This document shows, in pieces, positions 1 to 64,000 of a stretch of DNA of 64,000 nucleotides. A model generated the notes under the pieces. That model did not search any database. It was not told the DNA's origin and saw only the letters and a program-made list of their open reading frames with translations. Positions within the stretch are counted from its first letter, which is position 1; the number at the start of each line of letters is the position of its first letter. The translations under genes and the position numbers were made by a program. Source of the DNA: Aureliella helgolandensis (GTDB taxonomy: Bacteria > Planctomycetota > Planctomycetia > Pirellulales > Pirellulaceae). The stretch lies in assembly GCF_007752135.1 (NCBI RefSeq), contig NZ_CP036298.1:4402001-4466000 (forward strand), in the 5' to 3' direction.

Positions 1-881
1 TCAATTCGCGACCTTGACAAATTAAGCAACCACACATCGCATATCGGCGATAAGCAATAAACTAACACGGAAGGCATATCCCGTGAGCGAGGAGAGAAGT
101 CCTGGCGAATTCATGTTCTGATGGCTGTGGCGGGCTGATCCGGCTTCAGGTCGCCGAGGATGGTTTGGGGCTCGCTCCCTGCGAAACCTACTCGGGGGAC
201 ATATTCGGGAGACACAGAAGCCACCGACTTCGTCCGCCGCGCTGCCGCAACTCAAAGGAGGGCCGAACTGGGAATCGAAGTGGAAGACGAACCTTTGGAA
301 ACCCCGGTCTATCGTATACGCCATGCAGACCACTCGCCCGCTCAAGCAGCCTGCTCGAAGATCCTCAACCGAGCTCCCAATCCTACGACCGCCTCCTACG
401 CTGTCATGACATGCTATCATGCCCAACACACCAGTCCGGTGGTAGTTGGCTGCGCACCCCCGTGCCTCCCATACGCTACTAAGCTCCCCAAAGGCGCGAA
501 TGATGCGGAGACGGAGGATGCGACCTACGAAAGCTCGCGGCAGATTTTCTGCTAGATGCTTTTCTTCTGACTCAAGTCTAGGGAATTGGTGCGAGCGCCG
601 GGCTCCGGCAATATGCCATCGCCGCCGCCAGTCGATTGGCTTTGGTAGGGGCCCCCGACAATAGGTAACTGACACTTGCCAGCGCCTCTCCTGCTCGCTC
701 ACCGGTGCTGGGTCGCACTGAGGTTCGGTTGACAAGCGGCCAGCTCAAGAGGCTTCCACGGGCATTCCTGGGAGGACCAATTGACGTCCGCTGGGGGTGA
801 AACGCGACGCTTGGGATGCAATGACTTGCTACAATCGGTGTCAGACAAAGAACCTCAAGAGACGACTAGCGGAGCCCCAGC
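1..881. other. Gene-poor left edge
   Basis: No convincing gene is visible. Long open frames exist on both strands (about 160-555 on plus, 22-735 on minus), but they overlap antiparallel, are rich in Cys and Arg, lack a good ribosome binding site and match no family I recognise. I read the stretch as non-coding or decayed sequence upstream of the sulfatase. The only functional signal I can support is the GGAG at 871-874 that serves the next gene. Confidence 0.5.
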
Positions 882-2549
882 ATGCACGACGCCCCCCACG
901 ATTTTCTTTCCCGAGCTCTTAGTAACGCTTACCAAGGTGCACTGGGCGGGCTTGCCGAAGCTAGCCGACAGGGGAACTCTCAGCACTGGTTGTTGGCAAC
1001 CATTGTTGGGTTGCTCGGCATCAATTGCCTTTCGACCATCGCCGCAGAGAGACCCAACATCATTGTCCTTTACACGGATGACCAGGGCTATGGGGATGCC
1101 AGCTGCCTCAATCCGCAGGCCAAATTTGAGACGCCCAATCTCGATCGTTTGGCCCATGAGGGAATTCGCTTTACGAATGGACATTCGGCGGATTCCGTCT
1201 GTTCTCCATCCAGATACGGACTTTTGACAGGTCGCTACTGCTGGAGAACGACACTGAAGACCGGCGTCCTGGAAGCCGAGGCAGAGTGCTTAATCGAGGA
1301 TGGGCGGGAAACCTTGGCCACCTTGCTAAGACGCCAGGGCTACACCACTTCGATGGTTGGCAAATGGCATCTGGGAATGCAATTTCCAGGCGATTTTGCT
1401 GCTCGCGACTGGAGTGGTCCGGTTCGAGACATGCCTCTGGACAAAGGATTTGACTACTTCTTCGGCATCCCAGCCTCGCTCAACTATGGCGTACTGGCTT
1501 GGTTTGAGGGAAGGCATGCAGCCACTCCACCGACTCAATTCACTGCCAAGAAGCCCAACTCTCGCCATGTAGATTACCGCATTGCTCCCCCGTATGAATC
1601 CACTCCCGCCGAAACCAAGAGGTTGCATGGCAAAGCGGCCATCGAAGTCGCAGCCGACTTTGTGGACAACCAGTGCCTGACGCGTTTTACCGATCGAGCG
1701 ATCCAATGGATGACCCGCCATATCTCCAGCCAGCCCGCCCCGGCCCCCTTCTTCCTCTACCTCCCGTTCACTTCCCCACACTACCCTGTGTGTCCGTCGC
1801 CGGAGTTTTGGGGACAAGGCGAGTGTGGTGGTTATGGAGAGTTCGTAATCGAAACCGACTACCATGTGGGCCGCATCCTTAATTATCTTGAGTCAGCCGG
1901 TATCGATGACAACACCCTGATTGTCTTTACCAGTGACAATGGCCCCGAGACCTCATGGAAACAACGCGCGAAAAAATTTGACCATGCCAGCAACGGTTCT
2001 TTTCGCGGCGGCAAACGCGATATCTACGAAGGCGGACACCGCGTTCCCTTCTTTGTCCGATGGCCTAGCGGCATTGCCCAACCGGGACGCGAATGGTCAC
2101 GGCCCGTCGGCCAGGTCGATCTTCTAGCTACCATCGCTGAACTCCTGCAGGTGGAACTCGACTCGAATGCAGCAGAAGACAGCTGTAGCTTTGCACCAGT
2201 GCTGACGTCACCGACCACCAACCTAGAGCGATTGCCGTTGATCAATCATGCCATGAACGGCCGGTTCTCCATCACGAAGGGAGACTGGAAGCTCGTTCTC
2301 CCACACAAGGATCTCCCAGCAGAGCTCTTCGACCTCGCTAACGACGCCGGGGAACAGGAAGATTTGCTGGCGGATGCGTCGGGAGAGGCTCATCAAGAAC
2401 GCGTTGCACACCTCACGCGTTTGATGACCGAAATTGTAGTCAACGGTCGAACCACGCCGGGCCTCAGTCAACCGAACGACACCGGCTACTGGAACGATCT
2501 GAGCTGGCTGCCGCAATCCGAGTACGAATCGTTGACTCAGCAAGATTAG
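882..2549 (+). CDS. Secreted sulfatase (alkaline-phosphatase superfamily)
   Basis: This 555-residue protein is an arylsulfatase-type hydrolase that removes sulfate esters, probably from sulfated polysaccharide. After a long N-region and a hydrophobic signal segment (about residues 36-54), the mature part starts at RPNIIV. Visible catalytic features are the metal ligands D66-D67, the formylglycine site C-S-P-S-R at 107-111 (C107 is the residue oxidised by the maturase), G-K-W-H-L-G at 160-165, H300 and D352-N353. The length suits a planctomycete sulfatase. The ATG at 882 is supported by GGAG at 871-874, seven bases upstream. It converges on the cytochrome-WD40 gene and has no maturase gene beside it. 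The exact substrate cannot be read from the sequence. Confidence 0.93.
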   Translation: MHDAPHDFLSRALSNAYQGALGGLAEASRQGNSQHWLLATIVGLLGINCLSTIAAERPNIIVLYTDDQGYGDASCLNPQAKFETPNLDRLAHEGIRFTNGHSADSVCSPSRYGLLTGRYCWRTTLKTGVLEAEAECLIEDGRETLATLLRRQGYTTSMVGKWHLGMQFPGDFAARDWSGPVRDMPLDKGFDYFFGIPASLNYGVLAWFEGRHAATPPTQFTAKKPNSRHVDYRIAPPYESTPAETKRLHGKAAIEVAADFVDNQCLTRFTDRAIQWMTRHISSQPAPAPFFLYLPFTSPHYPVCPSPEFWGQGECGGYGEFVIETDYHVGRILNYLESAGIDDNTLIVFTSDNGPETSWKQRAKKFDHASNGSFRGGKRDIYEGGHRVPFFVRWPSGIAQPGREWSRPVGQVDLLATIAELLQVELDSNAAEDSCSFAPVLTSPTTNLERLPLINHAMNGRFSITKGDWKLVLPHKDLPAELFDLANDAGEQEDLLADASGEAHQERVAHLTRLMTEIVVNGRTTPGLSQPNDTGYWNDLSWLPQSEYESLTQQD

Positions 2550-2601
2550 CTCACCGAACGCATCCTGAGGACCGTCGGAACAACTGTTGGCGGATCGTCG
2601 C

Positions 2602-2620
2602 CGAACCGCTCACCGGTTCG
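2602..2620. terminator. Possible bidirectional terminator hairpin
   Basis: CGAACCG (2602-2608) and CGGTTCG (2614-2620) form a 7-bp stem around a 5-base loop, between the convergent ends of the sulfatase and the cytochrome-WD40 gene. There is no U-tract on either side, so it may be a transcript-end stabiliser rather than a true intrinsic terminator. Confidence 0.35.
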
Positions 2621-2678
2621 TTCTGGAAAATGCCGATCGGCGGAGCGATCTGCCGACACGGATTGCTCCGACCGCCCC

Positions 2679-4043
2679 TTAGGGTTTTGCAACCCAACTG
2701 CGTTGGCTGGCGGCATCTGCGGCTTGCCAAACATGCAGCTTCCCATCGAAGGCGCCGGATGCGACCAACTGCTCAGAGGGTTGGAGCGTCGCAGACAGTA
2801 CCCAGTCGGAATTCCCAGTGAATTCACGGACAACACTATTGCTCGTCAAATCAATCTGCAATAAACGTCCGTCAGCACAGGGAACCAAGACGAACGCGGG
2901 CGTCACCAGGGGCTTAAACCCGACGCCCCCTAGCGCTACCGATGCGATGTTCTTGCCATCAGCGATCGTCCAGCGGTGCAGTTTGTGGTCGTCTCCTGTT
3001 GAGACCGCCTCGCTACCATCTCCTACGAAGGCCACCCCTTGGACGGTTGCCTCATGTCCGAGGTAACTCGCCAGCAGGCTACCATCGGAGCCATCATAGA
3101 CCTTTACCGACTTATCCCGACTTGCCGAAGCCAGACGGCTTCCGTCGGGACTCCAGGCGACTGCTGTTACCCAATCCGCATGGCTCGAAAGTGTACGAAG
3201 CTCTTGCTTGGTGTCGACATCGACAATCCGAACCATGCCGTCGGCCGAGCCCACAGCCAACTCGCTAGTCTGAGGACGGAAGGCAACATCCAAGACAACA
3301 TCATGCGTTCTCGCCAACACATCGATCACCTTACCACTCTCAAAATCGACCACCCGCACTTCGCCACTTTGCCCTGGCTCGCCACAGGCAACGGCCAGTC
3401 GCTGCCCGTCGTGGTGAAATTTCATCCCAAATACGCGTTGGCCTATGTTTGGGATCCGCCGCGCGAGGCTACCATCGACGACATTCCAAACCGTCAACTC
3501 GTGGTACCCGCCGACAATCAACTGTTGACCATCCGGCGAGAAGGTAACGCTGGTAGCTGGCACGGGGCGGGCATAGTTCGCTGGTGGATCGGGATAGACC
3601 GCAGGTGGAACAACCAGCGCCAACTGTTGGTTCGGCTCCATACCATCAAATTTGGCTCCCTCTTGAATCCATCGCGACATCAGCGCAATTTGTTCGGACG
3701 TAAGTGGAGCTGCATCCACGGGCATCCGCTCTGACGCATCCTCGGCGGCAACGCGCCGCACCAACTCCCCAATTTCTTCCGCTGAATGGCCAATGGGGCC
3801 TTCCCCCGAATCCCCTGGCTTCTGTACTTCGTCAAACGTATCGACCCGATAGCCACCTTCGGACTTCCTGGCTCCATGGCACGCCAGGCAATTTTCCAGC
3901 AGAATCGGGGCGATGTCTCTGCGAAAGCTAACCGGCTCTTCGGCGGAGACTGGAGCCGCCCCAGCCCAAGTCAACATGCAGAGCGCGAGAATCGATCGCG
4001 TGCCCCATCGCAAACGGTCTGACAACAAGCAAGCAGGCGACAT
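2679..4043 (-). CDS. Secreted cytochrome c-like / WD40 beta-propeller protein
   Basis: The protein has a signal peptide (hydrophobic stretch ending A-S-A-E type), a planctomycete cytochrome c-like domain with one C-L-A-C-H haem motif in the first part, then six or seven WD40 repeats (phrases such as VTAVAWSPDGSRLASASRDKS and similar) filling the rest. It is about 454 residues from the ATG at 4043, which places the signal peptide at the N-terminus; an ATG at 4088 is an alternative, and the frame stays open back to 4202 inside the preceding gene. It is the third gene of a minus-strand operon after the DUF1501 and giant PSD genes. Such proteins are thought to be surface or periplasmic scaffolds. 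The function is unknown, and haem binding is inferred from the motif. Confidence 0.88.
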   Translation of the reverse strand: MSPACLLSDRLRWGTRSILALCMLTWAGAAPVSAEEPVSFRRDIAPILLENCLACHGARKSEGGYRVDTFDEVQKPGDSGEGPIGHSAEEIGELVRRVAAEDASERMPVDAAPLTSEQIALMSRWIQEGAKFDGMEPNQQLALVVPPAVYPDPPANYARPVPATSVTFSPDGQQLIVGGYHELTVWNVVDGSLARRIPNIGQRVFGMKFHHDGQRLAVACGEPGQSGEVRVVDFESGKVIDVLARTHDVVLDVAFRPQTSELAVGSADGMVRIVDVDTKQELRTLSSHADWVTAVAWSPDGSRLASASRDKSVKVYDGSDGSLLASYLGHEATVQGVAFVGDGSEAVSTGDDHKLHRWTIADGKNIASVALGGVGFKPLVTPAFVLVPCADGRLLQIDLTSNSVVREFTGNSDWVLSATLQPSEQLVASGAFDGKLHVWQAADAASQRSWVAKP

Positions 4044-4116
4044 GTTTGGAATCTTGCAATGAAAAAAGTATGCGGGGGCAGAGGGCATGAAGTAGGGTCG
4101 CGTTCTTGAGGGATTG

Positions 4117-7100
4117 CTAATGTTGAAACAAGAATTCATCGGTGTTGAACAGCGCCCAGCACAGATCTTCGACCCCCACAGCAGGGTCTTCACCTTGGGC
4201 ACAATGGGTCAGCGCTAGCTGCAATTCGACCTCGTTCGGCTCACGGCAGAGGGCCGCCAAGTACAATTGTCGAATGACTTCTTCCACAGGCAATTCGGCG
4301 GCAAGATTCTTGCGAAAGCTATTGTTGCCGTCACGCAATTTCTCATGCATCATCGGACCGTTAAACAACTCTATCGCCATCCCAAGATTCGAGCTGTCCG
4401 ATCGCTCACAAGCACACACCGTACTCCGCTCCGGCTGACCGAATACTTTGAGAAACTCATTTTTGACCACATCGGGTGCAGGCAATTGAGTGGCGAGCGT
4501 GCCACTTGGTAGCTTGCCAAATCCCTGCTGCAATTCGAGCGTTCGATTGATGGCATCCAACAACTGCTCCGCACTTAACAATCTTGGGATCTGGTGGGAA
4601 AAGAAGGTTGTATCTTGTTCATTGAAGGAATTTGCATTCGCGCTGGCTTGGTAGGTATTGCTATTGAGGATGACGCGCAACAGATGCTTTCGGTCATAAC
4701 CACTCTCCACGAAGTCTTCGGCCAGTGCATCCAACAGGGGAGCATTGGATGGTGGATTCGAATCACGGAAATCATCGATCGGATCAACAATTCCGCGAGA
4801 AAACAGATGACTCCACAATCGATTGGCTTCAATCCTAGCAAAGTACGGGTTGTGGGGAGCAACCAACCAATCGGCGAAAGCTAAACGTCGGTCAACATTC
4901 GGTTTGGCCGGCTGACTGCCCTGCTGCGGCAGCCAAGGTTGCATGACCATCCCAGTTCTGGGTTGCGTAACCTCTCCGGAAAAACTCGTGTAAACAAACA
5001 TCTCGCCAGGTCGCTCCGTCTTCCGACGTTGGACCTGATTGAAGAAGGCGCCCAGACCGTAATAGTTATCTTGTGTCCAACGTTCAAAAGGATGGTTGTG
5101 GCACTTCGCGCATTGCAATCTGGCTCCCAGAAAGATCTGGGAAATGGTCTCTACCGACTCATTCATGTCCGTGGATGTGCGATAGAAGTTGGCTGGCGGA
5201 TTCTCAAGCGTACTTCCCGATCCGGTAAGCAACTCGGTAGCGAACTGGTCGTAGGGCATGTTACTGCGCAGAGATTCTTCCACCCAACGATGGTATTTAT
5301 AGACTCCTTCTTCTCCGACCAATTTACTGGTCATGCGAAGCAGATCGCCCCATTTCAGCGCCCAAAACTTTGCGTATTCCTCGCGATCCAATAGAGCATC
5401 AATCAGTTCTGCTCTCTTGGTCACGCTAGTGTTGGACAAAAATTGTTCCGTTTCGGATACCGTTGGCAGTACTCCCAAGACATCCAAGTTCACGCGTCTT
5501 ACAAATTCAGCATCGCTGCAAACCTCCGAGGGCGAGTACTTCAGCTGCTGCAGTTTTGCATGGACCAACTCATCGATGTAGTTCCTCGGCTCAGGCGACG
5601 ACCACTCAAAATCGGGCACCTCTTCCACCGTCATGATCGGTACCGATTCAATGTGTTCCAGAAAACGGACCAAGATCGCAATTTCGCCCCGCGTGGCGGG
5701 AGCAATAAATCCTCGTTCATCGATATTCGCAACGGACGTGTCGGAACTTTCGTAGGCAGCCAATTCGGTAACGTCTCGTTGCGTACCGTCCGCGAAATGA
5801 GCTGTGACCGCCAATTGTTGCCCGCCATCACTAACGGGCAGAATTTGCCTACCACTTGGAACCACTTCTAAACGCGTGACGCGCGGAGTTTCCGGCGGAT
5901 CGGCTTGAGCGCCGGTAGCGATCCAGTCTCGCAAAATCGACAGGGCAGGGTCGTTTTCGTGCAATTGCTTGCCCCCACCATGGGCCACCTTCATTAATGG
6001 CTTCAGCAGCAACAGGCTTTGCTCGGCATCGAGAGGATTGGTTCGCCGACCGAAGTCCTCGCGAATCAGGGTCAGTTCATCCAACTTCAGGTCAAAGGCT
6101 CGCAACGACAGGCGAAATCCCCCCTTTCCGCTGGGAGAACCATGGCAAGCGCCGGAATTGCATCCCTGCTTGGACAACGCAACTAGGACCTCCGACTCAA
6201 AGGCAATAGGACGTGGAGTGTCGAATCCCGAAACCTGAACCTCCACCGTGTGTTGTAGGCTTCCCACGCGGACGGTAATGTGGGTCGTGCCATTCGCATG
6301 CGGTTGCACAACTCCGTCAACCACGGTAGCCGTCTCGGGATTTGCCGATTCCAGCCGAGCAAATCGTGTCCAGTCACGCGTGCCCTGCGCGGAATTGCCA
6401 ACGATCACCAACTGCTGATGATCTCTAGCGTCCTGCAATTCAACTTTGGAAGGATAGACCACCAACGCATCAGGACTGGGTTGCACATGCAACTGAGCAA
6501 TAGACGATGCGACGGTAAACTCATTGCCTGCATGACTACTCTTAGCCGCGACTGCCAACTCGATCACTTGGCTCACATCAATCTGATCGGATACCTGCAA
6601 TTCAAAAACCAATTCGCTCTGGTCAGCGGCGATCGTGAGCGACTCCGGCGCCGTAATTCCAGCTGGGAGATTCGGGAAAGTTAGCGTCACAGGTTGCGGA
6701 TCCTCACCTCGACGCGCAACCTCCGCCCGCAATCGAACCTGTCCTCCAGCCAGCGAGGGTTCCAGTATTTGCAAATCGACCCTGAGCGGATCAAACCAAC
6801 TGACTGGAAATTCATAGGTCTCCAACCGGCCGCGACCGCCCCATTCTCCGTAGACCATCAATTCAATCTGATCGGGCTCCTCCGTGGCATTCGGGTCGCG
6901 ATTTAGGGTAGCGGTGTAGGTGTCGTTTTCAGCTGTGGCTGACATGGTCCAGCCCTGCGGCAACGAGCTGCCTAGGAGTTGCACTCCCGCCTTGAACTCC
7001 GGCACGGCGCGTTGCAGAGTGAACGTGGCTGCATGAGTTCCAACGGGGCGTGCAAAGCTGAGTTTAGCGGCCGGAGCGAGACTAAAAGCGGACGTGCTCT

Positions 7101-8847
7101 CGGAGACTTCGCCCAGTGCCAAGGTGCCATTGCTCCACTCGCCTGGAAATAGAACGGCTGGCTCCTTCACGCGGGCGAGCGACCGACTTTCGACCAGCTC
7201 TATCTGCGTAGGATCGTCCACTGCCGTTGCCTGCAGTCGCACCAAGGCTACCCCAGCACTCTTCCACTCCTCATCACTACGTAGGTACAGACGCGCCTGC
7301 TTGGCACCCGCTGGAACATTGGGATTGAGTAGGCTGAGCCCCGCAACGGGCTCTTGTAGCGCGAACTCAAGTGGGCCTTCATAGCCGTGGCGGGCAATGT
7401 TCAGATCGATTGCGCATGCCCCAACTCCTGGTTCCAACAAGTGTTGTTCTAAAGTTGCCGCCTCCGGCTTCAGGGCAACCTGGAACCCCGGGGCCGCCGA
7501 TGCCTCGATCCAATAGCCGTAAGAGTCTCCACCGCGTTTGAGAAGGTCTTCGACCTCTAGAGTCAACGGGCCATCTGCCGCAACAGCGTGCTGCAGTGTC
7601 CACTCATCTTGATCGTTGATCGGTGATTCGACCAACAGTGTACCGGCCGCGTCGTATAAACGCATGCGCAACAGAGTAGGGCAGCCCAAACTTCGCGTTC
7701 GTGTAACAATGGAAATCGACTGTCCCTGCTTGCCTGTAAGCAAGTAGCGGTCCACCTCGCGCGGCTGCGACAATCGCCCACTAATACCGATCGGCAATGC
7801 CAACTCCACAGCGTTAACAGTTGACACATTCGCATCCGCTGTCTCCGAAACCACGTCGGCAAGTGCAGCCTTGGAGTGAGAGTTTTCCGTTTCCTGCGGA
7901 ATCTTTCCAACAATCAGCGGTAACCAGGCGGACGATAGTCCTCCCGGCAGTTTCGCACCGATGTTCCGTATAAAAGTCTGACCGTTGGCCGGCGTTTGAA
8001 AGACCTGCGGTTCAATCTTCTCATCGTCAAGACTCACGAAGTGAATCGGTGTAGTTTCGCCTGCCCGCACTGCTAGAGGCTCGCAATGGCTGAGCAATGG
8101 GAAATCACCGATTCGCAGGTGATAGTCGCTACTACCTGCGGCGTGCCGACTATCAAACACTTCAACCCAGTACACTCCAGCGGAAGCGAACCGATAGCTG
8201 AACTTGCAGTCCGGTCCCACGGAATCATCGTCAGCCAGATGGAGGGTCTTTCCAGCCGCATCTAGCAATCGCACGACAGGATCCATGGTGGATTGCAGTT
8301 CTTGTGCGTGCACGGCAATGGAGACTCGCGCTCCCTCCGCCACTTGAAACTTGTAGAAATCACTGGTTGAACTATCGCAAACTCCATCCACGGCGCACAA
8401 ACTCGGGAGGGACTGAGCCGAGGCCTGGGATTGATTTCCCCCACTGTCGACGACCGTGGGCAGGTCATCCATCAACAGAGCTTGTCGTTTCATTACGCCC
8501 GACTCCGCGGCAAGCCAAATTCCCCAAGCGCCCAGCGGCACGTCGCTCGGTGCTTCAACTTCCAGGGTTGCTTGCGTGGGATCGATAACTTGCAACCGAA
8601 GTTTGACGCCCGGTGCATTGGTCGCTGCTTTCAGAGATTCCCCGAAGTTGGTTCCCGTGAGTCGAAGAATGGTCGTTTCGCCGGGCACGCAGGTCTTGGG
8701 TGCAATGGACACCAGAGTCGTTTGAGCGTTCCCGACAGCCGAGAATTGCCACAACAAGGCCAGAACCAGGGGAAAAAGGCGGAGGAACATTGCGTGGCTT
8801 GTCCAAAAGACGTTACTTGGCGAAGGAGGCAAACTAGAGACGAACAT
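4117..8847 (-). CDS. Giant secreted Ig-like / cytochrome / DUF1549-DUF1553 protein
   Basis: This 1576-residue exported protein has a hydrophobic leader at about residues 20-42, a prepeptidase-C-terminal-like domain (about 125-250), a long series of beta-rich domains, and a bacterial Ig-like (BIG2) domain just before an atypical haem motif C-N-S-G-A-C-H (CX4CH, near 893). A second BIG2 domain, DUF1549 (from about 1087, with C-A-K-C-H near 1247) and DUF1553 (from about 1320) follow. The start at 8847 overlaps the DUF1501 stop as TAATG and has GGGAGG upstream, so translation is probably coupled; an internal ATG at 8790 would give a shorter leader. Planctomycetes carry many such proteins beside DUF1501 genes, and their biochemical role is unresolved. 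Electron transfer or sugar binding at the cell surface is inference. Confidence 0.88.
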   Translation of the reverse strand: MFVSSLPPSPSNVFWTSHAMFLRLFPLVLALLWQFSAVGNAQTTLVSIAPKTCVPGETTILRLTGTNFGESLKAATNAPGVKLRLQVIDPTQATLEVEAPSDVPLGAWGIWLAAESGVMKRQALLMDDLPTVVDSGGNQSQASAQSLPSLCAVDGVCDSSTSDFYKFQVAEGARVSIAVHAQELQSTMDPVVRLLDAAGKTLHLADDDSVGPDCKFSYRFASAGVYWVEVFDSRHAAGSSDYHLRIGDFPLLSHCEPLAVRAGETTPIHFVSLDDEKIEPQVFQTPANGQTFIRNIGAKLPGGLSSAWLPLIVGKIPQETENSHSKAALADVVSETADANVSTVNAVELALPIGISGRLSQPREVDRYLLTGKQGQSISIVTRTRSLGCPTLLRMRLYDAAGTLLVESPINDQDEWTLQHAVAADGPLTLEVEDLLKRGGDSYGYWIEASAAPGFQVALKPEAATLEQHLLEPGVGACAIDLNIARHGYEGPLEFALQEPVAGLSLLNPNVPAGAKQARLYLRSDEEWKSAGVALVRLQATAVDDPTQIELVESRSLARVKEPAVLFPGEWSNGTLALGEVSESTSAFSLAPAAKLSFARPVGTHAATFTLQRAVPEFKAGVQLLGSSLPQGWTMSATAENDTYTATLNRDPNATEEPDQIELMVYGEWGGRGRLETYEFPVSWFDPLRVDLQILEPSLAGGQVRLRAEVARRGEDPQPVTLTFPNLPAGITAPESLTIAADQSELVFELQVSDQIDVSQVIELAVAAKSSHAGNEFTVASSIAQLHVQPSPDALVVYPSKVELQDARDHQQLVIVGNSAQGTRDWTRFARLESANPETATVVDGVVQPHANGTTHITVRVGSLQHTVEVQVSGFDTPRPIAFESEVLVALSKQGCNSGACHGSPSGKGGFRLSLRAFDLKLDELTLIREDFGRRTNPLDAEQSLLLLKPLMKVAHGGGKQLHENDPALSILRDWIATGAQADPPETPRVTRLEVVPSGRQILPVSDGGQQLAVTAHFADGTQRDVTELAAYESSDTSVANIDERGFIAPATRGEIAILVRFLEHIESVPIMTVEEVPDFEWSSPEPRNYIDELVHAKLQQLKYSPSEVCSDAEFVRRVNLDVLGVLPTVSETEQFLSNTSVTKRAELIDALLDREEYAKFWALKWGDLLRMTSKLVGEEGVYKYHRWVEESLRSNMPYDQFATELLTGSGSTLENPPANFYRTSTDMNESVETISQIFLGARLQCAKCHNHPFERWTQDNYYGLGAFFNQVQRRKTERPGEMFVYTSFSGEVTQPRTGMVMQPWLPQQGSQPAKPNVDRRLAFADWLVAPHNPYFARIEANRLWSHLFSRGIVDPIDDFRDSNPPSNAPLLDALAEDFVESGYDRKHLLRVILNSNTYQASANANSFNEQDTTFFSHQIPRLLSAEQLLDAINRTLELQQGFGKLPSGTLATQLPAPDVVKNEFLKVFGQPERSTVCACERSDSSNLGMAIELFNGPMMHEKLRDGNNSFRKNLAAELPVEEVIRQLYLAALCREPNEVELQLALTHCAQGEDPAVGVEDLCWALFNTDEFLFQH

Positions 8848-10235
8848 TAGCCAGCCCTCCCGCTATAGAGTTCCTGTATCAACGCGCCATTCTGCAGTAG
8901 ATGGGGACGCTCAAGCGGGTCCGCAATGGTCACGTCAGGTGCTACGCCGAGAGCATTGAATATCGTGCTGCAGATGTCTGCGGGAGACCAAGATCGTGTC
9001 ACGGGAAAGGCCGCTTGTTCGTCAGTTTCCCCGAGGACTTGGCCTCCGAGTACTCCCGCTCCAGCAAACAGTCCAGAGTATGCGTGTGCCCAATGATCTC
9101 TTCCAGGAATGGTCTGGCCAGGCAACGTCGAGACTTTGGGCGTGCGTCCAAATTCTCCCATCACAATAACTAACGTTTGTTCCAGCAATCCACTAGCATC
9201 CAGGTCATCCATCAGCGCCGCCAATCCTTGGTCCAACTGCGGCAGGAGGGTATTCTTAAGACGTCCCCAGTTGTCCACATGCGTGTCCCAGGTCTGAACA
9301 ATCCCCATCGTGGCTTGAATGATTGGCACTCCCGCTTCCACCATGCGCCGCGAGAGCAAAAGGGACTGGCCGAACTTGTTGCGTCCGTATCGCTCGCGAG
9401 TCTCTTCCGACTCTCGATGAATATCGAAAGCCTGCACCATTTTGCCAGATGTCAGGAGTTTGAACGCGATCTGTTGCTGGTCACGAAGCGTCTGGGTGTC
9501 GGCATTCTTGTGTTCGGCGCGTCCGTGGTTCAACTCTTCCAACAGCGACTGGCGAGACTTTAACCGATCGATGTTCATGCCCTCGCGCATGGCTAACGCC
9601 TGCATGCGAAAATCAGGAGCGTTGGGATCGCCTTGCACTTGCCAAGGATCGAATTTTGCTCCGAGAAAACCAGCGTGCTGTCCAGGCCAGGTCAACGGTC
9701 CCTCAATCAGATAGTTGGGCAGCGAAACTCCCGTCGGAATGCCATCGTGGCGTGGACGAACGAAATCGAGTGCGGCAGCGAAATTGGGAAAATCATTGCG
9801 GGTCTCAACGCGATCGAGGTCGGAGCCACCACGCGGCAAAGGCGTGGGGCGTCCGGTGAGTGCCACATGCGTTGCCAACAGATGGTTATGTTCTTGGTGC
9901 GCCAGGGTTCGAAGGAGACTCCAACGATCCGCCTGCTGCGCAAATTTCGGCAGATGTTCGCAAACGGCAACGCCAGGAATTTTGGTTCCAATCGGCGAGA
10001 ACTCCCCGCGCACTTCGGCTGGAGCGTTCGGCTTGGGATCCCACATGTCCAACTGGCTCGGCCCGCCACTGAGCATGACGATCAAAACCGATTTTGCTTG
10101 GCCATATCCCGCAGCAGAAGTGCCGGCCGCCTGCAATGGTTTCGCCCCCATCCCGGCCAGAGTGGTTCCAGCCACGCCAGCAGCACCAATTCTCAAAAAG
10201 TTGCGACGATTCCATGCATAAAGAGGCGATAGCAT
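8847..10235 (-). CDS. DUF1501 family protein with Tat signal
   Basis: This 462-residue protein begins with a twin-arginine leader (R-R-N-F-L-R-I-G, about residues 10-17) followed by a hydrophobic A/G-rich stretch, so it is probably exported folded. The body shows DUF1501 hallmarks: MLSGGPSQLDMWDPKP near residue 54, and near the C-terminus the G-E-F-G-R-T-P and G-R-D-H-W phrases resembling the alkaline-phosphatase/sulfatase fold. It is the first gene of the minus-strand operon and its TAA overlaps the ATG of the giant PSD protein. DUF1501 genes nearly always sit next to DUF1549/DUF1553 genes in this phylum, suggesting a shared complex or pathway. No enzymatic activity is established. Confidence 0.92.
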   Translation of the reverse strand: MLSPLYAWNRRNFLRIGAAGVAGTTLAGMGAKPLQAAGTSAAGYGQAKSVLIVMLSGGPSQLDMWDPKPNAPAEVRGEFSPIGTKIPGVAVCEHLPKFAQQADRWSLLRTLAHQEHNHLLATHVALTGRPTPLPRGGSDLDRVETRNDFPNFAAALDFVRPRHDGIPTGVSLPNYLIEGPLTWPGQHAGFLGAKFDPWQVQGDPNAPDFRMQALAMREGMNIDRLKSRQSLLEELNHGRAEHKNADTQTLRDQQQIAFKLLTSGKMVQAFDIHRESEETRERYGRNKFGQSLLLSRRMVEAGVPIIQATMGIVQTWDTHVDNWGRLKNTLLPQLDQGLAALMDDLDASGLLEQTLVIVMGEFGRTPKVSTLPGQTIPGRDHWAHAYSGLFAGAGVLGGQVLGETDEQAAFPVTRSWSPADICSTIFNALGVAPDVTIADPLERPHLLQNGALIQELYSGRAG

Positions 10236-10629
10236 TTCAAATCCGTGAAGTAGAGCGACGACTTTGCAGATTCCCGCCTCAGATCGAACTATCTGGGATA
10301 AGACGAATCGAGCGTACGCAAAGTACTGGGTAGGAAGGATCGAGCAGGGGAGGGATGGCAGGACGCTCTATTGTGAAGTATTGCAGGGTCGAATGCAACT
10401 AAATAGAAGCGCCTCCCGCGAAAATTCAGCTGCCAGCCTTGCTCCGCTCCCAAGGGCCGTGCGCGGTATCGGTAAGTGGAAGCCAAGGCAGCGAATTTAG
10501 GGAGATAAAGCGTTAAAGCGCCATGGTAGCGTCGCTGCGGACGCTGCGGACGCTGCATTGACAGACTACGATCGAAGATAGCCTATCGAGTTCGTACAAG
10601 ACGCGGCCACTTCAGGGCTCTGAAGCAAC
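10236..10629. other. Intergenic, operon promoter region
   Basis: This 394-base stretch lies between the start of the DUF1501 operon and the 3' end of the voltage-sensor-like gene. I see no gene, tRNA or strong hairpin. It contains a short GCTGCGGAC direct repeat (about 10534-10552). The promoter of the DUF1501 operon is expected here, but I cannot pick it out. Confidence 0.4.
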
Positions 10630-11766
10630 TCAGGACTGCTCTCGCTCCAATTGACAAGCATTCTCTGGTTTCGTTGTAAGGGACAACGTTGAGGTGCTTG
10701 CTTCCTCAGCGACGGTGGTTGCCGCGACATGCAGACGCAGCGTCTCCATCTCCTCTTGCAGGTGTTGCAACTCCAGGGTCTTCTCGGCGTACAAGGCCTC
10801 TAACTTCCGCAAGCGAGTTTCGGGTTTGATGCGAAACACTCGATGAACGACTTCCAAAATCAACAGCGCTCGAACGGCTCGCATGGCAACGCCGCGCACT
10901 CGATAAACTCGCACCACGCGCGTTAGCTGCTGTAGCTTTCCAATTTTGGCTAACTTGGTTGCGCGCAAGATCCGCAGCGTCCGCAAAAACGAAATCAGTG
11001 GCAGCAAGATAATGAGTAGATCGAGCCAGTGCCGCTTGCAGTACTGAAACTTTTTGTTCGTTACAGATACCATCACGATGAACTCCGTAGCGAACGCAAA
11101 CCAAATCAATCCCGTTCCAATATGCAGCAGCGCACGGAGGTTAGGGTGCTCTACGATGTGATCCTTGTACAAGAACTGCACACCGAGGACCGGAAGAATC
11201 AGCAGTGCGATCCACACCATAGGAATACTAAACACCTTCTCCAGATGTCGTTGCAAACGCCAATCGACGACTTGCCAACCTAGACGTGGTAACCAAATTT
11301 TGTCGCGGGCATCACGGTGGCGAGCGCACATGCGAAGTGGCGGAACAAAACAACTCAACCACCAATTGGAGTGACGCTGGCTCATCGACTCTCCTGCGTC
11401 CAATTTCAGATAGTTCAGGCCTTGCTCCAGCAGGAAAATTGGCCAGAGTGCCAAGAGAACCAATCCGCAATAGCGTCCCCAATGATAGGCAGACGTGAGG
11501 TACGCAACCTCACGCTCGAAAACCTCCGTATCCAACAGTGGAGTGGCTTCAGTCGTTCCGAGCTCTGCCCCCACGACGTCAACACCGATTTCCGTTAGCT
11601 CGTGTTCCAAAACTCGGGGTACATCGATCCACAGAACCATGATGCACGCCACCAGCGCCAGGAATAGCACGGAGAGGTAGAACATAAAGGGATGCGACCA
11701 ATGGGCAATATCGGTAGCTTGTGGACTCGGAGCTTCCGTCGCTTGGATGTTCGTTGAATCTGACAA
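10630..11766 (-). CDS. Voltage-sensor-like membrane protein without pore, coiled-coil tail
   Basis: This 378-residue membrane protein has two N-terminal membrane helices (about 27-48 and 97-118), then a four-helix bundle resembling an ion-channel voltage-sensor domain: S1 (178-200), S2 (213-235, with E228), S3 (247-261, with D249) and an S4-like helix with a basic residue at every third position (R262, R265, R268, K271, K274, K277). More arginines follow up to 291. No S5, selectivity filter or S6 can be seen; the protein instead ends in a predicted coiled coil (about 315-350) and a polar tail. This plan recalls voltage-gated proton channels, though sequence identity to them is not claimed. 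The apparent start is TTG; M28 is an alternative but would remove part of the first helix region. Confidence 0.8.
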   Translation of the reverse strand: MSDSTNIQATEAPSPQATDIAHWSHPFMFYLSVLFLALVACIMVLWIDVPRVLEHELTEIGVDVVGAELGTTEATPLLDTEVFEREVAYLTSAYHWGRYCGLVLLALWPIFLLEQGLNYLKLDAGESMSQRHSNWWLSCFVPPLRMCARHRDARDKIWLPRLGWQVVDWRLQRHLEKVFSIPMVWIALLILPVLGVQFLYKDHIVEHPNLRALLHIGTGLIWFAFATEFIVMVSVTNKKFQYCKRHWLDLLIILLPLISFLRTLRILRATKLAKIGKLQQLTRVVRVYRVRGVAMRAVRALLILEVVHRVFRIKPETRLRKLEALYAEKTLELQHLQEEMETLRLHVAATTVAEEASTSTLSLTTKPENACQLEREQS

Positions 11767-12954
11767 TTGTCTGACTTGGATTGGTGGCTTGGATGGCTGT
11801 TGCTAAGTGCACTGCGTGGCACGAATGGGGCGGACAACGCGGGCCGCGCTGTCAGTCGGGCAAGGCGATGCACCTCGCCAGTTCTCATGGGAACAGTCGT
11901 CGAAGTACGCTCGACAGGTACAACTGATCAGGAACAGTATACCCGAGTTAGCAGGGGCAGCAGGCGAAGTGCCATGCCCTTCACTGCAACGCCAGCGAAC
12001 CAGATTCGAAATCTGCAACGCACTTTGCGGGCACTACCTTGGAGTGCCCATGTTGGAGCAACAATGACCGCTTAAGTCAAGCGTTCCTCACACAGCACTC
12101 CAACTCTGACATGCGTTAGACAGGCTCCCGCCTCAAGATTGCTGCAGGCAGCTCTCGACCCTACTCGCCCTGCCCAACAATCATCAATACCAATTTGGCT
12201 AGGGCCGTACCTGCATTTCAACTTCAGCATCGCGGGTCCGGCCCTTCCTTGCTGGCCCTTCCTCTCTGCGGCGCGGTCACTGCGACGCGGTCACTGCGAC
12301 GCGGTTATTTCGGAGTCGTTCCGCCAGGATCGTAGCAATGGCGAGCCGCGCCAAGCGGAGTGAGTTCACGCGAGGAGGACATGCTTCGCGTGTGTGATCT
12401 TTTGTTCAGCTTGGACAGCTCAGCGTGGATAGAGCCCGCCCGCACTCTCTCAATGTTGCAGAACCCGCTATCCCAGCAGCCCATGCATGGACTCGCCGGC
12501 CGTTTGACGCTACCTCCGCTCATTGCCATCGTCGCCCCACCGGCGCTTGCCACGGGCACCTCTCCCACCCGCTCAATTATCTGCGCAGGCGTGTACCGCA
12601 CCGGGCACTCGCCAATGCTTCGCGAACAGACCATTCAGAGTGCCCACCCCCCGAGGGACACCCATTGCTGCCTCGTGTAACGGTCAGGGGGTTCTAGCAG
12701 CTTAGCGACTATTTGACGAAAAATCGCGGGCTGGCCCAGGCTTCACCCTTAAGGGCGGTGTAGGTTTGGACGGTCGATTCTCCATCGGATGCTGCGCGGC
12801 GACCTAAGGGGAGGCTGACCTCAGGAGCGTACCATTCTGTAGTATTCGCTCGGAACAGTCCAAATTTTGCGCCTCAGAACGCCGTTTGATAGGCCATTCA
12901 ACCTATCAGCAGAAAAAGCCCACTGCCGCACTGATGCGTTTTTGGAGAAAGTGG
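11767..12954. other. 1.2 kb gene-free region
   Basis: No believable coding region is present; the open frames on both strands are short, overlapping and of odd composition. The stretch contains a 14-bp tandem repeat (12273-12306) and a 10-bp perfect palindrome CCCTTAAGGG near 12747. The promoter of the YqiJ-flotillin-AAA cluster should lie toward its right end. Confidence 0.45.
12273..12306. repeat. 14-bp tandem repeat, about 2.4 copies
   Basis: The unit GCGGTCACTGCGAC occurs at 12273-12286 and 12287-12300, followed by a partial third copy. It lies in non-coding sequence. Its size matches the unit length of the unrelated repeat at 43985. Confidence 0.8.
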
Positions 12955-13605
12955 ATGGAGTTATTTACCAATTTGATCGCGAGTCCTGTCCTACCTGCAA
13001 CGGTGTTACTGGGCCTCATGGTTGCCTGGAGTTTCATGGCAATGCTAGGCGCCGTTGATCTAGATGTCGGCGGTCCGGACGTCGATATCGGTCAAGATCT
13101 GGATCTCAGTGTCGGCAGCCATGCCACCGAGGGAATGGCTTTGTTGGCTCTGAAGTGGTTGAACATCAAAAATGTGCCACTCGTCGTCTGGCTTGGCGTC
13201 TTCTCCGTGATTTGGTGGTTTATCTCGATATCACTCTGGTCCGCGATCGATTCGCGGATTTTTACGGATCCCGGCTGGTTTTGGTCAACCTTACTTATCC
13301 TGAAGAACCTCGCTATCTCGCTGCCTCTCGCCAAATTGGCCACGACTCCCATGAAACCTTGGTTTGTTGTGGAGAAGATTGGTGCCACGCACCTCATCGG
13401 ACAAGAGTGCCAGATCAGTTCCCTGGAAGCTACGCCTGAATTCGGGCAAGTCCGCTTTCGCACCGAAGGCGCTCCGCTGTTGCTTAATGTTCGCACTGAT
13501 GGCCAGCACTTGGCCAAGGGAACGAAGGTGTGGATTACACACTACGATGCACAACACCGCGTGTACATCGTTTCGCCGACAACTACCGAATCGCTCCCTC
13601 CCTAG
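12955..13605 (+). CDS. YqiJ/NfeD-like membrane protein with OB-fold domain
   Basis: This 216-residue inner-membrane protein has a first membrane helix (about 10-33), an Asp-rich loop (about 34-52, with repeated D-x-D), two further helices (about 73-95 and 109-128) and a soluble C-terminal domain (about 140-208) resembling the OB-fold of the NfeD/YqiJ group. The ATG at 12955 is chosen because GGAG lies at 12944-12947, seven bases upstream; the frame stays open to 12886 and ATG 12934 is an alternative. The flotillin gene follows 125 bases later in the same direction. NfeD-type proteins are known partners of SPFH/flotillin proteins, so a role in anchoring or organising the flotillin assembly is likely. 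Confidence 0.85.
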   Translation: MELFTNLIASPVLPATVLLGLMVAWSFMAMLGAVDLDVGGPDVDIGQDLDLSVGSHATEGMALLALKWLNIKNVPLVVWLGVFSVIWWFISISLWSAIDSRIFTDPGWFWSTLLILKNLAISLPLAKLATTPMKPWFVVEKIGATHLIGQECQISSLEATPEFGQVRFRTEGAPLLLNVRTDGQHLAKGTKVWITHYDAQHRVYIVSPTTTESLPP

Positions 13606-13730
13606 CCTTTCAAGCGAAGCGATCTGCGGCAGCAACCCTGCATGCACCGTTTCGACAGTCGCATGACCATTGATTCTTCCCTCAAATTGCCAAACTAATC
13701 GATCACTCCCTTCACGGAACCAAACGTACC

Positions 13731-15782
13731 ATGAACCTTTCTTTACTACCGCCGTTGGCGCAATCTGAGACGATCGTTTACGCAGTCATTGCTCTGGTTG
13801 TCCTGCTAATCCTGGTCATTGGCATCCTTGCTTTGATCTCCCGCTTCTACAAAAAAGTGGGACCCGATGAAGCCATTGTCAGGACCGGCTGGGGCGGAAT
13901 GCAGGTCGTGACAGCCAACGGGATCTTTGTGATGCCCGTCGTGCATCACAGCGAAAAGATGGACCTCACCCTCAAGAGTTTCGAAATTGCTCGAGAGGGC
14001 GCCGAAGGACTCATTTGCAAAGACAACATCCGAGCTGACATTCGTGTTGCCTTCTTCATTCGTATCGACAAAACGCAAGAAGAGATGTGCGAAGTGGCAC
14101 AGTCCATCGGCTGCAAACGAGCTAGCCAACTGGAGACTCTGCGTGAACTGTTTGATTCCAAATTCTCGGAGGCTCTCAAAACGGTCGGCAAGCAATTTGA
14201 GTTTGTGGAGCTGTATGACAAGCGAGAACAGTTCAAGGGTGAAATCCTGAAGGTCATTGGAACGGATCTTAACGGCTATCGCCTGGATGATGCGGCCATC
14301 GACTACTTGGAACAGACGCGTCTCGAGTTGCTCAACCCGAACAACATTCTCGATGCGGAAGGCATCAAGAAAATCACGGAGTTGACCGCCACTGAGAAAG
14401 TGCAAGAGAACCACTTCACTCGCGAGCGGGAAAAGACACTGAAGAAGCAAGACGTCGAAGCCCAGGAAGCGATCCTAGAGCTTGAGCGCCAACGAGTTGA
14501 AGCGACTGAAAAGCAAAAGCGTGAGATTGCTGAAATCACCGCCAAGGAAGAGGCGTCCGCCAAAAAGGTTCAAGAAGAGAATCGCTTGCAATCGGAACGA
14601 GCACGTATTGCAACCGACGAAGAATTAGGAGTTGCCGAGGAGAATAAGTTGCGACAAATCTTGGTTGCGCAGCGCAATAAAGAGCGCACCGATGCGGTGG
14701 AGCTTGAACGCGTGAATCGCGATCGAGAACTCGAATCGACAGAGCGTCTACGCTTGGTAGGCGTGGCCGAAGTCGAAAAAGAGAAGGCCATCGAGACCGA
14801 ACGCCGCAACATCCAAGAAGTGATCCGCGAAAGAGTCGCAGTCGAGCGTGCCGTCGTGGAAGAGCAGGAGCGGATCAAGGATACGGAAGAGTTTGCCGCT
14901 GCAGATCGAAAGAAAAAGGTCGAGGTGACCGCTGCGGAAATGGCCGCGGAGCAAGCGATGGTCCGAGAGGTTAAGGCAGCAGAGTCGAAACGCAACTCCG
15001 CACAATTGCTGGCCGAGCAAGTCCGCATCGAAGCCGAAGCATCGCGTGATCAGGCGGAGAAGCGGAGTGCAGCTACCAAGATGCTGGCCGAAGCGGCTAC
15101 CGCAGACCATTCCTCCAAGGGCTTGGCCGACGCACTGGTCTTAGAAGCCAGCGCTGCAGCTACCGAAAAGCAAGGCATGGCAGAAGCCCGTGTAATGAAG
15201 GAAAAGTATACCAGTGAAGCTCAGGGAATCTCTGAGAAGGCCGCTGCGATGAAGGAACTCGACGGCGTCGGCAAGGAGCACGAAGAATTCAAACTACGCC
15301 TCGAAAAGGACAAGCAGATCGAGATCGCTGCAATCGATGCGCAAAAATCGATCGCTGGCGAACAAGCTCTGGTCCTGGGTGAAGCCCTCAAGTCGGCCAA
15401 GATCGATATCGTCGGTGGAGACGGCGAATTCTTCGACCAAATCTCCTCCGCGGTTAAAGGTGGTAAGTCCATCGACCGCTTCATCCTCAATTCCCAAGTT
15501 GCGACCGACATCAAGAATACGTTCTTCAAGGGGGATCCTGAGCATTTCAAACAGAACTTGGCTGGATTGGTCAGTCAATTCAATCTGAGCTCCGGAGAAA
15601 TTAAGGACCTGAGTGTCGCCGCCCTCGTGGCACAGCTTCTGTCCGCCGGTGCGAGCGACAGCATGCGATCCCAACTGGTAAACCTCCTGGGCATGGCTGG
15701 CAGCTTGAATCTGGCAGATAAAACTGTCGGCAGCCTAGTCGTCAGCGGCTCGGCCAAGTCCACCACCAAGACCAAGTCCTAG
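13731..15782 (+). CDS. Flotillin-family (YqiK-like) SPFH protein
   Basis: This 683-residue membrane protein has an N-terminal membrane helix (about 15-40), an SPFH/band-7 domain (about 45-235) and a very long charged coiled coil (about 235-530) rich in Glu, Ala, Arg and Lys with repeated E-A motifs. A helical C-terminal region containing many small and hydrophobic residues follows. This is the flotillin architecture, and the length is normal to slightly long. Flotillins oligomerise into large rings that mark ordered membrane domains. The gene lies between the YqiJ-like gene and the giant AAA ATPase, all on the plus strand, suggesting one complex. No clear Shine-Dalgarno site precedes the ATG. 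Confidence 0.93.
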   Translation: MNLSLLPPLAQSETIVYAVIALVVLLILVIGILALISRFYKKVGPDEAIVRTGWGGMQVVTANGIFVMPVVHHSEKMDLTLKSFEIAREGAEGLICKDNIRADIRVAFFIRIDKTQEEMCEVAQSIGCKRASQLETLRELFDSKFSEALKTVGKQFEFVELYDKREQFKGEILKVIGTDLNGYRLDDAAIDYLEQTRLELLNPNNILDAEGIKKITELTATEKVQENHFTREREKTLKKQDVEAQEAILELERQRVEATEKQKREIAEITAKEEASAKKVQEENRLQSERARIATDEELGVAEENKLRQILVAQRNKERTDAVELERVNRDRELESTERLRLVGVAEVEKEKAIETERRNIQEVIRERVAVERAVVEEQERIKDTEEFAAADRKKKVEVTAAEMAAEQAMVREVKAAESKRNSAQLLAEQVRIEAEASRDQAEKRSAATKMLAEAATADHSSKGLADALVLEASAAATEKQGMAEARVMKEKYTSEAQGISEKAAAMKELDGVGKEHEEFKLRLEKDKQIEIAAIDAQKSIAGEQALVLGEALKSAKIDIVGGDGEFFDQISSAVKGGKSIDRFILNSQVATDIKNTFFKGDPEHFKQNLAGLVSQFNLSSGEIKDLSVAALVAQLLSAGASDSMRSQLVNLLGMAGSLNLADKTVGSLVVSGSAKSTTKTKS

Positions 15783-16150
15783 GTCCGCAGATCGACCCCG
15801 GCGGGCGGCCGCATGTCGGCCGCGGCCGGTGCCTGCCCCAAGGGCGTGGGGTTGCCATTTTCCCGCCCAAGTGGAACAGTGACTAATCGACAAGCCGACC
15901 TGCGACTTGTCGGCATCCTAGCCGCCCGCTGTGCCAGATGATCGATAACGCGTTGGCTCGCCGGCTGGTTTGATTCATTGCATTTGTAACCCTAGCGAAG
16001 AAAACGCAATCCAACTCGTACTGCAGCAGCAAGCTCTCCCGCTTTGCTATCGCAGCGACGTACTGAGACAGCACCCGGTAACGCAGCGGGTGACGAGTTA
16101 CCTCGTCTCGCTCCCCCACTCCACCTTCGCCTTACGCACTTAAGCTTGCC
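15783..16150. other. Intergenic between flotillin and AAA genes
   Basis: No gene is visible in this 368-base gap. Just after the flotillin stop, GCGGCCG (15805-15811) and CGGCCGC (15817-15823) can form a very GC-rich 7-bp hairpin with a 5-base loop. No U-tract follows, so it may stabilise or partly terminate the transcript and lower expression of the downstream ATPase. Confidence 0.4.
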
Positions 16151-19100
16151 ATGACAGAATCGCTCGGAAGTGGAACCTACGACGTATTGCGAAATCGTCT
16201 TCGCGAGGCGGCCAACGAATTGCGTGAGCGTTTCGAACAGCTCAATGCAGCCCGTTCAGACGTCTTTGGAAACATCGAAACGAAGCTTTGTAGCACAGCG
16301 CATGTATCGACTGATCACAATTGCGTTCCCCGCGACTTGCTATCCATCGGTGATTGCTTGCTGCTGGCCTACAATGTGCAATTTGGCCTCAAGACCGAGA
16401 TTGACTGCACGGATGTGTTCAGCTTCTATCGATTTGACGGCGAGATCGCCCATTCGCTACCTCTATCCAACCTGTTCGACGAACGCTTCCAACGCGATTT
16501 CAAAGAGCTCTATCGCTACTACAAGAACACCACCTTTGCGCGATTCTTCACTGCCGGGCCCTTCGTTTACTTCGTATTCCAGGTTGGTAAGTCGGTCAGC
16601 GACGTCAAGGCCTTTAAATGGGCCGTCGAGGGAGACGAGCTACGGTATGTCGATAATCGCGGTGACCAAGATGTCCGCCTCCCCGAACAACACGGTTTCC
16701 GATGGTTGCGGGCGACGCGCGATCAACACCGCAGCGGAGTGCATCCCCACGTTTCGATCGAAGACTTAGTCTTTGTCGAGTGTGTAGGCGGTGACCTAAC
16801 GATCAAAGTGGAAGACAATACGGAAGACGGCAGTGGCATCTATGCCGAGCCAGTCGACAATCCCGACCAAACGCTCGACGACGCGGAAGTCTACTACTCT
16901 ATCCTAGGCAACCTAGTGTTGCTCAAGATGCGTCCGTACCAGGAAAAAGATTTTCGCTACTTTGTATTCAGCGTCAAACGGCAAGCCGTACAGCGCCTGG
17001 ATGCGATCGCTCAAGCCTGTGTACTGTTGCCCGACGATCATGGGATCATCTTCCCAGGTGGCGTATTCCTGCAAACCGGTTCCTGCAAGTTATTCGATCA
17101 TGGCCTCGACGGCCTTGCCTACGAGCGGACCATCGCTGCACAAAACGGCGAGGATTATCTCTATCTGTTCACCGATCTAAAAACGGGAACCTATTTACAC
17201 TTACGATACAACCTCATTCGCCAAGAAGTCGACACTCCGCTGGTCTGTCACGGGCAAACCCTGTTTGACGACGGCCGCATGGTAACCTTTCGTGGTGACG
17301 AGAACCCACAAAAGCACCACGCCCTGCAACTATGGCAAACCCCCTACGTCGGCGCCAATTTTAAAGCGGAAATGGCGACCGATTCAATGCTCTACAAAAT
17401 CGGCAATCGCGAGTTGGTGCGGGGGATGGCGGAATGCCAAGAACTGCTGCAGTTGATCGATAAAGACGATTCGTACGCGGAATTGTATTCCGACCTCACC
17501 AAGCGCTCTACCGACGTCATCGACAGCTACTTTTGGTTGGATCGAGAAGAAACGTTCCGGTTCGCCGAACCGATCGCCAAGATCCGAGATGCAGCCTCGG
17601 CTGCGGTCGAGGAATTTGATAAGGTCGTACGCGTCCGTCGCGAAACGGAACAACAACTCCGAGATTCTGCACAAGCCACCCAGCAGCTGTTAGCGGCCAT
17701 CCAACGTTCTTCCTTTGATTCCGTCACAGCGTTCGTCGAGAAATTGGCTGCCATCCGGACACAACGGGGCCATGCAATCGGCTTGCGAGAATTGCGGTTT
17801 ATCGACCTTCCAGCGGTCGAGGAGCTCGAGACTCAGCTTAGCGAGGCAGCCACACGCCTGGGACTGCGTTGCGTTCAGTTCCTGTTGACCCCGTCAGCAC
17901 TCGATCCCTATCGCAAGCGCATCGTCCAGTGTGAAGGAGAAATCCCCGAGGTCCATTCCGCCAGCGAAGGGCGTCAACTGCAAGAACAACTCCTGCAGAT
18001 TAGTAGCGATCTCGAGCTGCTGATTGAGACCGTATCCCAGCTGAAAATTGAAGATCTGACGCAACGCACCGCCATCACCGATGAGACGGGAAATCTGCTT
18101 GCAGATCTCAACCGCATACGCTCCGCCCTAAAATCACGAGTTCGCGAGCTGCTGTCGGGCGAGATGGAGGCAGATTTCGCATCCCAGACCAAGCTGCTTG
18201 ACCAAGCGGCCGCAGGGGCACTGGAAAACGCCGACACGCCAGATAAAGTCGATGAGTCGTTAACCCGCACCATGCTCCAGCTCGAGGAATTGGAAGGTCG
18301 TTTTGCGGAGTTTGATGAGCTGCTCATGAGATTGACCGAAAAACGTCAATCGCTCTACGAGGCGTTCGAAGCGCGCCGTCAACAATTGGTCGAAGCTCGT
18401 TCAAGACGCGCCGAGGGAATTGTCTCGGCCGCAAATCGCATCCTTCAAGGTATTTCGTCGCGCGCTCAGCGAATGAAAGATGCCGATGCGCTTCGCTCCT
18501 ATTTCGCTTCGGATCCCATGGTCGATAAAGTTCGACAACTTGCCAATCAGCTCCAAGAATTGGGCGATTCGGTGCGCATGGAGGACGTTCTTACTCGGTT
18601 GAAGACGGTATCGGACGATGCGCTACGGCAACTGCGAGATCGCCAAGATCTGTTTACCGGCGATGACGGGCAGATCAAGCTGGGCAGGCACTTCTTCAGT
18701 ATCAACAGTCAAGCAACTGAGCTGACAACCGTAGTGCGTGATGGTTTGCTTCAGCTACACCTGACCGGGACACAATTTTATCAACCGTTGCGGGACGAAG
18801 TTCTCAATAGCTCTCGAGATCTATGGCAACAACTGTTGCCCAGCGAAAACGATGCAGTCTATCGCGGAGAATTCCTAGCCGCCAGTCTATTCGATTCTGC
18901 GCAAAGTGATCAGTACGCCTATTTGCAGTTGAAAGAAAAGGAGCAGATCGATTGGGTTCGGAGCCAGATGCAATCCCGACATGCCGAGGGGTATTCTCGC
19001 GGCGTCCACGATCAAGATGCGACGAAGATTCTCACGGCCTTACTCAATCTGGACCGACAATTGGGGCTGCTGCGAACCGCCCCAGCGATCCGAGCGACCG

Positions 19101-21469
19101 CTTGGTATGTCTGGCAATACCTCGTTCCGAACGAGGAACGCGAACAGGTCCAACAATGGATCAGCGGTTTCGACACTATCTCAACGATTCTTCCAGAGGC
19201 TCAGGCTAGCGGCAACTATGTTGCGCGACTATCCTTCCTGCTGGAGGCACACGGTGCAGGAATCCTGTTCGACGCAGCGGCAGACGACACAGCGGGTCCT
19301 TCCCTGAAAACTTCCACAATCCCGTCCAGCGTCCAGTCCAACGCGGTGGCGATACGCAGTCGCGTGTGTACTGCCGCACATTTTTTGATGGCACAATTGC
19401 GAGAGCAGGAAAGCGGGTTTGTCGCTTCGCCCCGTAGCCTCCAGGCCTTCACCCATCTCAAAGAGCATCTACCTTCTCGCGAAAGACAACGACTAAACGA
19501 GGCGTTGTCTCACAATCGGAACTATCCTAGCGCAGCCTGGACCTTGGCCATGGACGCGGTATCTGGATTCCTCCGCAGGAATGCACAGAACTCCTCCCTG
19601 GAGCTCGATCCCCTGGAAAACTACCAGCACGAGATCGCTCTTCTGTTGTTGATCGATGATAAGCAGGTTGCGGCGGGCCCCAAGGTGGAAATCGCGACGC
19701 GCGTGGGTTCGCTCGTAGGCGACCACCCACGGCTGAAACAGGGAGAACTGGGCCTACACTACCACGAATTCCGCACCAGGCTGGAGGCCTATCGCTCCGG
19801 CGTGCTTCCGCGTTTCTACGCACTTCGCGATACGAAACATCAGCTGTTGGTGGACGCTGAAAGAAGGTTGCGCACCTCTGAATTCAAACCAAGAGTGCTC
19901 ACCAGTTTCGTGCGGAACAAGTTGATCGATGATGTCTATTTGCCGCTTATCGGCGACAACCTTGCAAAGCAAATGGGGGCCTCTGGCGAAGCCAAACGAA
20001 CCGACCGAATGGGACTCTTGCTGCTAATCAGTCCACCGGGCTACGGCAAGACGACCCTTATGGAATACGTCGCCAACCGCTTGGGTTTAGTATTTGTGAA
20101 GGTCAATGGTCCCGCGTTGGGGCACAACGTAACTTCGCTAGATCCGGCAGAAGCTCCCAATGTGTCTGCCCGAGAGGAAGTGGAACGCATCAATCTGGCC
20201 CTTGAGATGGGCGACAATGTCATGCTGTATCTGGATGACATCCAGCACTGCAATCCCGAATTGCTGCAGAAATTCATTCCATTGTGCGACGCGACTCGCC
20301 GCATCGAGGGCGTCTGGCAGGGTGAAGCCAAAACGTATGACTTGCGTGGCCGAAAAGTGGTCGTTGTCATGGCAGGAAATCCCTATACCGAAAGCGGCGA
20401 TCGCTTTCAGATTCCAGACATGCTCTCCAATCGCGCCGACGTCTACAACCTTGGTGAAATCATTGGCGATTCCCGCGAAGCCTTTGAATTGAGCTACATC
20501 GAAAACTGCTTGACGAGCAACACCGTGCTTCAGTCACTTGCCAAGGCGAGCAGTCGAGATCAAAGAGCAGTGATTCAAGCAGCGAGCCGTGGTACGAGTG
20601 AAGGTTTGGAATTGGAATCCAATATGCCTCCCGATCAGTTGTCCGATGCCATCTCGGTGATTGCCAAGCTTCTGCGTGTGCGCGATGTAATTCTACGCGT
20701 CAACCGCGCGTACATTCGCAGCGCTGGCCAAGTCGACGCCTATCGCACCGAGCCCTCTTTCAAGCTGCAGGGCAGCTACCGAAATATGAATCGGATTGCA
20801 GAGCGGGTGGTCTCAGTCATGAATGAGTCCGAGCTCGAAACCCTGATCATGGCGAACTATGAGCAAGACGCGCAGACGCTGACGCGAGATGGTGAATCCA
20901 ATCTGCTCAAGTTCAAGGAGTTGCTGGGGAGCATGACGCCTGCGGAGGCCGATCGCTGGGAGCAAATTAAGTACGCCTTCGTCGAGAGTGTGCGAATGCA
21001 AGGGATCGAAGGCGAGGACAGCACGGCACAGGTCCTGCGTTCCCTGGTAGGTCTCAAAGATGGACTGGAGTCCATTCGACGCACGCTCGCCCAAGCCCTT
21101 GCTAGCAGCCACGACGACCAACATCGCACCGCGATGCAAGAGGGTATCGCGCATCTTTCCGCCAGCCTGACCAGCATCGGGGGGCAGCTCAGCGACTCGA
21201 TTTCCGCCAGCACAACGCGTCTGGAAAAATCCGGCAGCCAACTGCCGGACCAGAAAGTCTTGGTTCAACATTCGGTTCCACGCGTGATGACCGATCTGGT
21301 CCGTAGTCAATTTCAGCTTCTCTACGATGGACTGCGGCCGGTCCTAGAGTCCTCAGCGATGAGCGGAAAACAGCTTGAGGCCCTGCGAACCTCCATCGAC
21401 AACTGCCTGCAACAATACCGCGATCTCCAGCGTGAAATAGAATCCTCACACGACAAAGACTCGGAGTAA
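16151..21469 (+). CDS. Giant DUF3686-type AAA ATPase
   Basis: This 1772-residue protein has an N-terminal beta-rich region (about 1-450) typical of the DUF3686 ATPases that are often labelled DNA repair ATPase, then long coiled-coil segments (about 490-890) and a helical middle. A C-terminal AAA domain has Walker A S-P-P-G-Y-G-K-T-T at 1294-1302 (K1300), Walker B M-L-Y-L-D-D at 1358-1363 and a sensor-like V-M-A-G-N-P-Y near 1413. The second acidic Walker B residue is Asp instead of the usual Glu. The final 200 residues are again helical. No membrane helix or nuclease motif is seen. Its position after YqiJ and flotillin genes is a recurrent association, so remodelling of a membrane assembly fits better than DNA repair. 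That role is inference. Confidence 0.87.
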   Translation: MTESLGSGTYDVLRNRLREAANELRERFEQLNAARSDVFGNIETKLCSTAHVSTDHNCVPRDLLSIGDCLLLAYNVQFGLKTEIDCTDVFSFYRFDGEIAHSLPLSNLFDERFQRDFKELYRYYKNTTFARFFTAGPFVYFVFQVGKSVSDVKAFKWAVEGDELRYVDNRGDQDVRLPEQHGFRWLRATRDQHRSGVHPHVSIEDLVFVECVGGDLTIKVEDNTEDGSGIYAEPVDNPDQTLDDAEVYYSILGNLVLLKMRPYQEKDFRYFVFSVKRQAVQRLDAIAQACVLLPDDHGIIFPGGVFLQTGSCKLFDHGLDGLAYERTIAAQNGEDYLYLFTDLKTGTYLHLRYNLIRQEVDTPLVCHGQTLFDDGRMVTFRGDENPQKHHALQLWQTPYVGANFKAEMATDSMLYKIGNRELVRGMAECQELLQLIDKDDSYAELYSDLTKRSTDVIDSYFWLDREETFRFAEPIAKIRDAASAAVEEFDKVVRVRRETEQQLRDSAQATQQLLAAIQRSSFDSVTAFVEKLAAIRTQRGHAIGLRELRFIDLPAVEELETQLSEAATRLGLRCVQFLLTPSALDPYRKRIVQCEGEIPEVHSASEGRQLQEQLLQISSDLELLIETVSQLKIEDLTQRTAITDETGNLLADLNRIRSALKSRVRELLSGEMEADFASQTKLLDQAAAGALENADTPDKVDESLTRTMLQLEELEGRFAEFDELLMRLTEKRQSLYEAFEARRQQLVEARSRRAEGIVSAANRILQGISSRAQRMKDADALRSYFASDPMVDKVRQLANQLQELGDSVRMEDVLTRLKTVSDDALRQLRDRQDLFTGDDGQIKLGRHFFSINSQATELTTVVRDGLLQLHLTGTQFYQPLRDEVLNSSRDLWQQLLPSENDAVYRGEFLAASLFDSAQSDQYAYLQLKEKEQIDWVRSQMQSRHAEGYSRGVHDQDATKILTALLNLDRQLGLLRTAPAIRATAWYVWQYLVPNEEREQVQQWISGFDTISTILPEAQASGNYVARLSFLLEAHGAGILFDAAADDTAGPSLKTSTIPSSVQSNAVAIRSRVCTAAHFLMAQLREQESGFVASPRSLQAFTHLKEHLPSRERQRLNEALSHNRNYPSAAWTLAMDAVSGFLRRNAQNSSLELDPLENYQHEIALLLLIDDKQVAAGPKVEIATRVGSLVGDHPRLKQGELGLHYHEFRTRLEAYRSGVLPRFYALRDTKHQLLVDAERRLRTSEFKPRVLTSFVRNKLIDDVYLPLIGDNLAKQMGASGEAKRTDRMGLLLLISPPGYGKTTLMEYVANRLGLVFVKVNGPALGHNVTSLDPAEAPNVSAREEVERINLALEMGDNVMLYLDDIQHCNPELLQKFIPLCDATRRIEGVWQGEAKTYDLRGRKVVVVMAGNPYTESGDRFQIPDMLSNRADVYNLGEIIGDSREAFELSYIENCLTSNTVLQSLAKASSRDQRAVIQAASRGTSEGLELESNMPPDQLSDAISVIAKLLRVRDVILRVNRAYIRSAGQVDAYRTEPSFKLQGSYRNMNRIAERVVSVMNESELETLIMANYEQDAQTLTRDGESNLLKFKELLGSMTPAEADRWEQIKYAFVESVRMQGIEGEDSTAQVLRSLVGLKDGLESIRRTLAQALASSHDDQHRTAMQEGIAHLSASLTSIGGQLSDSISASTTRLEKSGSQLPDQKVLVQHSVPRVMTDLVRSQFQLLYDGLRPVLESSAMSGKQLEALRTSIDNCLQQYRDLQREIESSHDKDSE

Positions 21470-21798
21470 CGCCAACCATCCGGTGTCTGCTCAACTCCGG
21501 TAGATGCAAACGACCACCGTTTTCCATTCGCACTGGCCCCTTGCAGGGCGCTGGCGGCGCTGCACCGGTGGAACTCACAGCGCAAGTGGCTAGTCAATCC
21601 ACCTGCATTTTCGGTTCGAATGCATCCAATGCATTCTGAATTCAAGCAGCAGATTTCCCAGCCGTACTCTGGTAAGTGCTTATCCTATCACCAAGCCACA
21701 GAGCGGAACTGAGCAACCGGAACTTCCTGATGCATTGTCGCGGAAGCATCTTCTCAGGAGCGCTGGAATGGTGACCAATTAGTTCAAACGCTCTCTGT
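21470..21798. other. Intergenic between convergent genes
   Basis: The 329-base gap lies between the 3' ends of the AAA ATPase and malic enzyme genes. I see no gene, and no hairpin strong enough to name as a terminator. Confidence 0.4.
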
Positions 21799-23232
21799 CT
21801 AGCTTCCCGTGTTGGGGACGCCTGGCATCTGGGTCTTGCGCGCCGAGCCCGTTTCGATAGCGGTTCGGGAAACTGCTTCGGCCACGGCCAGCGCCACGCG
21901 TCGATCAAACACACTTGGAATGATGTAGTCTGGCAAGAGGTCGTTTTCAGGGATTGTCTCTGCGATCGCCCTGGCTGCCGCTAGCTTCATCTCTAGATTT
22001 ACCTCGCGCGCTCGGACATCGAGTAGTCCGCGAAACAATCCGGGAAAGCACAAGACATTATTGATCTGATTGGGGAAGTCAGAACGCCCAGTCGCCATGA
22101 TTTTCACGTGAGGTGCCGCTAATTCGGGACGTATCTCGGGGTCGGGATTCGCTAATGCAAACACGATTGCATCCCGTGCCATCAGCTGCACGTCTTCCAC
22201 CGTCAGTACGTTTTTGGCAGAGACGCCCACAAACACATCAGCGTCCTGCATGACGTCGGCGAGCTTTCCGCTCTCTTGGGACGGGTTGGTATTCTCCGCT
22301 AACCAGACCTTCAATGGATTGAGCTCGGCTCGTTTTTGATTGATTGCGCCGGTGCTATCGCAAACGACTAGGTTGGTCGCTCCGACCGCGTGCATCAATT
22401 TGGCAATGGCCACGCCCGCTGCGCCAGCCCCGTTGATCACAACTTTGAGCTCCTCCATCTTTTTTTGGACGATCTTCAACGCGTTGGTCAAAGCAGCAAG
22501 CACCACGATGGCCGTACCATGTTGGTCATCATGAAATACCGGTATCTCCAACTCCGCTTCCAAACGTTCCTCGATTTCCACACAGCGCGGTGCCGAAATA
22601 TCCTCGAGGTTGATTCCACCAAAAGTCGGTGCTAGATAGCGGCAAGTAGCAATGATGGCTTCGGTGTCCTGAGTGTCCAAACAGATCGGAAACGCATCAA
22701 CCCCGGCAAACTCTTTGAACAACACCGCTTTGCCCTCCATGACTGGCATTGCCGCTTTGGGGCCCAAATTCCCCAATCCGAGGATAGCCGATCCGTCGCT
22801 AATGACCGCGACCATGTTGCGTTTGATGGTGAGCGTGAAAGCAGATTCCGGGTCTTGGTGAATCGCTTCACAAACGCGAGCGACTCCCGGCGTGTAAGCC
22901 ATGGAGAGGTCATCCCGCGTCTTGATCGGAAACCGCGGCGCAATCTCCAATTTGCCACCTAAGTGCATCAGGAAGACGCGATCCGACACATGGACGACTT
23001 CCAAGTCCGGCATTTGACGCAGCGATTCGGCAATCTGTTGCCCATGCTCTACCGTGCTCGCGCTAACGGTGATGTCGCGCGTGATCTTTCCATCGCGTGA
23101 ATCCACCACATCAATGGCACCGATCAAACCATCCGCCTCTCCAATTCGAGAGGTCAGCTTTCCCAGGAAGCCTGGTGCATCTGGGTAACGCAAACGGATG
23201 GACAGACTGTATCCGGGACTGTGGTGACTCAT
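21799..23232 (-). CDS. NAD(P)-dependent malic enzyme with ACT domain
   Basis: This 477-residue cytosolic enzyme oxidatively decarboxylates malate to pyruvate. An ACT regulatory domain occupies about residues 7-85. The malic domain follows with Y113 in M-A-Y-T-P-G-V, K168 in M-E-G-K-A, the metal ligands E210-D211 in N-L-E-D-I-S-A-P and D235 in H-D-D-Q-H-G-T-A. The nucleotide-binding fold has G-A-G-A-A-G at 268-273. The ACT domain suggests allosteric control by a small metabolite. AGGA seven bases before the ATG supports the start. It stands alone between unrelated genes. Cofactor preference (NAD or NADP) cannot be settled from the sequence alone. Confidence 0.93.
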   Translation of the reverse strand: MSHHSPGYSLSIRLRYPDAPGFLGKLTSRIGEADGLIGAIDVVDSRDGKITRDITVSASTVEHGQQIAESLRQMPDLEVVHVSDRVFLMHLGGKLEIAPRFPIKTRDDLSMAYTPGVARVCEAIHQDPESAFTLTIKRNMVAVISDGSAILGLGNLGPKAAMPVMEGKAVLFKEFAGVDAFPICLDTQDTEAIIATCRYLAPTFGGINLEDISAPRCVEIEERLEAELEIPVFHDDQHGTAIVVLAALTNALKIVQKKMEELKVVINGAGAAGVAIAKLMHAVGATNLVVCDSTGAINQKRAELNPLKVWLAENTNPSQESGKLADVMQDADVFVGVSAKNVLTVEDVQLMARDAIVFALANPDPEIRPELAAPHVKIMATGRSDFPNQINNVLCFPGLFRGLLDVRAREVNLEMKLAAARAIAETIPENDLLPDYIIPSVFDRRVALAVAEAVSRTAIETGSARKTQMPGVPNTGS

Positions 23233-23768
23233 GAATTATCCTAAGAGATTGAATTGATTGATGGGCCCATCGAATGCTTCCATAGCCTGCCGGTAGTTTT
23301 TCGACGACTCTCACGGGGGGCATTCTATGCCCACGTATTAGTTCGCCAGCGTCTGCCTGTCGGATAGGGTGGATTCAACATGCATCGAAGATGCACATGA
23401 GCCCAATCGCGTTAGTCCCAAATATAGCGAACTCCGTAATAAATTTTAGCCCTCTACTGCGTTCGGTTGGCCGGCCTGGAGTTGCAGGCGTCACGCCATC
23501 GCGGTTTCCCCACAGAGCGTCTGCCCCGAAATATCGAACCTTCCGACAAATAGCAACGAAAATTTTGGGCCCATTGGTTGGCTCAGTTGCCAAGTGTCGC
23601 AATCCGCACAGTCGTTACCCCTGATGCATTAGCCGAGAGACTGAAAGGAATTCAAAACATTGCAGGCAAGCTCGTTTTCCTACAAGAACGGCTGTGACCT
23701 AAGTTTCGTGCGTTACCTGTGTCCTAGCCAGCAACTAGCTTCTCCATTCAACATTGCACCGCTATTTC
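23233..23768. other. Divergent intergenic region
   Basis: This 536-base gap separates the divergent malic enzyme and glycosyltransferase genes and should hold both promoters. The short open frames in it (for example 23391-23624) have no ribosome site or recognisable product. I could not identify promoter boxes with confidence. Confidence 0.4.
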
Positions 23769-24977
23769 ATGTCCATTTCCCAAACCTCAAGCAGCAGTTT
23801 TGCCACGCCTGCTCTTGCGCTGCCCCAGGTAGCCCCCCAGCAAAATCCCGCCGAACGAGTCTGCCGCGTACTGCATATCATCAACGGCGAGCACTTCTCT
23901 GGCGCAGAGCGGGTTCAACAACTGTTAGGAAAACGCCTGGGACAATTTGGCGTAGAATCTCATTTTGCTTGCATTAAGCCGGGCAAATTCAGCGAGCACT
24001 GCCAACTAAGAAGAAACCAAGTTAGCGATTTCCCCATGCGCGGCCGTTGGGATATGCAAGTGGTGAAAGATCTATCTGCCAAAGTGGAACAGGAACAGTT
24101 CGATCTTCTGCACGCGCACACACCTCGCTCCGCGATGATTGCCGCACTCGTCGCCCGCCAGACCCAGCTGCCCTGGATCTACCACGTGCATAGTCCAACC
24201 TCCCGCGACAGCCTGAGAGGGATTATCAACCGAGTCAACTACTGGCTGGAACGATATGCCATTCGATCGTGCTCACAACTCATTACCGTTAGCAAGAGTC
24301 TACGACGCGAGATGCTCAAGTGTGGTGTGCCGCGGCAACGCTTGACGGTTGTGCCCAATGGCGTACCGGCCATCGAGCCCATCGTGCCATCTCAGCGATT
24401 GCAGTCGAAGAGTTGGAAAATTGGCCTGATTGCACTCATGAGACCGCGTAAAGGAATTGAGGTCGCGTTGGATGCCATCCACCGCCTTAAGGCTAAACGA
24501 CTTCCCATTCAGCTCGAATTGATCGGCGGCTTTGAAACCTCTGCCTATGAATCCGAAATCCTCAACAAGATCGAAGCGTTGGAGCTCTCTGAGCACGTTC
24601 GCTGGACCGGTTTCACCAATGACATCCCCACAGCGATTCGTGGCCTAGACGCGCTGCTGCTGCCCAGCCTGTTTGGCGAAGGGATGCCAATGGTCGTGCT
24701 GGAAGCTTTAGCTGCCGGCGTTCCGGTTGTGGCCACGCGTGTCGAGGGAACGCCCGAGGTCATTCGCGATGGCGTGGAGGGATTTCTCGGCGAGCCTCGC
24801 GATGCCGTCAGTATCGGCAATAAGCTTGAGCAACTAGTTAGTGATCGCAATCGCTGGGCAACCATGAGTCAGCAGGCTTTGGCACGCCATCGCCAATGCT
24901 TTAGCGATGAGAACATGGCGCGCCGAGTAGCGCGGGTGTATCGCAAGGTGCTGGCTCAATCCAAACCACCAAGCTAA
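23769..24977 (+). CDS. Family 4 glycosyltransferase (GT-B fold)
   Basis: This roughly 402-residue enzyme transfers sugar from an activated nucleotide donor. The N-terminal half has the acceptor-side pattern VLHIINGEHFSGAERVQQL and H-A-H-T-P-R. The C-terminal half has V-V-P-N-G-V, the L-M-R-P-R-K-G-I segment, and the E-x7-E region (G-E-G-M-P-M-V-V-L-E-A) followed by G-V-P-V-V-A-T, the standard retaining GT4 signature. The ATG at 23769 is preferred over an in-frame TTG at 23754; no clear Shine-Dalgarno site precedes either. It is not in a polysaccharide cluster, so its product (lipopolysaccharide, exopolysaccharide or a glycolipid) is unknown. Confidence 0.9.
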   Translation: MSISQTSSSSFATPALALPQVAPQQNPAERVCRVLHIINGEHFSGAERVQQLLGKRLGQFGVESHFACIKPGKFSEHCQLRRNQVSDFPMRGRWDMQVVKDLSAKVEQEQFDLLHAHTPRSAMIAALVARQTQLPWIYHVHSPTSRDSLRGIINRVNYWLERYAIRSCSQLITVSKSLRREMLKCGVPRQRLTVVPNGVPAIEPIVPSQRLQSKSWKIGLIALMRPRKGIEVALDAIHRLKAKRLPIQLELIGGFETSAYESEILNKIEALELSEHVRWTGFTNDIPTAIRGLDALLLPSLFGEGMPMVVLEALAAGVPVVATRVEGTPEVIRDGVEGFLGEPRDAVSIGNKLEQLVSDRNRWATMSQQALARHRQCFSDENMARRVARVYRKVLAQSKPPS

Positions 24978-25019
24978 AGTCTCAGCCTCCTCCGAATTGC
25001 CGGACGCCGTGGGGCTAGC

Positions 25020-25751
25020 CTACTTGATGACTCGCTTCAGCTCGCGATCAATCAGCTTTGCCCAAAGTTGATAGCCGTCGCGATTCAAGTGCAAGTGATC
25101 CTCTCGGAACAACGCGTCATTGGGAACACCTTGATCCGTTAGGAATTCCGAACTCGTGCGTATCACATGCAAATTTTTCTTTTGCTTTGAATAGTCAGCG
25201 ATTTTCGAATTGGCTTCTTGAATCCGATCCCAGGCATGGAACCGCGAAGAAGTCGGCGTGATTTCAACAAAGAAGATTGGCTGATGGGGATGGGTCTTGC
25301 GAACCGTACTGACGATAAAGTCGTAGAGTTTCACGACTTCCTCAGCTGATTTGTCGTCTTCCTTGCCAACGATATCATTGGCGACAAAGATTACCAAGCC
25401 ATCAAACTTGTGCGGGGAAACGAGACGCTCGGTGAACACCGCGAGGTCCGAGATTTTAGCGCCCCCATAGCCACGACGAATGGTTGGCCAGGGTGCCAAA
25501 TCTTCGGCCATGTCTTCCCACAGGCGAATGCTTGAGCTACCGATAAACAAAATCGCGTGCTCCGGATCCACTTCGGTCTGATCGAGCGCTTCCAACTTCT
25601 GGATATCATCTTCCCACCGCTCCTCGGCCGCCTGCCGATAGGGTGCCAGCACTGCCTCCTGGCTGGCTACCTCCGTCGACGCCTGCCCCGCGTCAGTGTT
25701 CGCTGTGGGGGGGACAAAACACAGTAGCGCAATCAATCCAATGAATGACAT
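25020..25751 (-). CDS. Secreted SGNH/GDSL-like hydrolase
   Basis: This 243-residue protein has a short signal peptide (about 1-20). Block I is F-I-G-S-S-S-I (residues 69-75), where the usual GDS reads GSS, with S73 the likely nucleophile. Block II is R-R-G-Y-G-G-A (92-98), block III is F-V-A-N-D-I with the usual Gly replaced by Ala, and block V is D-H-L-H-L-N near residue 220, supplying the Asp/His pair. This is the platelet-activating-factor acetylhydrolase-like branch of SGNH esterases, and the likely substrate is an acyl or acetyl ester on a carbohydrate. It converges on the glycosyltransferase gene, and the TPR gene lies 43 bases upstream in the same direction, so the two may be co-transcribed. 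Confidence 0.85.
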   Translation of the reverse strand: MSFIGLIALLCFVPPTANTDAGQASTEVASQEAVLAPYRQAAEERWEDDIQKLEALDQTEVDPEHAILFIGSSSIRLWEDMAEDLAPWPTIRRGYGGAKISDLAVFTERLVSPHKFDGLVIFVANDIVGKEDDKSAEEVVKLYDFIVSTVRKTHPHQPIFFVEITPTSSRFHAWDRIQEANSKIADYSKQKKNLHVIRTSSEFLTDQGVPNDALFREDHLHLNRDGYQLWAKLIDRELKRVIK

Positions 25752-25794
25752 CCTTCGCGATCTCCGGCAAAATTGTGATGGTATTAGTTAGTAG

Positions 25795-26712
25795 TTAATA
25801 AAGGCGATCGTCCGTAGGCAAGCGGCGGTCGCGAAGCCATTGCAACTCGACTTCGGCCTCTTCGGTCCGTCCTAAAGCTTCCAAGATCTTAGCTCGATGA
25901 TAGTGCACGACTCCTACTCCCCACAACACATTCCCCGCTTCGTTGGCGCTAATGGGCTCCGGCTCCTGTTCAGCCGCGACCTCCTGAGGACTTTCGGGAT
26001 CCTCTGTCTCTTGAGGCGCTATTTTCGCATCGGCCAACCCACTCAGGAAGTCGAGTCCCTGGGACAACCAATTCTTTCCTGTCTCCTTCTCGGCTAGGGC
26101 AATCGCCTCATCAATGGCCGTCAAAGCTTCCACTGAGCGGCCCATGCGGAACAAGACCCACGCCCTCGTGTCGAGGAGCTCCCAGTTCGCCGACTCGCTA
26201 CCCGAGGGAGTATCGAGGGCCAGGGCAGCATCGATATCTTCTAAAGCTTGATCCAAATCTAAACCGGACAACGCTCGGAAGTACGCTAACTGGTTCAGAA
26301 GTGTCGCACTTTTGGCGAGGTTTTCAGGAATGACCGCCAGCTCCAAGACCTCAGCGGCCTCGGCGAATTTTTGCTGCGAGGCAAGCAATGTCGAACCATA
26401 CAGCCCCAGCAGCCGATTGTCTGGCGATTCCGCAATCGCGGCCTTCACCACTTCGGCAATTGACTGCGGATCATTCTGCAAGGCGTTCTTCAGCCGAAAC
26501 AGCCAGTAATCTCGAAGCAACGCAGGCGAATTTTGACTCCACTCCCGGGCGCGTTCCAGATGCGGCTCGGGATCGCCGCTCTGCAGTTGAACCGCATTCA
26601 TGGCGGCTGCAATATGCCAGCGAGCAACCTCCTTGTAAGCTTGATCGGCGATGATCGGAGCGATAGGGATGAGTGCCGTGCAGCCAATAATTGCCAAGGT
26701 CGAAAGACGCAT
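25795..26712 (-). CDS. TPR-repeat membrane-anchored protein
   Basis: This 305-residue protein has an N-terminal signal or anchor helix (about 5-24) followed by tetratricopeptide-like helical repeats (for example PENLAKSATLLNQLAYFRAL and EAEVELQWLRD). An acidic low-complexity linker (about 235-258) interrupts the repeats. It probably works as a periplasmic or membrane-bound protein-interaction scaffold. It lies just upstream of the SGNH hydrolase with a 43-base gap. No specific partner can be named. Confidence 0.75.
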   Translation of the reverse strand: MRLSTLAIIGCTALIPIAPIIADQAYKEVARWHIAAAMNAVQLQSGDPEPHLERAREWSQNSPALLRDYWLFRLKNALQNDPQSIAEVVKAAIAESPDNRLLGLYGSTLLASQQKFAEAAEVLELAVIPENLAKSATLLNQLAYFRALSGLDLDQALEDIDAALALDTPSGSESANWELLDTRAWVLFRMGRSVEALTAIDEAIALAEKETGKNWLSQGLDFLSGLADAKIAPQETEDPESPQEVAAEQEPEPISANEAGNVLWGVGVVHYHRAKILEALGRTEEAEVELQWLRDRRLPTDDRLY

Positions 26713-26856
26713 TCACTGTTTCCGATAGAGTTTCCCACCTTCAAACGTCTCATTTCTATACGTCAAAATTCTAGGGATGCTACCACGATCGTTTGAGGTT
26801 AAGGTATGCTACAAGAAGAGCCGACAGTATAGAACCCCGCAGCCGGATCACGAAGC

Positions 26857-27180
26857 ATGCCACTGTTTGAGATTGAAACCGATTCTCATATCATTATCAC
26901 CTGGGCCGACGATGAGCTGGCGGCCCGCCAAGTCGTCCAGGAAGCCTACGCGACCGACCAAATCCTGCGCCTCACACGACGACCGCGCGATACTTGGGTC
27001 ATCTCCAAAGGTGTCCTGGGATTATCCCCTAAGATGGACATTTGCAGCGTCGCTCGCGATTGCCTTGCCAAATCCGCTGGCGACAAACTCCACGCGATTC
27101 GTCTCTACATGCACGAGACAGGCAGTGACCTCGAGAAAGCTCGGAAGGTCATCGAAAGCAATATGGTCATGGGCTGGTAG
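26857..27180 (+). CDS. Conserved-looking hypothetical protein, 107 aa
   Basis: The product is not recognised. It is a 107-residue soluble protein with balanced composition and a likely alpha/beta fold: an N-terminal beta segment (FEIETDSHIIITWAD), a helix, a beta segment around D-T-W-V-I-S, and a C-terminal helix. It has no signal peptide, membrane helix or metal motif. The ATG at 26857 has only a weak GAAG upstream. The gene is divergent from the TPR gene across 144 bases. I consider it real because the amino-acid pattern is protein-like, unlike the frames overlapping it. Confidence 0.65.
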   Translation: MPLFEIETDSHIIITWADDELAARQVVQEAYATDQILRLTRRPRDTWVISKGVLGLSPKMDICSVARDCLAKSAGDKLHAIRLYMHETGSDLEKARKVIESNMVMGW

Positions 27181-27540
27181 CGCGGCTGACGTTTGTCTCA
27201 CTGTGCTAGAAAAGAGGGACAGCCACCCAATCAGTACTGCGGAGCGAGGGTGACACGGGCCCCCTGAATTGGCTTTCTGCCCAGCAAAGCCCCTGAATAG
27301 CAAAGCCTGGCTGGTCCCCGAGTTGGACATTCTCCCCAGCAGCCCATGCGCCCCACCTGCCGATGCGACTCAACAGCTCGCAACCAAATTGCGTGCGGAG
27401 ATAGCCAATTGGCGCTGAGCTGAGCTGAGCTGAGCAGGGCAAGGCAGGGGCAATCGCTATTGCAAAGGCCATCGCAGCAGAATGCGGGGTGCAGCCTGCG
27501 TAGCAAGCGCCCCCCCCTCTTCAATTCTGCTGCTCAATTC
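27181..27540. other. Intergenic between convergent genes
   Basis: The 360-base stretch holds no gene. It contains four perfect copies of CTGAG (27415-27434). Several short direct repeats of AGCAAAGCC type occur near 27284-27307. No U-tract terminator is visible. Confidence 0.5.
27415..27434. repeat. Pentanucleotide microsatellite (CTGAG)x4
   Basis: Four perfect head-to-tail copies of CTGAG lie downstream of cysI in non-coding sequence. Such a tract could vary in length by slippage, but nothing coding depends on it here. Confidence 0.85.
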
Positions 27541-29253
27541 TTAGACGAGTTGCTCACTCCAGCTGGCCAATTGCTCGTTGCCAACCCGATCACAGAAATC
27601 CCCCAGAGTCTCACCTGACTGGCGATGCTCCTTGAAGGCAGTGAAGATGGGAACAAGAGTGCTCGTAATCTCTTCAAAGGGCACCAAATCCTTGTAGATT
27701 TTGGCCATGCGTGTGCCAATCAGCTGCCCACCAAGAAAAATGGTGTATTTAGCCTTGGTCTTGCCCACCAAGCCAATGTCGGCGTTGTAGGGGCGAGCGC
27801 AGCCATTAGGGCACCCGGTGATCCGCACGGTGAAGGCATCGCTCTCCAATCCAAGCTTGGCCAACTCCACTTCGAACTGGCTCATCAATTCCGGAAGTAC
27901 GCGTTCGCTTTCCGCAACCGCCAACCCACAGGTGGGTAGCGCCACGCAGGACATGGACCAACGTCGAACCGTCGATACCTCTTCGGTGAGCGGCAAACCA
28001 TGCTGCTTGATGATTTCTTGCAATCTTGGAAGCGCTGCTTCCTCAAGATTGGTGAAGAGAATGCTTTGGTGCGCCGTCAAATGCACCCCCGGATTAAACT
28101 CTTTGCAGATGGCACGAATGGCAGCCTTCCACCGTCGGTCTTCGGAGTCAAACAGACGACCACTCTCGACATTCAACCCATAGAAAAACTTACCGTCTCC
28201 CTGCGGGAACCATCCCATGTGGTCGTCAAAGCCATGCACTTCGTCCGCCGTGCAATCCTGCAGCTTTTCGCCATAATACTCTTCGACCTTGCCGCGGAAC
28301 CATTCCACCCCTTCGTTGGCAATCAGGTACTTGAGGCGAGCGATCTTGCGATCCTCACGATTTCCGAAATCGCGCTGCACTTTGACCACCGCCTCCGCAA
28401 CGCCAATGGCTTGCTCGGGAGTCACAAAGGCCATGCGTTTTGCTAGAGCTGGAAACGTCTTTGCGGCGCTGGGAGTTGTCCCCATGCCCCCCCCCACACT
28501 GACGTTGTAACCAATGATTTTGCCTTCGCGAACGACCGCTAGAAATCCAAGGTCATTGGCATAGATATCGATGCAATTGTCCTCGGGCAAGGCAATTCCA
28601 ATCTTGAACTTTCGCGGCAAGTAGGTGGGGCCATAGATCGGCTCTACTTCCTCGGGTTCTCCTCCACCGACCAAGGTCTTCTCGCCTGATTCCTCGTCCT
28701 GAATCCACAGCTCGTAATAGCCTGGAGTCCGTGGGGCCAAATGGTCTTTGAGCGCGTCGGTCAAAGCCCGCATTTCGACATGAACCGAATCATTGAGCGG
28801 CGCCGGGCAACACATCACGTTCCGATTCACGTCACCACAGGCCGCCAACGTACTGAGGTGCATTTTGTTAATGCGCTGAATTGCCTCGCGCAGATCGCTT
28901 TTCAGAACCCCGTGCATCTGCAACGCTTGTCGCGTCGTGCACTTTAATGTGGCGTTGGCCAAATCCTCACACAGGTCCAAGTGGGCAAGCATTTGTTCCG
29001 ATGTCAGACGCCCCCCGGGCACACGGGTGCGCGTCATCATGCTGTAACTCTTGACCGACTTGCCCTCTGCGTTTTTCTTGTTGCGACTGTCGCGATCGTC
29101 CTGCTGGTACGTTCCATGAAACTTCAGCAACTGCATATTCGACTTGTCGAACTGATCGCTGTCGTTTGCCAAATCGTCTTGAATCGTGCCACGCAGAAAT
29201 CGACTCTCAGACTTAATACCTTCTACAGGACTCAATTTCTTTTCGTCGGCCAT
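27541..29253 (-). CDS. cysI: Sulfite reductase haemoprotein (siroheme, 4Fe-4S)
   Basis: This 570-residue cytosolic enzyme reduces sulfite to sulfide with six electrons in assimilatory sulfur metabolism. The cluster cysteines are in the expected pattern: C436 and C442 in S-C-V-A-L-P-T-C, and C481 and C485 in T-G-C-P-N-G-C. These are offset by two from the E. coli CysI positions as I remember them, and the total length matches. The N-terminal ferredoxin-like half domains and the basic sulfite-binding residues (for example R75-T-R-V-P-G) are also visible. No flavoprotein subunit (cysJ) is adjacent, so electrons may come from ferredoxin or a distant partner. It is divergent from the MaoC-like gene; an inverted repeat in the shared upstream region may control it. 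Confidence 0.95.
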   Translation of the reverse strand: MADEKKLSPVEGIKSESRFLRGTIQDDLANDSDQFDKSNMQLLKFHGTYQQDDRDSRNKKNAEGKSVKSYSMMTRTRVPGGRLTSEQMLAHLDLCEDLANATLKCTTRQALQMHGVLKSDLREAIQRINKMHLSTLAACGDVNRNVMCCPAPLNDSVHVEMRALTDALKDHLAPRTPGYYELWIQDEESGEKTLVGGGEPEEVEPIYGPTYLPRKFKIGIALPEDNCIDIYANDLGFLAVVREGKIIGYNVSVGGGMGTTPSAAKTFPALAKRMAFVTPEQAIGVAEAVVKVQRDFGNREDRKIARLKYLIANEGVEWFRGKVEEYYGEKLQDCTADEVHGFDDHMGWFPQGDGKFFYGLNVESGRLFDSEDRRWKAAIRAICKEFNPGVHLTAHQSILFTNLEEAALPRLQEIIKQHGLPLTEEVSTVRRWSMSCVALPTCGLAVAESERVLPELMSQFEVELAKLGLESDAFTVRITGCPNGCARPYNADIGLVGKTKAKYTIFLGGQLIGTRMAKIYKDLVPFEEITSTLVPIFTAFKEHRQSGETLGDFCDRVGNEQLASWSEQLV

Positions 29254-29385
29254 GACGGTTCAAACTCCGGAATGTAAAGAACACCAAGGCACAACGCATT
29301 CCTGTGAATCAATGCCTGCAATACTGCTATGGTGGTTGGAAACACTGTAAAACTGGGGGGCTTCGCAAGTTAGGGGCTTTGGGGC

Positions 29386-29425
29386 AATCCCTACAATGAT
29401 GCCTATAATACGCTCTGTAGGGATT
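29386..29425. promoter_or_regulatory. 10-bp inverted repeat flanking a TATAAT box
   Basis: AATCCCTACA (29386-29395) and TGTAGGGATT (29416-29425) are perfect reverse complements, separated by 20 bases that contain TATAAT at 29404-29409. The half-sites are placed about two helical turns or more apart (centre to centre 30 bases), which suits either a dimer-of-dimers operator or an RNA hairpin. The element sits about 135 bases upstream of cysI and 285 bases upstream of the MaoC-like gene. No good -35 box is seen in either direction. Confidence 0.5.
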
Positions 29426-29661
29426 TTTAGGTAGGTCATTCGCCTAGCAGGCAGCGACATTACGATTTTCTGCCACACAGGTTCCGTTGGGGGGCTGCGT
29501 GGAGTCTAGGGGGAAGGAAGGGTATCCTGCCAGCGCCCGAGTGATTCCCACAAAAACAAGCAAAAGTTCCTTGAGAATTCGAGTTGGACTGGATATCCTT
29601 CAGCCTGAAGTTTGGAACGGAGAGGCTTTCTCGGTTTTCGGAATTTCAAACGCCAGAAGGT

Positions 29662-29690
29662 GATTTCAGTGGCTATTGTCCGCTGAAATC
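29662..29690 (+). promoter_or_regulatory. Leader hairpin before the MaoC-like gene
   Basis: GATTTCAG (29662-29669) pairs with CTGAAATC (29683-29690), and the stem extends three more pairs inward (T-G wobble, G-C, G-C), giving 11 bp around a 7-base loop. It ends 20 bases before the ATG at 29711, next to the AAGGA ribosome site (29697-29701), so it could affect translation or mRNA stability. Confidence 0.4.
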
Positions 29691-29710
29691 CAAACTAAGG
29701 ATGCTCACAC

Positions 29711-30247
29711 ATGACGGATAGTTTATACCTCGAAGATCTCAAGCCTGGCGCAGTCTGGACGAGCAGAGGTAGAACCGTAACGGAAACCGATATCGTGTCG
29801 TTCGCAGGCTTGAGTGGTGATTATGATCCAATCCATATGGATCATGAGCACGCATCCCAGACGCCTTACGGCCGTCCCATTGCCCACGGCATGCTTGGGC
29901 TGTCCTTCATGACCGGTTTGAGCAGCACCTGTCCGCTGGTGCATACGCTCGCGTTGGTGCGAGTTGCGGATTGGCAATTCCTGCTTCCGGTCTACGTCGG
30001 GGACACCGTGCATGTGGTGACTCAAGTCGAAACGCTCACCCCCCGGGGGCGACGTAGTGGTGAAGTCGTATGGTTCAGAAAATTGCTGAACCAAAAAGGG
30101 GAGTGTGTCCAGTCTGGCAGAATCGTAACGCTCGTTTCAAGCCAGTCGTTTCTTCCCCGTTCACGCCCCGTCACTCCGGCACGCAAGTTGTCGGAGTTCG
30201 CCAAACCTCAAGCCGTCGTCAGGGTCGATAGCCTGCTGGACAGTTAG
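29711..30247 (+). CDS. MaoC-like hotdog-fold dehydratase
   Basis: This 178-residue cytosolic protein has the R-specific enoyl-CoA hydratase hallmark G-D-Y-D-P-I-H (36-42), giving the catalytic Asp/His pair (D37 and H42), followed by the R-P-I-A-H-G-M-L-G segment (55-63) of the hotdog fold. It probably hydrates an enoyl-CoA or enoyl thioester, or dehydrates the reverse. About 30 C-terminal residues extend past the usual fold and are basic and Pro/Ser-rich. AAGGA at 29697-29701 precedes the ATG. No fatty-acid or polyhydroxyalkanoate genes are adjacent, so the substrate is open. Confidence 0.9.
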   Translation: MTDSLYLEDLKPGAVWTSRGRTVTETDIVSFAGLSGDYDPIHMDHEHASQTPYGRPIAHGMLGLSFMTGLSSTCPLVHTLALVRVADWQFLLPVYVGDTVHVVTQVETLTPRGRRSGEVVWFRKLLNQKGECVQSGRIVTLVSSQSFLPRSRPVTPARKLSEFAKPQAVVRVDSLLDS

Positions 30248-30543
30248 GAGCAACTACTGCCTCTGGGCCGTATTGGCCAATACGCCCCGAATTCGCCGGT
30301 TTGGTGTTTCAGCGATCGAGTCCATCACACGCAATTCTCCATCGGGCAATCGGACTCCCCAGCGGCGAGCAACTCTGGGATCTCCCTCCCTACACCGTTT
30401 TGCCCACCCCACCACGATTGAGGTGGGCGCGAGATCCCTGACCTCACGACTGAAATTATCTGGGAACCAATTGCACGACTCGGGCAAGGGTCTTAAGATC
30501 ACCCACGGAATTTCCGCGTTGTTTCCTGGTTCGAGGCAAGTCG

Positions 30544-30963
30544 ATGTCCGTTGAAATCAATCTTGAATATGCTGGCGAATTGCACTGCAACGCCACTCAC
30601 GGCCCCAGCGGTGCCACATTGTCGACCGATGCGCCTGTCGATAATGGCGGACAGGGTGCATCATTTTCGCCAACCGATTTGGTTGCCACGGCACTGGGCG
30701 CCTGCGTCTTGACCATCCTGGGGCTTGTCTCAGCGCGGCACCAGATAGAACTGAAAGGGACGCGTGTGCATGTCACTAAGGAAATGGTGAATACCCCCAT
30801 TCGCCGAATCCAGTCGCTCAAGACGGTTGTTACTGTACCACAAGGCGCGGTGCAGGAGCCTGAAATGCGAACTCGGCTAGAAACCGCTGCAAGACAGTGC
30901 CCGGTTCACAAGAGTTTGCATCCCGAGATCGATGCCCCCATTGATTTCGTATATCTCTCCTAA
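30544..30963 (+). CDS. OsmC/Ohr-family peroxiredoxin-like protein
   Basis: This 139-residue protein matches the OsmC family: F-S-P-T-D-L-V-A-T-A-L-G-A-C with C54, and a second reactive-type cysteine C119 in C-P-V-H-K-S-L-H-P. These two cysteines form the thiol peroxidase pair that detoxifies organic hydroperoxides in this family. It is cytosolic with no signal. GAGG at 30533-30536 gives a good ribosome site seven bases before the ATG. The GNAT gene begins 54 bases downstream on the same strand, so they are probably co-transcribed. Confidence 0.92.
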   Translation: MSVEINLEYAGELHCNATHGPSGATLSTDAPVDNGGQGASFSPTDLVATALGACVLTILGLVSARHQIELKGTRVHVTKEMVNTPIRRIQSLKTVVTVPQGAVQEPEMRTRLETAARQCPVHKSLHPEIDAPIDFVYLS

Positions 30964-31017
30964 GCGACGTCCCATCGCGCAGAATTAGCAGACGATCTCA
31001 CTCCAAGTCAGCCTGCC

Positions 31018-31527
31018 GTGAACCCTTCAATCCGCCTCCGCCGGTTCCATCCCGGTGACGCACCCGAATTGTTTTTACTTTTTCGAGAAACCGTCCAAAC
31101 AGTCAATGCAGCCGATTACTCACCTCAGCAGATCGCTGCCTGGGCTTCCAACTCAATCGACCTCGCCGCTTGGACAGCCAGATTTAGCCAGCGGTGGGCC
31201 TATGTGGCAGTGTGTAACGACCGAACGGTCGGCTTTGCGGACATGACGCCAGCGGGATATCTTGACCGCCTATTTGTGTCCGCTCATTACCAGCGACAGG
31301 GCGTCGCTCGGGCCCTTCTTCAAACCCTGCTCGAACATGCTCAATCCGCGCAGCTATCGCTAGTTTCGACAGACGCAAGCCGCACCGCGGTCCCCTTCTT
31401 TCAAGCGTTTGAGTTTCAGATTGTGCGAGCACAGAACGTCGAATGTCGCGGCGAAGTGCTGAAAAACTTCCACATGACACGTTCGCTTGGTCAGCCTGTA
31501 CTAAGCCCCCTAGCAAGAAGCGAATAG
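31018..31527 (+). CDS. GNAT-family N-acetyltransferase
   Basis: This 169-residue protein carries the acetyl-CoA-binding motif A: L-F-V-S-A-H-Y-Q-R-Q-G-V-A-R-A-L-L (about 85-101, the Q-x-x-G-x-A type loop), and a late A-V-P-F-F-Q-A-F-E-F motif B. It should acetylate an amine on a small molecule or protein, but the substrate is unknown. The start is GTG at 31018, with no strong Shine-Dalgarno site. It lies 54 bases after the OsmC gene and may share its promoter. Confidence 0.88.
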   Translation: MNPSIRLRRFHPGDAPELFLLFRETVQTVNAADYSPQQIAAWASNSIDLAAWTARFSQRWAYVAVCNDRTVGFADMTPAGYLDRLFVSAHYQRQGVARALLQTLLEHAQSAQLSLVSTDASRTAVPFFQAFEFQIVRAQNVECRGEVLKNFHMTRSLGQPVLSPLARSE

Positions 31528-31912
31528 AGCCCCCAAGCGACACGGACCGGGGGTCCATGCTACCGATCCCCCTCCCGTAGCTTGGGCCCCCGGCCCGTGC
31601 AGGCTCTCAATCCAAGCCCCAACAAGTGCACTTTCCACTCTGGCGACCATTGCTTGCTCCCAGCAGGTCTGGACGGATTGTCACCAATTTCCGGTGCGAA
31701 GACGCCACTTTCTGCGCAGCGATTTTCCCAGCGCGTTGTCTTAATAGCCGTGTTGTACGGTGCCGCGGGGAAGGACGTGCGTGCGGCTGCAATGCTTGCG
31801 GCCCGTGTATTCATGGCCGCTAGAAGCACAACACTGGGAATCTACGCTAGCCCCGCCATTCAGGGGAGGGGCGTGACGGGCTTTTAGAGAGCCCTTCAGA
31901 AATTTACAGAAA
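31528..31912. other. Intergenic between GNAT gene and tRNA terminator
   Basis: Nothing coding is convincing here. The open frames on both strands are antiparallel and lack ribosome sites. Confidence 0.45.
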
Positions 31913-31948
31913 AAAACCCCACATCCGCTTTCGCGGATATGGGGTTTT
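31913..31948 (-). terminator. Intrinsic terminator of tRNA-Asp
   Basis: Read on the minus strand, a 16-bp stem runs from AAAACCCC through ATCCGC, is closed by a GAAA tetraloop, and is followed by a run of seven T. The one imperfect position is a U-G wobble on the minus strand (but an A-C mismatch on plus), which shows that the minus-strand RNA is the functional one. Confidence 0.9.
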
Positions 31949-31970
31949 CCTGAACTATTGCCAGTTCAGG
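31949..31970 (-). other. Hairpin between tRNA-Asp and its terminator
   Basis: CCTGAACT (31949-31956) and AGTTCAGG (31963-31970) form a perfect 8-bp stem with a 6-base loop, seven bases beyond the tRNA 3' end. It directly abuts the terminator stem and may be a processing signal for tRNA 3' maturation. Confidence 0.6.
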
Positions 31971-31977
31971 ACTTTAG

Positions 31978-32051
31978 CGAGGCCGACGGGGGTCGAACCC
32001 GCAACCTCTGGATCGACAGTCCAGTGCTCTAACCAATTGAGCTACGGCCCC
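31978..32051 (-). tRNA. trnD: tRNA-Asp (GUC)
   Basis: The 74-base minus-strand gene folds as a complete cloverleaf. The acceptor stem is GGGGCCG with CGGCCTC (one G-U pair), the D stem GCTC/GAGC, and the anticodon stem CTGGA/TCCAG with loop CTGTCGA, giving anticodon GTC. A five-base variable loop and T arm GCGGG-TTCGACC-CCCGT follow. The discriminator base is G, as expected for tRNA-Asp. No CCA is encoded, so it must be added after transcription. A processing-type hairpin and a strong terminator follow directly. Confidence 0.96.
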
Positions 32052-32338
32052 TCGCTAGTGACTACATCGGCGAATCTTCTCTCAAAGTTTCGTCCAATTC
32101 GTCGTTTGATGCAGGGATTATACGCAGGACAATTTGGCCTGCAAGGGCAGAATAACGCTTCGCCCAAATCTTCTGGACTCTTGCATTCCAGGCGACTCCT
32201 CAAAATCGGAAAATCTGTACCAGCCGCTTCGCATCTACCACTTCAAGCTGTCGAATTGTACGAAGCAGGAGCTGTTTTTAAGTAATTTCGAGCTAGCGTT
32301 ATCCAGTACCCTATAACTTCGTTAGCAAGGATTCAGAA
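32052..32338. other. Divergent intergenic, tRNA promoter side
   Basis: This 287-base gap separates tRNA-Asp (minus) from the 47-residue protein gene (plus). No gene is supported; both promoters are expected here. Confidence 0.4.
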
Positions 32339-32482
32339 ATGTTGCGAACCGTTGGCCAATATCTAACGGCAGGCGTCGATGCCGTGATCCATGTGATGCA
32401 GACGATGAGCGTGACACAGTGGGGCGTCGTCTCCGTAGTCTTTGTGGTCGCTGGTTTCATGCTCCTGAAAACACGGTTCTAG
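32339..32482 (+). CDS. Small single-pass membrane protein, 47 aa
   Basis: The ATG at 32339 opens a 47-codon frame ending in TAG at 32480-32482. The product has an amphipathic N-terminal half and one clear membrane helix (about residues 29-43, V-V-S-V-V-F-V-V-A-G-F-M-L-L) ending in a positive K-T-R-F tail. AAGGA at 32327-32331 lies seven bases before the ATG, one of the better ribosome sites in this window. The function is unknown. It is distinct from the longer overlapping frame at 32419-32940, which has no ribosome site and a non-protein-like composition. Confidence 0.65.
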   Translation: MLRTVGQYLTAGVDAVIHVMQTMSVTQWGVVSVVFVVAGFMLLKTRF

Positions 32483-32906
32483 CCAGAACCGCTCCTAGAA
32501 ATCGTTCCATCAAACGCCATAGAGTCACTAGACGCTACAATTTCAGGCGCTCAGCCCTGGAGTTTTGGGAATTCGGATACGGCATTGCCACGCGTGTGCC
32601 GGAAGTTGATATTATGTGGGCGCTATTGACGGAAGTCCTGCTGCATAAAGAACTGATCTGCCACCAACTGATTCAATCAGGCCCAACCGCACGTATCGGG
32701 TACGCTGAATCATCAGCCGACGTGTTATCGTCTAGTTCAAACTGGATCAAACACGCTGCGACGATTCCTGCGAACTGGATTGTTTCTGGCGACACAGCAA
32801 TACCCGCAAGCACTCTCCGTTCACCCCCCATTACCGCGCGGTCGACAGGCGGCCTCCACCTACCTGGGTCCGCGTCCTCCCTCCAGAATTCCAAGAGTAT
32901 CCGTCC
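32483..32906. other. Intergenic upstream of MFS transporter
   Basis: No gene or clear structured element is visible in these 424 bases. The open frames on both strands overlap each other and look spurious. Confidence 0.4.
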
Positions 32907-34352
32907 ATGGCGTCTGCCCCTGAATCCGCGGCTCCCCTGAAGCTGTCGCCGTTTTCTATTGCGTTGGTCTGCGTTATCGCTTCGATCGGTTTCGCTTTTG
33001 ACATCTACGAACTGCTAATGCTGCCGCTGGTGTTTCGGCCCGCCTGCATGGAGTTGGCTGGCATCGCACCAGGTACAGATGAATTCTCGTGGTGGTTGGG
33101 AGTCATGTTCTTCGTCCCCGCATTCCTGGGTGGAATCTTCGGATTGCTGGGCGGTTACCTCACTGATCGCTTCGGGCGAAGACGCGTACTGACCTACAGC
33201 ATTCTGCTGTACGCGGTTAGCGCCTTTTTGGCTGGTTTCGCGACATCGATGCCGATGCTGCTGGTCCTACGCTGTACGACCTTCATTGGTGTTTGTGTGG
33301 AGTTCGTTGCCGCAATCGCTTGGTTGGCAGAGTTGTTCCCCGACAAAAAACGCAGAGAGTTGGTGCTCGGCTGGACTCAAGCGTTCTCCTCAATCGGTGG
33401 TCTGTTGGTCGCCTGGGCAAATTATCTATCGATCGAATACTCTGCCAGCCTACCGGCAATCGCCCTGCCTGAATTCCTGACTGGACTTGGAGTGATCAAC
33501 GACCCCCATGCGGCTTGGCGCTATACGCTCATGAGCGGATTGATTCCCGCAATTCCGTTGATTGTGATTCGCCCCTTCCTACCGGAATCGCCAGTTTGGA
33601 AACAGAAGCGAGATGCAGGGCTCCTAAAGCGGCCAAGCATCAAGGAGCTGTTTGCCCCGAATTTGATCCGTACCACGGTGGTCACCACCATTATGTTTGC
33701 AGCCAGCTACGGCGTTGCGTTCGGCGCATTGCAGCAAATTCCACAGATCGTACCAGGCTTGCCAGAAGTCAAAACGGCCGTGGCAGACATGTCGGTACCT
33801 GCCAAGAAGAAATACGAACAAAAGGCTGCCGCAAACTATACGAAAAGCCAAGAGATTGGCGGCCTGACGGGGCGCATCGTGCTGGCCATCCTGGCGGTGA
33901 TCGTGGTTTCCCGCCGCGGGCTAATTCGAATGTTCGTCCTACCCGGGCTAATTGTCGCTCCATTCGTTTTCTACTCTTTCATGCAAGGCAACAACAGCGA
34001 CCTGATCACGTTGGGGGAATGGAAGTTTACAAGACTCGACGGCATGATCTTTTTTGTTGGGTTGTTAACCGTGGGGCAATTCAGCTTCTGGGGAAATTAC
34101 TTGCCACGCGTCTTCCCACTCCACCTGCGTGGGACCGGCGAGAGTTTTGCTGCCAATATTGGAGGCCGCATGATTGGGACGTCGATGGCTTGGGTCACCA
34201 GTACCCTGGCCGCTTCGGCTTGGATTCCCGGTGAAACAGCAGCATCCAAGTTTGCGTTAGTTGCCGCAGGTATGGCATTCACCATGTTTGCCGTGAATTT
34301 CGTGGCGAGCTTCTTTCTGCCTGAACCCGATTCGATCCATTTTGACGACTAG
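32907..34352 (+). CDS. MFS transporter (sugar/organic-acid type)
   Basis: This 481-residue inner-membrane protein has about 12 membrane helices. The loop after helix 2 carries the MFS signature G-G-Y-L-T-D-R-F-G-R-R-R-V (about residues 84-96), and the middle has P-E-S-P-V-W typical of the sugar porter/metabolite-proton symporter branch. Helix 1 includes a charged F-D-I-Y-E-L segment, common in substrate pathways of organic-acid carriers. An unusual soluble insertion of about 50 residues (about 285-325, Lys/Ala-rich) lies in the second half, probably periplasmic or cytoplasmic between helices 7 and 8. The substrate is unknown; no catabolic genes adjoin it. Confidence 0.88.
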   Translation: MASAPESAAPLKLSPFSIALVCVIASIGFAFDIYELLMLPLVFRPACMELAGIAPGTDEFSWWLGVMFFVPAFLGGIFGLLGGYLTDRFGRRRVLTYSILLYAVSAFLAGFATSMPMLLVLRCTTFIGVCVEFVAAIAWLAELFPDKKRRELVLGWTQAFSSIGGLLVAWANYLSIEYSASLPAIALPEFLTGLGVINDPHAAWRYTLMSGLIPAIPLIVIRPFLPESPVWKQKRDAGLLKRPSIKELFAPNLIRTTVVTTIMFAASYGVAFGALQQIPQIVPGLPEVKTAVADMSVPAKKKYEQKAAANYTKSQEIGGLTGRIVLAILAVIVVSRRGLIRMFVLPGLIVAPFVFYSFMQGNNSDLITLGEWKFTRLDGMIFFVGLLTVGQFSFWGNYLPRVFPLHLRGTGESFAANIGGRMIGTSMAWVTSTLAASAWIPGETAASKFALVAAGMAFTMFAVNFVASFFLPEPDSIHFDD

Positions 34353-34867
34353 CGGTTCCTAACACTCGTATCAGATCTAGTTGAGGACACTCGACACCCC
34401 GTTCACTCAACTCCCGCAGCCGAATACAGCTCGGGAGAGGGTTGCCACCGGAGTTAGCTGCGCAACGGGAAGTCATCTGAGGAGGCCCCGGTTGCTGTGG
34501 CCAAAGCTGAAGATGAACTTGGACGCACCCGACGCCTTGGCGTACTGGCGCTGGCTGAAGGTTCAGCGTCTAAACAGTGGGGCAACCGGAGGCGTGGAGA
34601 CGCACACCCCGTCCAACCCGTGCGATCCGCATAACTGACTCCAGCGGTTGATAAAATTCTTAGCTTGCAGGAATCCAGACTGCAGTGACCGGCAAAGCGG
34701 CCAACGGCACAATCCGTAGGCTACGGTTCCAAGTCAGTCTTTCTTTAGCTGACTTGTCCAACGTGTGGAATGCGGGATATGCCCTTGCGGATCACGACTG
34801 ATCCGGCGAGCGCGATGTTCCGCCCTCTCGTGATAGATTCAATGAATAGTTTCACTGAGCTCCCGGT
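34353..34867. other. Intergenic upstream of Wzz-like gene
   Basis: The 515-base gap has no supported gene. It contains small imperfect hairpins only: CCGTAG/CTACGG near 34714-34726, and AAGTCAG (34731-34737) with CTGACTT (34749-34755). Confidence 0.4.
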
Positions 34868-36553
34868 ATGAATGCACCGCAGGTAACGAACCAGCAACTT
34901 CTCTCGCTTTTGCGCACCTATTGGCAATGGCGTGCGATGTGGATTGCATCCACGCTGCTCTTTGGTGCAATCGGTCTGTTTTACGTCGTGTTTCTCAAAT
35001 CGGATCTGTGGGTCGCCTCCCAGGGCTTTATTGTGCGAGATGAAGCTAACGGTGCGGTCATGCGGTTGGGGAGATTTGAGAGCCAGACCGAGATGAAGGC
35101 TGCCCAGGAAACGATACTTGAAATGGCACGCAATCCAATGGTTGTTCGTACCGCCTTGGAGCAAGTTGGCCCGGAACCTGGACTATTCAGTTGGTTCTCT
35201 TCGTCCCCACAACCGGTCAGTGCATCCGCCGTGGATGGGCTTGCCCGCGATGGAATCGAAGTCCGTGCACCGCGTGGGGCAGAGCTGGGCACGACTGAAG
35301 TAATCTATTTGGATGTCAAACAATCTTCACCGGAACGCGCCCGCAAAATCAATGTTGCGATCTGCGATGCTCTAGAGCATCACCTGCAACAGGTTCGCGA
35401 ATCTCGCGCCGATGCAGTGGTCGGCGAACTTTCGGCCGCTACGGCCTCTGCCCGAGAAAGTCTCCAAGAAGCAACCCAGCGGCTCCAACGGATGGAGGCC
35501 GATGCGGGTGCAGATTTAAGTGATCTGCGTGGCCTCACTGATACCAACAGTGGAGGGAGCGCCAACCGACAAATGTTGGATGCGATTAAGTCGGAGCTTC
35601 GTCAAGCGGAGCTGGCCAGACAGCAGATTTCCAGCGATTTGAACCTGGCGATCGAATCCTACGAAAATCCCGATCAACTACTGGTCGCGCCCAGCAACCT
35701 GCTCAATTCGCAACCTGGACTCAAACGCCTTCGCGAGGGACTCGCGGATGCCACCATCACGACGAGTCAGCTGAAGGGCCGCTACTTCGAGGTTCATCCC
35801 AAGGTCATCTCAGCCCTCGAAACCGAGCAACGCATTCGCGACCAATTGCGACAGGAACTCAGCCTATCGGTCGAAACACTGCGCAAGGAGCTTGAGATTG
35901 CCACCGGCCGCAATGTGAAATTGCGCAGCCAGCAAACTCAACTTGAATCGCGACTGGAGCGTCTGGCGGCCATACGCGCTAGCTACGGAAACGCGACCAG
36001 TGAAGTCCGCTCTCGCAATGAGCAACTCCAAGCAGCCGAGGGAGAGCTAGCGCAAGCCCGCGCGGCGCGTCAGGCGGCCCTGACCTCCAGCCTCATTACG
36101 CGACTGGACGAACCGCTGGTTGGCGAGTCGCCCATTGGTCCAGGTCGAGCGACCATCCTAGCTGGCGCACTCGTGAGTGGACTCTTCTTCGGGCTGGGCA
36201 TAGTATTCCTGCTATCCCCCAACGAAGGAGGCATTAAGTTTGGCCGGCGCAAGAGCGACCATGCGGCGGGCAGAAACCGGCGTGCGAGCGATCGGGCTGA
36301 CAGTTTACGACCGGCTGCTGCGTCGACCACATCGACTCCGGTTGCCGCCAACGCAAACGCCTCGAAAACGCCCGCTGCGCGGCCGCAGCCGGACCGCGGC
36401 TTCGACTCCACACCAACACCCCAATCCCCTTTAAGTACTCCGTTCGCTACACCAGGGCCCGTCGGGACAGTCGCTCCGAACCCTGCCCCAGACACGATCA
36501 TCGCATCAGCACTGGATCCGACCCTGCATACCCATCAACACCAAACGCACTAG
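34868..36553 (+). CDS. Wzz/GumC-like chain-length determinant protein, no kinase
   Basis: This 561-residue inner-membrane protein has an N-terminal membrane helix (about 23-44), a large periplasmic region with a Wzz-like start and long coiled coils (about 170-230, 240-300, 320-400), and a second helix (about 418-440). A basic, then Pro/Ala/Thr-rich cytoplasmic tail ends in a His-rich stretch. This is the polysaccharide co-polymerase plan, which sets polymer length in exopolysaccharide or O-antigen export. No Walker motif or tyrosine-kinase domain follows, and no polymerase or flippase is adjacent. It may act with genes elsewhere. Naming rests on architecture more than on strong motif identity. 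Confidence 0.75.
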
Positions 36554-36644
36554 GGACAGTGCCTCCGCCGTCCAATCCTGTAATCTAACGGATGCGTGGC
36601 AAGGTAGAACGAATTCAATCCTGGAACACGAGGCGAGACGCAAT

Positions 36645-37442
36645 ATGCTGGAAGCAGTTGAACTGACAAAGTCGTATCCGGATCTTGTCACCGGACAGTT
36701 CGTCGCCTTGGATCGCGTGAGCTTCAGCGTTGGCGCGGGCGAGATTTTTGGACTGCTCGGCCCCAACGGTGCGGGCAAAACGACCGCCCTCCGCATCCTG
36801 AGTACGGTCTTAAGACCGACGAGTGGGCACGCGAAAGTCAATGGGTTTGACGTCAATACGCATCCCTATGAAGTGCGGCACAGTATCGGTTTCGTATCGA
36901 GCAATACAGCGATCTACGACCGCATGACCGCTTGGGAAATGGTAGAGTACTTTGGAAAACTCTACGGCATTCCCGCCGACCAGCTAGACGAACGCATGCA
37001 CCGCGTATTCGAGCAGCTGAACATGCAAGAAATTCGCGATGTGGCCGGAGCGAGGATGTCGACCGGCATGAAGCAGAAGGTTTCCATTGCGCGCGCTATT
37101 ATCCACGACCCTCCGGTGCTCGTCTTCGATGAAGCTTCTTTAGGACTCGACGTCCTCGTGGCGCGCGCACTCCTGAATATCATTTCTGAGCTGAGAGATG
37201 CTGGCAAGTGCATTATATTCTCGACCCATATCATGCGTGAGGTCGAACGCTTATGCGACCGCGTCTCAATCCTCTATCGTGGACGAACTTTGGCTACCGG
37301 CTCCTTACCCGAACTGGCAGCCACCTACCAGGAACAGGATTTTGAAGAACTCTTCTTCCGACTGCTCCATGAATCGGATCAAGAACGGATGAAGAACGTG
37401 GATGCCGCAGCCAACTCTAGTGAAACGGTAGGTGTACTATGA
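36645..37442 (+). CDS. ABC transporter ATP-binding protein (NatA-like)
   Basis: This 265-residue ATPase energises an ABC exporter. The Walker A motif is G-P-N-G-A-G-K-T-T (about 45-53), the signature is M-S-T-G-M-K-Q-K-V (a divergent LSGGQ form), Walker B is L-V-F-D-E-A with its catalytic Glu, and the H-loop is F-S-T-H-I-M. The closest class is the NatA sodium-export type. A GAGG-type ribosome site precedes the ATG. Its TGA overlaps the ATG of the permease as ATGA, so the two subunits are translationally coupled. Confidence 0.94.
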
Positions 37443-39811
37443 ATTGGAAGACGGTCCACCTCATCTTTATGCGGGAATTGAATGACCAACTGCGCGATCG
37501 TCGCACGTTGTTCACCATTACAATTCTCCCCATCCTGCTCTACCCGTTGCTGGGTATGTTGATGATGCAAATTGCTCAGTTCAATCGCGAGCATCCTGTG
37601 CGAGTGCGTCTTGTCGGTGTTGAAAACTGGCCGAGCAATCTTCCCTTAGTTGACGAAGCGGGTGGGCTAAGCTTCACTACCCATGATCCTAAGCTCAAGC
37701 GACTCGTCGAGTTTGAAACCGTCCCGTGGCCGACGAACAACGCAGGGAATGCCGATCGACTGGAAGTCCTCAAGCGGTTGGAAGCGGAATCGCGTCTCGC
37801 CCTGTCCCAGGGAACAGTCGATACCGTCTTAATCGTTGAACCCGAATTTGAATCCATTCTGCGCAGTCGAGTTTCATCCACGACCGATGCCGATACTACC
37901 GCTCAATCCTCACCTACTCCTAACGGATCCACGGATGCCCTCGACTCCGACCTAGCAAGCGCGAATGGCCCTTCGGCAGATGCTAGGGAATCCGAGGCTA
38001 CCGCCCCTGCGACGAGTGGAGATGCAACGCGTGGGGATGCGTCGGCGGCCCCACTGGGAACGAACGCTGGACTGCACCTCGTTACCAACATGGCGCGCGA
38101 ACATTCGCAGATCGCTCGACGCCGAGTGGAAACGATTCTCGACAATTGGAACTCCGCCTGGGCAACCCAACAACTTGAATTCGCAGGCATGAATCCACGG
38201 GTCATGGAGCCTTTGTTGCCCGCCGAGACGGACATGGCCAAGTCCTCCGAAAAGCGAGCCGTGCTGTGGATGAAAGTCCTGCCGTTCGTAATGTTGGTCT
38301 GGGCACTCACCGGAGCGTTCTATCCCGCAATTGACTTATGTGCTGGCGAGAAAGAGCGAGGAACTCTTGAAACTCTCCTGTCGAGCCCAGCGCGTCGCCA
38401 GGAGATCGTGTGGGGAAAACTTCTCACAATTTCGGTATTTAGCATCGGAAGCGCAACGCTCAATCTTCTCAGTATGCATATTACGGCCGGACTGATCGTG
38501 CGGAGCCTGGCCAGCCAAGGGACGCCGCAATTGGCTGAAGCCTTGGGGCCCATGCCCATCCAAGCGCTGGGTTGGTTGCTGCTCTTACTACTACCGATGG
38601 CTGCATTCTTTAGTGCTTTAGCCCTGGCGGTGGCTGCGCTCGCGCGCAGTACGAAAGAGGGGCAATACTATTTAATGCCGTTGATGTTAGTGACGCTGCC
38701 GTTAGTGTCCCTCCCCATGCTGCCCAGCCTCGAACTCAATTTGGGTACCAGCCTTGTCCCGGTGTCGGGAGCCGTATTCCTAGTGCGATCCCTCATCGAG
38801 GGACGCTATGCCGAAGTGATGATCCACCTTCCAGTCGTGTTGTTGGTCACCGCAGCCTGCTGTTCCCTCTCCATTCGCTGGGCCATTCGACAGTTTGAAA
38901 GTGAGTCGGTGATGTTCCGCGAGTCAGACCGCTGGAACCTCCGTCTGTGGATGCATCAACTTTGGCGCGATCGCGCTGACACGGCTTCCCCTGCAGAAGC
39001 GATGCTATGTGGCGTTATCATTTTGGTCGCCATGTTCTTCGCTCAGTTCTTTGCTGGTGGTTCCATCGATGCTTGGAGTTCAATCGTAACCTCAACGGTC
39101 ACCGTTCAAATAGGCTTGATTCTCACCCCTTGCCTCTTGATGGCGATTTTTCTAACTCGCTCGTTCCGCCGAGCTCTTAGAATCCATCGAACCCAACCGA
39201 CGCATGTGGCTGCGGCTATACTCCTGGGCATCTCCATGCACCCGAGCTACATGGTGCTCGGAGCAGGAATCAGTTCCATCTATGAGATCGGCGAAGAAAC
39301 AAGACTGGTTCTCGAACACTTCCAGGGAATCATCCTCTCACAACCCTTGATCGCACTCCTGCTGCTCATGGCATTCCTTCCCGCAATTTGCGAAGAACTG
39401 GCATTCCGAGGTTTCATCTTCGGAGGCCTCCTCCGCCAAGGAGGCGCAGTCAGAGCGATTGTCGTTTCCGCTCTATTTTTCGGTTTCACGCACACGGTAC
39501 TTCAACAGTCGATTGCAGCTTGCCTAATGGGCCTTATGCTCGGATTGATTGCCTGGAGGACGGGAGGTGTGATCTGTACCATCATCGTCCACGCCATCAA
39601 CAACACGCTGTCGCTCACCCTGGCTTGGTGTAGTGCCAATCATGCAGAGCTTCCCAACACGCTCGACTGGGCCATCAAAGCCAACGGGGCGGAATGGTCC
39701 TACCAACCCGAATGGATCACCATGAGTGTGCTCCTGACCCTCGCACTGCTGGTAGTGCTATTTAGACGTGACTCCAGTACCCAACAGGTTGTTCAGGCTG
39801 AAATGGTGTAA
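37439..39811 (+). CDS. ABC-2 permease fused to CPBP intramembrane protease
   Basis: This 790-residue membrane protein has two parts. The first (about 1-520) is a NatB/ABC-2 type permease with an N-terminal helix, a large extracytoplasmic insertion (about 45-270, including a low-complexity Ala/Ser/Asp stretch at 140-200) and a cluster of helices. The second (about 525-775) is a CPBP/CAAX-type intramembrane metalloprotease with E-E-L-A-F-R at 652-657, F-G-F-T-H about 25-30 residues later and H-A-I-N-N near 718, the full set of zinc-site motifs. It overlaps the ATPase gene by four bases. The fusion suggests export and cleavage of a membrane or peptide substrate are linked; the substrate is unknown. 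Confidence 0.92.
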
Positions 39812-39991
39812 CGGCATGCAATGCCAACGACCAAGGCACTAACCTAGAAAGCAATCGCCGGAACGGATCCGCTACTCCGCATACAAGCTCAGTCAACCGA
39901 CAGCGAGTCGAACGCGACAGAGTCCCAGATCAACTCGCATTCCGGTGCACCACCTGGGGGTGTCACGTCCTGATGATTGAGTGGGGTGGCA

Positions 39992-41926
39992 CTACAGCGA
40001 TTTGAGGTAGGCGATCAAGTCCTCTCGCTGTTCGTCGCTAAGAACCATGCCTCCTCCAATTTCATCGGGGCGGTGCCACTTGGTCAACACGTCGGACAAC
40101 GATTTGGCGCGGCCGTCATGCAACAAACGCACTTTTTGATAGACGCCAACGAGGCTGGGCGTGTTGTAGCCCTCATATGCGTCGGAGGCTGAATTGAGCC
40201 CGACATCATGAATCTCACCATCGGTGAACAGGTTCCCAGAGTGGCAATTGGCGCACCCAACATCCTCGCTCTCAAACAACAACTTCCCGCGACTCGCGGC
40301 GTCACTCAGCTGCTTGCCCTCCAGCAGGAAGGGGTTCGGCGGATAGTTGCAACTTGCCAAGTAGGCCTGCAGAGCCAAGAGCTCCTGGTCCGAAACCGCT
40401 TCTCCCTGCATGGTGGAGACAAAGGAATTCTGAATCGACTCCTCTAAATCCTCTTGCCAACCATGCCAGGTCCAGGGCCCAGTCTGCGAAACGGAAAACA
40501 GGGGCAGCACGGTTTTCGTGGTCAGCTCCGTTCCGTCATTCCAAGTGTCCATGGCCTTTGCATTGGAACCACCATCCAAATGGCAAGAGGCGCAACTATA
40601 CCACTGGTCTAAACTGTACGCCGCATCATGAAAGATCTCCATCCCTCGATGAACCAACAGTTGGTTCTCTTCCTGGGGAGTAGGGCCCAGAGCGATGGTT
40701 CGCTCGACTTGCTTCGATTCGATATCGACAATCTGAATGCAGTCCAGCGTCTGATTCGCCACGAACATGCGACGATTGTCGGGGGCAGACTGCACACCCA
40801 GTGGTCGGCCGCCCAGCTCAATGCGGTAGAAAAGATCTTGATCGCGCATCAACTCTGGATCAATTAAATCCCCCGGTCCTCCAGCACCGACGAAGGGTAG
40901 ATCGTGATGGCGATAGACCAGCAGCTCATGAGTCCCGGACGATGTAACGACGATTCGTTTTTCATCGGGAGTCAGAGCGAGTCCATGGGGATCGGCCATC
41001 GCCCGCCGAGGCACGTCCAACGAAATCGCTTCTCGGTACGCGGGACCATCTAGACGAATGCGAGCTAGCCGGCTAGCCAAGACCCACCCCAATTGAATAT
41101 TGCGCACGTCAATGGGATTGGTGCGATAGATCATCCAAGGGAAATAGGCGCGAGTCCCATCTGCGGAACAGCGCACATGCCCAATGTTGATTCCTCCTAC
41201 AATGGGCTCCTCATACAGCACGGAACCGGTTTCAGTATCGATGACCGCCAACTGACTATCTCCGCTCAAGCCCACCACGAGGCGTGAGCCATCCGGAGAG
41301 ACATCCATAAAACGCGGCCACCTCCCGACTGGAAATCGTCGAACGAGAGTCGCCTCTGAAGAGGTAGCCGCTGCCAGCTCTGCGTCTCCAGATTCAGATC
41401 TCGAAGTACTAGACAACGATGCGTCGCGTTGAGGTGTCAGTCGAATTTCTGCGGCTTCACCAGTTGCCATCAGTCCCACAAACAACCTTTGGTGAGCAAG
41501 ATCTACCGCCAGTCCCATCGGTAACCACCCAACATGCAATGTTTGGTCATGCTGCAGCCGCCCGTTGTCCAGTGAAATAAACTCGAGCGTTCCGCTGTCG
41601 CGGCAGCTGACCACGAAACTTCGTTCACTTAATGGAGCGATGGCAGCCGGTCGCTTCGCAATGGACAATTCATCCAATACGGAACCGGACGCAAGCTCGA
41701 CGAGCGTTACAGAATTCGATAATTCGTTGGCTGTAACCGCTAGCGTCTCGCGTTCCAGCAGGACGAGATCGACCGGCCCACGAAAGACAGCTGGCAAGTC
41801 GCCTGCGGTCCGCGACGGCAAGTCAGCAGCCAGCGAGCGTTGGTCGCTCGAGGTGGCCACGGCAAGCACCCCCAACAGGAGCCCAGCCCACACGGAAGGG
41901 TAAGGTCGAGTAAGCGGCTGAATCAT
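39992..41926 (-). CDS. Secreted beta-propeller / dihaem cytochrome c protein
   Basis: This 644-residue exported protein has a signal peptide (about 1-34), a YVTN-like beta-propeller region (about 35-390) with phrases such as V-S-P-D-G-S-R-L-V-V-G, and a C-terminal dihaem cytochrome resembling the MauG/cytochrome c peroxidase group, with C-A-S-C-H and C-A-N-C-H motifs. A methionine ligand candidate occurs in the final helix region (G-G-G-M-V-L). The frame stays open to 42349, but the ATG at 41926 is chosen because the signal peptide starts there and the extension would cross the divergent gene. Periplasmic electron transfer or peroxide handling is likely. Confidence 0.88.
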   Translation of the reverse strand: MIQPLTRPYPSVWAGLLLGVLAVATSSDQRSLAADLPSRTAGDLPAVFRGPVDLVLLERETLAVTANELSNSVTLVELASGSVLDELSIAKRPAAIAPLSERSFVVSCRDSGTLEFISLDNGRLQHDQTLHVGWLPMGLAVDLAHQRLFVGLMATGEAAEIRLTPQRDASLSSTSRSESGDAELAAATSSEATLVRRFPVGRWPRFMDVSPDGSRLVVGLSGDSQLAVIDTETGSVLYEEPIVGGINIGHVRCSADGTRAYFPWMIYRTNPIDVRNIQLGWVLASRLARIRLDGPAYREAISLDVPRRAMADPHGLALTPDEKRIVVTSSGTHELLVYRHHDLPFVGAGGPGDLIDPELMRDQDLFYRIELGGRPLGVQSAPDNRRMFVANQTLDCIQIVDIESKQVERTIALGPTPQEENQLLVHRGMEIFHDAAYSLDQWYSCASCHLDGGSNAKAMDTWNDGTELTTKTVLPLFSVSQTGPWTWHGWQEDLEESIQNSFVSTMQGEAVSDQELLALQAYLASCNYPPNPFLLEGKQLSDAASRGKLLFESEDVGCANCHSGNLFTDGEIHDVGLNSASDAYEGYNTPSLVGVYQKVRLLHDGRAKSLSDVLTKWHRPDEIGGGMVLSDEQREDLIAYLKSL

Positions 41927-42091
41927 GGCTACAGCATTCCCTGAAAGGTGAATATTCGATCCGGACGCGGCGCACAAAATCATGGCAAAATACTCGGCGC
42001 GATTGCGCCATTTTGCCATTTGCCAGAACCACCTGCGTTCCCTATTGACTATCATATCTGGTACATTCCCACCAAGGCTGATCGGTAGTCG

Positions 42092-42808
42092 ATGGTAATG
42101 ACGGTAAATCCTATTTTTTGTTGCCCGACGATGAACATCAATATCAACGTCAATATTCGAGTGCCAACAACTCGCAGCAGTGAGTCGGACTATATCGTAC
42201 CCATCGTAGCAGAAGTCTTGGCCTCCTCGGCCCTGTTTGAAGACACCCTCCAAGCTGGAGCGGGGGATTTCGTAGCTGACACCCCGGAAGAATTCGTGGT
42301 CGGGCGCGTATGGGCCGAGCGGCTTGATTGCGCGTTGGCAGAACAACACGGCTTTCCGCTACTCCACATTTGCGACGCTGCTTCGGGTGCCTGGCTGCAC
42401 GCTTACGAAACATTAACCCAAAAGAAGTCAGATCATTTTCGCAACGATCTCGTCGAAGATTTTGTGGCCGATGTAATTTTTGTCCATGAAGCCCTGATTC
42501 ATCCGGAAATTGAAGACCGACTGGCGGTGATGAGCCCTGTTCTGCAAGCAATCTCCTGCGACAGCTCTCTGTTGTTAATGCAGCATGAATACGGCCAACA
42601 GCATCATCTTGAGGATGCAGAATATCGCGATTTGGGTTTCAAGAAGATTGCCTTAAGCAATCTGCTATTGCGCGATAACCATTTTCGCCACCCCTTCACC
42701 GATGAACATCCTCATGGGCGAGAAATCGCCTTCTTTGCAAATATTGAGCATGAGGAATGGCTCAATCAAAACTGGGATTCCTTGATCGTTGACCATCCCT
42801 CGCTGTAG
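42092..42808 (+). CDS. Hypothetical protein, possibly degenerate GNAT-like
   Basis: I do not recognise this 238-residue protein firmly. It is soluble and acidic. The segment F-V-A-D-V-I-F-V-H-E-A-L-I-H-P-E followed later by Y-R-D-L-G-F-K-K-I-A resembles the last strands and motif B of GNAT acetyltransferases, but the acetyl-CoA loop is not clear. ATG at 42092, 42098 and 42131 are all possible starts; 42131 removes an unusual Cys-containing N-terminus and leaves M-N-I-N-I-N-V-N as the first strand. No strong ribosome site is seen. It is divergent from the beta-propeller gene across about 165 bases. Confidence 0.65.
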   Translation: MVMTVNPIFCCPTMNININVNIRVPTTRSSESDYIVPIVAEVLASSALFEDTLQAGAGDFVADTPEEFVVGRVWAERLDCALAEQHGFPLLHICDAASGAWLHAYETLTQKKSDHFRNDLVEDFVADVIFVHEALIHPEIEDRLAVMSPVLQAISCDSSLLLMQHEYGQQHHLEDAEYRDLGFKKIALSNLLLRDNHFRHPFTDEHPHGREIAFFANIEHEEWLNQNWDSLIVDHPSL

Positions 42809-42909
42809 CCCTGCGCGCGGGGCGAGAATTTGGTGTTGGAAAATGGTGCAAGGGGCAACGCGTAGCCGCATCTGCTTCCCTGAACTTTGATTGGCTGGTG
42901 TTCCCCCCC

Positions 42910-43527
42910 CTAGGCTGCCGCACGAACGGATTGGAAGAGTTCGTTCAAACGCCTCTGGCATTTCCCCCAGTCATACCACTGCCCATCGATAATGGCTTCG
43001 GCTGAGATCAACGTACCATCCGCAGTGGATTCGATCAGGATCCTCATCTCACCATCGATGGAACAGAGATCCGCAGGGATCGAGGCGGTGAGCCGGCAGT
43101 GTGTTGATTCTTGCTCAACGCGCGTCAATTGGTGTCCGTTTTCCGCCAAGCCGACAAGAATACTAGCAATGGCTTTGCCAGGAGGGAGTTTCAGCAATTC
43201 CCGATGCGATTTTCCAGTCCGAAATCCTAAGGCAGTCGATATTGGCTTGGAGAGTTTGGCCGCCATGCGCGTCGAAACGCCTCCGGTCAGCGGTTGCACC
43301 ACTTGGTCCATAAAATCCAGAAAGCTATCGCCATTGAGCTTCTTGGTTGCCCGCGCTTCAGCAAACTTGATCTCTTCACGCACCTCGGCGACCGCGATGA
43401 TGGTCGCATAATCGATTGAACTCTGCCAATCCACGACGGGAGGTAGTGTGGGTTGCCCCTGCAGTTGGCAGCCGCAATGACTGCAAAACTTACCGTCCGC
43501 CGGCTTGCCACATTCACTGCAGTACAT
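42910..43527 (-). CDS. Zinc-ribbon hypothetical protein
   Basis: This 205-residue protein starts with a compact zinc ribbon (C-S-E-C-G at residues 3-7 and C-S-H-C-G at 15-19), then a linker and an unrecognised alpha/beta region. GGAAAGG at 43535-43541 lies seven bases upstream of the ATG, a strong start signal. No DNA-binding or enzymatic motif follows the ribbon. It converges on the preceding gene. Zinc ribbons of this N-terminal type often mark regulatory or membrane-stress proteins, but no function is proposed here. Confidence 0.8.
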   Translation of the reverse strand: MYCSECGKPADGKFCSHCGCQLQGQPTLPPVVDWQSSIDYATIIAVAEVREEIKFAEARATKKLNGDSFLDFMDQVVQPLTGGVSTRMAAKLSKPISTALGFRTGKSHRELLKLPPGKAIASILVGLAENGHQLTRVEQESTHCRLTASIPADLCSIDGEMRILIESTADGTLISAEAIIDGQWYDWGKCQRRLNELFQSVRAAA

Positions 43528-44411
43528 TTGCTAGCCTTTCCAACTTGAATTTGGGCCGAAGTCTTCTCCTCTAGTTAGATCGGCTGTTTGCCCCCTCCCA
43601 TTGCGAGAAATTAGCTTCTAATTCTTGCCTCCAACGCACCGTCAAAGATTTGCAGCCCATCCCGACTCTTGTGGGTCAACGCTAAACAGTAGCCGAGGCG
43701 CGAGTGTCGAAACTACAGTCTGCGTCTCTCATACAGAAAGCACTCGCTTGTCCGTTCCGCTCCTTGGAGTCGGAGTCGCTGCTCAGACGCTTGCCGAAAC
43801 CTCCCTCTCTCAAGCTCGCGGGGGCGGAAGCAGGTGCCGACGAGTCGCTTCGCCTACCGATTCCACTTCATCAGCACAGTGTACAACCTGAACCGCAACC
43901 TGTATCCGAACCGAGCATTTCACAACCCCTGGTACAGCAGATGGGGCCATTCCACATCCTTCATTCAACATACTTCATTCCATCTTTCCGTCTCCACCTT
44001 TCCGTCTCCACCTTTCCGTCTCCACCTTTCCGTCTCCACCTTCCTCTTCCTTCCCCTCGTCTCGTACAATGATCAGTCCCACTTCAAGGCATTCTTCTGG
44101 ACGGCTCCCGAAGGGCTGATCATCACCCTCGATCGCGGCCACCAGCAACTCGCAACAACGGCAGCAATAGCAAAGAGTAACTTCAGAGCGAACTGGTCTT
44201 CTCTGTAAAATTGCAGGCCCTGGTGAGGTAAGCTGCTTGACCGACCGGGCGATGATGGCAATGGTTGATCCACTGCATAGCAGCGTTCACCAGCTCTGGA
44301 AAATGCTAGAGACGTCATTCCCCAAAGCGTCGATGACTTACCGCGTTTTTTGAGATAAACGAAACGCAGCACATGCGGTGCTCTAGCAGCAATCCCGCAA
44401 AGTCGGCTTGC
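43528..44411. other. 884-base gene-free region with pyrimidine repeats
   Basis: No gene is convincing. The plus-strand frames at 43625-44208 run through a polypyrimidine tract and have low-complexity products. The main feature is a 14-bp tandem repeat at 43985-44040. Confidence 0.5.
43985..44040. repeat. 14-bp tandem repeat, four perfect copies
   Basis: The unit TTTCCGTCTCCACC is repeated at 43985, 43999, 44013 and 44027 without mismatch, then degenerates into TTCCTCTTCC. The plus strand is almost purely pyrimidine, so the tract could adopt unusual structure or change copy number. Confidence 0.95.
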
Positions 44412-44687
44412 TTACTTGGGATCGCAGCGGTCGGCGGTTTTCCCAAGCACGGCATAGCGAACAAAGTCGATGATGCCTGCGAATCGGAAAGCGGGATCTA
44501 CATAGTGCTCGATGACATAGAAAGCAAAATAGTAGGCGCGACAAAAGGCCCAAATTGAAATAAGAAAAAGTGTCAGCGAAGTTACATCAGGCATTCGGAC
44601 AATCAGTAGAGTTGACGCCATGATGCCCAGGACAACAAAGAGCAATCCCTTAAACCAAAGGGCTCGGGGACTGGTAAGATTTGACAT
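44412..44687 (-). CDS. Small two-helix membrane protein, 91 aa
   Basis: This 91-residue protein has a short polar N-terminus, two hydrophobic helices (about 12-30 and 36-58), and an amphipathic C-terminal segment ending K-T-A-D-R-C-D-P-K. It resembles small inner-membrane hypothetical proteins. GGAG at 44693-44696 lies five bases before the ATG, supporting a real gene. The function is unknown. It stands alone between gene-poor stretches. Confidence 0.72.
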   Translation of the reverse strand: MSNLTSPRALWFKGLLFVVLGIMASTLLIVRMPDVTSLTLFLISIWAFCRAYYFAFYVIEHYVDPAFRFAGIIDFVRYAVLGKTADRCDPK

Positions 44688-45094
44688 TCATGCTCCATCA
44701 TTTTCAATGAGTAAATTTAAGCATTTGGGCGGGCCAATTGGGACCGCGAACGCACACGAAGCCCACGAAGCTTCATGTTGGGTGATGGATCTGCCCCCAC
44801 CAAGCCTGCCGTAGTTGTCATTCAAATCTGCAAGCCTAAAGCGCCTCGTTCAACGCGTGTCTCTGATCCACGGAGGGGTAAAACCCGATCTCGAGGCTAT
44901 TGATGCACGAGGGGCATTTTCAGGTTATCATAAGCGTTTGCAGTTGGACGCGTGGTTGACAGCAGCCCTTCAATTCTGCCGACTTTCAGACTCCTAAACG
45001 TCGGTTATGTGGCCGTAACATCCTCGGCATCCCCCTTCAATCCTCCCCCCTGCCAACCCAGCAGCTACTCTTTCCGCTTTCAAGGATTCTACCG
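44688..45094. other. Intergenic, divergent
   Basis: The 407-base gap separates the small membrane protein gene (minus) from the oxidoreductase gene (plus). No gene or strong structure is visible; both promoters are expected here. Confidence 0.4.
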
Positions 45095-46462
45095 ATGACC
45101 TTTTCTCATCAAGCAACGCGCCGAAGCTTCCTGCAGGGCACGGCCGCCGCCGGTTCCGCCGCCTTCCTGGGCGCCTCCATGAGCCGCGCCTGGGCGCAGT
45201 CTCCCAACGAGCGCCCTGTATTCGCGACGATCGGTCTACGCAACCAAGGTTGGGGAATCACGGCCAAGTCGTTCAAATTTGCGGATTTTGCAGCCATGGC
45301 AGATGTCGATGCCAACGTGCTTGGGGAAAACATCGAAAAGGCGTCCATGCGACAAAGCAAGAAGCCGGACGCTTACAAAGATTACCGAAAAGTCCTTGAC
45401 CGCAAAGACATCGATGCAGTCATGATCGCCACCCCTGACCATTGGCACACGAAGATTGCGGTTGAGGCAATGTACGCGGGCAAGGACGTCTACTGCGAGA
45501 AACCGTTGACACTGACCATCGCCGAAGGCAAGCTGATTGAGAAAGTTGTGGAAGAGACCGGACGCGTCTTCCAGGTTGGAACGATGCAGCGTTCCGAGTC
45601 CGAACAACGATTCCTGCTCGCCGTGGCTCTAGTGCAAAATGGGCGTATCGGTACGGTGCAAAAGGTAACCTGCGGCATCAATGGCATGGAGTCGTCTCCC
45701 GTGATTCCTGTTGTACCGGTGCCAGCCGAGCTCGATTGGGACTTCTGGCTGGGGCCAGCTCCCAAAGTCGACTACCGCGCCCTTCCTGAAATGCGCGAGG
45801 GCTACGGCGGCGGTGTCCCACTGTTCAGCAATTGTCACTACGCGTTCCGCAATTGGCACGAGTACTCCGGTGGCAAGCTAACCGACTGGGGTGCACACCA
45901 TGTCGACATCGCCTGCTGGGCTCTGGGAGCCACCGAGACCGGCCCAAGTAAGATCACGCCGATCGAGTTCAGTCTGCCTGTGGAATACAAGGATGGCAAC
46001 CCACTAGTTCACGATCAATACAATGCAGCCACCAGTTTCAAAATCGGAGTGGACATGCCGAATGAGGTGGAAATGATTATCACCAGCGAAGGTGACAACG
46101 GCATCTTGTTTGAAGGAACCAAGGGCCGTTTCTTTGTCAATCGCGGCAAAATCACAGGCAAGCCCGTGGAGGATTTGCAAGACAATCCGCTACCCGAAGA
46201 TGCGATTGAAAAGGTCTACGGCGGACCAGTCAGTGAGAACCACACCGCCAATTTCATCGACAGTATGAAGTCTCGCAAACAACCGATTTCGGATGTCTGG
46301 TCCCACAATCGCATGCTAGAAATCTGCCACCTCTCTAACATTGCGATGCGTCTCAACCGCGAACTCGAGTGGGATCCGAAGAATCGCGAGATTGTCGGTG
46401 ACGATCTGGCGAACTCCTTCCTGTCTCGCGAGTACCGCAAGGGGTTCGAAATTAACATGTAG
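45095..46462 (+). CDS. Gfo/Idh/MocA-family oxidoreductase with Tat signal
   Basis: This 455-residue protein starts with a twin-arginine leader (R-R-S-F-L-Q-G, residues 9-15), followed by an A/G-rich hydrophobic stretch. The NAD(P)-binding Rossmann half follows, with A-T-P-D-H-W-H and the family E-K-P motif near residue 135. The C-terminal alpha/beta domain has H-H-V-D-I-A-C-W near 270. Export of a folded, cofactor-loaded sugar dehydrogenase is typical of this planctomycete subfamily. AAGGA at 45082-45086 supports the start. The substrate is probably a sugar or inositol-like polyol, but no specificity can be read. Confidence 0.93.
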   Translation: MTFSHQATRRSFLQGTAAAGSAAFLGASMSRAWAQSPNERPVFATIGLRNQGWGITAKSFKFADFAAMADVDANVLGENIEKASMRQSKKPDAYKDYRKVLDRKDIDAVMIATPDHWHTKIAVEAMYAGKDVYCEKPLTLTIAEGKLIEKVVEETGRVFQVGTMQRSESEQRFLLAVALVQNGRIGTVQKVTCGINGMESSPVIPVVPVPAELDWDFWLGPAPKVDYRALPEMREGYGGGVPLFSNCHYAFRNWHEYSGGKLTDWGAHHVDIACWALGATETGPSKITPIEFSLPVEYKDGNPLVHDQYNAATSFKIGVDMPNEVEMIITSEGDNGILFEGTKGRFFVNRGKITGKPVEDLQDNPLPEDAIEKVYGGPVSENHTANFIDSMKSRKQPISDVWSHNRMLEICHLSNIAMRLNRELEWDPKNREIVGDDLANSFLSREYRKGFEINM

Positions 46463-46503
46463 TCTCCAGCCAACTGGGCTGCGAGCGTGCTATTCCAAGA
46501 GTT

Positions 46504-46533
46504 CGCCCCCACGCACATCAGGGTGTGGGGGCG
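46504..46533 (+). terminator. Strong hairpin downstream of the oxidoreductase
   Basis: CGCCCCCACGC pairs with GTGTGGGGGCG (ends at 46504 and 46533), a very stable stem of 9 perfect pairs plus a G-U and a C-G. It lies 42 bases after the oxidoreductase stop. No clear T-run follows, so termination may be partial or Rho-assisted. Confidence 0.55.
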
Positions 46534-46740
46534 TCATGGACAGAGACAATTCTTTTGAGCAGCATTGGCCTGGAGAGCACGAGAGCCGACTTATGACACT
46601 CGCATGAACAACGAGCAGGCAGAATCAGAAGCTGATCGGTCGATGCGGCGGCTATCGTATGGCGCTGTAGATGTTTTTGCGAATTTGTAGTAGGTCGGGA
46701 TCATCATCATCGTCGCGAGGTAAGGGCCAATCGATAGGTT

Positions 46741-47112
46741 CTACCCCATTCTTTCCAAGTACTCCTTCAGAACTATCGCGTTGTTATGGCTCGTGTCTTT
46801 GGCAGCGTAGATCAGCAGAATGGGTTTGTCACCAGCTGAGTTCAAGAGCTCCCGAACGCACTTCAATTGAGCGTCAACTGCGAGCTCTCTCAAGTAGCGT
46901 TGACGAAACTCCGACCACTTCTCCAAGTCATGGTTGAACCATTTTCGCAATTCATGGCTGGGCGCCACTTCTTTGGCCCATTGGTCCAATTGCAGAGCTT
47001 CTTTCTTGACACCTCGTGGCCAAAGTCGATCGACTAATACGCGATAGTATTGCGGACTCTGGGGTAGAGCGTAGGCACGAGCTATGCGGATGGCGGAATC
47101 GGGTCGATTCAT
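46741..47112 (-). CDS. DUF488 family protein
   Basis: This roughly 123-residue cytosolic protein matches the DUF488 family (uroporphyrin-III-methyltransferase-like YeaO type). It has V-L-V-D-R-L-W-P-R-G-V-K-K-E near residue 26, the central W-F-N-H-D segment, and L-L-I-Y-A-A-K-D-T-S-H-N-N near the end. The ATG at 47112 starts the conserved part; the frame stays open to 47214 but the extra residues look non-coding. Members are small, widespread proteins of unknown function. It converges on the oxidoreductase gene. Confidence 0.85.
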   Translation of the reverse strand: MNRPDSAIRIARAYALPQSPQYYRVLVDRLWPRGVKKEALQLDQWAKEVAPSHELRKWFNHDLEKWSEFRQRYLRELAVDAQLKCVRELLNSAGDKPILLIYAAKDTSHNNAIVLKEYLERMG

Positions 47113-48829
<1,717 letters not shown>

Positions 48830-48973
48830 TTCGAGCCCATCCCCGGGCCCTCCAGCTACGTCCAGACAATCCCGTCAATCTCGCCTGGCGGTTTTGGCGT
48901 TGACAAGGTGGGTCTGTTTCTCCAGCCTGTAGCCATTCAAAGCATCACAGGCGTAGCGAGGCATAGGGCACGT

Positions 48974-50254
48974 ATGACGGAAACCGAGCGAAGTTTTTAT
49001 CCGGCGGAAATGGCGGCTCACCTCGCCCGGCGATGGGCAGAGCAAAATCATCCCGCTGAAGGGCTTCCGGCAGATGATGCGTTAATCGTGCTGTTCGATC
49101 GACTCTATCAAGCGAGTTTGATGCGTGAAGAGGGGGAAGGGGTCAAGTGTAGGATCATTGTCGCGTCCCCCGACGATTTTCCGCAAAGCCTTGTCCAAGG
49201 AGTCGACCACCTTGTCGCACTAAGATTTACCGAAAGCAGCCCTTTTACTCCCCACAATGTCCGCAAGCTTGCGGGGGCTGCGGGCTACTATCGCGCCATG
49301 CTAGCGGTAGAGGTGCGCGATGCGAGCCCCCCTGCGATTTGGGGCATGATCATTACGGGTACCAGCTGGGTGAATCGCTTCGGGAGTGACCATTTTGAAG
49401 AGACGCCACTGCCCCCCAAACTGGTATTGCAAATACTTGCACCCGGTCACCTCATCGCAGCCTCAGGTTACACGCGAGTGTTCGAATCGACCGGAGGCAA
49501 ATTGTTGACCGAGGGGTTTGATCCCTTCAACTCGCATTGGCTGCCCGAACGCTTCAGTACGCTGCGCAGTTCGCTGCTCGAAGAGTTGTCTGGAGCTACG
49601 CCCGGCCCCAGTGCCACCCAGTTGTGTGACAACTTCGTCAAAGATGTATCCCAGAGCGTGATTCGTCATGTTCTGAGTCTGGTTCGAACTCGCGGGCACG
49701 GTGGCATCTTGGCCTATTTGCCTGACGACTCAGACAACGGCGTTTTGACCAATCAATGGTTTCGGTTCCGAGTGCGTTTTACGGCCGACCTCCCCTCCCT
49801 TTGGTTTCGCACCCTGCTGGGCAGACTTATCAAACGCGTGCTGAAGGTCGGTGGAGGACTGGGGCTGCCCATCTGTACCTGGAATGACTATCGCAAAATG
49901 CATGACGCGGAAATCGCAGAACTGGATGAAGCCCTCATTGGATTGGGGCATTTCCTAGCAGATCTCATGTGCGTCGATGGCGCCCTCGTTCTTGGAAGCG
50001 ATTTTCGATTGATCGGATTCGGTGGGGAAATCCTGGGAGAATTGCCAGTGTTCAAGATCCATCGGGCACTCGATCTGGAGGCTGAGAGTTCCCTGATGGA
50101 GCCCGCAGACACCTCGGGAACCCGCCATCGATCGGCCTACAGGCTGGTTAGCGGTGCCCGAGATACGATTGCCGTAGTGGTCTCCCAGGATGGAGACGTG
50201 CGATTCGTGGCACATCACTTAGGCCAGCTCACCTACTGGCCCTACCTTCCTTAG
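48974..50254 (+). CDS. Diadenylate-cyclase-like protein with N-terminal sensor-like region
   Basis: This 426-residue protein has a C-terminal region resembling the DisA_N diadenylate cyclase (DAC) domain: the D-G-A motif at about residues 335-337 (V-D-G-A-L-V-L), a G-F-G-G segment, and the G-T-R-H-R-S-A motif at 382-388, followed by V-V-V-S-Q-D-G. In true cyclases these two motifs bind ATP and metal to make c-di-AMP. Here the spacing between them is about 16 residues longer than in DisA. The N-terminal 300 residues look like an alpha/beta sensor region of the type found fused to DAC-like domains (DACNV-type, from memory). The ATG at 48974 has AGGG upstream; GTG 48908 is an alternative. Activity is inferred, not shown. 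Confidence 0.75.
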   Translation: MTETERSFYPAEMAAHLARRWAEQNHPAEGLPADDALIVLFDRLYQASLMREEGEGVKCRIIVASPDDFPQSLVQGVDHLVALRFTESSPFTPHNVRKLAGAAGYYRAMLAVEVRDASPPAIWGMIITGTSWVNRFGSDHFEETPLPPKLVLQILAPGHLIAASGYTRVFESTGGKLLTEGFDPFNSHWLPERFSTLRSSLLEELSGATPGPSATQLCDNFVKDVSQSVIRHVLSLVRTRGHGGILAYLPDDSDNGVLTNQWFRFRVRFTADLPSLWFRTLLGRLIKRVLKVGGGLGLPICTWNDYRKMHDAEIAELDEALIGLGHFLADLMCVDGALVLGSDFRLIGFGGEILGELPVFKIHRALDLEAESSLMEPADTSGTRHRSAYRLVSGARDTIAVVVSQDGDVRFVAHHLGQLTYWPYLP

Positions 50255-50450
50255 AACGCTACTCAATCGTGAGCTCAACTGCGTTGCAGTTGCACTCGCT
50301 TTTCGGCCGCCAATGGCCAGCAGTCTTGCACCTATTGCTGGCCGATATTTCGGTTGCTTGGAGTGGAGGATTAGCGACTTCCGTCGAACTCATGCAGATA
50401 TCGGTGGACACAGGTAACCGCCAGAGAACCGTCTCCCACCGCAAATCCAC

Positions 50451-50863
50451 ATCGCTTGGCTGGAGAAATGGTTTGAAGAGGGCTTACTGTTCATCGGGGA
50501 CGCAGCTCACGCGATGTCCCCAGTGGGCGGCGTCGGTATCAATTTGGCCATCCAAGACGCCGTTGCGACTGCTAACCGACTCACCGCCCCGCTGTTGGAA
50601 AATCGGTCACGATCAAAGACTTAGCTGCCGTGCAACGCCGTCGGGAGCCGGCGACTCGCAAGACTCAGCGCATGCAAAGGCTTATTCATGGGCAGCTCTT
50701 TTCGGAAGGCAAAGGGCCCGGAAAACCGTTTGCGCCAGCTTGGTACTTGCGCTTGCTCGTCCCCCTTCTAAGCCCAATTCTTCGTCGTTTTGCGGCCCGC
50801 CGGATTGGGCTCGGCTTTCAGCCCGAGCATATTGAATCCTTAAAAGGGATCGATCCAAGCTAA
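50451..50863 (+). pseudogene. Frameshifted C-terminal remnant of a FAD monooxygenase
   Basis: Two adjoining frames encode the C-terminal end of an aromatic-ring-hydroxylase-type flavoprotein. The first frame (50451-50624) carries the FAD-binding signature L-L-F-I-G-D-A-A-H-A-M-S-P-V-G-G-V-G-I-N and continues Q-D-A-V-A-T-A-N before a TAG. The second frame (from about 50597 to 50863) continues with D-L-A-A-V-Q-R-R-R-E-P-A-T and ends normally. A single missing base near 50597 would rejoin them (L-L-G-K-S). Stop codons just upstream show that the N-terminal three quarters are absent. A sequencing error could explain the frameshift but not the missing front part. Confidence 0.85.
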
Positions 50864-50936
50864 GCAACCTAAGGTGAATTGGTGTAAACTGGTGGTCCCT
50901 ACCTGCGCCAGCTCTCTCCCCACCTCGGCTTTGAAC

Positions 50937-53831
50937 ATGCACACCTTTTCGTCTAAGTTGTGGACCTACACGCTCTTGTTGTTATGCGGGGGCTCCGGTC
51001 TTGCGTCTGAGCCACGCACGTTTGAAAAAGATGTTCGCCCGATTCTCAAAGCACACTGTTTTCATTGTCACGGCGAGAGCGGAGTCAGCGAGGGCTCCTT
51101 GGATGTACGCTTGCGACGCTGGTTGGTTCGCGGAGGCGACTCAGGAGAAGCCATCGTTCCCGGAGAGCCCACCGATTCCCTGCTACTCGAGCGCGTTGTC
51201 CAGGGGGACATGCCGCCAGAGGACAAGCGGCTGTCCGAAGCCGACATCTCCATCCTGCGTGAATGGATCCAACAAGGGGCCACAACAGCCCGCGAGGAAC
51301 CGGAGTCGTTGGACAATGGGGACTACTTTACGGAGGAAGAACGGAGCTTCTGGTCCTTCCAGCCAATTGCCAGACCTCCGGTACCATCGATTGCCGCGGC
51401 CTCCATCCGCAATCCAATTGACGCATTTATTATCAATCGACTCCGTCAGCACGAATTGGAGCTTTCCCCCGAAGCGGATCGACGTACGCTCATTCGCCGA
51501 TTGACGTACGATCTTTGGGGCCTGCCTCCCGACCCGCAAATGGTCGAGTCGTTTCTGGCAGACAGCGATCCCGCCGCCTACGAACGCTTGGTGGACCGGC
51601 TACTAGCTTCTCCCCGCTACGGCGAACGTTGGGGACGGCATTGGTTGGATGTCGCTGGATACGCGGACTCCGATGGGTACACAGAGGCCGATACCGAGCG
51701 TGAGTTTGCGTACCTGTATCGAGACTATGTAATCGACAGTTTTAACCACAACCTACCGTTCGATCGCTTCATCCAAGAGCAATTGGCCGGAGATGAAATG
51801 GGCCCCTCCGTTGCGGCTGCCGAGGAGCTATCCCCCTCCCGCATTTCTCAACTTGCGGCAACCGGCTTTTTGCGAATGGCTCCCGATGGAACCGCCTCTG
51901 CAGCCGTCGACCGCGACGTTGCGATCAATGAGTCAATTGCAGACACCCTCGATATTGTGGGCACCTCTTTACTGGGATTGACGGTTGGTTGTGCACGCTG
52001 CCACGATCATAGGTATGATCCGATTAGCCATGCCGACTACCACCGCTTTCGAGCCATTTTTGAGCCCGCGCTCGATTGGAAAGCCTGGCAGCCTCCCAAG
52101 CAGCGTCGGCGATCGCTTTACACCCCTGCGGAACGGGAGCAAAAAGCGGATATCGATCGGCGGCTGGCGGTCGCCGAAGAGACGCTCCGCAAGAGGAAGC
52201 AGGAGCATCTGGATCGAATTCTGCACGAAGAATTGTTGGTGGTGCCCGAGGACAAACGCCTGCTCATCAAAGCCGCTTTCGAAGCGAAAGCCGCCCATCG
52301 ATCTCCGCTGCAAATCGCACTCCTCGAGGAATATCCCAGTATTGCCAGCATCTCCCCAGGCTCACTCTACCTCTACTCCAACAAAAGAGGACGCCGTGCC
52401 GACGATATTGAGCGCGTAGCGGCGGAACTGGAAACACAGTTTATTGAGCGAACACAGCTTGAGCGGACTGCCAGCTTACCGCCGGACCAGCAGCGAGAAT
52501 TCCTTAGCTGGCTGTCTGCTACAACCGCAACGCAGAATGCTCAAGATCGTCCACGCAGGGAAGCATTCGCTGAGCTCGTAGTGACGGCAGATTCTCTGAA
52601 GCAATTTGCCCCTGATCGATTCGGTGAGCTCAAGCGCTACCGCGATGCGGCTGCAAGGTGTCGAGAGCTAGATGCGAACGCTGACCTTGCTAAGCTCGAC
52701 GCCGAGATTAAGTCAATCCGGGCCCTGGCCCCGCCCGAACAATTTGTACGACTATTGACGGAACCACCTGATCATACGCCCACGACCTACCTGTTCCTTC
52801 GCGGAGACCACCAGCAAGCGGGGCAAGCCTGTGAACCTAGTGAATTGACTGTTTTGAAGAGTGCGTCGCCAACGACAATTCCGCACAACGATCCGCAGTT
52901 GCCCACCACAGGCCGTAGATTGGCCTATGCCAAGCATTTGACGAACGGTCAGCACCCGCTGGTAGCACGCGTGCTGATCAACCGCGTTTGGCTGCAGCAC
53001 TTCGGTCGCGGCTTGGTCGACTCACCTGGCGACTTTGGCTACCTGGGATCCGAACCAACCCATCCCGCGTTGCTTGATTGGCTGGCGACGGAGTGGATGC
53101 AGCAGGGGTGGGATCTAAAATACATGCACCGCCTCATCTTGGGGTCGGCTACTTATCGCCAGCAATCGCAGCGTTCCGAAAAGCGAGATCGCGTTGATCC
53201 AGAGAATGCATGGTACGCAAGAATGTCAGTGCGACGACTCGAGTCGGAAGTGCTTCGCGACGCGATCCTCACCGTCAGCCACTCCATGTTGCACGAATTG
53301 CATGGACCCCCTGTCCCCGTTAAAGAAGATGCGGTTGGCCAGATTGTGTTGGGGCGCGAAATGCTCGATGGTGAGCGAAAGCCGACCGGAGACGATAGTG
53401 ACTTTCCCGGCGTCTCCAGAAGGAGCGTCTACATCCAAGTCCGCCGTAGTCGTCCCCTGGCCGTCCTAGAGACCTTTGACCTGCCCACTGTTACCCCGAA
53501 CTGTACGCAGCGCAGTTTTTCGAATGTAGCCACTCAGGCATTGATGCTGATGAACAGCAAATTCACCACGCAACAGGCAGATCTGTTTGCTGCGGATTTA
53601 GTGCGTTCAAATTCCGAAGTTGCCCAACAAATAGCTGCTGCGTGGCAGCGTTGCTATACCCAGGATATCACTCCTTCAGTCCTCGATAGTTTGCTTGCTT
53701 TTGTGGCGACACAGTCAGACCTATTCCTCGCCCGCGACAACAAATTGACTGCTGAAGTTGCGCATCACAAGGCGCTCGCTAGCGTCTGCCATGCGCTGCT
53801 CAGCTCCAACGAATTCCTCTATGTGGACTAA
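50937..53831 (+). CDS. Secreted PSD1-type cytochrome protein (DUF1549/DUF1553)
   Basis: This 964-residue exported protein has a signal peptide (about 1-24), then a planctomycete cytochrome c domain with C-F-H-C-H near residue 41, DUF1549 (from about 160, with R-R-L-T-Y-D-L-W-G-L-P-P and the second haem-type motif C-A-R-C-H-D-H-R-Y), a coiled-coil segment, and DUF1553 (from about 660, R-V-L-I-N-R-V-W). The ATG at 50937 starts the signal peptide; GTG 50874 is an alternative. The DUF1501 partner begins nine bases after its stop. The role is unknown, but paired PSD1/DUF1501 genes are among the most amplified families in this phylum. Confidence 0.92.
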   Translation: MHTFSSKLWTYTLLLLCGGSGLASEPRTFEKDVRPILKAHCFHCHGESGVSEGSLDVRLRRWLVRGGDSGEAIVPGEPTDSLLLERVVQGDMPPEDKRLSEADISILREWIQQGATTAREEPESLDNGDYFTEEERSFWSFQPIARPPVPSIAAASIRNPIDAFIINRLRQHELELSPEADRRTLIRRLTYDLWGLPPDPQMVESFLADSDPAAYERLVDRLLASPRYGERWGRHWLDVAGYADSDGYTEADTEREFAYLYRDYVIDSFNHNLPFDRFIQEQLAGDEMGPSVAAAEELSPSRISQLAATGFLRMAPDGTASAAVDRDVAINESIADTLDIVGTSLLGLTVGCARCHDHRYDPISHADYHRFRAIFEPALDWKAWQPPKQRRRSLYTPAEREQKADIDRRLAVAEETLRKRKQEHLDRILHEELLVVPEDKRLLIKAAFEAKAAHRSPLQIALLEEYPSIASISPGSLYLYSNKRGRRADDIERVAAELETQFIERTQLERTASLPPDQQREFLSWLSATTATQNAQDRPRREAFAELVVTADSLKQFAPDRFGELKRYRDAAARCRELDANADLAKLDAEIKSIRALAPPEQFVRLLTEPPDHTPTTYLFLRGDHQQAGQACEPSELTVLKSASPTTIPHNDPQLPTTGRRLAYAKHLTNGQHPLVARVLINRVWLQHFGRGLVDSPGDFGYLGSEPTHPALLDWLATEWMQQGWDLKYMHRLILGSATYRQQSQRSEKRDRVDPENAWYARMSVRRLESEVLRDAILTVSHSMLHELHGPPVPVKEDAVGQIVLGREMLDGERKPTGDDSDFPGVSRRSVYIQVRRSRPLAVLETFDLPTVTPNCTQRSFSNVATQALMLMNSKFTTQQADLFAADLVRSNSEVAQQIAAAWQRCYTQDITPSVLDSLLAFVATQSDLFLARDNKLTAEVAHHKALASVCHALLSSNEFLYVD

Positions 53832-53839
53832 GGAGTGCC

Positions 53840-55279
53840 ATGACCTCACAAGATTCGATTGAGCGTTCCACGCGACGCCATTTTCTCGCAGAATCCGCGA
53901 TGCGTAGCGGTCCGGCACTGTTGGCTTGTCTCATTGCGCAGCGGGCCCAAGCAGAGCCGAAGAAGCCGCCCATAGGACGCGTCGGCTTCGATTTGAAGGC
54001 GAAGTACCCACCGCTACGAGCAAGCGCGACCGCCATGATTTCGCTGTTCATGCAGGGTGGGCCAAGTCAGGTTGATCTGCTGGACCCCAAGCCGTTGCTC
54101 AACAAACTCCATCTGCAAAAGTTTCCCGGAAAAATCAAGTATGACAATGCCGCGGAAGCCAGTTCCAAGGTTTTTGGCTCGCCCTGGAAGTTCAAACAGT
54201 ACGGCGAGCATGGCACGGATGTCTCAGAGTTGCTCCCCCACTTCGCCACCATCGCCGACGAAGCATTGGTCATCCGCTCGATGCATACTGGGGTGAACAA
54301 TCACGGACAGTCCATACATGCGATGAATTCCGGTCGGACGCAGAAGGGACGGCCCGCGTTGGGGAGTTGGCTGACCTACGCTCTCGGAGCTGAAAGCGAA
54401 AGTCTGCCGGCCTACATCGCCATGACCGATCCTAAGGGACTGCCCGTCGAGGGAGTCCTCAACTGGTCTAACGGCTGGCTTCCGTCTCTCTACCAAGGGA
54501 CGGTGATTCGCTCAGTCGAGCCTCGAATTTTGAATCTACAACCACCTCCGGAGCTCTCCGGCGAGATCCAAGCCAACTACCTAGAGATGCTTGCCGGCCT
54601 GAATCGACGCCATGCAGAAAAACATCCCGGCGAACACGAACTGCAAGCCCGCATCGCGAACTTTGAGTTGGCCGAGCGTATGCAATTCTCTGCTGAAGAG
54701 GCTACCGACCTCAGCCGCGAGTCCCGTGCAACCCATCGCATGTATGGTATCGACCAACCTGAAACGAAAGAGTTTGGGGAGCGTTGCTTAATTGCGCGCC
54801 GTTTGATCGAACGCGGGGTGCGTTTTGTGCAACTCTTTACGAAAAATCAATATTGGGATCACCACGGTGGCATCGTCAAATCTCTGCCGGTAGCGTGTCG
54901 CAAGGTCGATCAACCTGCCGCCGCCCTAGTCAAAGATCTTAAACAACGCGGCATGCTCGACAGCACGGTAGTTCACTGGGGTGGCGAAATGGGACGCTTG
55001 CCGGTCATCCAGAACGAAGCCAATATTGGTCGAGATCACAATACCGATGGATTTTCGATGTGGGTAGCTGGCGGTGGATTCCGCAGTGGGATTTACGGTC
55101 AAACCGACGAGTTCGGTCACCACGCAGTTGAAGATGTCGTCAATCATTTCGATTACCACGCAACGCTACTGCGATTATTTGGAATCGACGCCGAGCAGCT
55201 TACCTTCGCGCAAAATGGAAGAGAACAAACTTTGATTGATGGACAACCTGCCAAAGTCATCCCCGGCCTATTGGCCTAA
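53840..55279 (+). CDS. DUF1501 family protein with Tat-like leader
   Basis: This 479-residue protein begins with T-R-R-H-F-L-A-E near residue 11, a twin-arginine-type leader, and continues with the DUF1501 signature F-M-Q-G-G-P-S-Q-V-D-L-L-D-P-K-P and, near the C-terminus, G-E-M-G-R-L-P and G-R-D-H-N. GGAG immediately after the stop of the preceding gene gives a strong ribosome site (TAAGGAG), so the two are co-translated. This second copy differs from the DUF1501 protein at 8847-10235 in its domain order relative to the PSD gene (here PSD first). Confidence 0.92.
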   Translation: MTSQDSIERSTRRHFLAESAMRSGPALLACLIAQRAQAEPKKPPIGRVGFDLKAKYPPLRASATAMISLFMQGGPSQVDLLDPKPLLNKLHLQKFPGKIKYDNAAEASSKVFGSPWKFKQYGEHGTDVSELLPHFATIADEALVIRSMHTGVNNHGQSIHAMNSGRTQKGRPALGSWLTYALGAESESLPAYIAMTDPKGLPVEGVLNWSNGWLPSLYQGTVIRSVEPRILNLQPPPELSGEIQANYLEMLAGLNRRHAEKHPGEHELQARIANFELAERMQFSAEEATDLSRESRATHRMYGIDQPETKEFGERCLIARRLIERGVRFVQLFTKNQYWDHHGGIVKSLPVACRKVDQPAAALVKDLKQRGMLDSTVVHWGGEMGRLPVIQNEANIGRDHNTDGFSMWVAGGGFRSGIYGQTDEFGHHAVEDVVNHFDYHATLLRLFGIDAEQLTFAQNGREQTLIDGQPAKVIPGLLA

Positions 55280-55674
55280 CGGTCCCACCCCGGCTCGCTG
55301 ATAGCGGCGCGTCTCGCCCCAGCACATACCAGGGCGTGAATACCAGTCGCTTGAGTCAACAGGGCGTTCAACGCAGCGGTGGCAGTACCTCGAAATCCCC
55401 TGGCGGCAACACCTTTCCTTGCTCAGGCACCGGTTTGCAATTTCAACAAGCCGGTGATCAGCCTAGGTAGCTGCCGTAGGATGACTGCCTACGCTACATC
55501 CGCTGCAAAATTGAACCGCTGGAAAACCTCACTCGATTCCCCCTGCAGCCCACAGCGATTGAGCAAGCACCGACGCGAGCGATGCTCAATCACCGTCTGG
55601 GTAAACCAATCAACAAGCTGCATGCCGACGTGCCCCGTGCCGGATCGGATTGCAAAATTGGGATTCGCTCCCAA
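55280..55674. other. Intergenic between convergent genes
   Basis: This 395-base gap lies between the 3' ends of the DUF1501 gene and the second sulfatase. No gene is supported. A 6-bp hairpin CGTAGG (55475-55480) with CCTACG (55488-55493) is the only structure I can point to. Confidence 0.4.
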
Positions 55675-57186
55675 TCATTCTTCCCCGATGTCCGCTGGGG
55701 TCCACTTGGGAATGCCGCGTTCGGCCAATTGTCGTTCATACCGAACTGCTTGAGGTTGCTCGGCCGCGTAGGGCGCATCTTCGTTAACCATTAACGGCAA
55801 CGTCTCGCTCCACCACTGCTCATAGGCCTTGCGCAGCTCCGCAACGACCTGCGGATGGTCATCTGCGACGTCCGTCTGCTCATAGGGATCATTGGCGATA
55901 TCGAAGAGCTCTTGGTGATTCACTAGCCGCCAGCGTTGCGTGCGAACGGCACACCCGCGATACTTGCTATCGCTCGGGGATGCACCTTTTTCCCAACGTC
56001 CGATATGCACAAAGAGTTTGCGATCGGGCCACTCGGCCTGCGGATCTTCTAACAGTGGCAATAGCGATCGGCCATCTCGGGACTGAATGCCGGGCGGTAT
56101 CTCTGCGCCGGCCAGCTCACACATGGTTTGAAAGAGGTCGATGTGCCCGGTCAGGGCGGGAATATCGACGCCCGCCTTCAGCTTGCCCTTCCAACACCAG
56201 AACGCGGGGACATGTGTTCCGCCTTCGTAGGGTGAATTCTTACCAGTTTTGAATCCTGCGGTATGCATCCGAACCTGCTTTCCATGCAGCTTTCCGCTAA
56301 GACCAGCTTGACCGTTGTCCGTCATGAAAATAAGCAGCGTATCATCCCATAGCTTCCATTCGTCCATCTTCTGGAGCAGCACTCCAAAGTTGTCGTCGAT
56401 ATTCTCCAGCATCCCGTACCTGCCTTGGGTATTGGCATCCCATCCCAAATTGGCAAAACGCTGCTTGTATTTGTCGGGAGCGAGCATCGGTCCGTGCGGA
56501 GCGTTCGTGGGGATGTAGGCGAAAAACGGAGTGTTGGAAGCGTGCTGCTCCTTGATCCATCCCAGCGCAGATTTGAAAAAGACATCGGTGCAATACCCCT
56601 CGGTTTGAACAATCGTATCGTTATGCAACAGTACGTTGTCAAAGTACCTTCCCTCCTTGGCTCGGTTTGGCGGGAAATCAGCGCAACTCCCCTCGTAGGA
56701 TTGGCCAATCCCGCCGGCACCGTGAATAAAGACTTCGTCAAATCCGCGACGATACGGCTGATAAGCATCTTCATCTCCCAGATGCCATTTGCCAAAGATC
56801 CCCGTGGCGTACCCAGCGCTCTGCAACAGTTGCGGGAAAGTGGTGGTCGAGAGAGCCATCCGCTCGCGTTCTTTGATCGTGTGCGTCACGCCGTTGCGAA
56901 ATTCGTGCCGTCCACTGAATATGGCAGAACGCGATGGAGCGCATGTTGGACTTACATGAAAGTCTGTCCAACGCGTTGCCATCTGATGAAAGCGATCCAA
57001 GTTCGGAGTTTTCAAAACTGGATTCCCCATGCATGACAAATCCCCCATACCTTGATCATCGGTCATGACCAAGATGATATTGGGCCGCGTCCCCGCTAGC
57101 GATTCTGCATGACACTTTGCAACTCCCCACTGGTTGAATACCACGATGCCGCATAGTACGAGTAAAACGGTTGTGCTCTTGCTCAT
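55675..57186 (-). CDS. Secreted sulfatase
   Basis: This 503-residue exported enzyme has a signal peptide (about 1-27) and the sulfatase core: D43-D44 metal ligands, C-A-P-S-R at 82-86 (C82 is the formylglycine precursor), G-K-W-H-L-G with K133 and H135, H231 in N-A-P-H-G-P, and a later M-T-D-N-G. A GGGGAGG ribosome site precedes the ATG. It converges on the second PSD1/DUF1501 pair, and sulfatases next to such pairs are common in this phylum. It is only distantly similar to the sulfatase at 882-2549 and probably hydrolyses a different sulfated sugar. Confidence 0.94.
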   Translation of the reverse strand: MSKSTTVLLVLCGIVVFNQWGVAKCHAESLAGTRPNIILVMTDDQGMGDLSCMGNPVLKTPNLDRFHQMATRWTDFHVSPTCAPSRSAIFSGRHEFRNGVTHTIKERERMALSTTTFPQLLQSAGYATGIFGKWHLGDEDAYQPYRRGFDEVFIHGAGGIGQSYEGSCADFPPNRAKEGRYFDNVLLHNDTIVQTEGYCTDVFFKSALGWIKEQHASNTPFFAYIPTNAPHGPMLAPDKYKQRFANLGWDANTQGRYGMLENIDDNFGVLLQKMDEWKLWDDTLLIFMTDNGQAGLSGKLHGKQVRMHTAGFKTGKNSPYEGGTHVPAFWCWKGKLKAGVDIPALTGHIDLFQTMCELAGAEIPPGIQSRDGRSLLPLLEDPQAEWPDRKLFVHIGRWEKGASPSDSKYRGCAVRTQRWRLVNHQELFDIANDPYEQTDVADDHPQVVAELRKAYEQWWSETLPLMVNEDAPYAAEQPQAVRYERQLAERGIPKWTPADIGEE

Positions 57187-57902
57187 CCTCGCCTCCCCTG
57201 TCCATCAACGTTAATAGTGTTGAGCCATCTGCTCATTGCATAGTCTACAGGCAATTGCCCGATAGCGGCGCAGTCGGAAACCTTCAACCAAGTTGAAGCG
57301 CGCAAGTTTCTCTTCAACTGGAAGAACCCTGTCTGAGAGAGGGCGCTAGTCCCCAAATGCGGTCTAGGCAACTTTTCCTCGCATTGCTTTCGTGGCCAAC
57401 ACAGTGCACCAACCGCCCAGACCCGTCCGATAAAACTTCGCGGAAGCAAACATAGTGCAAGTAGAAAGAAGGCAGTCTACGCCCCCCTGGAGCAAACCTA
57501 TTAAGTAGAAAGAGACTTATTCTTTCCGGCCCTGCCGGCCGTTTGTCCACGCTTGGCGATGATACTCACGAACGCTGAAAGGAGCTCCGGCACCAAAAAA
57601 CTATGGTTCAGCGAGCAAGCGGCTCACCAGCTTGCAAGTAGGCAAACGCAAAGGCAACACTCGAATAGAAAACACATCCCAGGCGATGCACGCCGCCCCG
57701 AGGAGCCCAACCAAGTCCGCGTGTTTGCGATAGTCTGCCGCTGAGCCAGAACGCGCGACAGCCACACGAGGGCGGATCAATTCGACGATGTGTCTGGCTG
57801 GATACCAAACGTGTTCAGATTCTAGACAGGTACCCCACGCCCCATAAGGCATGTCCCCAGCAAGCCTTGGCGGTCCAACAACTCTCTCTCCATCTCCCCC
57901 AG
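57187..57902. other. 716-base gene-free region
   Basis: No gene is supported; frames on both strands are short and overlapping. CCGGC (57526-57530) and GCCGG (57534-57538) form a small hairpin. The sulfatase promoter should lie within the first 200 bases. Confidence 0.4.
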
Positions 57903-58952
57903 TTACTCTTGCACGTGAACTTCGTGGAGCCCCTTGGAATCAGCGGCAGCGCGGGCCATGCCTGGCGTATTAAACCGCATGACAATCTCGCCCTGGTGCC
58001 CGACTGCAATAATCCCTCCCCGCACCAGGCGTTCCGGGTTGTTCAAGACCTCAGCAATTGCTTCGTCCAGTGACTGGTGCTTGTATTCCATGCGTGCTGA
58101 GATGTCGTAGGCGACCGCATTCCGGATAAAATCCTCACCAATTCCTGTGCAAGAAACAGCACAGGTAGCGTTGTCGGCAAACGTTCCAGCGCCAGCAATG
58201 GGGGAATCACCGAGCCTACCGAACTTCTTATTATTCAAACCTCCAGTCGAGGTCGCTGCCGCGAGGTTTCCGGAATTATCCAAGGCAACACAGCCGACCG
58301 TGCCAATTCCATCGGAGAGTTTACGCTGAGCACTTTGCTGAGCCCGATGCAGACTAGCGCGACGATGCTCTGTCGAAAAATAGCTATTCGGAACTCGTTC
58401 AATTGTTGGATCGTCTGCGTATTCGTCGGCAAATTCCTCCGCCCCTTTGGAAACCAGCAGAACGTGCGCTGTATCAGTCATGACTTTCCGAGCTAGCGAG
58501 ACTGGATTTTTGACGGTGGTTACCCCACCCACTGCCCCCGTGGCTCGGTTTCGCCCGTCCATGATGGTGGAATCCAGCTCGTGGTTTTCGGCCGCATTAA
58601 ACACGGCCCCTTTCCCAGCATTGAAATAGGGAGAATCCTCCAGCAGTCGTACGACCGCTTCCACCGTATCCAAGCTGCTCGCACCACTTTGCAACATGCG
58701 TTCACCGACGCTTAAAGCGTGTTCGAGCGCCGTCGCTTGCGCGGCGCTCCACTCTTGGTTCGACGGAACACTACCGGCGCCACCGTGGATAACGATTGCA
58801 TACTTTGGAGCTGACTCTTCGGCCTGCAATACCGAACCCCACAAACCGCCAAAGCTGAAAAACGAGAAAAACGCTAGCGCAATCGCCAGCCGCTCTCGCG
58901 TCTGAGGGCGTCTACCAATTTTTAGGATTTCCGCAATTGCGCGTCGCGTCAT
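57903..58952 (-). CDS. Secreted isoaspartyl peptidase / L-asparaginase (Ntn hydrolase)
   Basis: This 349-residue protein has a signal region (about 20-44) and then the type 2 asparaginase fold: A-I-V-I-H-G-G-A-G near residue 52-60, N-A-G-K-G-A near 111, and the autocleavage site G217-T218 in [12 protein letters not shown]218 becomes the N-terminal nucleophile after self-cleavage. S-T-G-G (235-238) completes the site. It hydrolyses isoaspartyl peptides or asparagine, probably in the periplasm. GGAAAG precedes the ATG. It lies 83 bases downstream of the DUF3500 gene in the same direction and may be co-transcribed. Confidence 0.93.
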
Positions 58953-59035
58953 TTCAAGCTTTCCATTTTCCAGTGTGCCCCCCAGAACGCACCGGCAGAG
59001 CTCGTGCCGGCGCGCAAACCATCTCTACGCAGCCG

Positions 59036-60043
59036 TTAAACGTTCAGTGAAACGGTTGGGCTGTCAGCGACATTAACCCAAACATGCACGTGTGGGGCGC
59101 CTCGGTAGTGCCAAACAAAGGAGGGGCCTTCGAGTCGCCAATTATCCCAGACTTCATCCTTGCCAAGATCGTTGTCGGTGAAGAAGGAGAGATGGCAGGC
59201 ATCCAATCCCCCCTGACTCTTTAAACATGCAAGAGCCTCTTGTTGGTCCGATTGCCGAAACGGTTCGACCAGCTTCTTCAACATGACCTGCATCTCAGCC
59301 TTTTGATCCGCGGACAATTCGGTGACGGGGATGCCAGTGAATCGTCCATCGTTCCCTTGAAAGCCGACTTTCTGCTCGCCCGTAGTCTTGGCGACTTGGG
59401 CCGCTTTGCGCTGTTTGCCATCGAGCATCTGGTAGACATTGTTTGCCGCTAAAGCTTGGTTCCAAAAAACGTTACCAGCGTGATCGGCCTCTTCATCTCC
59501 GCCGGTAGGTGCGTGACCATAGAAGATAGGCCCACCAAATGCGACATGTTCAGCAGAATCCCCGTCGCACCGAAGTGTCATGTGCCGCCCGGTCAAGACC
59601 AACTCAAATTTATCATCTCCCGGCTTGCCGAAGATCGCAATACTTTGCTCTTCACCAAAGCCTCCGCAATCGTCATCCAACTGTTGGTCAAACTTCGAAA
59701 TCCACTGAGGATCCAAGATGCCTTCGAAGACTTTACGGATCAGATCCTTTTGGTCCGCAGTATAAAAATCGCTATTTACCTCCTGCTCATTGATCATCCA
59801 GTTGGCCGAGACGCGCGAGCGGAGCAAGCCCCGTTGCGGATCGATATGATTCCAGTCGTAACACATCTTGGAGCGTTGCTCCTCTTTCAGCGAATCGTAC
59901 AGCACCTTGACCAGCGATTCTGAGGAGGAAGTTTTCTCAGCGGCAGCTGAACCGATGCCTATGGGTAGACACGACGAAGCAGCCACAACGGCCGCAGATT
60001 GCTTGAGGAAGGAACGTCGATCGCGTGGAAGAATGAGGCTCAT
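59036..60043 (-). CDS. DUF3500 family exported protein
   Basis: This 335-residue protein starts with a Tat-type leader D-R-R-S-F-L-K-Q-S (8-16), followed by an A/S-rich hydrophobic stretch. The body matches DUF3500 as I recall it: W-N-H-I-D-P-Q-R-G near residue 64, H-V-A-F-G-G-P near 165, and the C-terminal W-H-Y-R-G-A-P-H-V-H-V-W, whose histidines could bind metal. GGAG eight bases upstream supports the start. The function is unknown. It is followed by the isoaspartyl peptidase gene. Confidence 0.85.
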   Translation of the reverse strand: MSLILPRDRRSFLKQSAAVVAASSCLPIGIGSAAAEKTSSSESLVKVLYDSLKEEQRSKMCYDWNHIDPQRGLLRSRVSANWMINEQEVNSDFYTADQKDLIRKVFEGILDPQWISKFDQQLDDDCGGFGEEQSIAIFGKPGDDKFELVLTGRHMTLRCDGDSAEHVAFGGPIFYGHAPTGGDEEADHAGNVFWNQALAANNVYQMLDGKQRKAAQVAKTTGEQKVGFQGNDGRFTGIPVTELSADQKAEMQVMLKKLVEPFRQSDQQEALACLKSQGGLDACHLSFFTDNDLGKDEVWDNWRLEGPSFVWHYRGAPHVHVWVNVADSPTVSLNV

Positions 60044-60333
60044 AGTAGACTCCGTTAGAATTGAGGTGGGATCGCGGCCCGCCGCCGTCTACGACAGACG
60101 ATGACTTGCATTGGATGCAGTGAAGTCGATCGATAAGCAGGGCGACTGGCTGGCGCTAACGCATAGCCTACCCCATCCGCTGGGTGCGAGTCAAAGGAAT
60201 TCTTTCGACCGCTGAAATCCCACTATTGTGGACACTCCGCCCATCGCCGATCGTGAACGATTCGGCGGTCTAGAGACTTCTTCAGCTCAAGCACTGCACC
60301 ACGTAGACTTGATGGAAAGAACTTCCCACGGAG

Positions 60334-60567
60334 CTAGCGTTTCTCCAGCCGCTTGATAATCGATTCCATGATCTCCAGCTCGGTATAATACATTGCGCTA
60401 GGGTCGATACGTTTTTCATCCAGCCATTCAAGCCGCGCCTTGACGCGTGGCTGCTGAGCGACCCAAGGCAATATCCCTAGCCAAACGATCCCTAACGCTA
60501 CGATTGCGAGTCCCAGTTGCCCGATGCCCGATGTTTTCAGTTTGACTATCCAGCTGGGTAACGGCAT
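60334..60567 (-). CDS. Small single-helix hypothetical protein, 77 aa
   Basis: From the ATG at 60567 this is a 77-residue protein with one membrane helix (about 15-35) and a basic/acidic C-terminal helix ending I-I-K-R-L-E-K-R. The frame continues upstream to 60636, but the extra codons run through a palindrome and look non-coding. No Shine-Dalgarno site is seen. It is plausible but not certain to be expressed. Confidence 0.5.
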   Translation of the reverse strand: MPLPSWIVKLKTSGIGQLGLAIVALGIVWLGILPWVAQQPRVKARLEWLDEKRIDPSAMYYTELEIMESIIKRLEKR

Positions 60568-60904
60568 AAATGAAAAGGTGTCAGACACCTTGGAGTTAAA
60601 TGCAGGGGACTTGTGGGTAAATTGGAGGTGCAGCACGACTCACCATTGAAGGCGTTCGATTGAACCATCTACCAATCTAGATTATGTTCGTTGCTACCGC
60701 AGGTCCAGGGCCGCTGGCGTTTTCCGTAACTAACCGAGAGTGGCCGTGGTTCAGCCGGCTCGTAATCGGCCCAGTTGAAATCGAGCGATGGTAAGATGTC
60801 TTCTTCCAAGTTTCCTGGCTGGGCGACAACGAACGACCTGCCTACGCAGCAGGGTGAGAAGCAAACTGAGCAATACAGCATTTTAGGTTAGTTCCGACGC
60901 ATTG
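60568..60904. other. Divergent intergenic with palindrome
   Basis: This 337-base gap holds a 17-base palindrome at 60575-60591. A 70-codon minus-strand frame (60669-60881) lacks a ribosome site and a recognisable product, so I do not call it a gene. Confidence 0.45.
60575..60591. repeat. Palindrome AAGGTGTC-A-GACACCTT
   Basis: Two perfect 8-base arms around one central base sit just upstream of the 77-residue protein. Palindromes built on GGTGTC/GACACC are, from memory, frequent dispersed elements in several phyla and sometimes linked to REP-type transposases. No second copy was noticed in this window. Confidence 0.7.
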
Positions 60905-63319
60905 ATGATAGGCAACACGATTCTCCAGTTTCTACGGGCGACCGGAAGTCGCATCGCGACCCTAATAGCATGCGTGCTCTTGCTGCAAACCAGCCTGTTG
61001 CTCTCCCAGGACAATCTGCCTAAGGACATCCCTGATTCGATTGCAACGTTCATCGATTCGACCTGTGTATCCTGCCACCAGGGTGCTGAGCCAGAAGGCG
61101 GACTGGCGTTTGACCAGCTTGGTTTCAACCTTGCCAACGAAGAAACGGCTCGTCGCTGGATTCTCGCCTACGATCGGGTATTGGCGGGCGAGATGCCCCC
61201 TCAGCAGGAAACACGTCCCGATAGAAAAGCGGTTTCTCAATGCCTGGAAACTCTGGCTTCGGCCATCCGCGTTGCAGAATCCCAACGCAACGACGTGGTA
61301 CTGCGGCGGTTGAATCGCGACGAATACCAGAATACGGTTCGCGACCTATTCATGGTGGACGTCCAGATCCACGGGCTACCGGAGGATTCCAGTACCGATG
61401 GTTTCGACACCGTTGGCGAAGGCCTCGCTGTTTCTGCAGAAGCCATGACCGCCTACCTGCAAGCCGCCGACCAAGTACTAGACGCCGTCCTAGGCAGCCC
61501 AGTAGCACCTGTGCGCATTCTCCATGAGACCAACTTGCTCGACCAAGTGGACTGGCAGGGGAATCCTCAATTGGAATCCCAAATAGGGAAGATGTTTCGG
61601 CGTACTGCTGACGGGCTCGTCATCTTCCAATCGGGATATTGCCCAACGAACCTCGTAAATTTTGCTCGTTTACGTGCACCAGCCGGAACCTACCGTGGCA
61701 CGCTACGCGTCCGCGCGGTGCAGAGTGACAAACCGGTAACGCTTAGAATCTACGGTGGCGATACCATTGTAAATCGCCGGGAACGCCATCTCGTGGGATA
61801 CTACGATGTTCCTCCCGGAGAATGGACGACGATCGAATTCACCGATCGCCTCGTGGAACCAGGCGGAACCTTTCAGCCCAAGTGCTACGGCACCCGTGAC
61901 ACGCGTAAGGAGGCAGATACGTGGCCAGAGCCCGGCATCGAGATTGGTGATATTGTGATTGAGGGCCCCATCGAGGAGTGGCCCCCGGCGGCTCGAGGTC
62001 GATTGTTGGGAGATCTCAACGAGGAAACCGCCACCACCCTCGACGCGCGACGCATCCTTGAACGAGTATTGCCTCGCGCATTTCGTCGCCCCGTTCTGCC
62101 AACGGAGTCCGAGCTGTACCTCGATTTATTCACTAGAGCTCGTAGCCAAGAGCGATCATTTCTGTCGGCGCTCCGGATCAGCCTCAAAGCAATTCTGTGC
62201 TCTCCCGAGTTCCTGTTTTTCCACGAAACGGGGGAGAATTCCCTCGATCAACATGCCTTGGCAACGCGGCTTTCCTACTTCCTCTGGAGCTCGATGCCCG
62301 ATCAGGAGTTGACCGACCTCGCCAACGCAGGAACATTGAAAACCCCTGAAATCCTAAGAGCACAGGTCGAGCGACTTCTCACTTCCCCGAAGGCTAAGAA
62401 ATTCAATTCCAATTTCACCGGCCAGTGGCTCGGGTTACGGGAGATCAATTTCACCGAACCGGATGCCAATCTCTATCCCGAGTTTGATGAGCTGCTGCGG
62501 ATTTCGATGGTACGCGAGACGGAGATGTTCTTCCAAGAAATCCTGCAACATAACCTCAGCCTCGTCAACTTCGTCGATTCCAAATTTACTTTTCTGAATG
62601 GCCGCCTAGCAAGCCACTATGGAATCACTGGCGTAGAGGGACAGGCGTTTCGCAAGGTGAGCTTACCGGCCGATGGACCGCGTGGCGGGCTGTTAACTCA
62701 GGCCAGTGTTTTGAAAGTCACCGCCAATGGCACCTACACTTCGCCCGTCCTGCGGGGTGTCTGGGTATTGCAGAATATCATCGGCCAACCGACTCCACCG
62801 CCACCCGATAACGTCGGTTCAATCGAACCCGATATTCGAGGTGCAACCACGCTCCGCGAACAGTTGGCCAAGCATCGGAGTCTCGATTCGTGCGCAACTT
62901 GCCACCGAACCATTGATCCCCCCGGTTTCGCACTGGAGTGCTTCGATCCCATAGGGGGATTTCGTACCGAGTATCGCACCATGGCTGCGGAAGGTCGACG
63001 GCCAGAGATCGGGCAGGCGCCGTTCACCTATGCATGGGTGCGATATCGCATCGGCCAACCCGTCGATGCAACCGCTCTCATGCATGATGGACGCTCCATC
63101 GAAAGCATCCAAGACTTACGAGCAATTATTGCTTCGGATCCAGAGCTTATTTCCCGCACTCTAACCAAGAAGCTGCTGACCTACGCCGTGGGGCGTAGAA
63201 TCCTATTCTCCGATCGCCCAGCCGTCGAAGAAATAGTTCAGCAAACGCGCAAGCAGAATTACGGTTTCCGATCGCTCGTACACTCCATCGTCCAAAGCAC
63301 TATGTTTCAACAACAGTAA
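60905..63319 (+). CDS. Secreted DUF1587/DUF1592/DUF1588/DUF1585 cytochrome protein
   Basis: This 804-residue exported protein has a signal peptide (about 14-35), a cytochrome domain with C-V-S-C-H near residue 54, DUF1587 (R-R-L-N-R-D-E-Y-Q-N-T-V-R-D-L near 134), a carbohydrate-binding-like beta region (about 200-370), DUF1592 (about 410-540), DUF1588 (about 570-670, with C-A-T-C-H) and DUF1585 at the C-terminus. The ATG at 60905 is used; TTG 60902 directly before it is an alternative. The DUF1552 gene begins 15 bases downstream, the usual partner. Function is unknown; haem binding is inferred from CxxCH motifs. Confidence 0.92.
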   Translation: MIGNTILQFLRATGSRIATLIACVLLLQTSLLLSQDNLPKDIPDSIATFIDSTCVSCHQGAEPEGGLAFDQLGFNLANEETARRWILAYDRVLAGEMPPQQETRPDRKAVSQCLETLASAIRVAESQRNDVVLRRLNRDEYQNTVRDLFMVDVQIHGLPEDSSTDGFDTVGEGLAVSAEAMTAYLQAADQVLDAVLGSPVAPVRILHETNLLDQVDWQGNPQLESQIGKMFRRTADGLVIFQSGYCPTNLVNFARLRAPAGTYRGTLRVRAVQSDKPVTLRIYGGDTIVNRRERHLVGYYDVPPGEWTTIEFTDRLVEPGGTFQPKCYGTRDTRKEADTWPEPGIEIGDIVIEGPIEEWPPAARGRLLGDLNEETATTLDARRILERVLPRAFRRPVLPTESELYLDLFTRARSQERSFLSALRISLKAILCSPEFLFFHETGENSLDQHALATRLSYFLWSSMPDQELTDLANAGTLKTPEILRAQVERLLTSPKAKKFNSNFTGQWLGLREINFTEPDANLYPEFDELLRISMVRETEMFFQEILQHNLSLVNFVDSKFTFLNGRLASHYGITGVEGQAFRKVSLPADGPRGGLLTQASVLKVTANGTYTSPVLRGVWVLQNIIGQPTPPPPDNVGSIEPDIRGATTLREQLAKHRSLDSCATCHRTIDPPGFALECFDPIGGFRTEYRTMAAEGRRPEIGQAPFTYAWVRYRIGQPVDATALMHDGRSIESIQDLRAIIASDPELISRTLTKKLLTYAVGRRILFSDRPAVEEIVQQTRKQNYGFRSLVHSIVQSTMFQQQ

Positions 63320-63334
63320 CCCGCAACAACCACC

Positions 63335-64000
63335 ATGCCCAATCCCTATCGCAGAACCTTCCTACGTGGTGCTGGAGTGGCTCTGGCATTGCCCCTGCTG
63401 GAATCCAGCCTACCCGCCGCCAAGCAAGACAAACCTAGATGCCGCCGTCTGGTAGCGATTAACATTGGTTTGGGCCTACACCTTCCCAACATTGTGCCAC
63501 AGCAATCCGGTAGGAATTACGATTTGCCCACCTATCTCAAGCTGCTCGGAGACTTCCGAGAGCAGTTCACCGTGATCTCCGGGGTATCCCATCCGGAGGT
63601 GGGCGGTGGGCATTCCTCCTACAAATCTTTTCTAACGTGCCAACCTCACCCCAACAGCGCTGGATTTCGCAACACGATTTCCTTAGACCAATTCGCTGCA
63701 GCAAAATTTGGAAGTGAAACGCGGTTTGCATCACTAGCACTCAGCAGTTCAGGCCCCGGTCTTGCCTGGTCGCGGAGCGGCGTAGAGATTCCGACGCTGA
63801 CGCGTCCCTCATTCGTGTTCCAAAAACTTTTCCTCGCAGGCAACCCCGCGGAACGAGCGCAGCAAACACAGCGTCTGCAGGAGGGACAAAGCGTGCTGGA
63901 CGTGGTCATGGAAAAAACCAAGCGTTTGGAGAGTAAACTCAGTGGCCGGGACCGCGATAAACTTGACCAATATTTCGAAGCGGTCCGCGAAGCCGAACGG
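63335..64000 (+). CDS. DUF1552 family protein, truncated by window end
   Basis: The ATG at 63335 opens a frame of at least 222 codons that runs off the window. It starts with a Tat-type leader Y-R-R-T-F-L-R-G-A-G (5-14). The body shows the DUF1552 pattern: G-L-H-L-P-N near residue 49 and the F-T-V-I-S-G-V-S-H-P-E segment near 78-88. It follows the DUF1592-type gene by 15 bases in the same direction, the standard pairing. The C-terminal half is missing only because of the window boundary. Confidence 0.9.
   Translation, partial: MPNPYRRTFLRGAGVALALPLLESSLPAAKQDKPRCRRLVAINIGLGLHLPNIVPQQSGRNYDLPTYLKLLGDFREQFTVISGVSHPEVGGGHSSYKSFLTCQPHPNSAGFRNTISLDQFAAAKFGSETRFASLALSSSGPGLAWSRSGVEIPTLTRPSFVFQKLFLAGNPAERAQQTQRLQEGQSVLDVVMEKTKRLESKLSGRDRDKLDQYFEAVREAER

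Follow-up and report, generated by a model that had tools for sequence, protein, structure and literature searches.

The three-gene locus

Three consecutive open reading frames on the plus strand of the Aureliella helgolandensis genome encode a YqiJ-like membrane protein, an SPFH/flotillin-like protein and a giant DUF3686/AAA+ ATPase, and direct inspection of the sequence agrees with the original prediction on their positions. Coordinates refer to the window, the whole stretch of 64,000 nucleotides that was analysed. The YqiJ-like gene (12955..13605, 216 aa) starts with an ATG at 12955 that is preceded by GGAG, and its stop codon ends at 13605. After a gap of 125 bp (13606..13730; family median 14 bp, n=81) follows the flotillin-like gene (13731..15782, 683 aa), and after a further 368 bp (15783..16150; family median 123 bp, n=93) the ATPase gene (16151..21469, 1772 aa). 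The trio is in line, and with gaps of this size its packing is not tight. Across the family, the flotillin-ATPase gap exceeds 300 bp in 16 of 93 loci; among 67 named loci it is above 500 bp in 13, with the flotillin gene up to 1779 bp away from the ATPase gene. Since the gap is long in many genomes, the ATPase may have a promoter of its own. Counts of promoter-like and terminator-like signals between 12600 and 21900 are at the level of shuffled sequence and uninformative on transcript units, and an Rfam search of 11500-22500 gave no match.

The YqiJ-like protein matches Pfam YqiJ_N just above the cut-off (E 5e-5, 23.8 bits, cut-off 23) and has no Pfam match to YqiJ_OB. By hydropathy it has two hydrophobic stretches, at about 3-36 and 73-98. 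When the family profile is compared with E. coli YqiJ using hhalign, the probability is 93% (E 2.6e-7), and the C-terminal parts of the two align by profile only. A YqiJ/YuaF-type membrane protein adjoining an SPFH protein, as in the trio described by Ravi et al., is present here.

The flotillin-like protein has, with boundaries drawn by eye from the alignment, a membrane segment at residues 8-44 (its single hydrophobic segment by hydropathy), an SPFH domain at ~40-220, a charged, coiled-coil-like stretch at ~220-545 and a C-terminal part at ~545-683. The combination of transmembrane segment, band-7/SPFH domain and coiled coil that Ravi et al. give for their trio is found in it. None of the Pfam families matches the 683-aa protein at E 0.01; Band_7 reaches this threshold in just 13 of 61 ATPase-linked flotillins, and the A. 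helgolandensis protein is not among them. The original prediction called it a YqiK-like flotillin, and this holds for the SPFH part, as hhalign matches 413 columns of the family profile (residues ~20-480) to E. coli YqiK with a probability of 99.9%. It does not hold for the C-terminal Flot domain of E. coli YqiK: PF15975 is found at E 0.01 in 0 of 61 ATPase-linked flotillins (and 0 of 14 in another set), and is present in E. coli YqiK (6e-41) and in the Shinella (1e-26) and Agrobacterium (8e-26) proteins. A flotillin from outside the ATPase-linked group, in genome G029, also lacks PF15975. A tree of SPFH sequences, which includes four outsiders only and ignores 1,697 X letters, separates 88 ATPase-linked sequences from these outsiders and leaves E. 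coli YqiK outside the linked group; under midpoint rooting, the two nodes at this point have supports of 1.0 and 0.55. The tail that follows a GG motif varies between 22 and 129 residues (n=88), so that no single docking tail stands out. Searching solved structures by sequence finds QmcA, over profile residues 358-474 only.

The third protein was predicted to be a 1772-residue DUF3686-type ATPase, which Pfam bears out (DUF3686 E 2e-184, DUF7902 E 1e-21, AAA_5 E 8e-8, AAA E 2e-7). From Pfam and AlphaFold2, its N-terminal half comprises DUF3686 (23-461) with a beta-propeller-like region within it (~45-400), a helical part with DUF7902 (583-666) and a small beta region (~841-880); another helical part, the AAA+ domain (~1250-1610) and C-terminal helices make up the other half. 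The models have a mean pLDDT of 88.2 (1-880) and 85.6 (840-1772), and a membrane segment is absent. A beta-propeller in front of the AAA+ domain is predicted by AlphaFold2 and Foldseek, and on this predicted structure the protein corresponds to the AAA+ component of Ravi et al., which combines a coiled coil and a beta-propeller. The catalytic residues G1297, G1299, K1300, T1301, D1362, D1363, N1410 and R1428 are kept in 71 of 71 aligned ATPases.

The AAA+ domain resembles MoxR-type, RuvB and MCM ATPases in Foldseek. The target-normalised TM-score is highest for the MoxR-type proteins NorQ and CbbQ (up to 0.57), and the order by E-value is MCM7 (1.0e-4), RuvB (1.1e-4), CbbQ (2.4e-4) and NorQ (3.0e-4), all of them modest. 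A p97- or Vps4-type chain is absent from the best 50 Foldseek rows for this half. By sequence, among the matches listed, the AAA+ half matches solved structures around the P-loop, a stretch for which p97 is nearest; the DUF3686 half has two matches, both to short human chains and along a helical region. The AAA+ core fold and catalytic residues expected of MoxR proteins are present, but they are common to other AAA+ families. By sequence family, Pfam gives AAA_5 and AAA, as above; in NCBIfam a MoxR match at E 0.01 is absent, and the RuvB and CDC48 models score far under their cut-offs. Pfam and NCBIfam show no protease domain in the three proteins, and judged by sequence the trio is probably not a protease.

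Conservation of the gene set

The trio is a conserved unit, found in many distant bacteria. Of 70 informative named loci, 67 have a flotillin gene upstream of the ATPase gene, as do 11/11 loci of the plasmid collection and 15/15 loci of relatives, which makes the flotillin the most constant partner; for YqiJ the numbers are 56 of 62, 10/11 and 15/15. In the three named loci without an upstream flotillin, the genome encodes one elsewhere. A gene counted as a partner if it had the orientation of the ATPase gene and was no more than 9 kb upstream of it, and a locus was taken as informative if the gene was found or if at least 2500 (flotillin), 3500 (YqiJ) or 5500 (PspA) upstream bases were available. 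The 80 named loci were taken from the top of a set of at least 591 confirmed matches, which biases them towards relatives of the A. helgolandensis copy; they share one locus with the set of relatives (L054 = L020), which ends at an uninformative contig edge in both.

Among 40 relatives, the long flotillin is present in 17 of 18 genomes with the ATPase and in 1 of 22 without it, where presence means at least 600 bits (G014, at a contig edge in a 73% complete assembly, counts as present and G029, with 214 bits, as absent). Tabulated by hand in this way, co-occurrence is far above chance expectation, so that the outcome named as refuting the original prediction, co-occurrence at chance level, did not arise; gene order and joint presence together support the view that the genes form one module. 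The flotillin and ATPase trees also agree (r 0.82, n=87; permuted maximum 0.23), but shared ancestry suffices to explain this, and it was not taken as a sign that the two proteins touch.

A proposed function

The best explanation, to which we give somewhat less than an even chance, is that the trio is a membrane-anchored unit which uses ATP to remodel proteins that a flotillin assembly holds. The flotillin-like protein and its NfeD-like partner YqiJ would form an oligomer on the membrane, which would gather and hold client proteins or organise a membrane patch. The giant soluble ATPase would then dock there, with its beta-propeller or coiled coils as possible contacts, assemble into an AAA+ ring, and draw on ATP to pull at or reshape the clients or the flotillin assembly itself. 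For the oligomer and its holding function we infer from analogy with SPFH proteins, FloA-NfeD included; docking, ring formation, substrate and direction of remodelling are likewise put forward as what the ATPase may do. In Staphylococcus aureus, FloA-NfeD is described as holding unfolded proteins independently of ATP (PMC11222466), which would leave an obvious opening for a partner that hydrolyses ATP. ATP-driven remodelling by the AAA+ domain is plausible given its invariant catalytic residues and a predicted fold like that of remodelling ATPases, and also of DNA motors; client remodelling as such is independent of the likeness to MoxR proteins.

Four observations count against client remodelling. 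The gap in front of the ATPase gene is long in many genomes, so that the ATPase may be transcribed separately; the flotillin tail varies and offers no standout docking tail; MCM7 and RuvB rank above CbbQ and NorQ by Foldseek E-value, with p97 nearest by sequence; and the phylum-wide excess of PspA in genomes with the ATPase, described below, fits PspA as the usual substrate.

Alternative explanations

In the first alternative, in line with Ravi et al. (PMC11237479), the ATPase works like Vps4 on ESCRT-III: it would take PspA (ESCRT-III-like) polymers apart on a membrane platform of flotillin and YqiJ, and copies without PspA would use another coiled-coil protein. We regard this as rather unlikely for the trio. 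Of 25 informative Bacteroidota loci (assigned to this group by hand from the titles of the sequence records), 19 have a PspA gene upstream in the same orientation, as do 19/59 of all named loci and 2/11 of the plasmid collection. In the planctomycetotal genome G181, two PspA genes adjoin YqiJ, and in G066 the upstream distance to a PspA-family gene is ~7 kb. Across 246 genomes of the phylum, PspA is associated with the ATPase (25/33 genomes with it, 44/213 without), also when family f18 is left out (17/25 vs 40/209), which is the sole way in which descent was handled. Furthermore, an SPFH protein of Bacillus subtilis is reported to tie PspA to the membrane (PMC8581546).

Against this, the complete A. 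helgolandensis genome has no PF04012 match, and a profile of 13 PspA sequences finds in it no detectable PspA (best E 0.08 over 43 residues). Ravi et al. (PMC11237479) propose that copies without PspA use one encoded elsewhere; in this genome none was detected with these two profiles, in the operon or elsewhere. A trio operon without PspA is allowed by their description, so its absence does not bar membership. Among the 40 near relatives there is no association (PspA in 4/18 genomes with the ATPase, 8/22 without, p 0.49), and 14 of the 18, A. helgolandensis included, lack PspA. PspA was also sought in 31 module genomes outside Bacteroidota (part of 48 such named loci, and often incompletely assembled): 11 gave no match, Rhodopirellula baltica BR-MGV among them, and three more gave matches below the cut-off only. 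The lack of a p97- or Vps4-type chain in the best Foldseek rows also speaks against Vps4-like action, though p97 leads by sequence.

A bolder reading is a flotillin machine that is powered by ATP and independent of PspA, in which a distinct flotillin subfamily without the Flot domain would be paired with a giant beta-propeller AAA+ protein, and the latter would add ATP-driven release or refolding to a flotillin holdase in many phyla. This is possible, with the balance tilted against it. In hosts that lack PspA, the partnership of flotillin and ATPase stands apart from the published PspA/ESCRT idea, and a flotillin that almost always comes with its own giant AAA+ protein is a directly testable handle on flotillin function in bacteria.

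Alternatively, the ATPase may disassemble or re-form the flotillin assembly itself, so that the number and size of microdomains would be controlled by ATP and clients are secondary. The constancy of flotillin as a partner and its joint presence with the ATPase would fit, but the same evidence is compatible with client remodelling, and we consider control of the assembly unlikely.

It is very improbable that the protein is a DNA-repair ATPase merely neighbouring membrane genes, as the database names would have it ('ATPase involved in DNA repair' for DUF3686 in Pfam, 'DNA repair ATPase' for the gene in sequence records). In its favour, the top two Foldseek rows are MCM and RuvB, and a family of HTH-S24 (LexA/CI-like) regulators, identified by Pfam on two members of which the second is below the S24 cut-off, recurs in 20 loci. 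However, the constant neighbours are flotillin and YqiJ, a Rad50/SbcC-type match is absent in Pfam, and none of the 20 listed neighbour clusters resembled DNA-repair genes by eye, most of these being without a search-based identity. The near-constant partnership with a flotillin suggests that the name is misleading for the DUF3686 family. An anti-phage or other conflict system would suit the patchy distribution of the ATPase (9/15 genomes of the host's genus, 18/40 relatives, some copies plasmid-borne), but 0 of 3 trio proteins match a PADLOC model at E 0.01, a comparison with 50,697 phage records without a match to the ATPase is neutral on defence, and such a role is highly unlikely.

Comparison with known systems

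The gene set is in print already: the trio, often joined to PspA, is described by Ravi et al. 2024 (PMC11237479), who propose ATP-dependent membrane remodelling for PspA-AAA+ pairs. Their CesT/Tir-PspA-flotillin-YqiJ-AAA+ operons and 'abbreviated' forms contain the same three families as here, namely a YqiJ/YuaF-type protein, a protein with transmembrane segment, band-7 domain and coiled coil, and an AAA+ protein with coiled coil and beta-propeller. Two differences from their account are the A. helgolandensis genome, where no PspA was detected, and the C-terminal part of the SPFH protein, which they call 'flotillin' and in which there is no Pfam Flot domain here.

E. coli yqiJ-yqiK has the same gene order, with 36% identity over 189 residues in the SPFH protein, but no ATPase gene follows it, and YqiK has PF15975 and lies outside the ATPase-linked group. 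YqiJ is regarded as a minimal relative of NfeD (PMC2636767), and the S. aureus FloA-NfeD system likewise pairs a flotillin with an NfeD-type partner; unlike what is proposed for the trio, its holding is independent of ATP, and the abstract describing it names no ATPase partner (PMC11222466). For the AAA+ domain, target-normalised TM-scores are highest with MoxR-type AAA+ systems, a group that includes NorQ/NorD, and NorQ is described as remodelling a partner protein (PMC13036017); the MoxR-type chains among the Foldseek rows listed have ~235-270 residues, compared with 1772 here. Finally, the SPFH protein of the trio has a flotillin-family likeness to SO1377 of Shewanella, a COG2268 gene for which a knockout phenotype involving iron, peroxide and mutation rate is reported (PMC1468410).

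Module and genomic context

The three open reading frames (ORFs) all lie on the plus strand at the positions first assigned to them, and the sequence bears out the coordinates: the YqiJ-like ORF spans 12955-13605, the flotillin-like ORF 13731-15782 and the ATPase ORF 16151-21469, with gaps of 125 bp and 368 bp between successive genes. The flanking genes look unrelated to the module. These include a malic enzyme (21799-23232, minus strand) and a glycosyltransferase (23754-24977, plus strand), both recognised by Pfam. Upstream and in the opposite direction is a membrane-protein-like ORF (10630-11766, minus strand; 378 amino acids as listed from TTG) without a significant Pfam match, Ion_trans appearing at E 0.39 only. 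Judged by eye, an arginine-spaced segment in this ORF resembles a voltage-sensor helix. The host genome, a single contig of 8.44 Mb and 99.8% complete, carries just one gene for DUF3686.

Conservation of the three genes

DUF3686 was found in 18 of 40 near relatives, and in 9 of the 15 genomes of the window's own genus. The order YqiJ-flotillin-ATPase is kept in all 15 relative loci with enough upstream sequence (17 were fetched besides the window; the remaining two are contig edges). The co-occurrence check proposed with the original prediction found a long flotillin in 17/18 ATPase genomes vs 1/22 ATPase-free genomes of the 40 relatives (Fisher p 3.5e-9, a value that ignores shared descent). 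The sole ATPase genome without a long flotillin (G023) has its ATPase at a contig start, and the sole flotillin genome without ATPase (G014) shows a contig edge and is 73% complete.

Among the named loci, which are the best 80 of at least 591 ATPase matches, the flotillin lies upstream of the ATPase in 67 of 70 informative loci and YqiJ in 56 of 62, and in 54 of those 67 loci no more than 500 bp separate the end of the flotillin from the ATPase. In the three exceptions a long flotillin is elsewhere in the genome, one of these being at a contig start. By author-assigned labels, these loci span planctomycetes, Bacteroidota, Verrucomicrobia, one Kiritimatiellota, and clostridia-like and deltaproteobacterial lineages; the closest matches to the window ATPase in this set are from Rhodopirellula and other planctomycetes. 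ATPase matches also occur in 12 plasmid-collection records, some of which, judged by length, are probably chromosomes. The 11 loci fetched from these (Bacteroidota, Actinomycetota, Deinococcota, Pseudomonadota) have the flotillin in every case and YqiJ in ten. DUF3686 is absent from all 14 control genomes, and there is no ATPase behind yqiJ-yqiK in E. coli K-12. The prediction that the three genes form one module is thus upheld, and over evolution the flotillin and the ATPase have almost always stayed together.

The flotillin and the ATPase

The description of the flotillin as YqiK-like holds for only part of the protein. The family matches E. coli YqiK by hhalign at 99.9%, reaching residue 480 only; the SPFH domain (36% identity) and part of the coiled coil are common to both, but the Pfam Flot domain (PF15975) of YqiK is found in none of 61 ATPase-linked flotillins. 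Two alphaproteobacterial flotillins also have this domain. In the alphaproteobacterial loci L145 (2151-5632) and L146 (2151-5605), the run is PspA/IM30, YqiJ-like protein and a Flot-containing flotillin, with no ATPase nearby. Loss of Flot is not unique to the module, because a planctomycete flotillin with no ATPase partner (genome G029) lacks it too. It is the only SPFH protein of that genome, a diverged one (L147, 5753-7696, minus strand); G029 has no ATPase and two PspA matches. In an SPFH tree, 88 ATPase-linked sequences separate from the others examined, a split to be taken as indicative since these outsiders number four.

For the ATPase, the predicted models have a mean pLDDT of 88.2 (residues 1-880) and 85.6 (residues 840-1772). 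Residues 45-400 are modelled mostly as strands, and among the Foldseek rows for residues 1-880 are many proteins that we take to be beta-propeller folds (KLHDC3, CyRPA, the clathrin terminal domain and others; E 1e-5 to 1e-3), the top three rows being long axonemal and IFT chains. The other half is predicted to hold a full AAA+ domain, for which a MoxR-type likeness is one lead among subfamilies. By E-value the top Foldseek rows for this half are MCM7 (1.0e-4), RuvB (1.1e-4), Skd3 (1.6e-4), CbbQ (2.4e-4), another RuvB chain and NorQ (3.0e-4). NorQ and CbbQ come first on target-normalised TM-score (0.39-0.57, vs 0.33-0.43 for RuvB), a lead partly due to their small size, and by sequence the P-loop stretch is closest to p97. 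The positions assigned by motif as Walker A, Walker B, sensor 1 and the Arg finger are invariant in 71/71 aligned sequences. No membrane segment was found in the ATPase, and no protease domain is among the Pfam and NCBIfam matches.

Recurrent neighbours

After the trio itself, clustering of neighbouring ORFs gave PspA (21 loci), an HTH-S24 (LexA/CI-like) regulator (20) and CesT/Tir (16), mainly a Bacteroidota pattern: of the informative named loci, 19 of 25 from Bacteroidota have PspA upstream, against 0 of 34 from other groups. The remaining clusters (at most 11 loci each) look like widespread families and were taken for background, and the 17 relative loci have no constant family beyond the trio in this clustering. 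HTH-Peptidase S24 regulators were seen near CesT/Tir-PspA-trio runs in L036, L062, L075-L080, L085-L088, L100, L108 and other loci; the regulator is on the opposite strand in the loci inspected (Pfam run on two members), and its presence suggests induction by a stress signal. Ravi et al. (PMC11237479, as retrieved) use neither LexA nor S24 as a term in their main text. A PLD-like (PLDc_2) hydrolase recurs near the module in 8 loci, including L124 (4224-4919; Pfam run on one member).

Some loci depart from the Bacteroidota pattern. In the planctomycete genome G181 PspA genes adjoin YqiJ, and in G066 a PspA-family gene lies ~7 kb upstream. The G181 locus (L127, 3097-15840) reads: a gene which by eye we take to be FtsH-like, two PspA, YqiJ, flotillin, ATPase and a third PspA-family gene. 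On the Pseudomonas plasmid pQBR103 the trio follows a YjfI-PspA run. Here (L037, 980-14184) the order is YjfI, PspA, rhomboid, DUF2491, DUF350, DUF1190 and glutathionylspermidine synthase, then directly the trio, which appears to merge both operon kinds of Ravi et al. (PMC11237479, as retrieved).

Does the trio depend on PspA?

Ravi et al. 2024 (PMC11237479, as retrieved) report CesT/Tir-PspA linked to the trio along with abbreviated PspA-free forms, so the gene set itself is already in print; the latter forms, they propose, work with PspA encoded elsewhere in the genome. Across the phylum (246 genomes) ATPase and PspA are clearly associated, PspA being present in 25/33 ATPase genomes vs 44/213 others (p 9e-10), and this counts against PspA-free working of the trio. 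Descent inflates the association, because in one planctomycete family (f18) PspA is matched in each of the 12 genomes, whether or not the ATPase is there; without this family the counts are 17/25 vs 40/209. A PF04012 search of the window genome found nothing at E 0.001, and a 13-member PspA profile likewise found no match there, the best being E 0.08 across 43 residues in a frame of 937. Among the 40 relatives, 4/18 ATPase genomes have PspA vs 8/22 others (p 0.49). Outside Bacteroidota, 31 module genomes were checked out of 48 such named loci; 11 have no PspA match and 3 more have sub-cut-off matches only. The trio exists without PspA in the window's lineage, and PspA is therefore a frequent companion, not a requirement.

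Comparison with known systems

No publication naming DUF3686 was found in the literature searched; DUF7902 is not named among the literature matches listed, none of which is evidently about the ATPase protein. Likewise, this literature, which lay mostly outside subscription papers and preprints, yielded no experimental work on the three genes as a module. A P. aeruginosa SPFH survey (PMC13086221) has no word starting "ATPase" or "PspA" in its retrieved text. Single-gene work is reported on a related flotillin, the Shewanella COG2268 family knockout (PMC1468410), and for E. coli YqiK unpublished data quoted in PMC2636767 indicate no growth defect on deletion. To this the present analysis adds a test of the PspA proposal, a flotillin subfamily lacking Flot, a co-occurrence close to one-to-one, and models of the domains.

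The best-supported account is a putative ATP-driven remodeller: the ATPase would use ATP to remodel a client held by the flotillin, or the flotillin assembly itself. This account draws on genetics and domain logic, namely the near-inseparability of flotillin and ATPase in evolution, the remodelling of a partner protein reported for a MoxR-type ATPase (PMC13036017), and the ATP-free holding of unfolded proteins reported for FloA-NfeD (PMC11222466).
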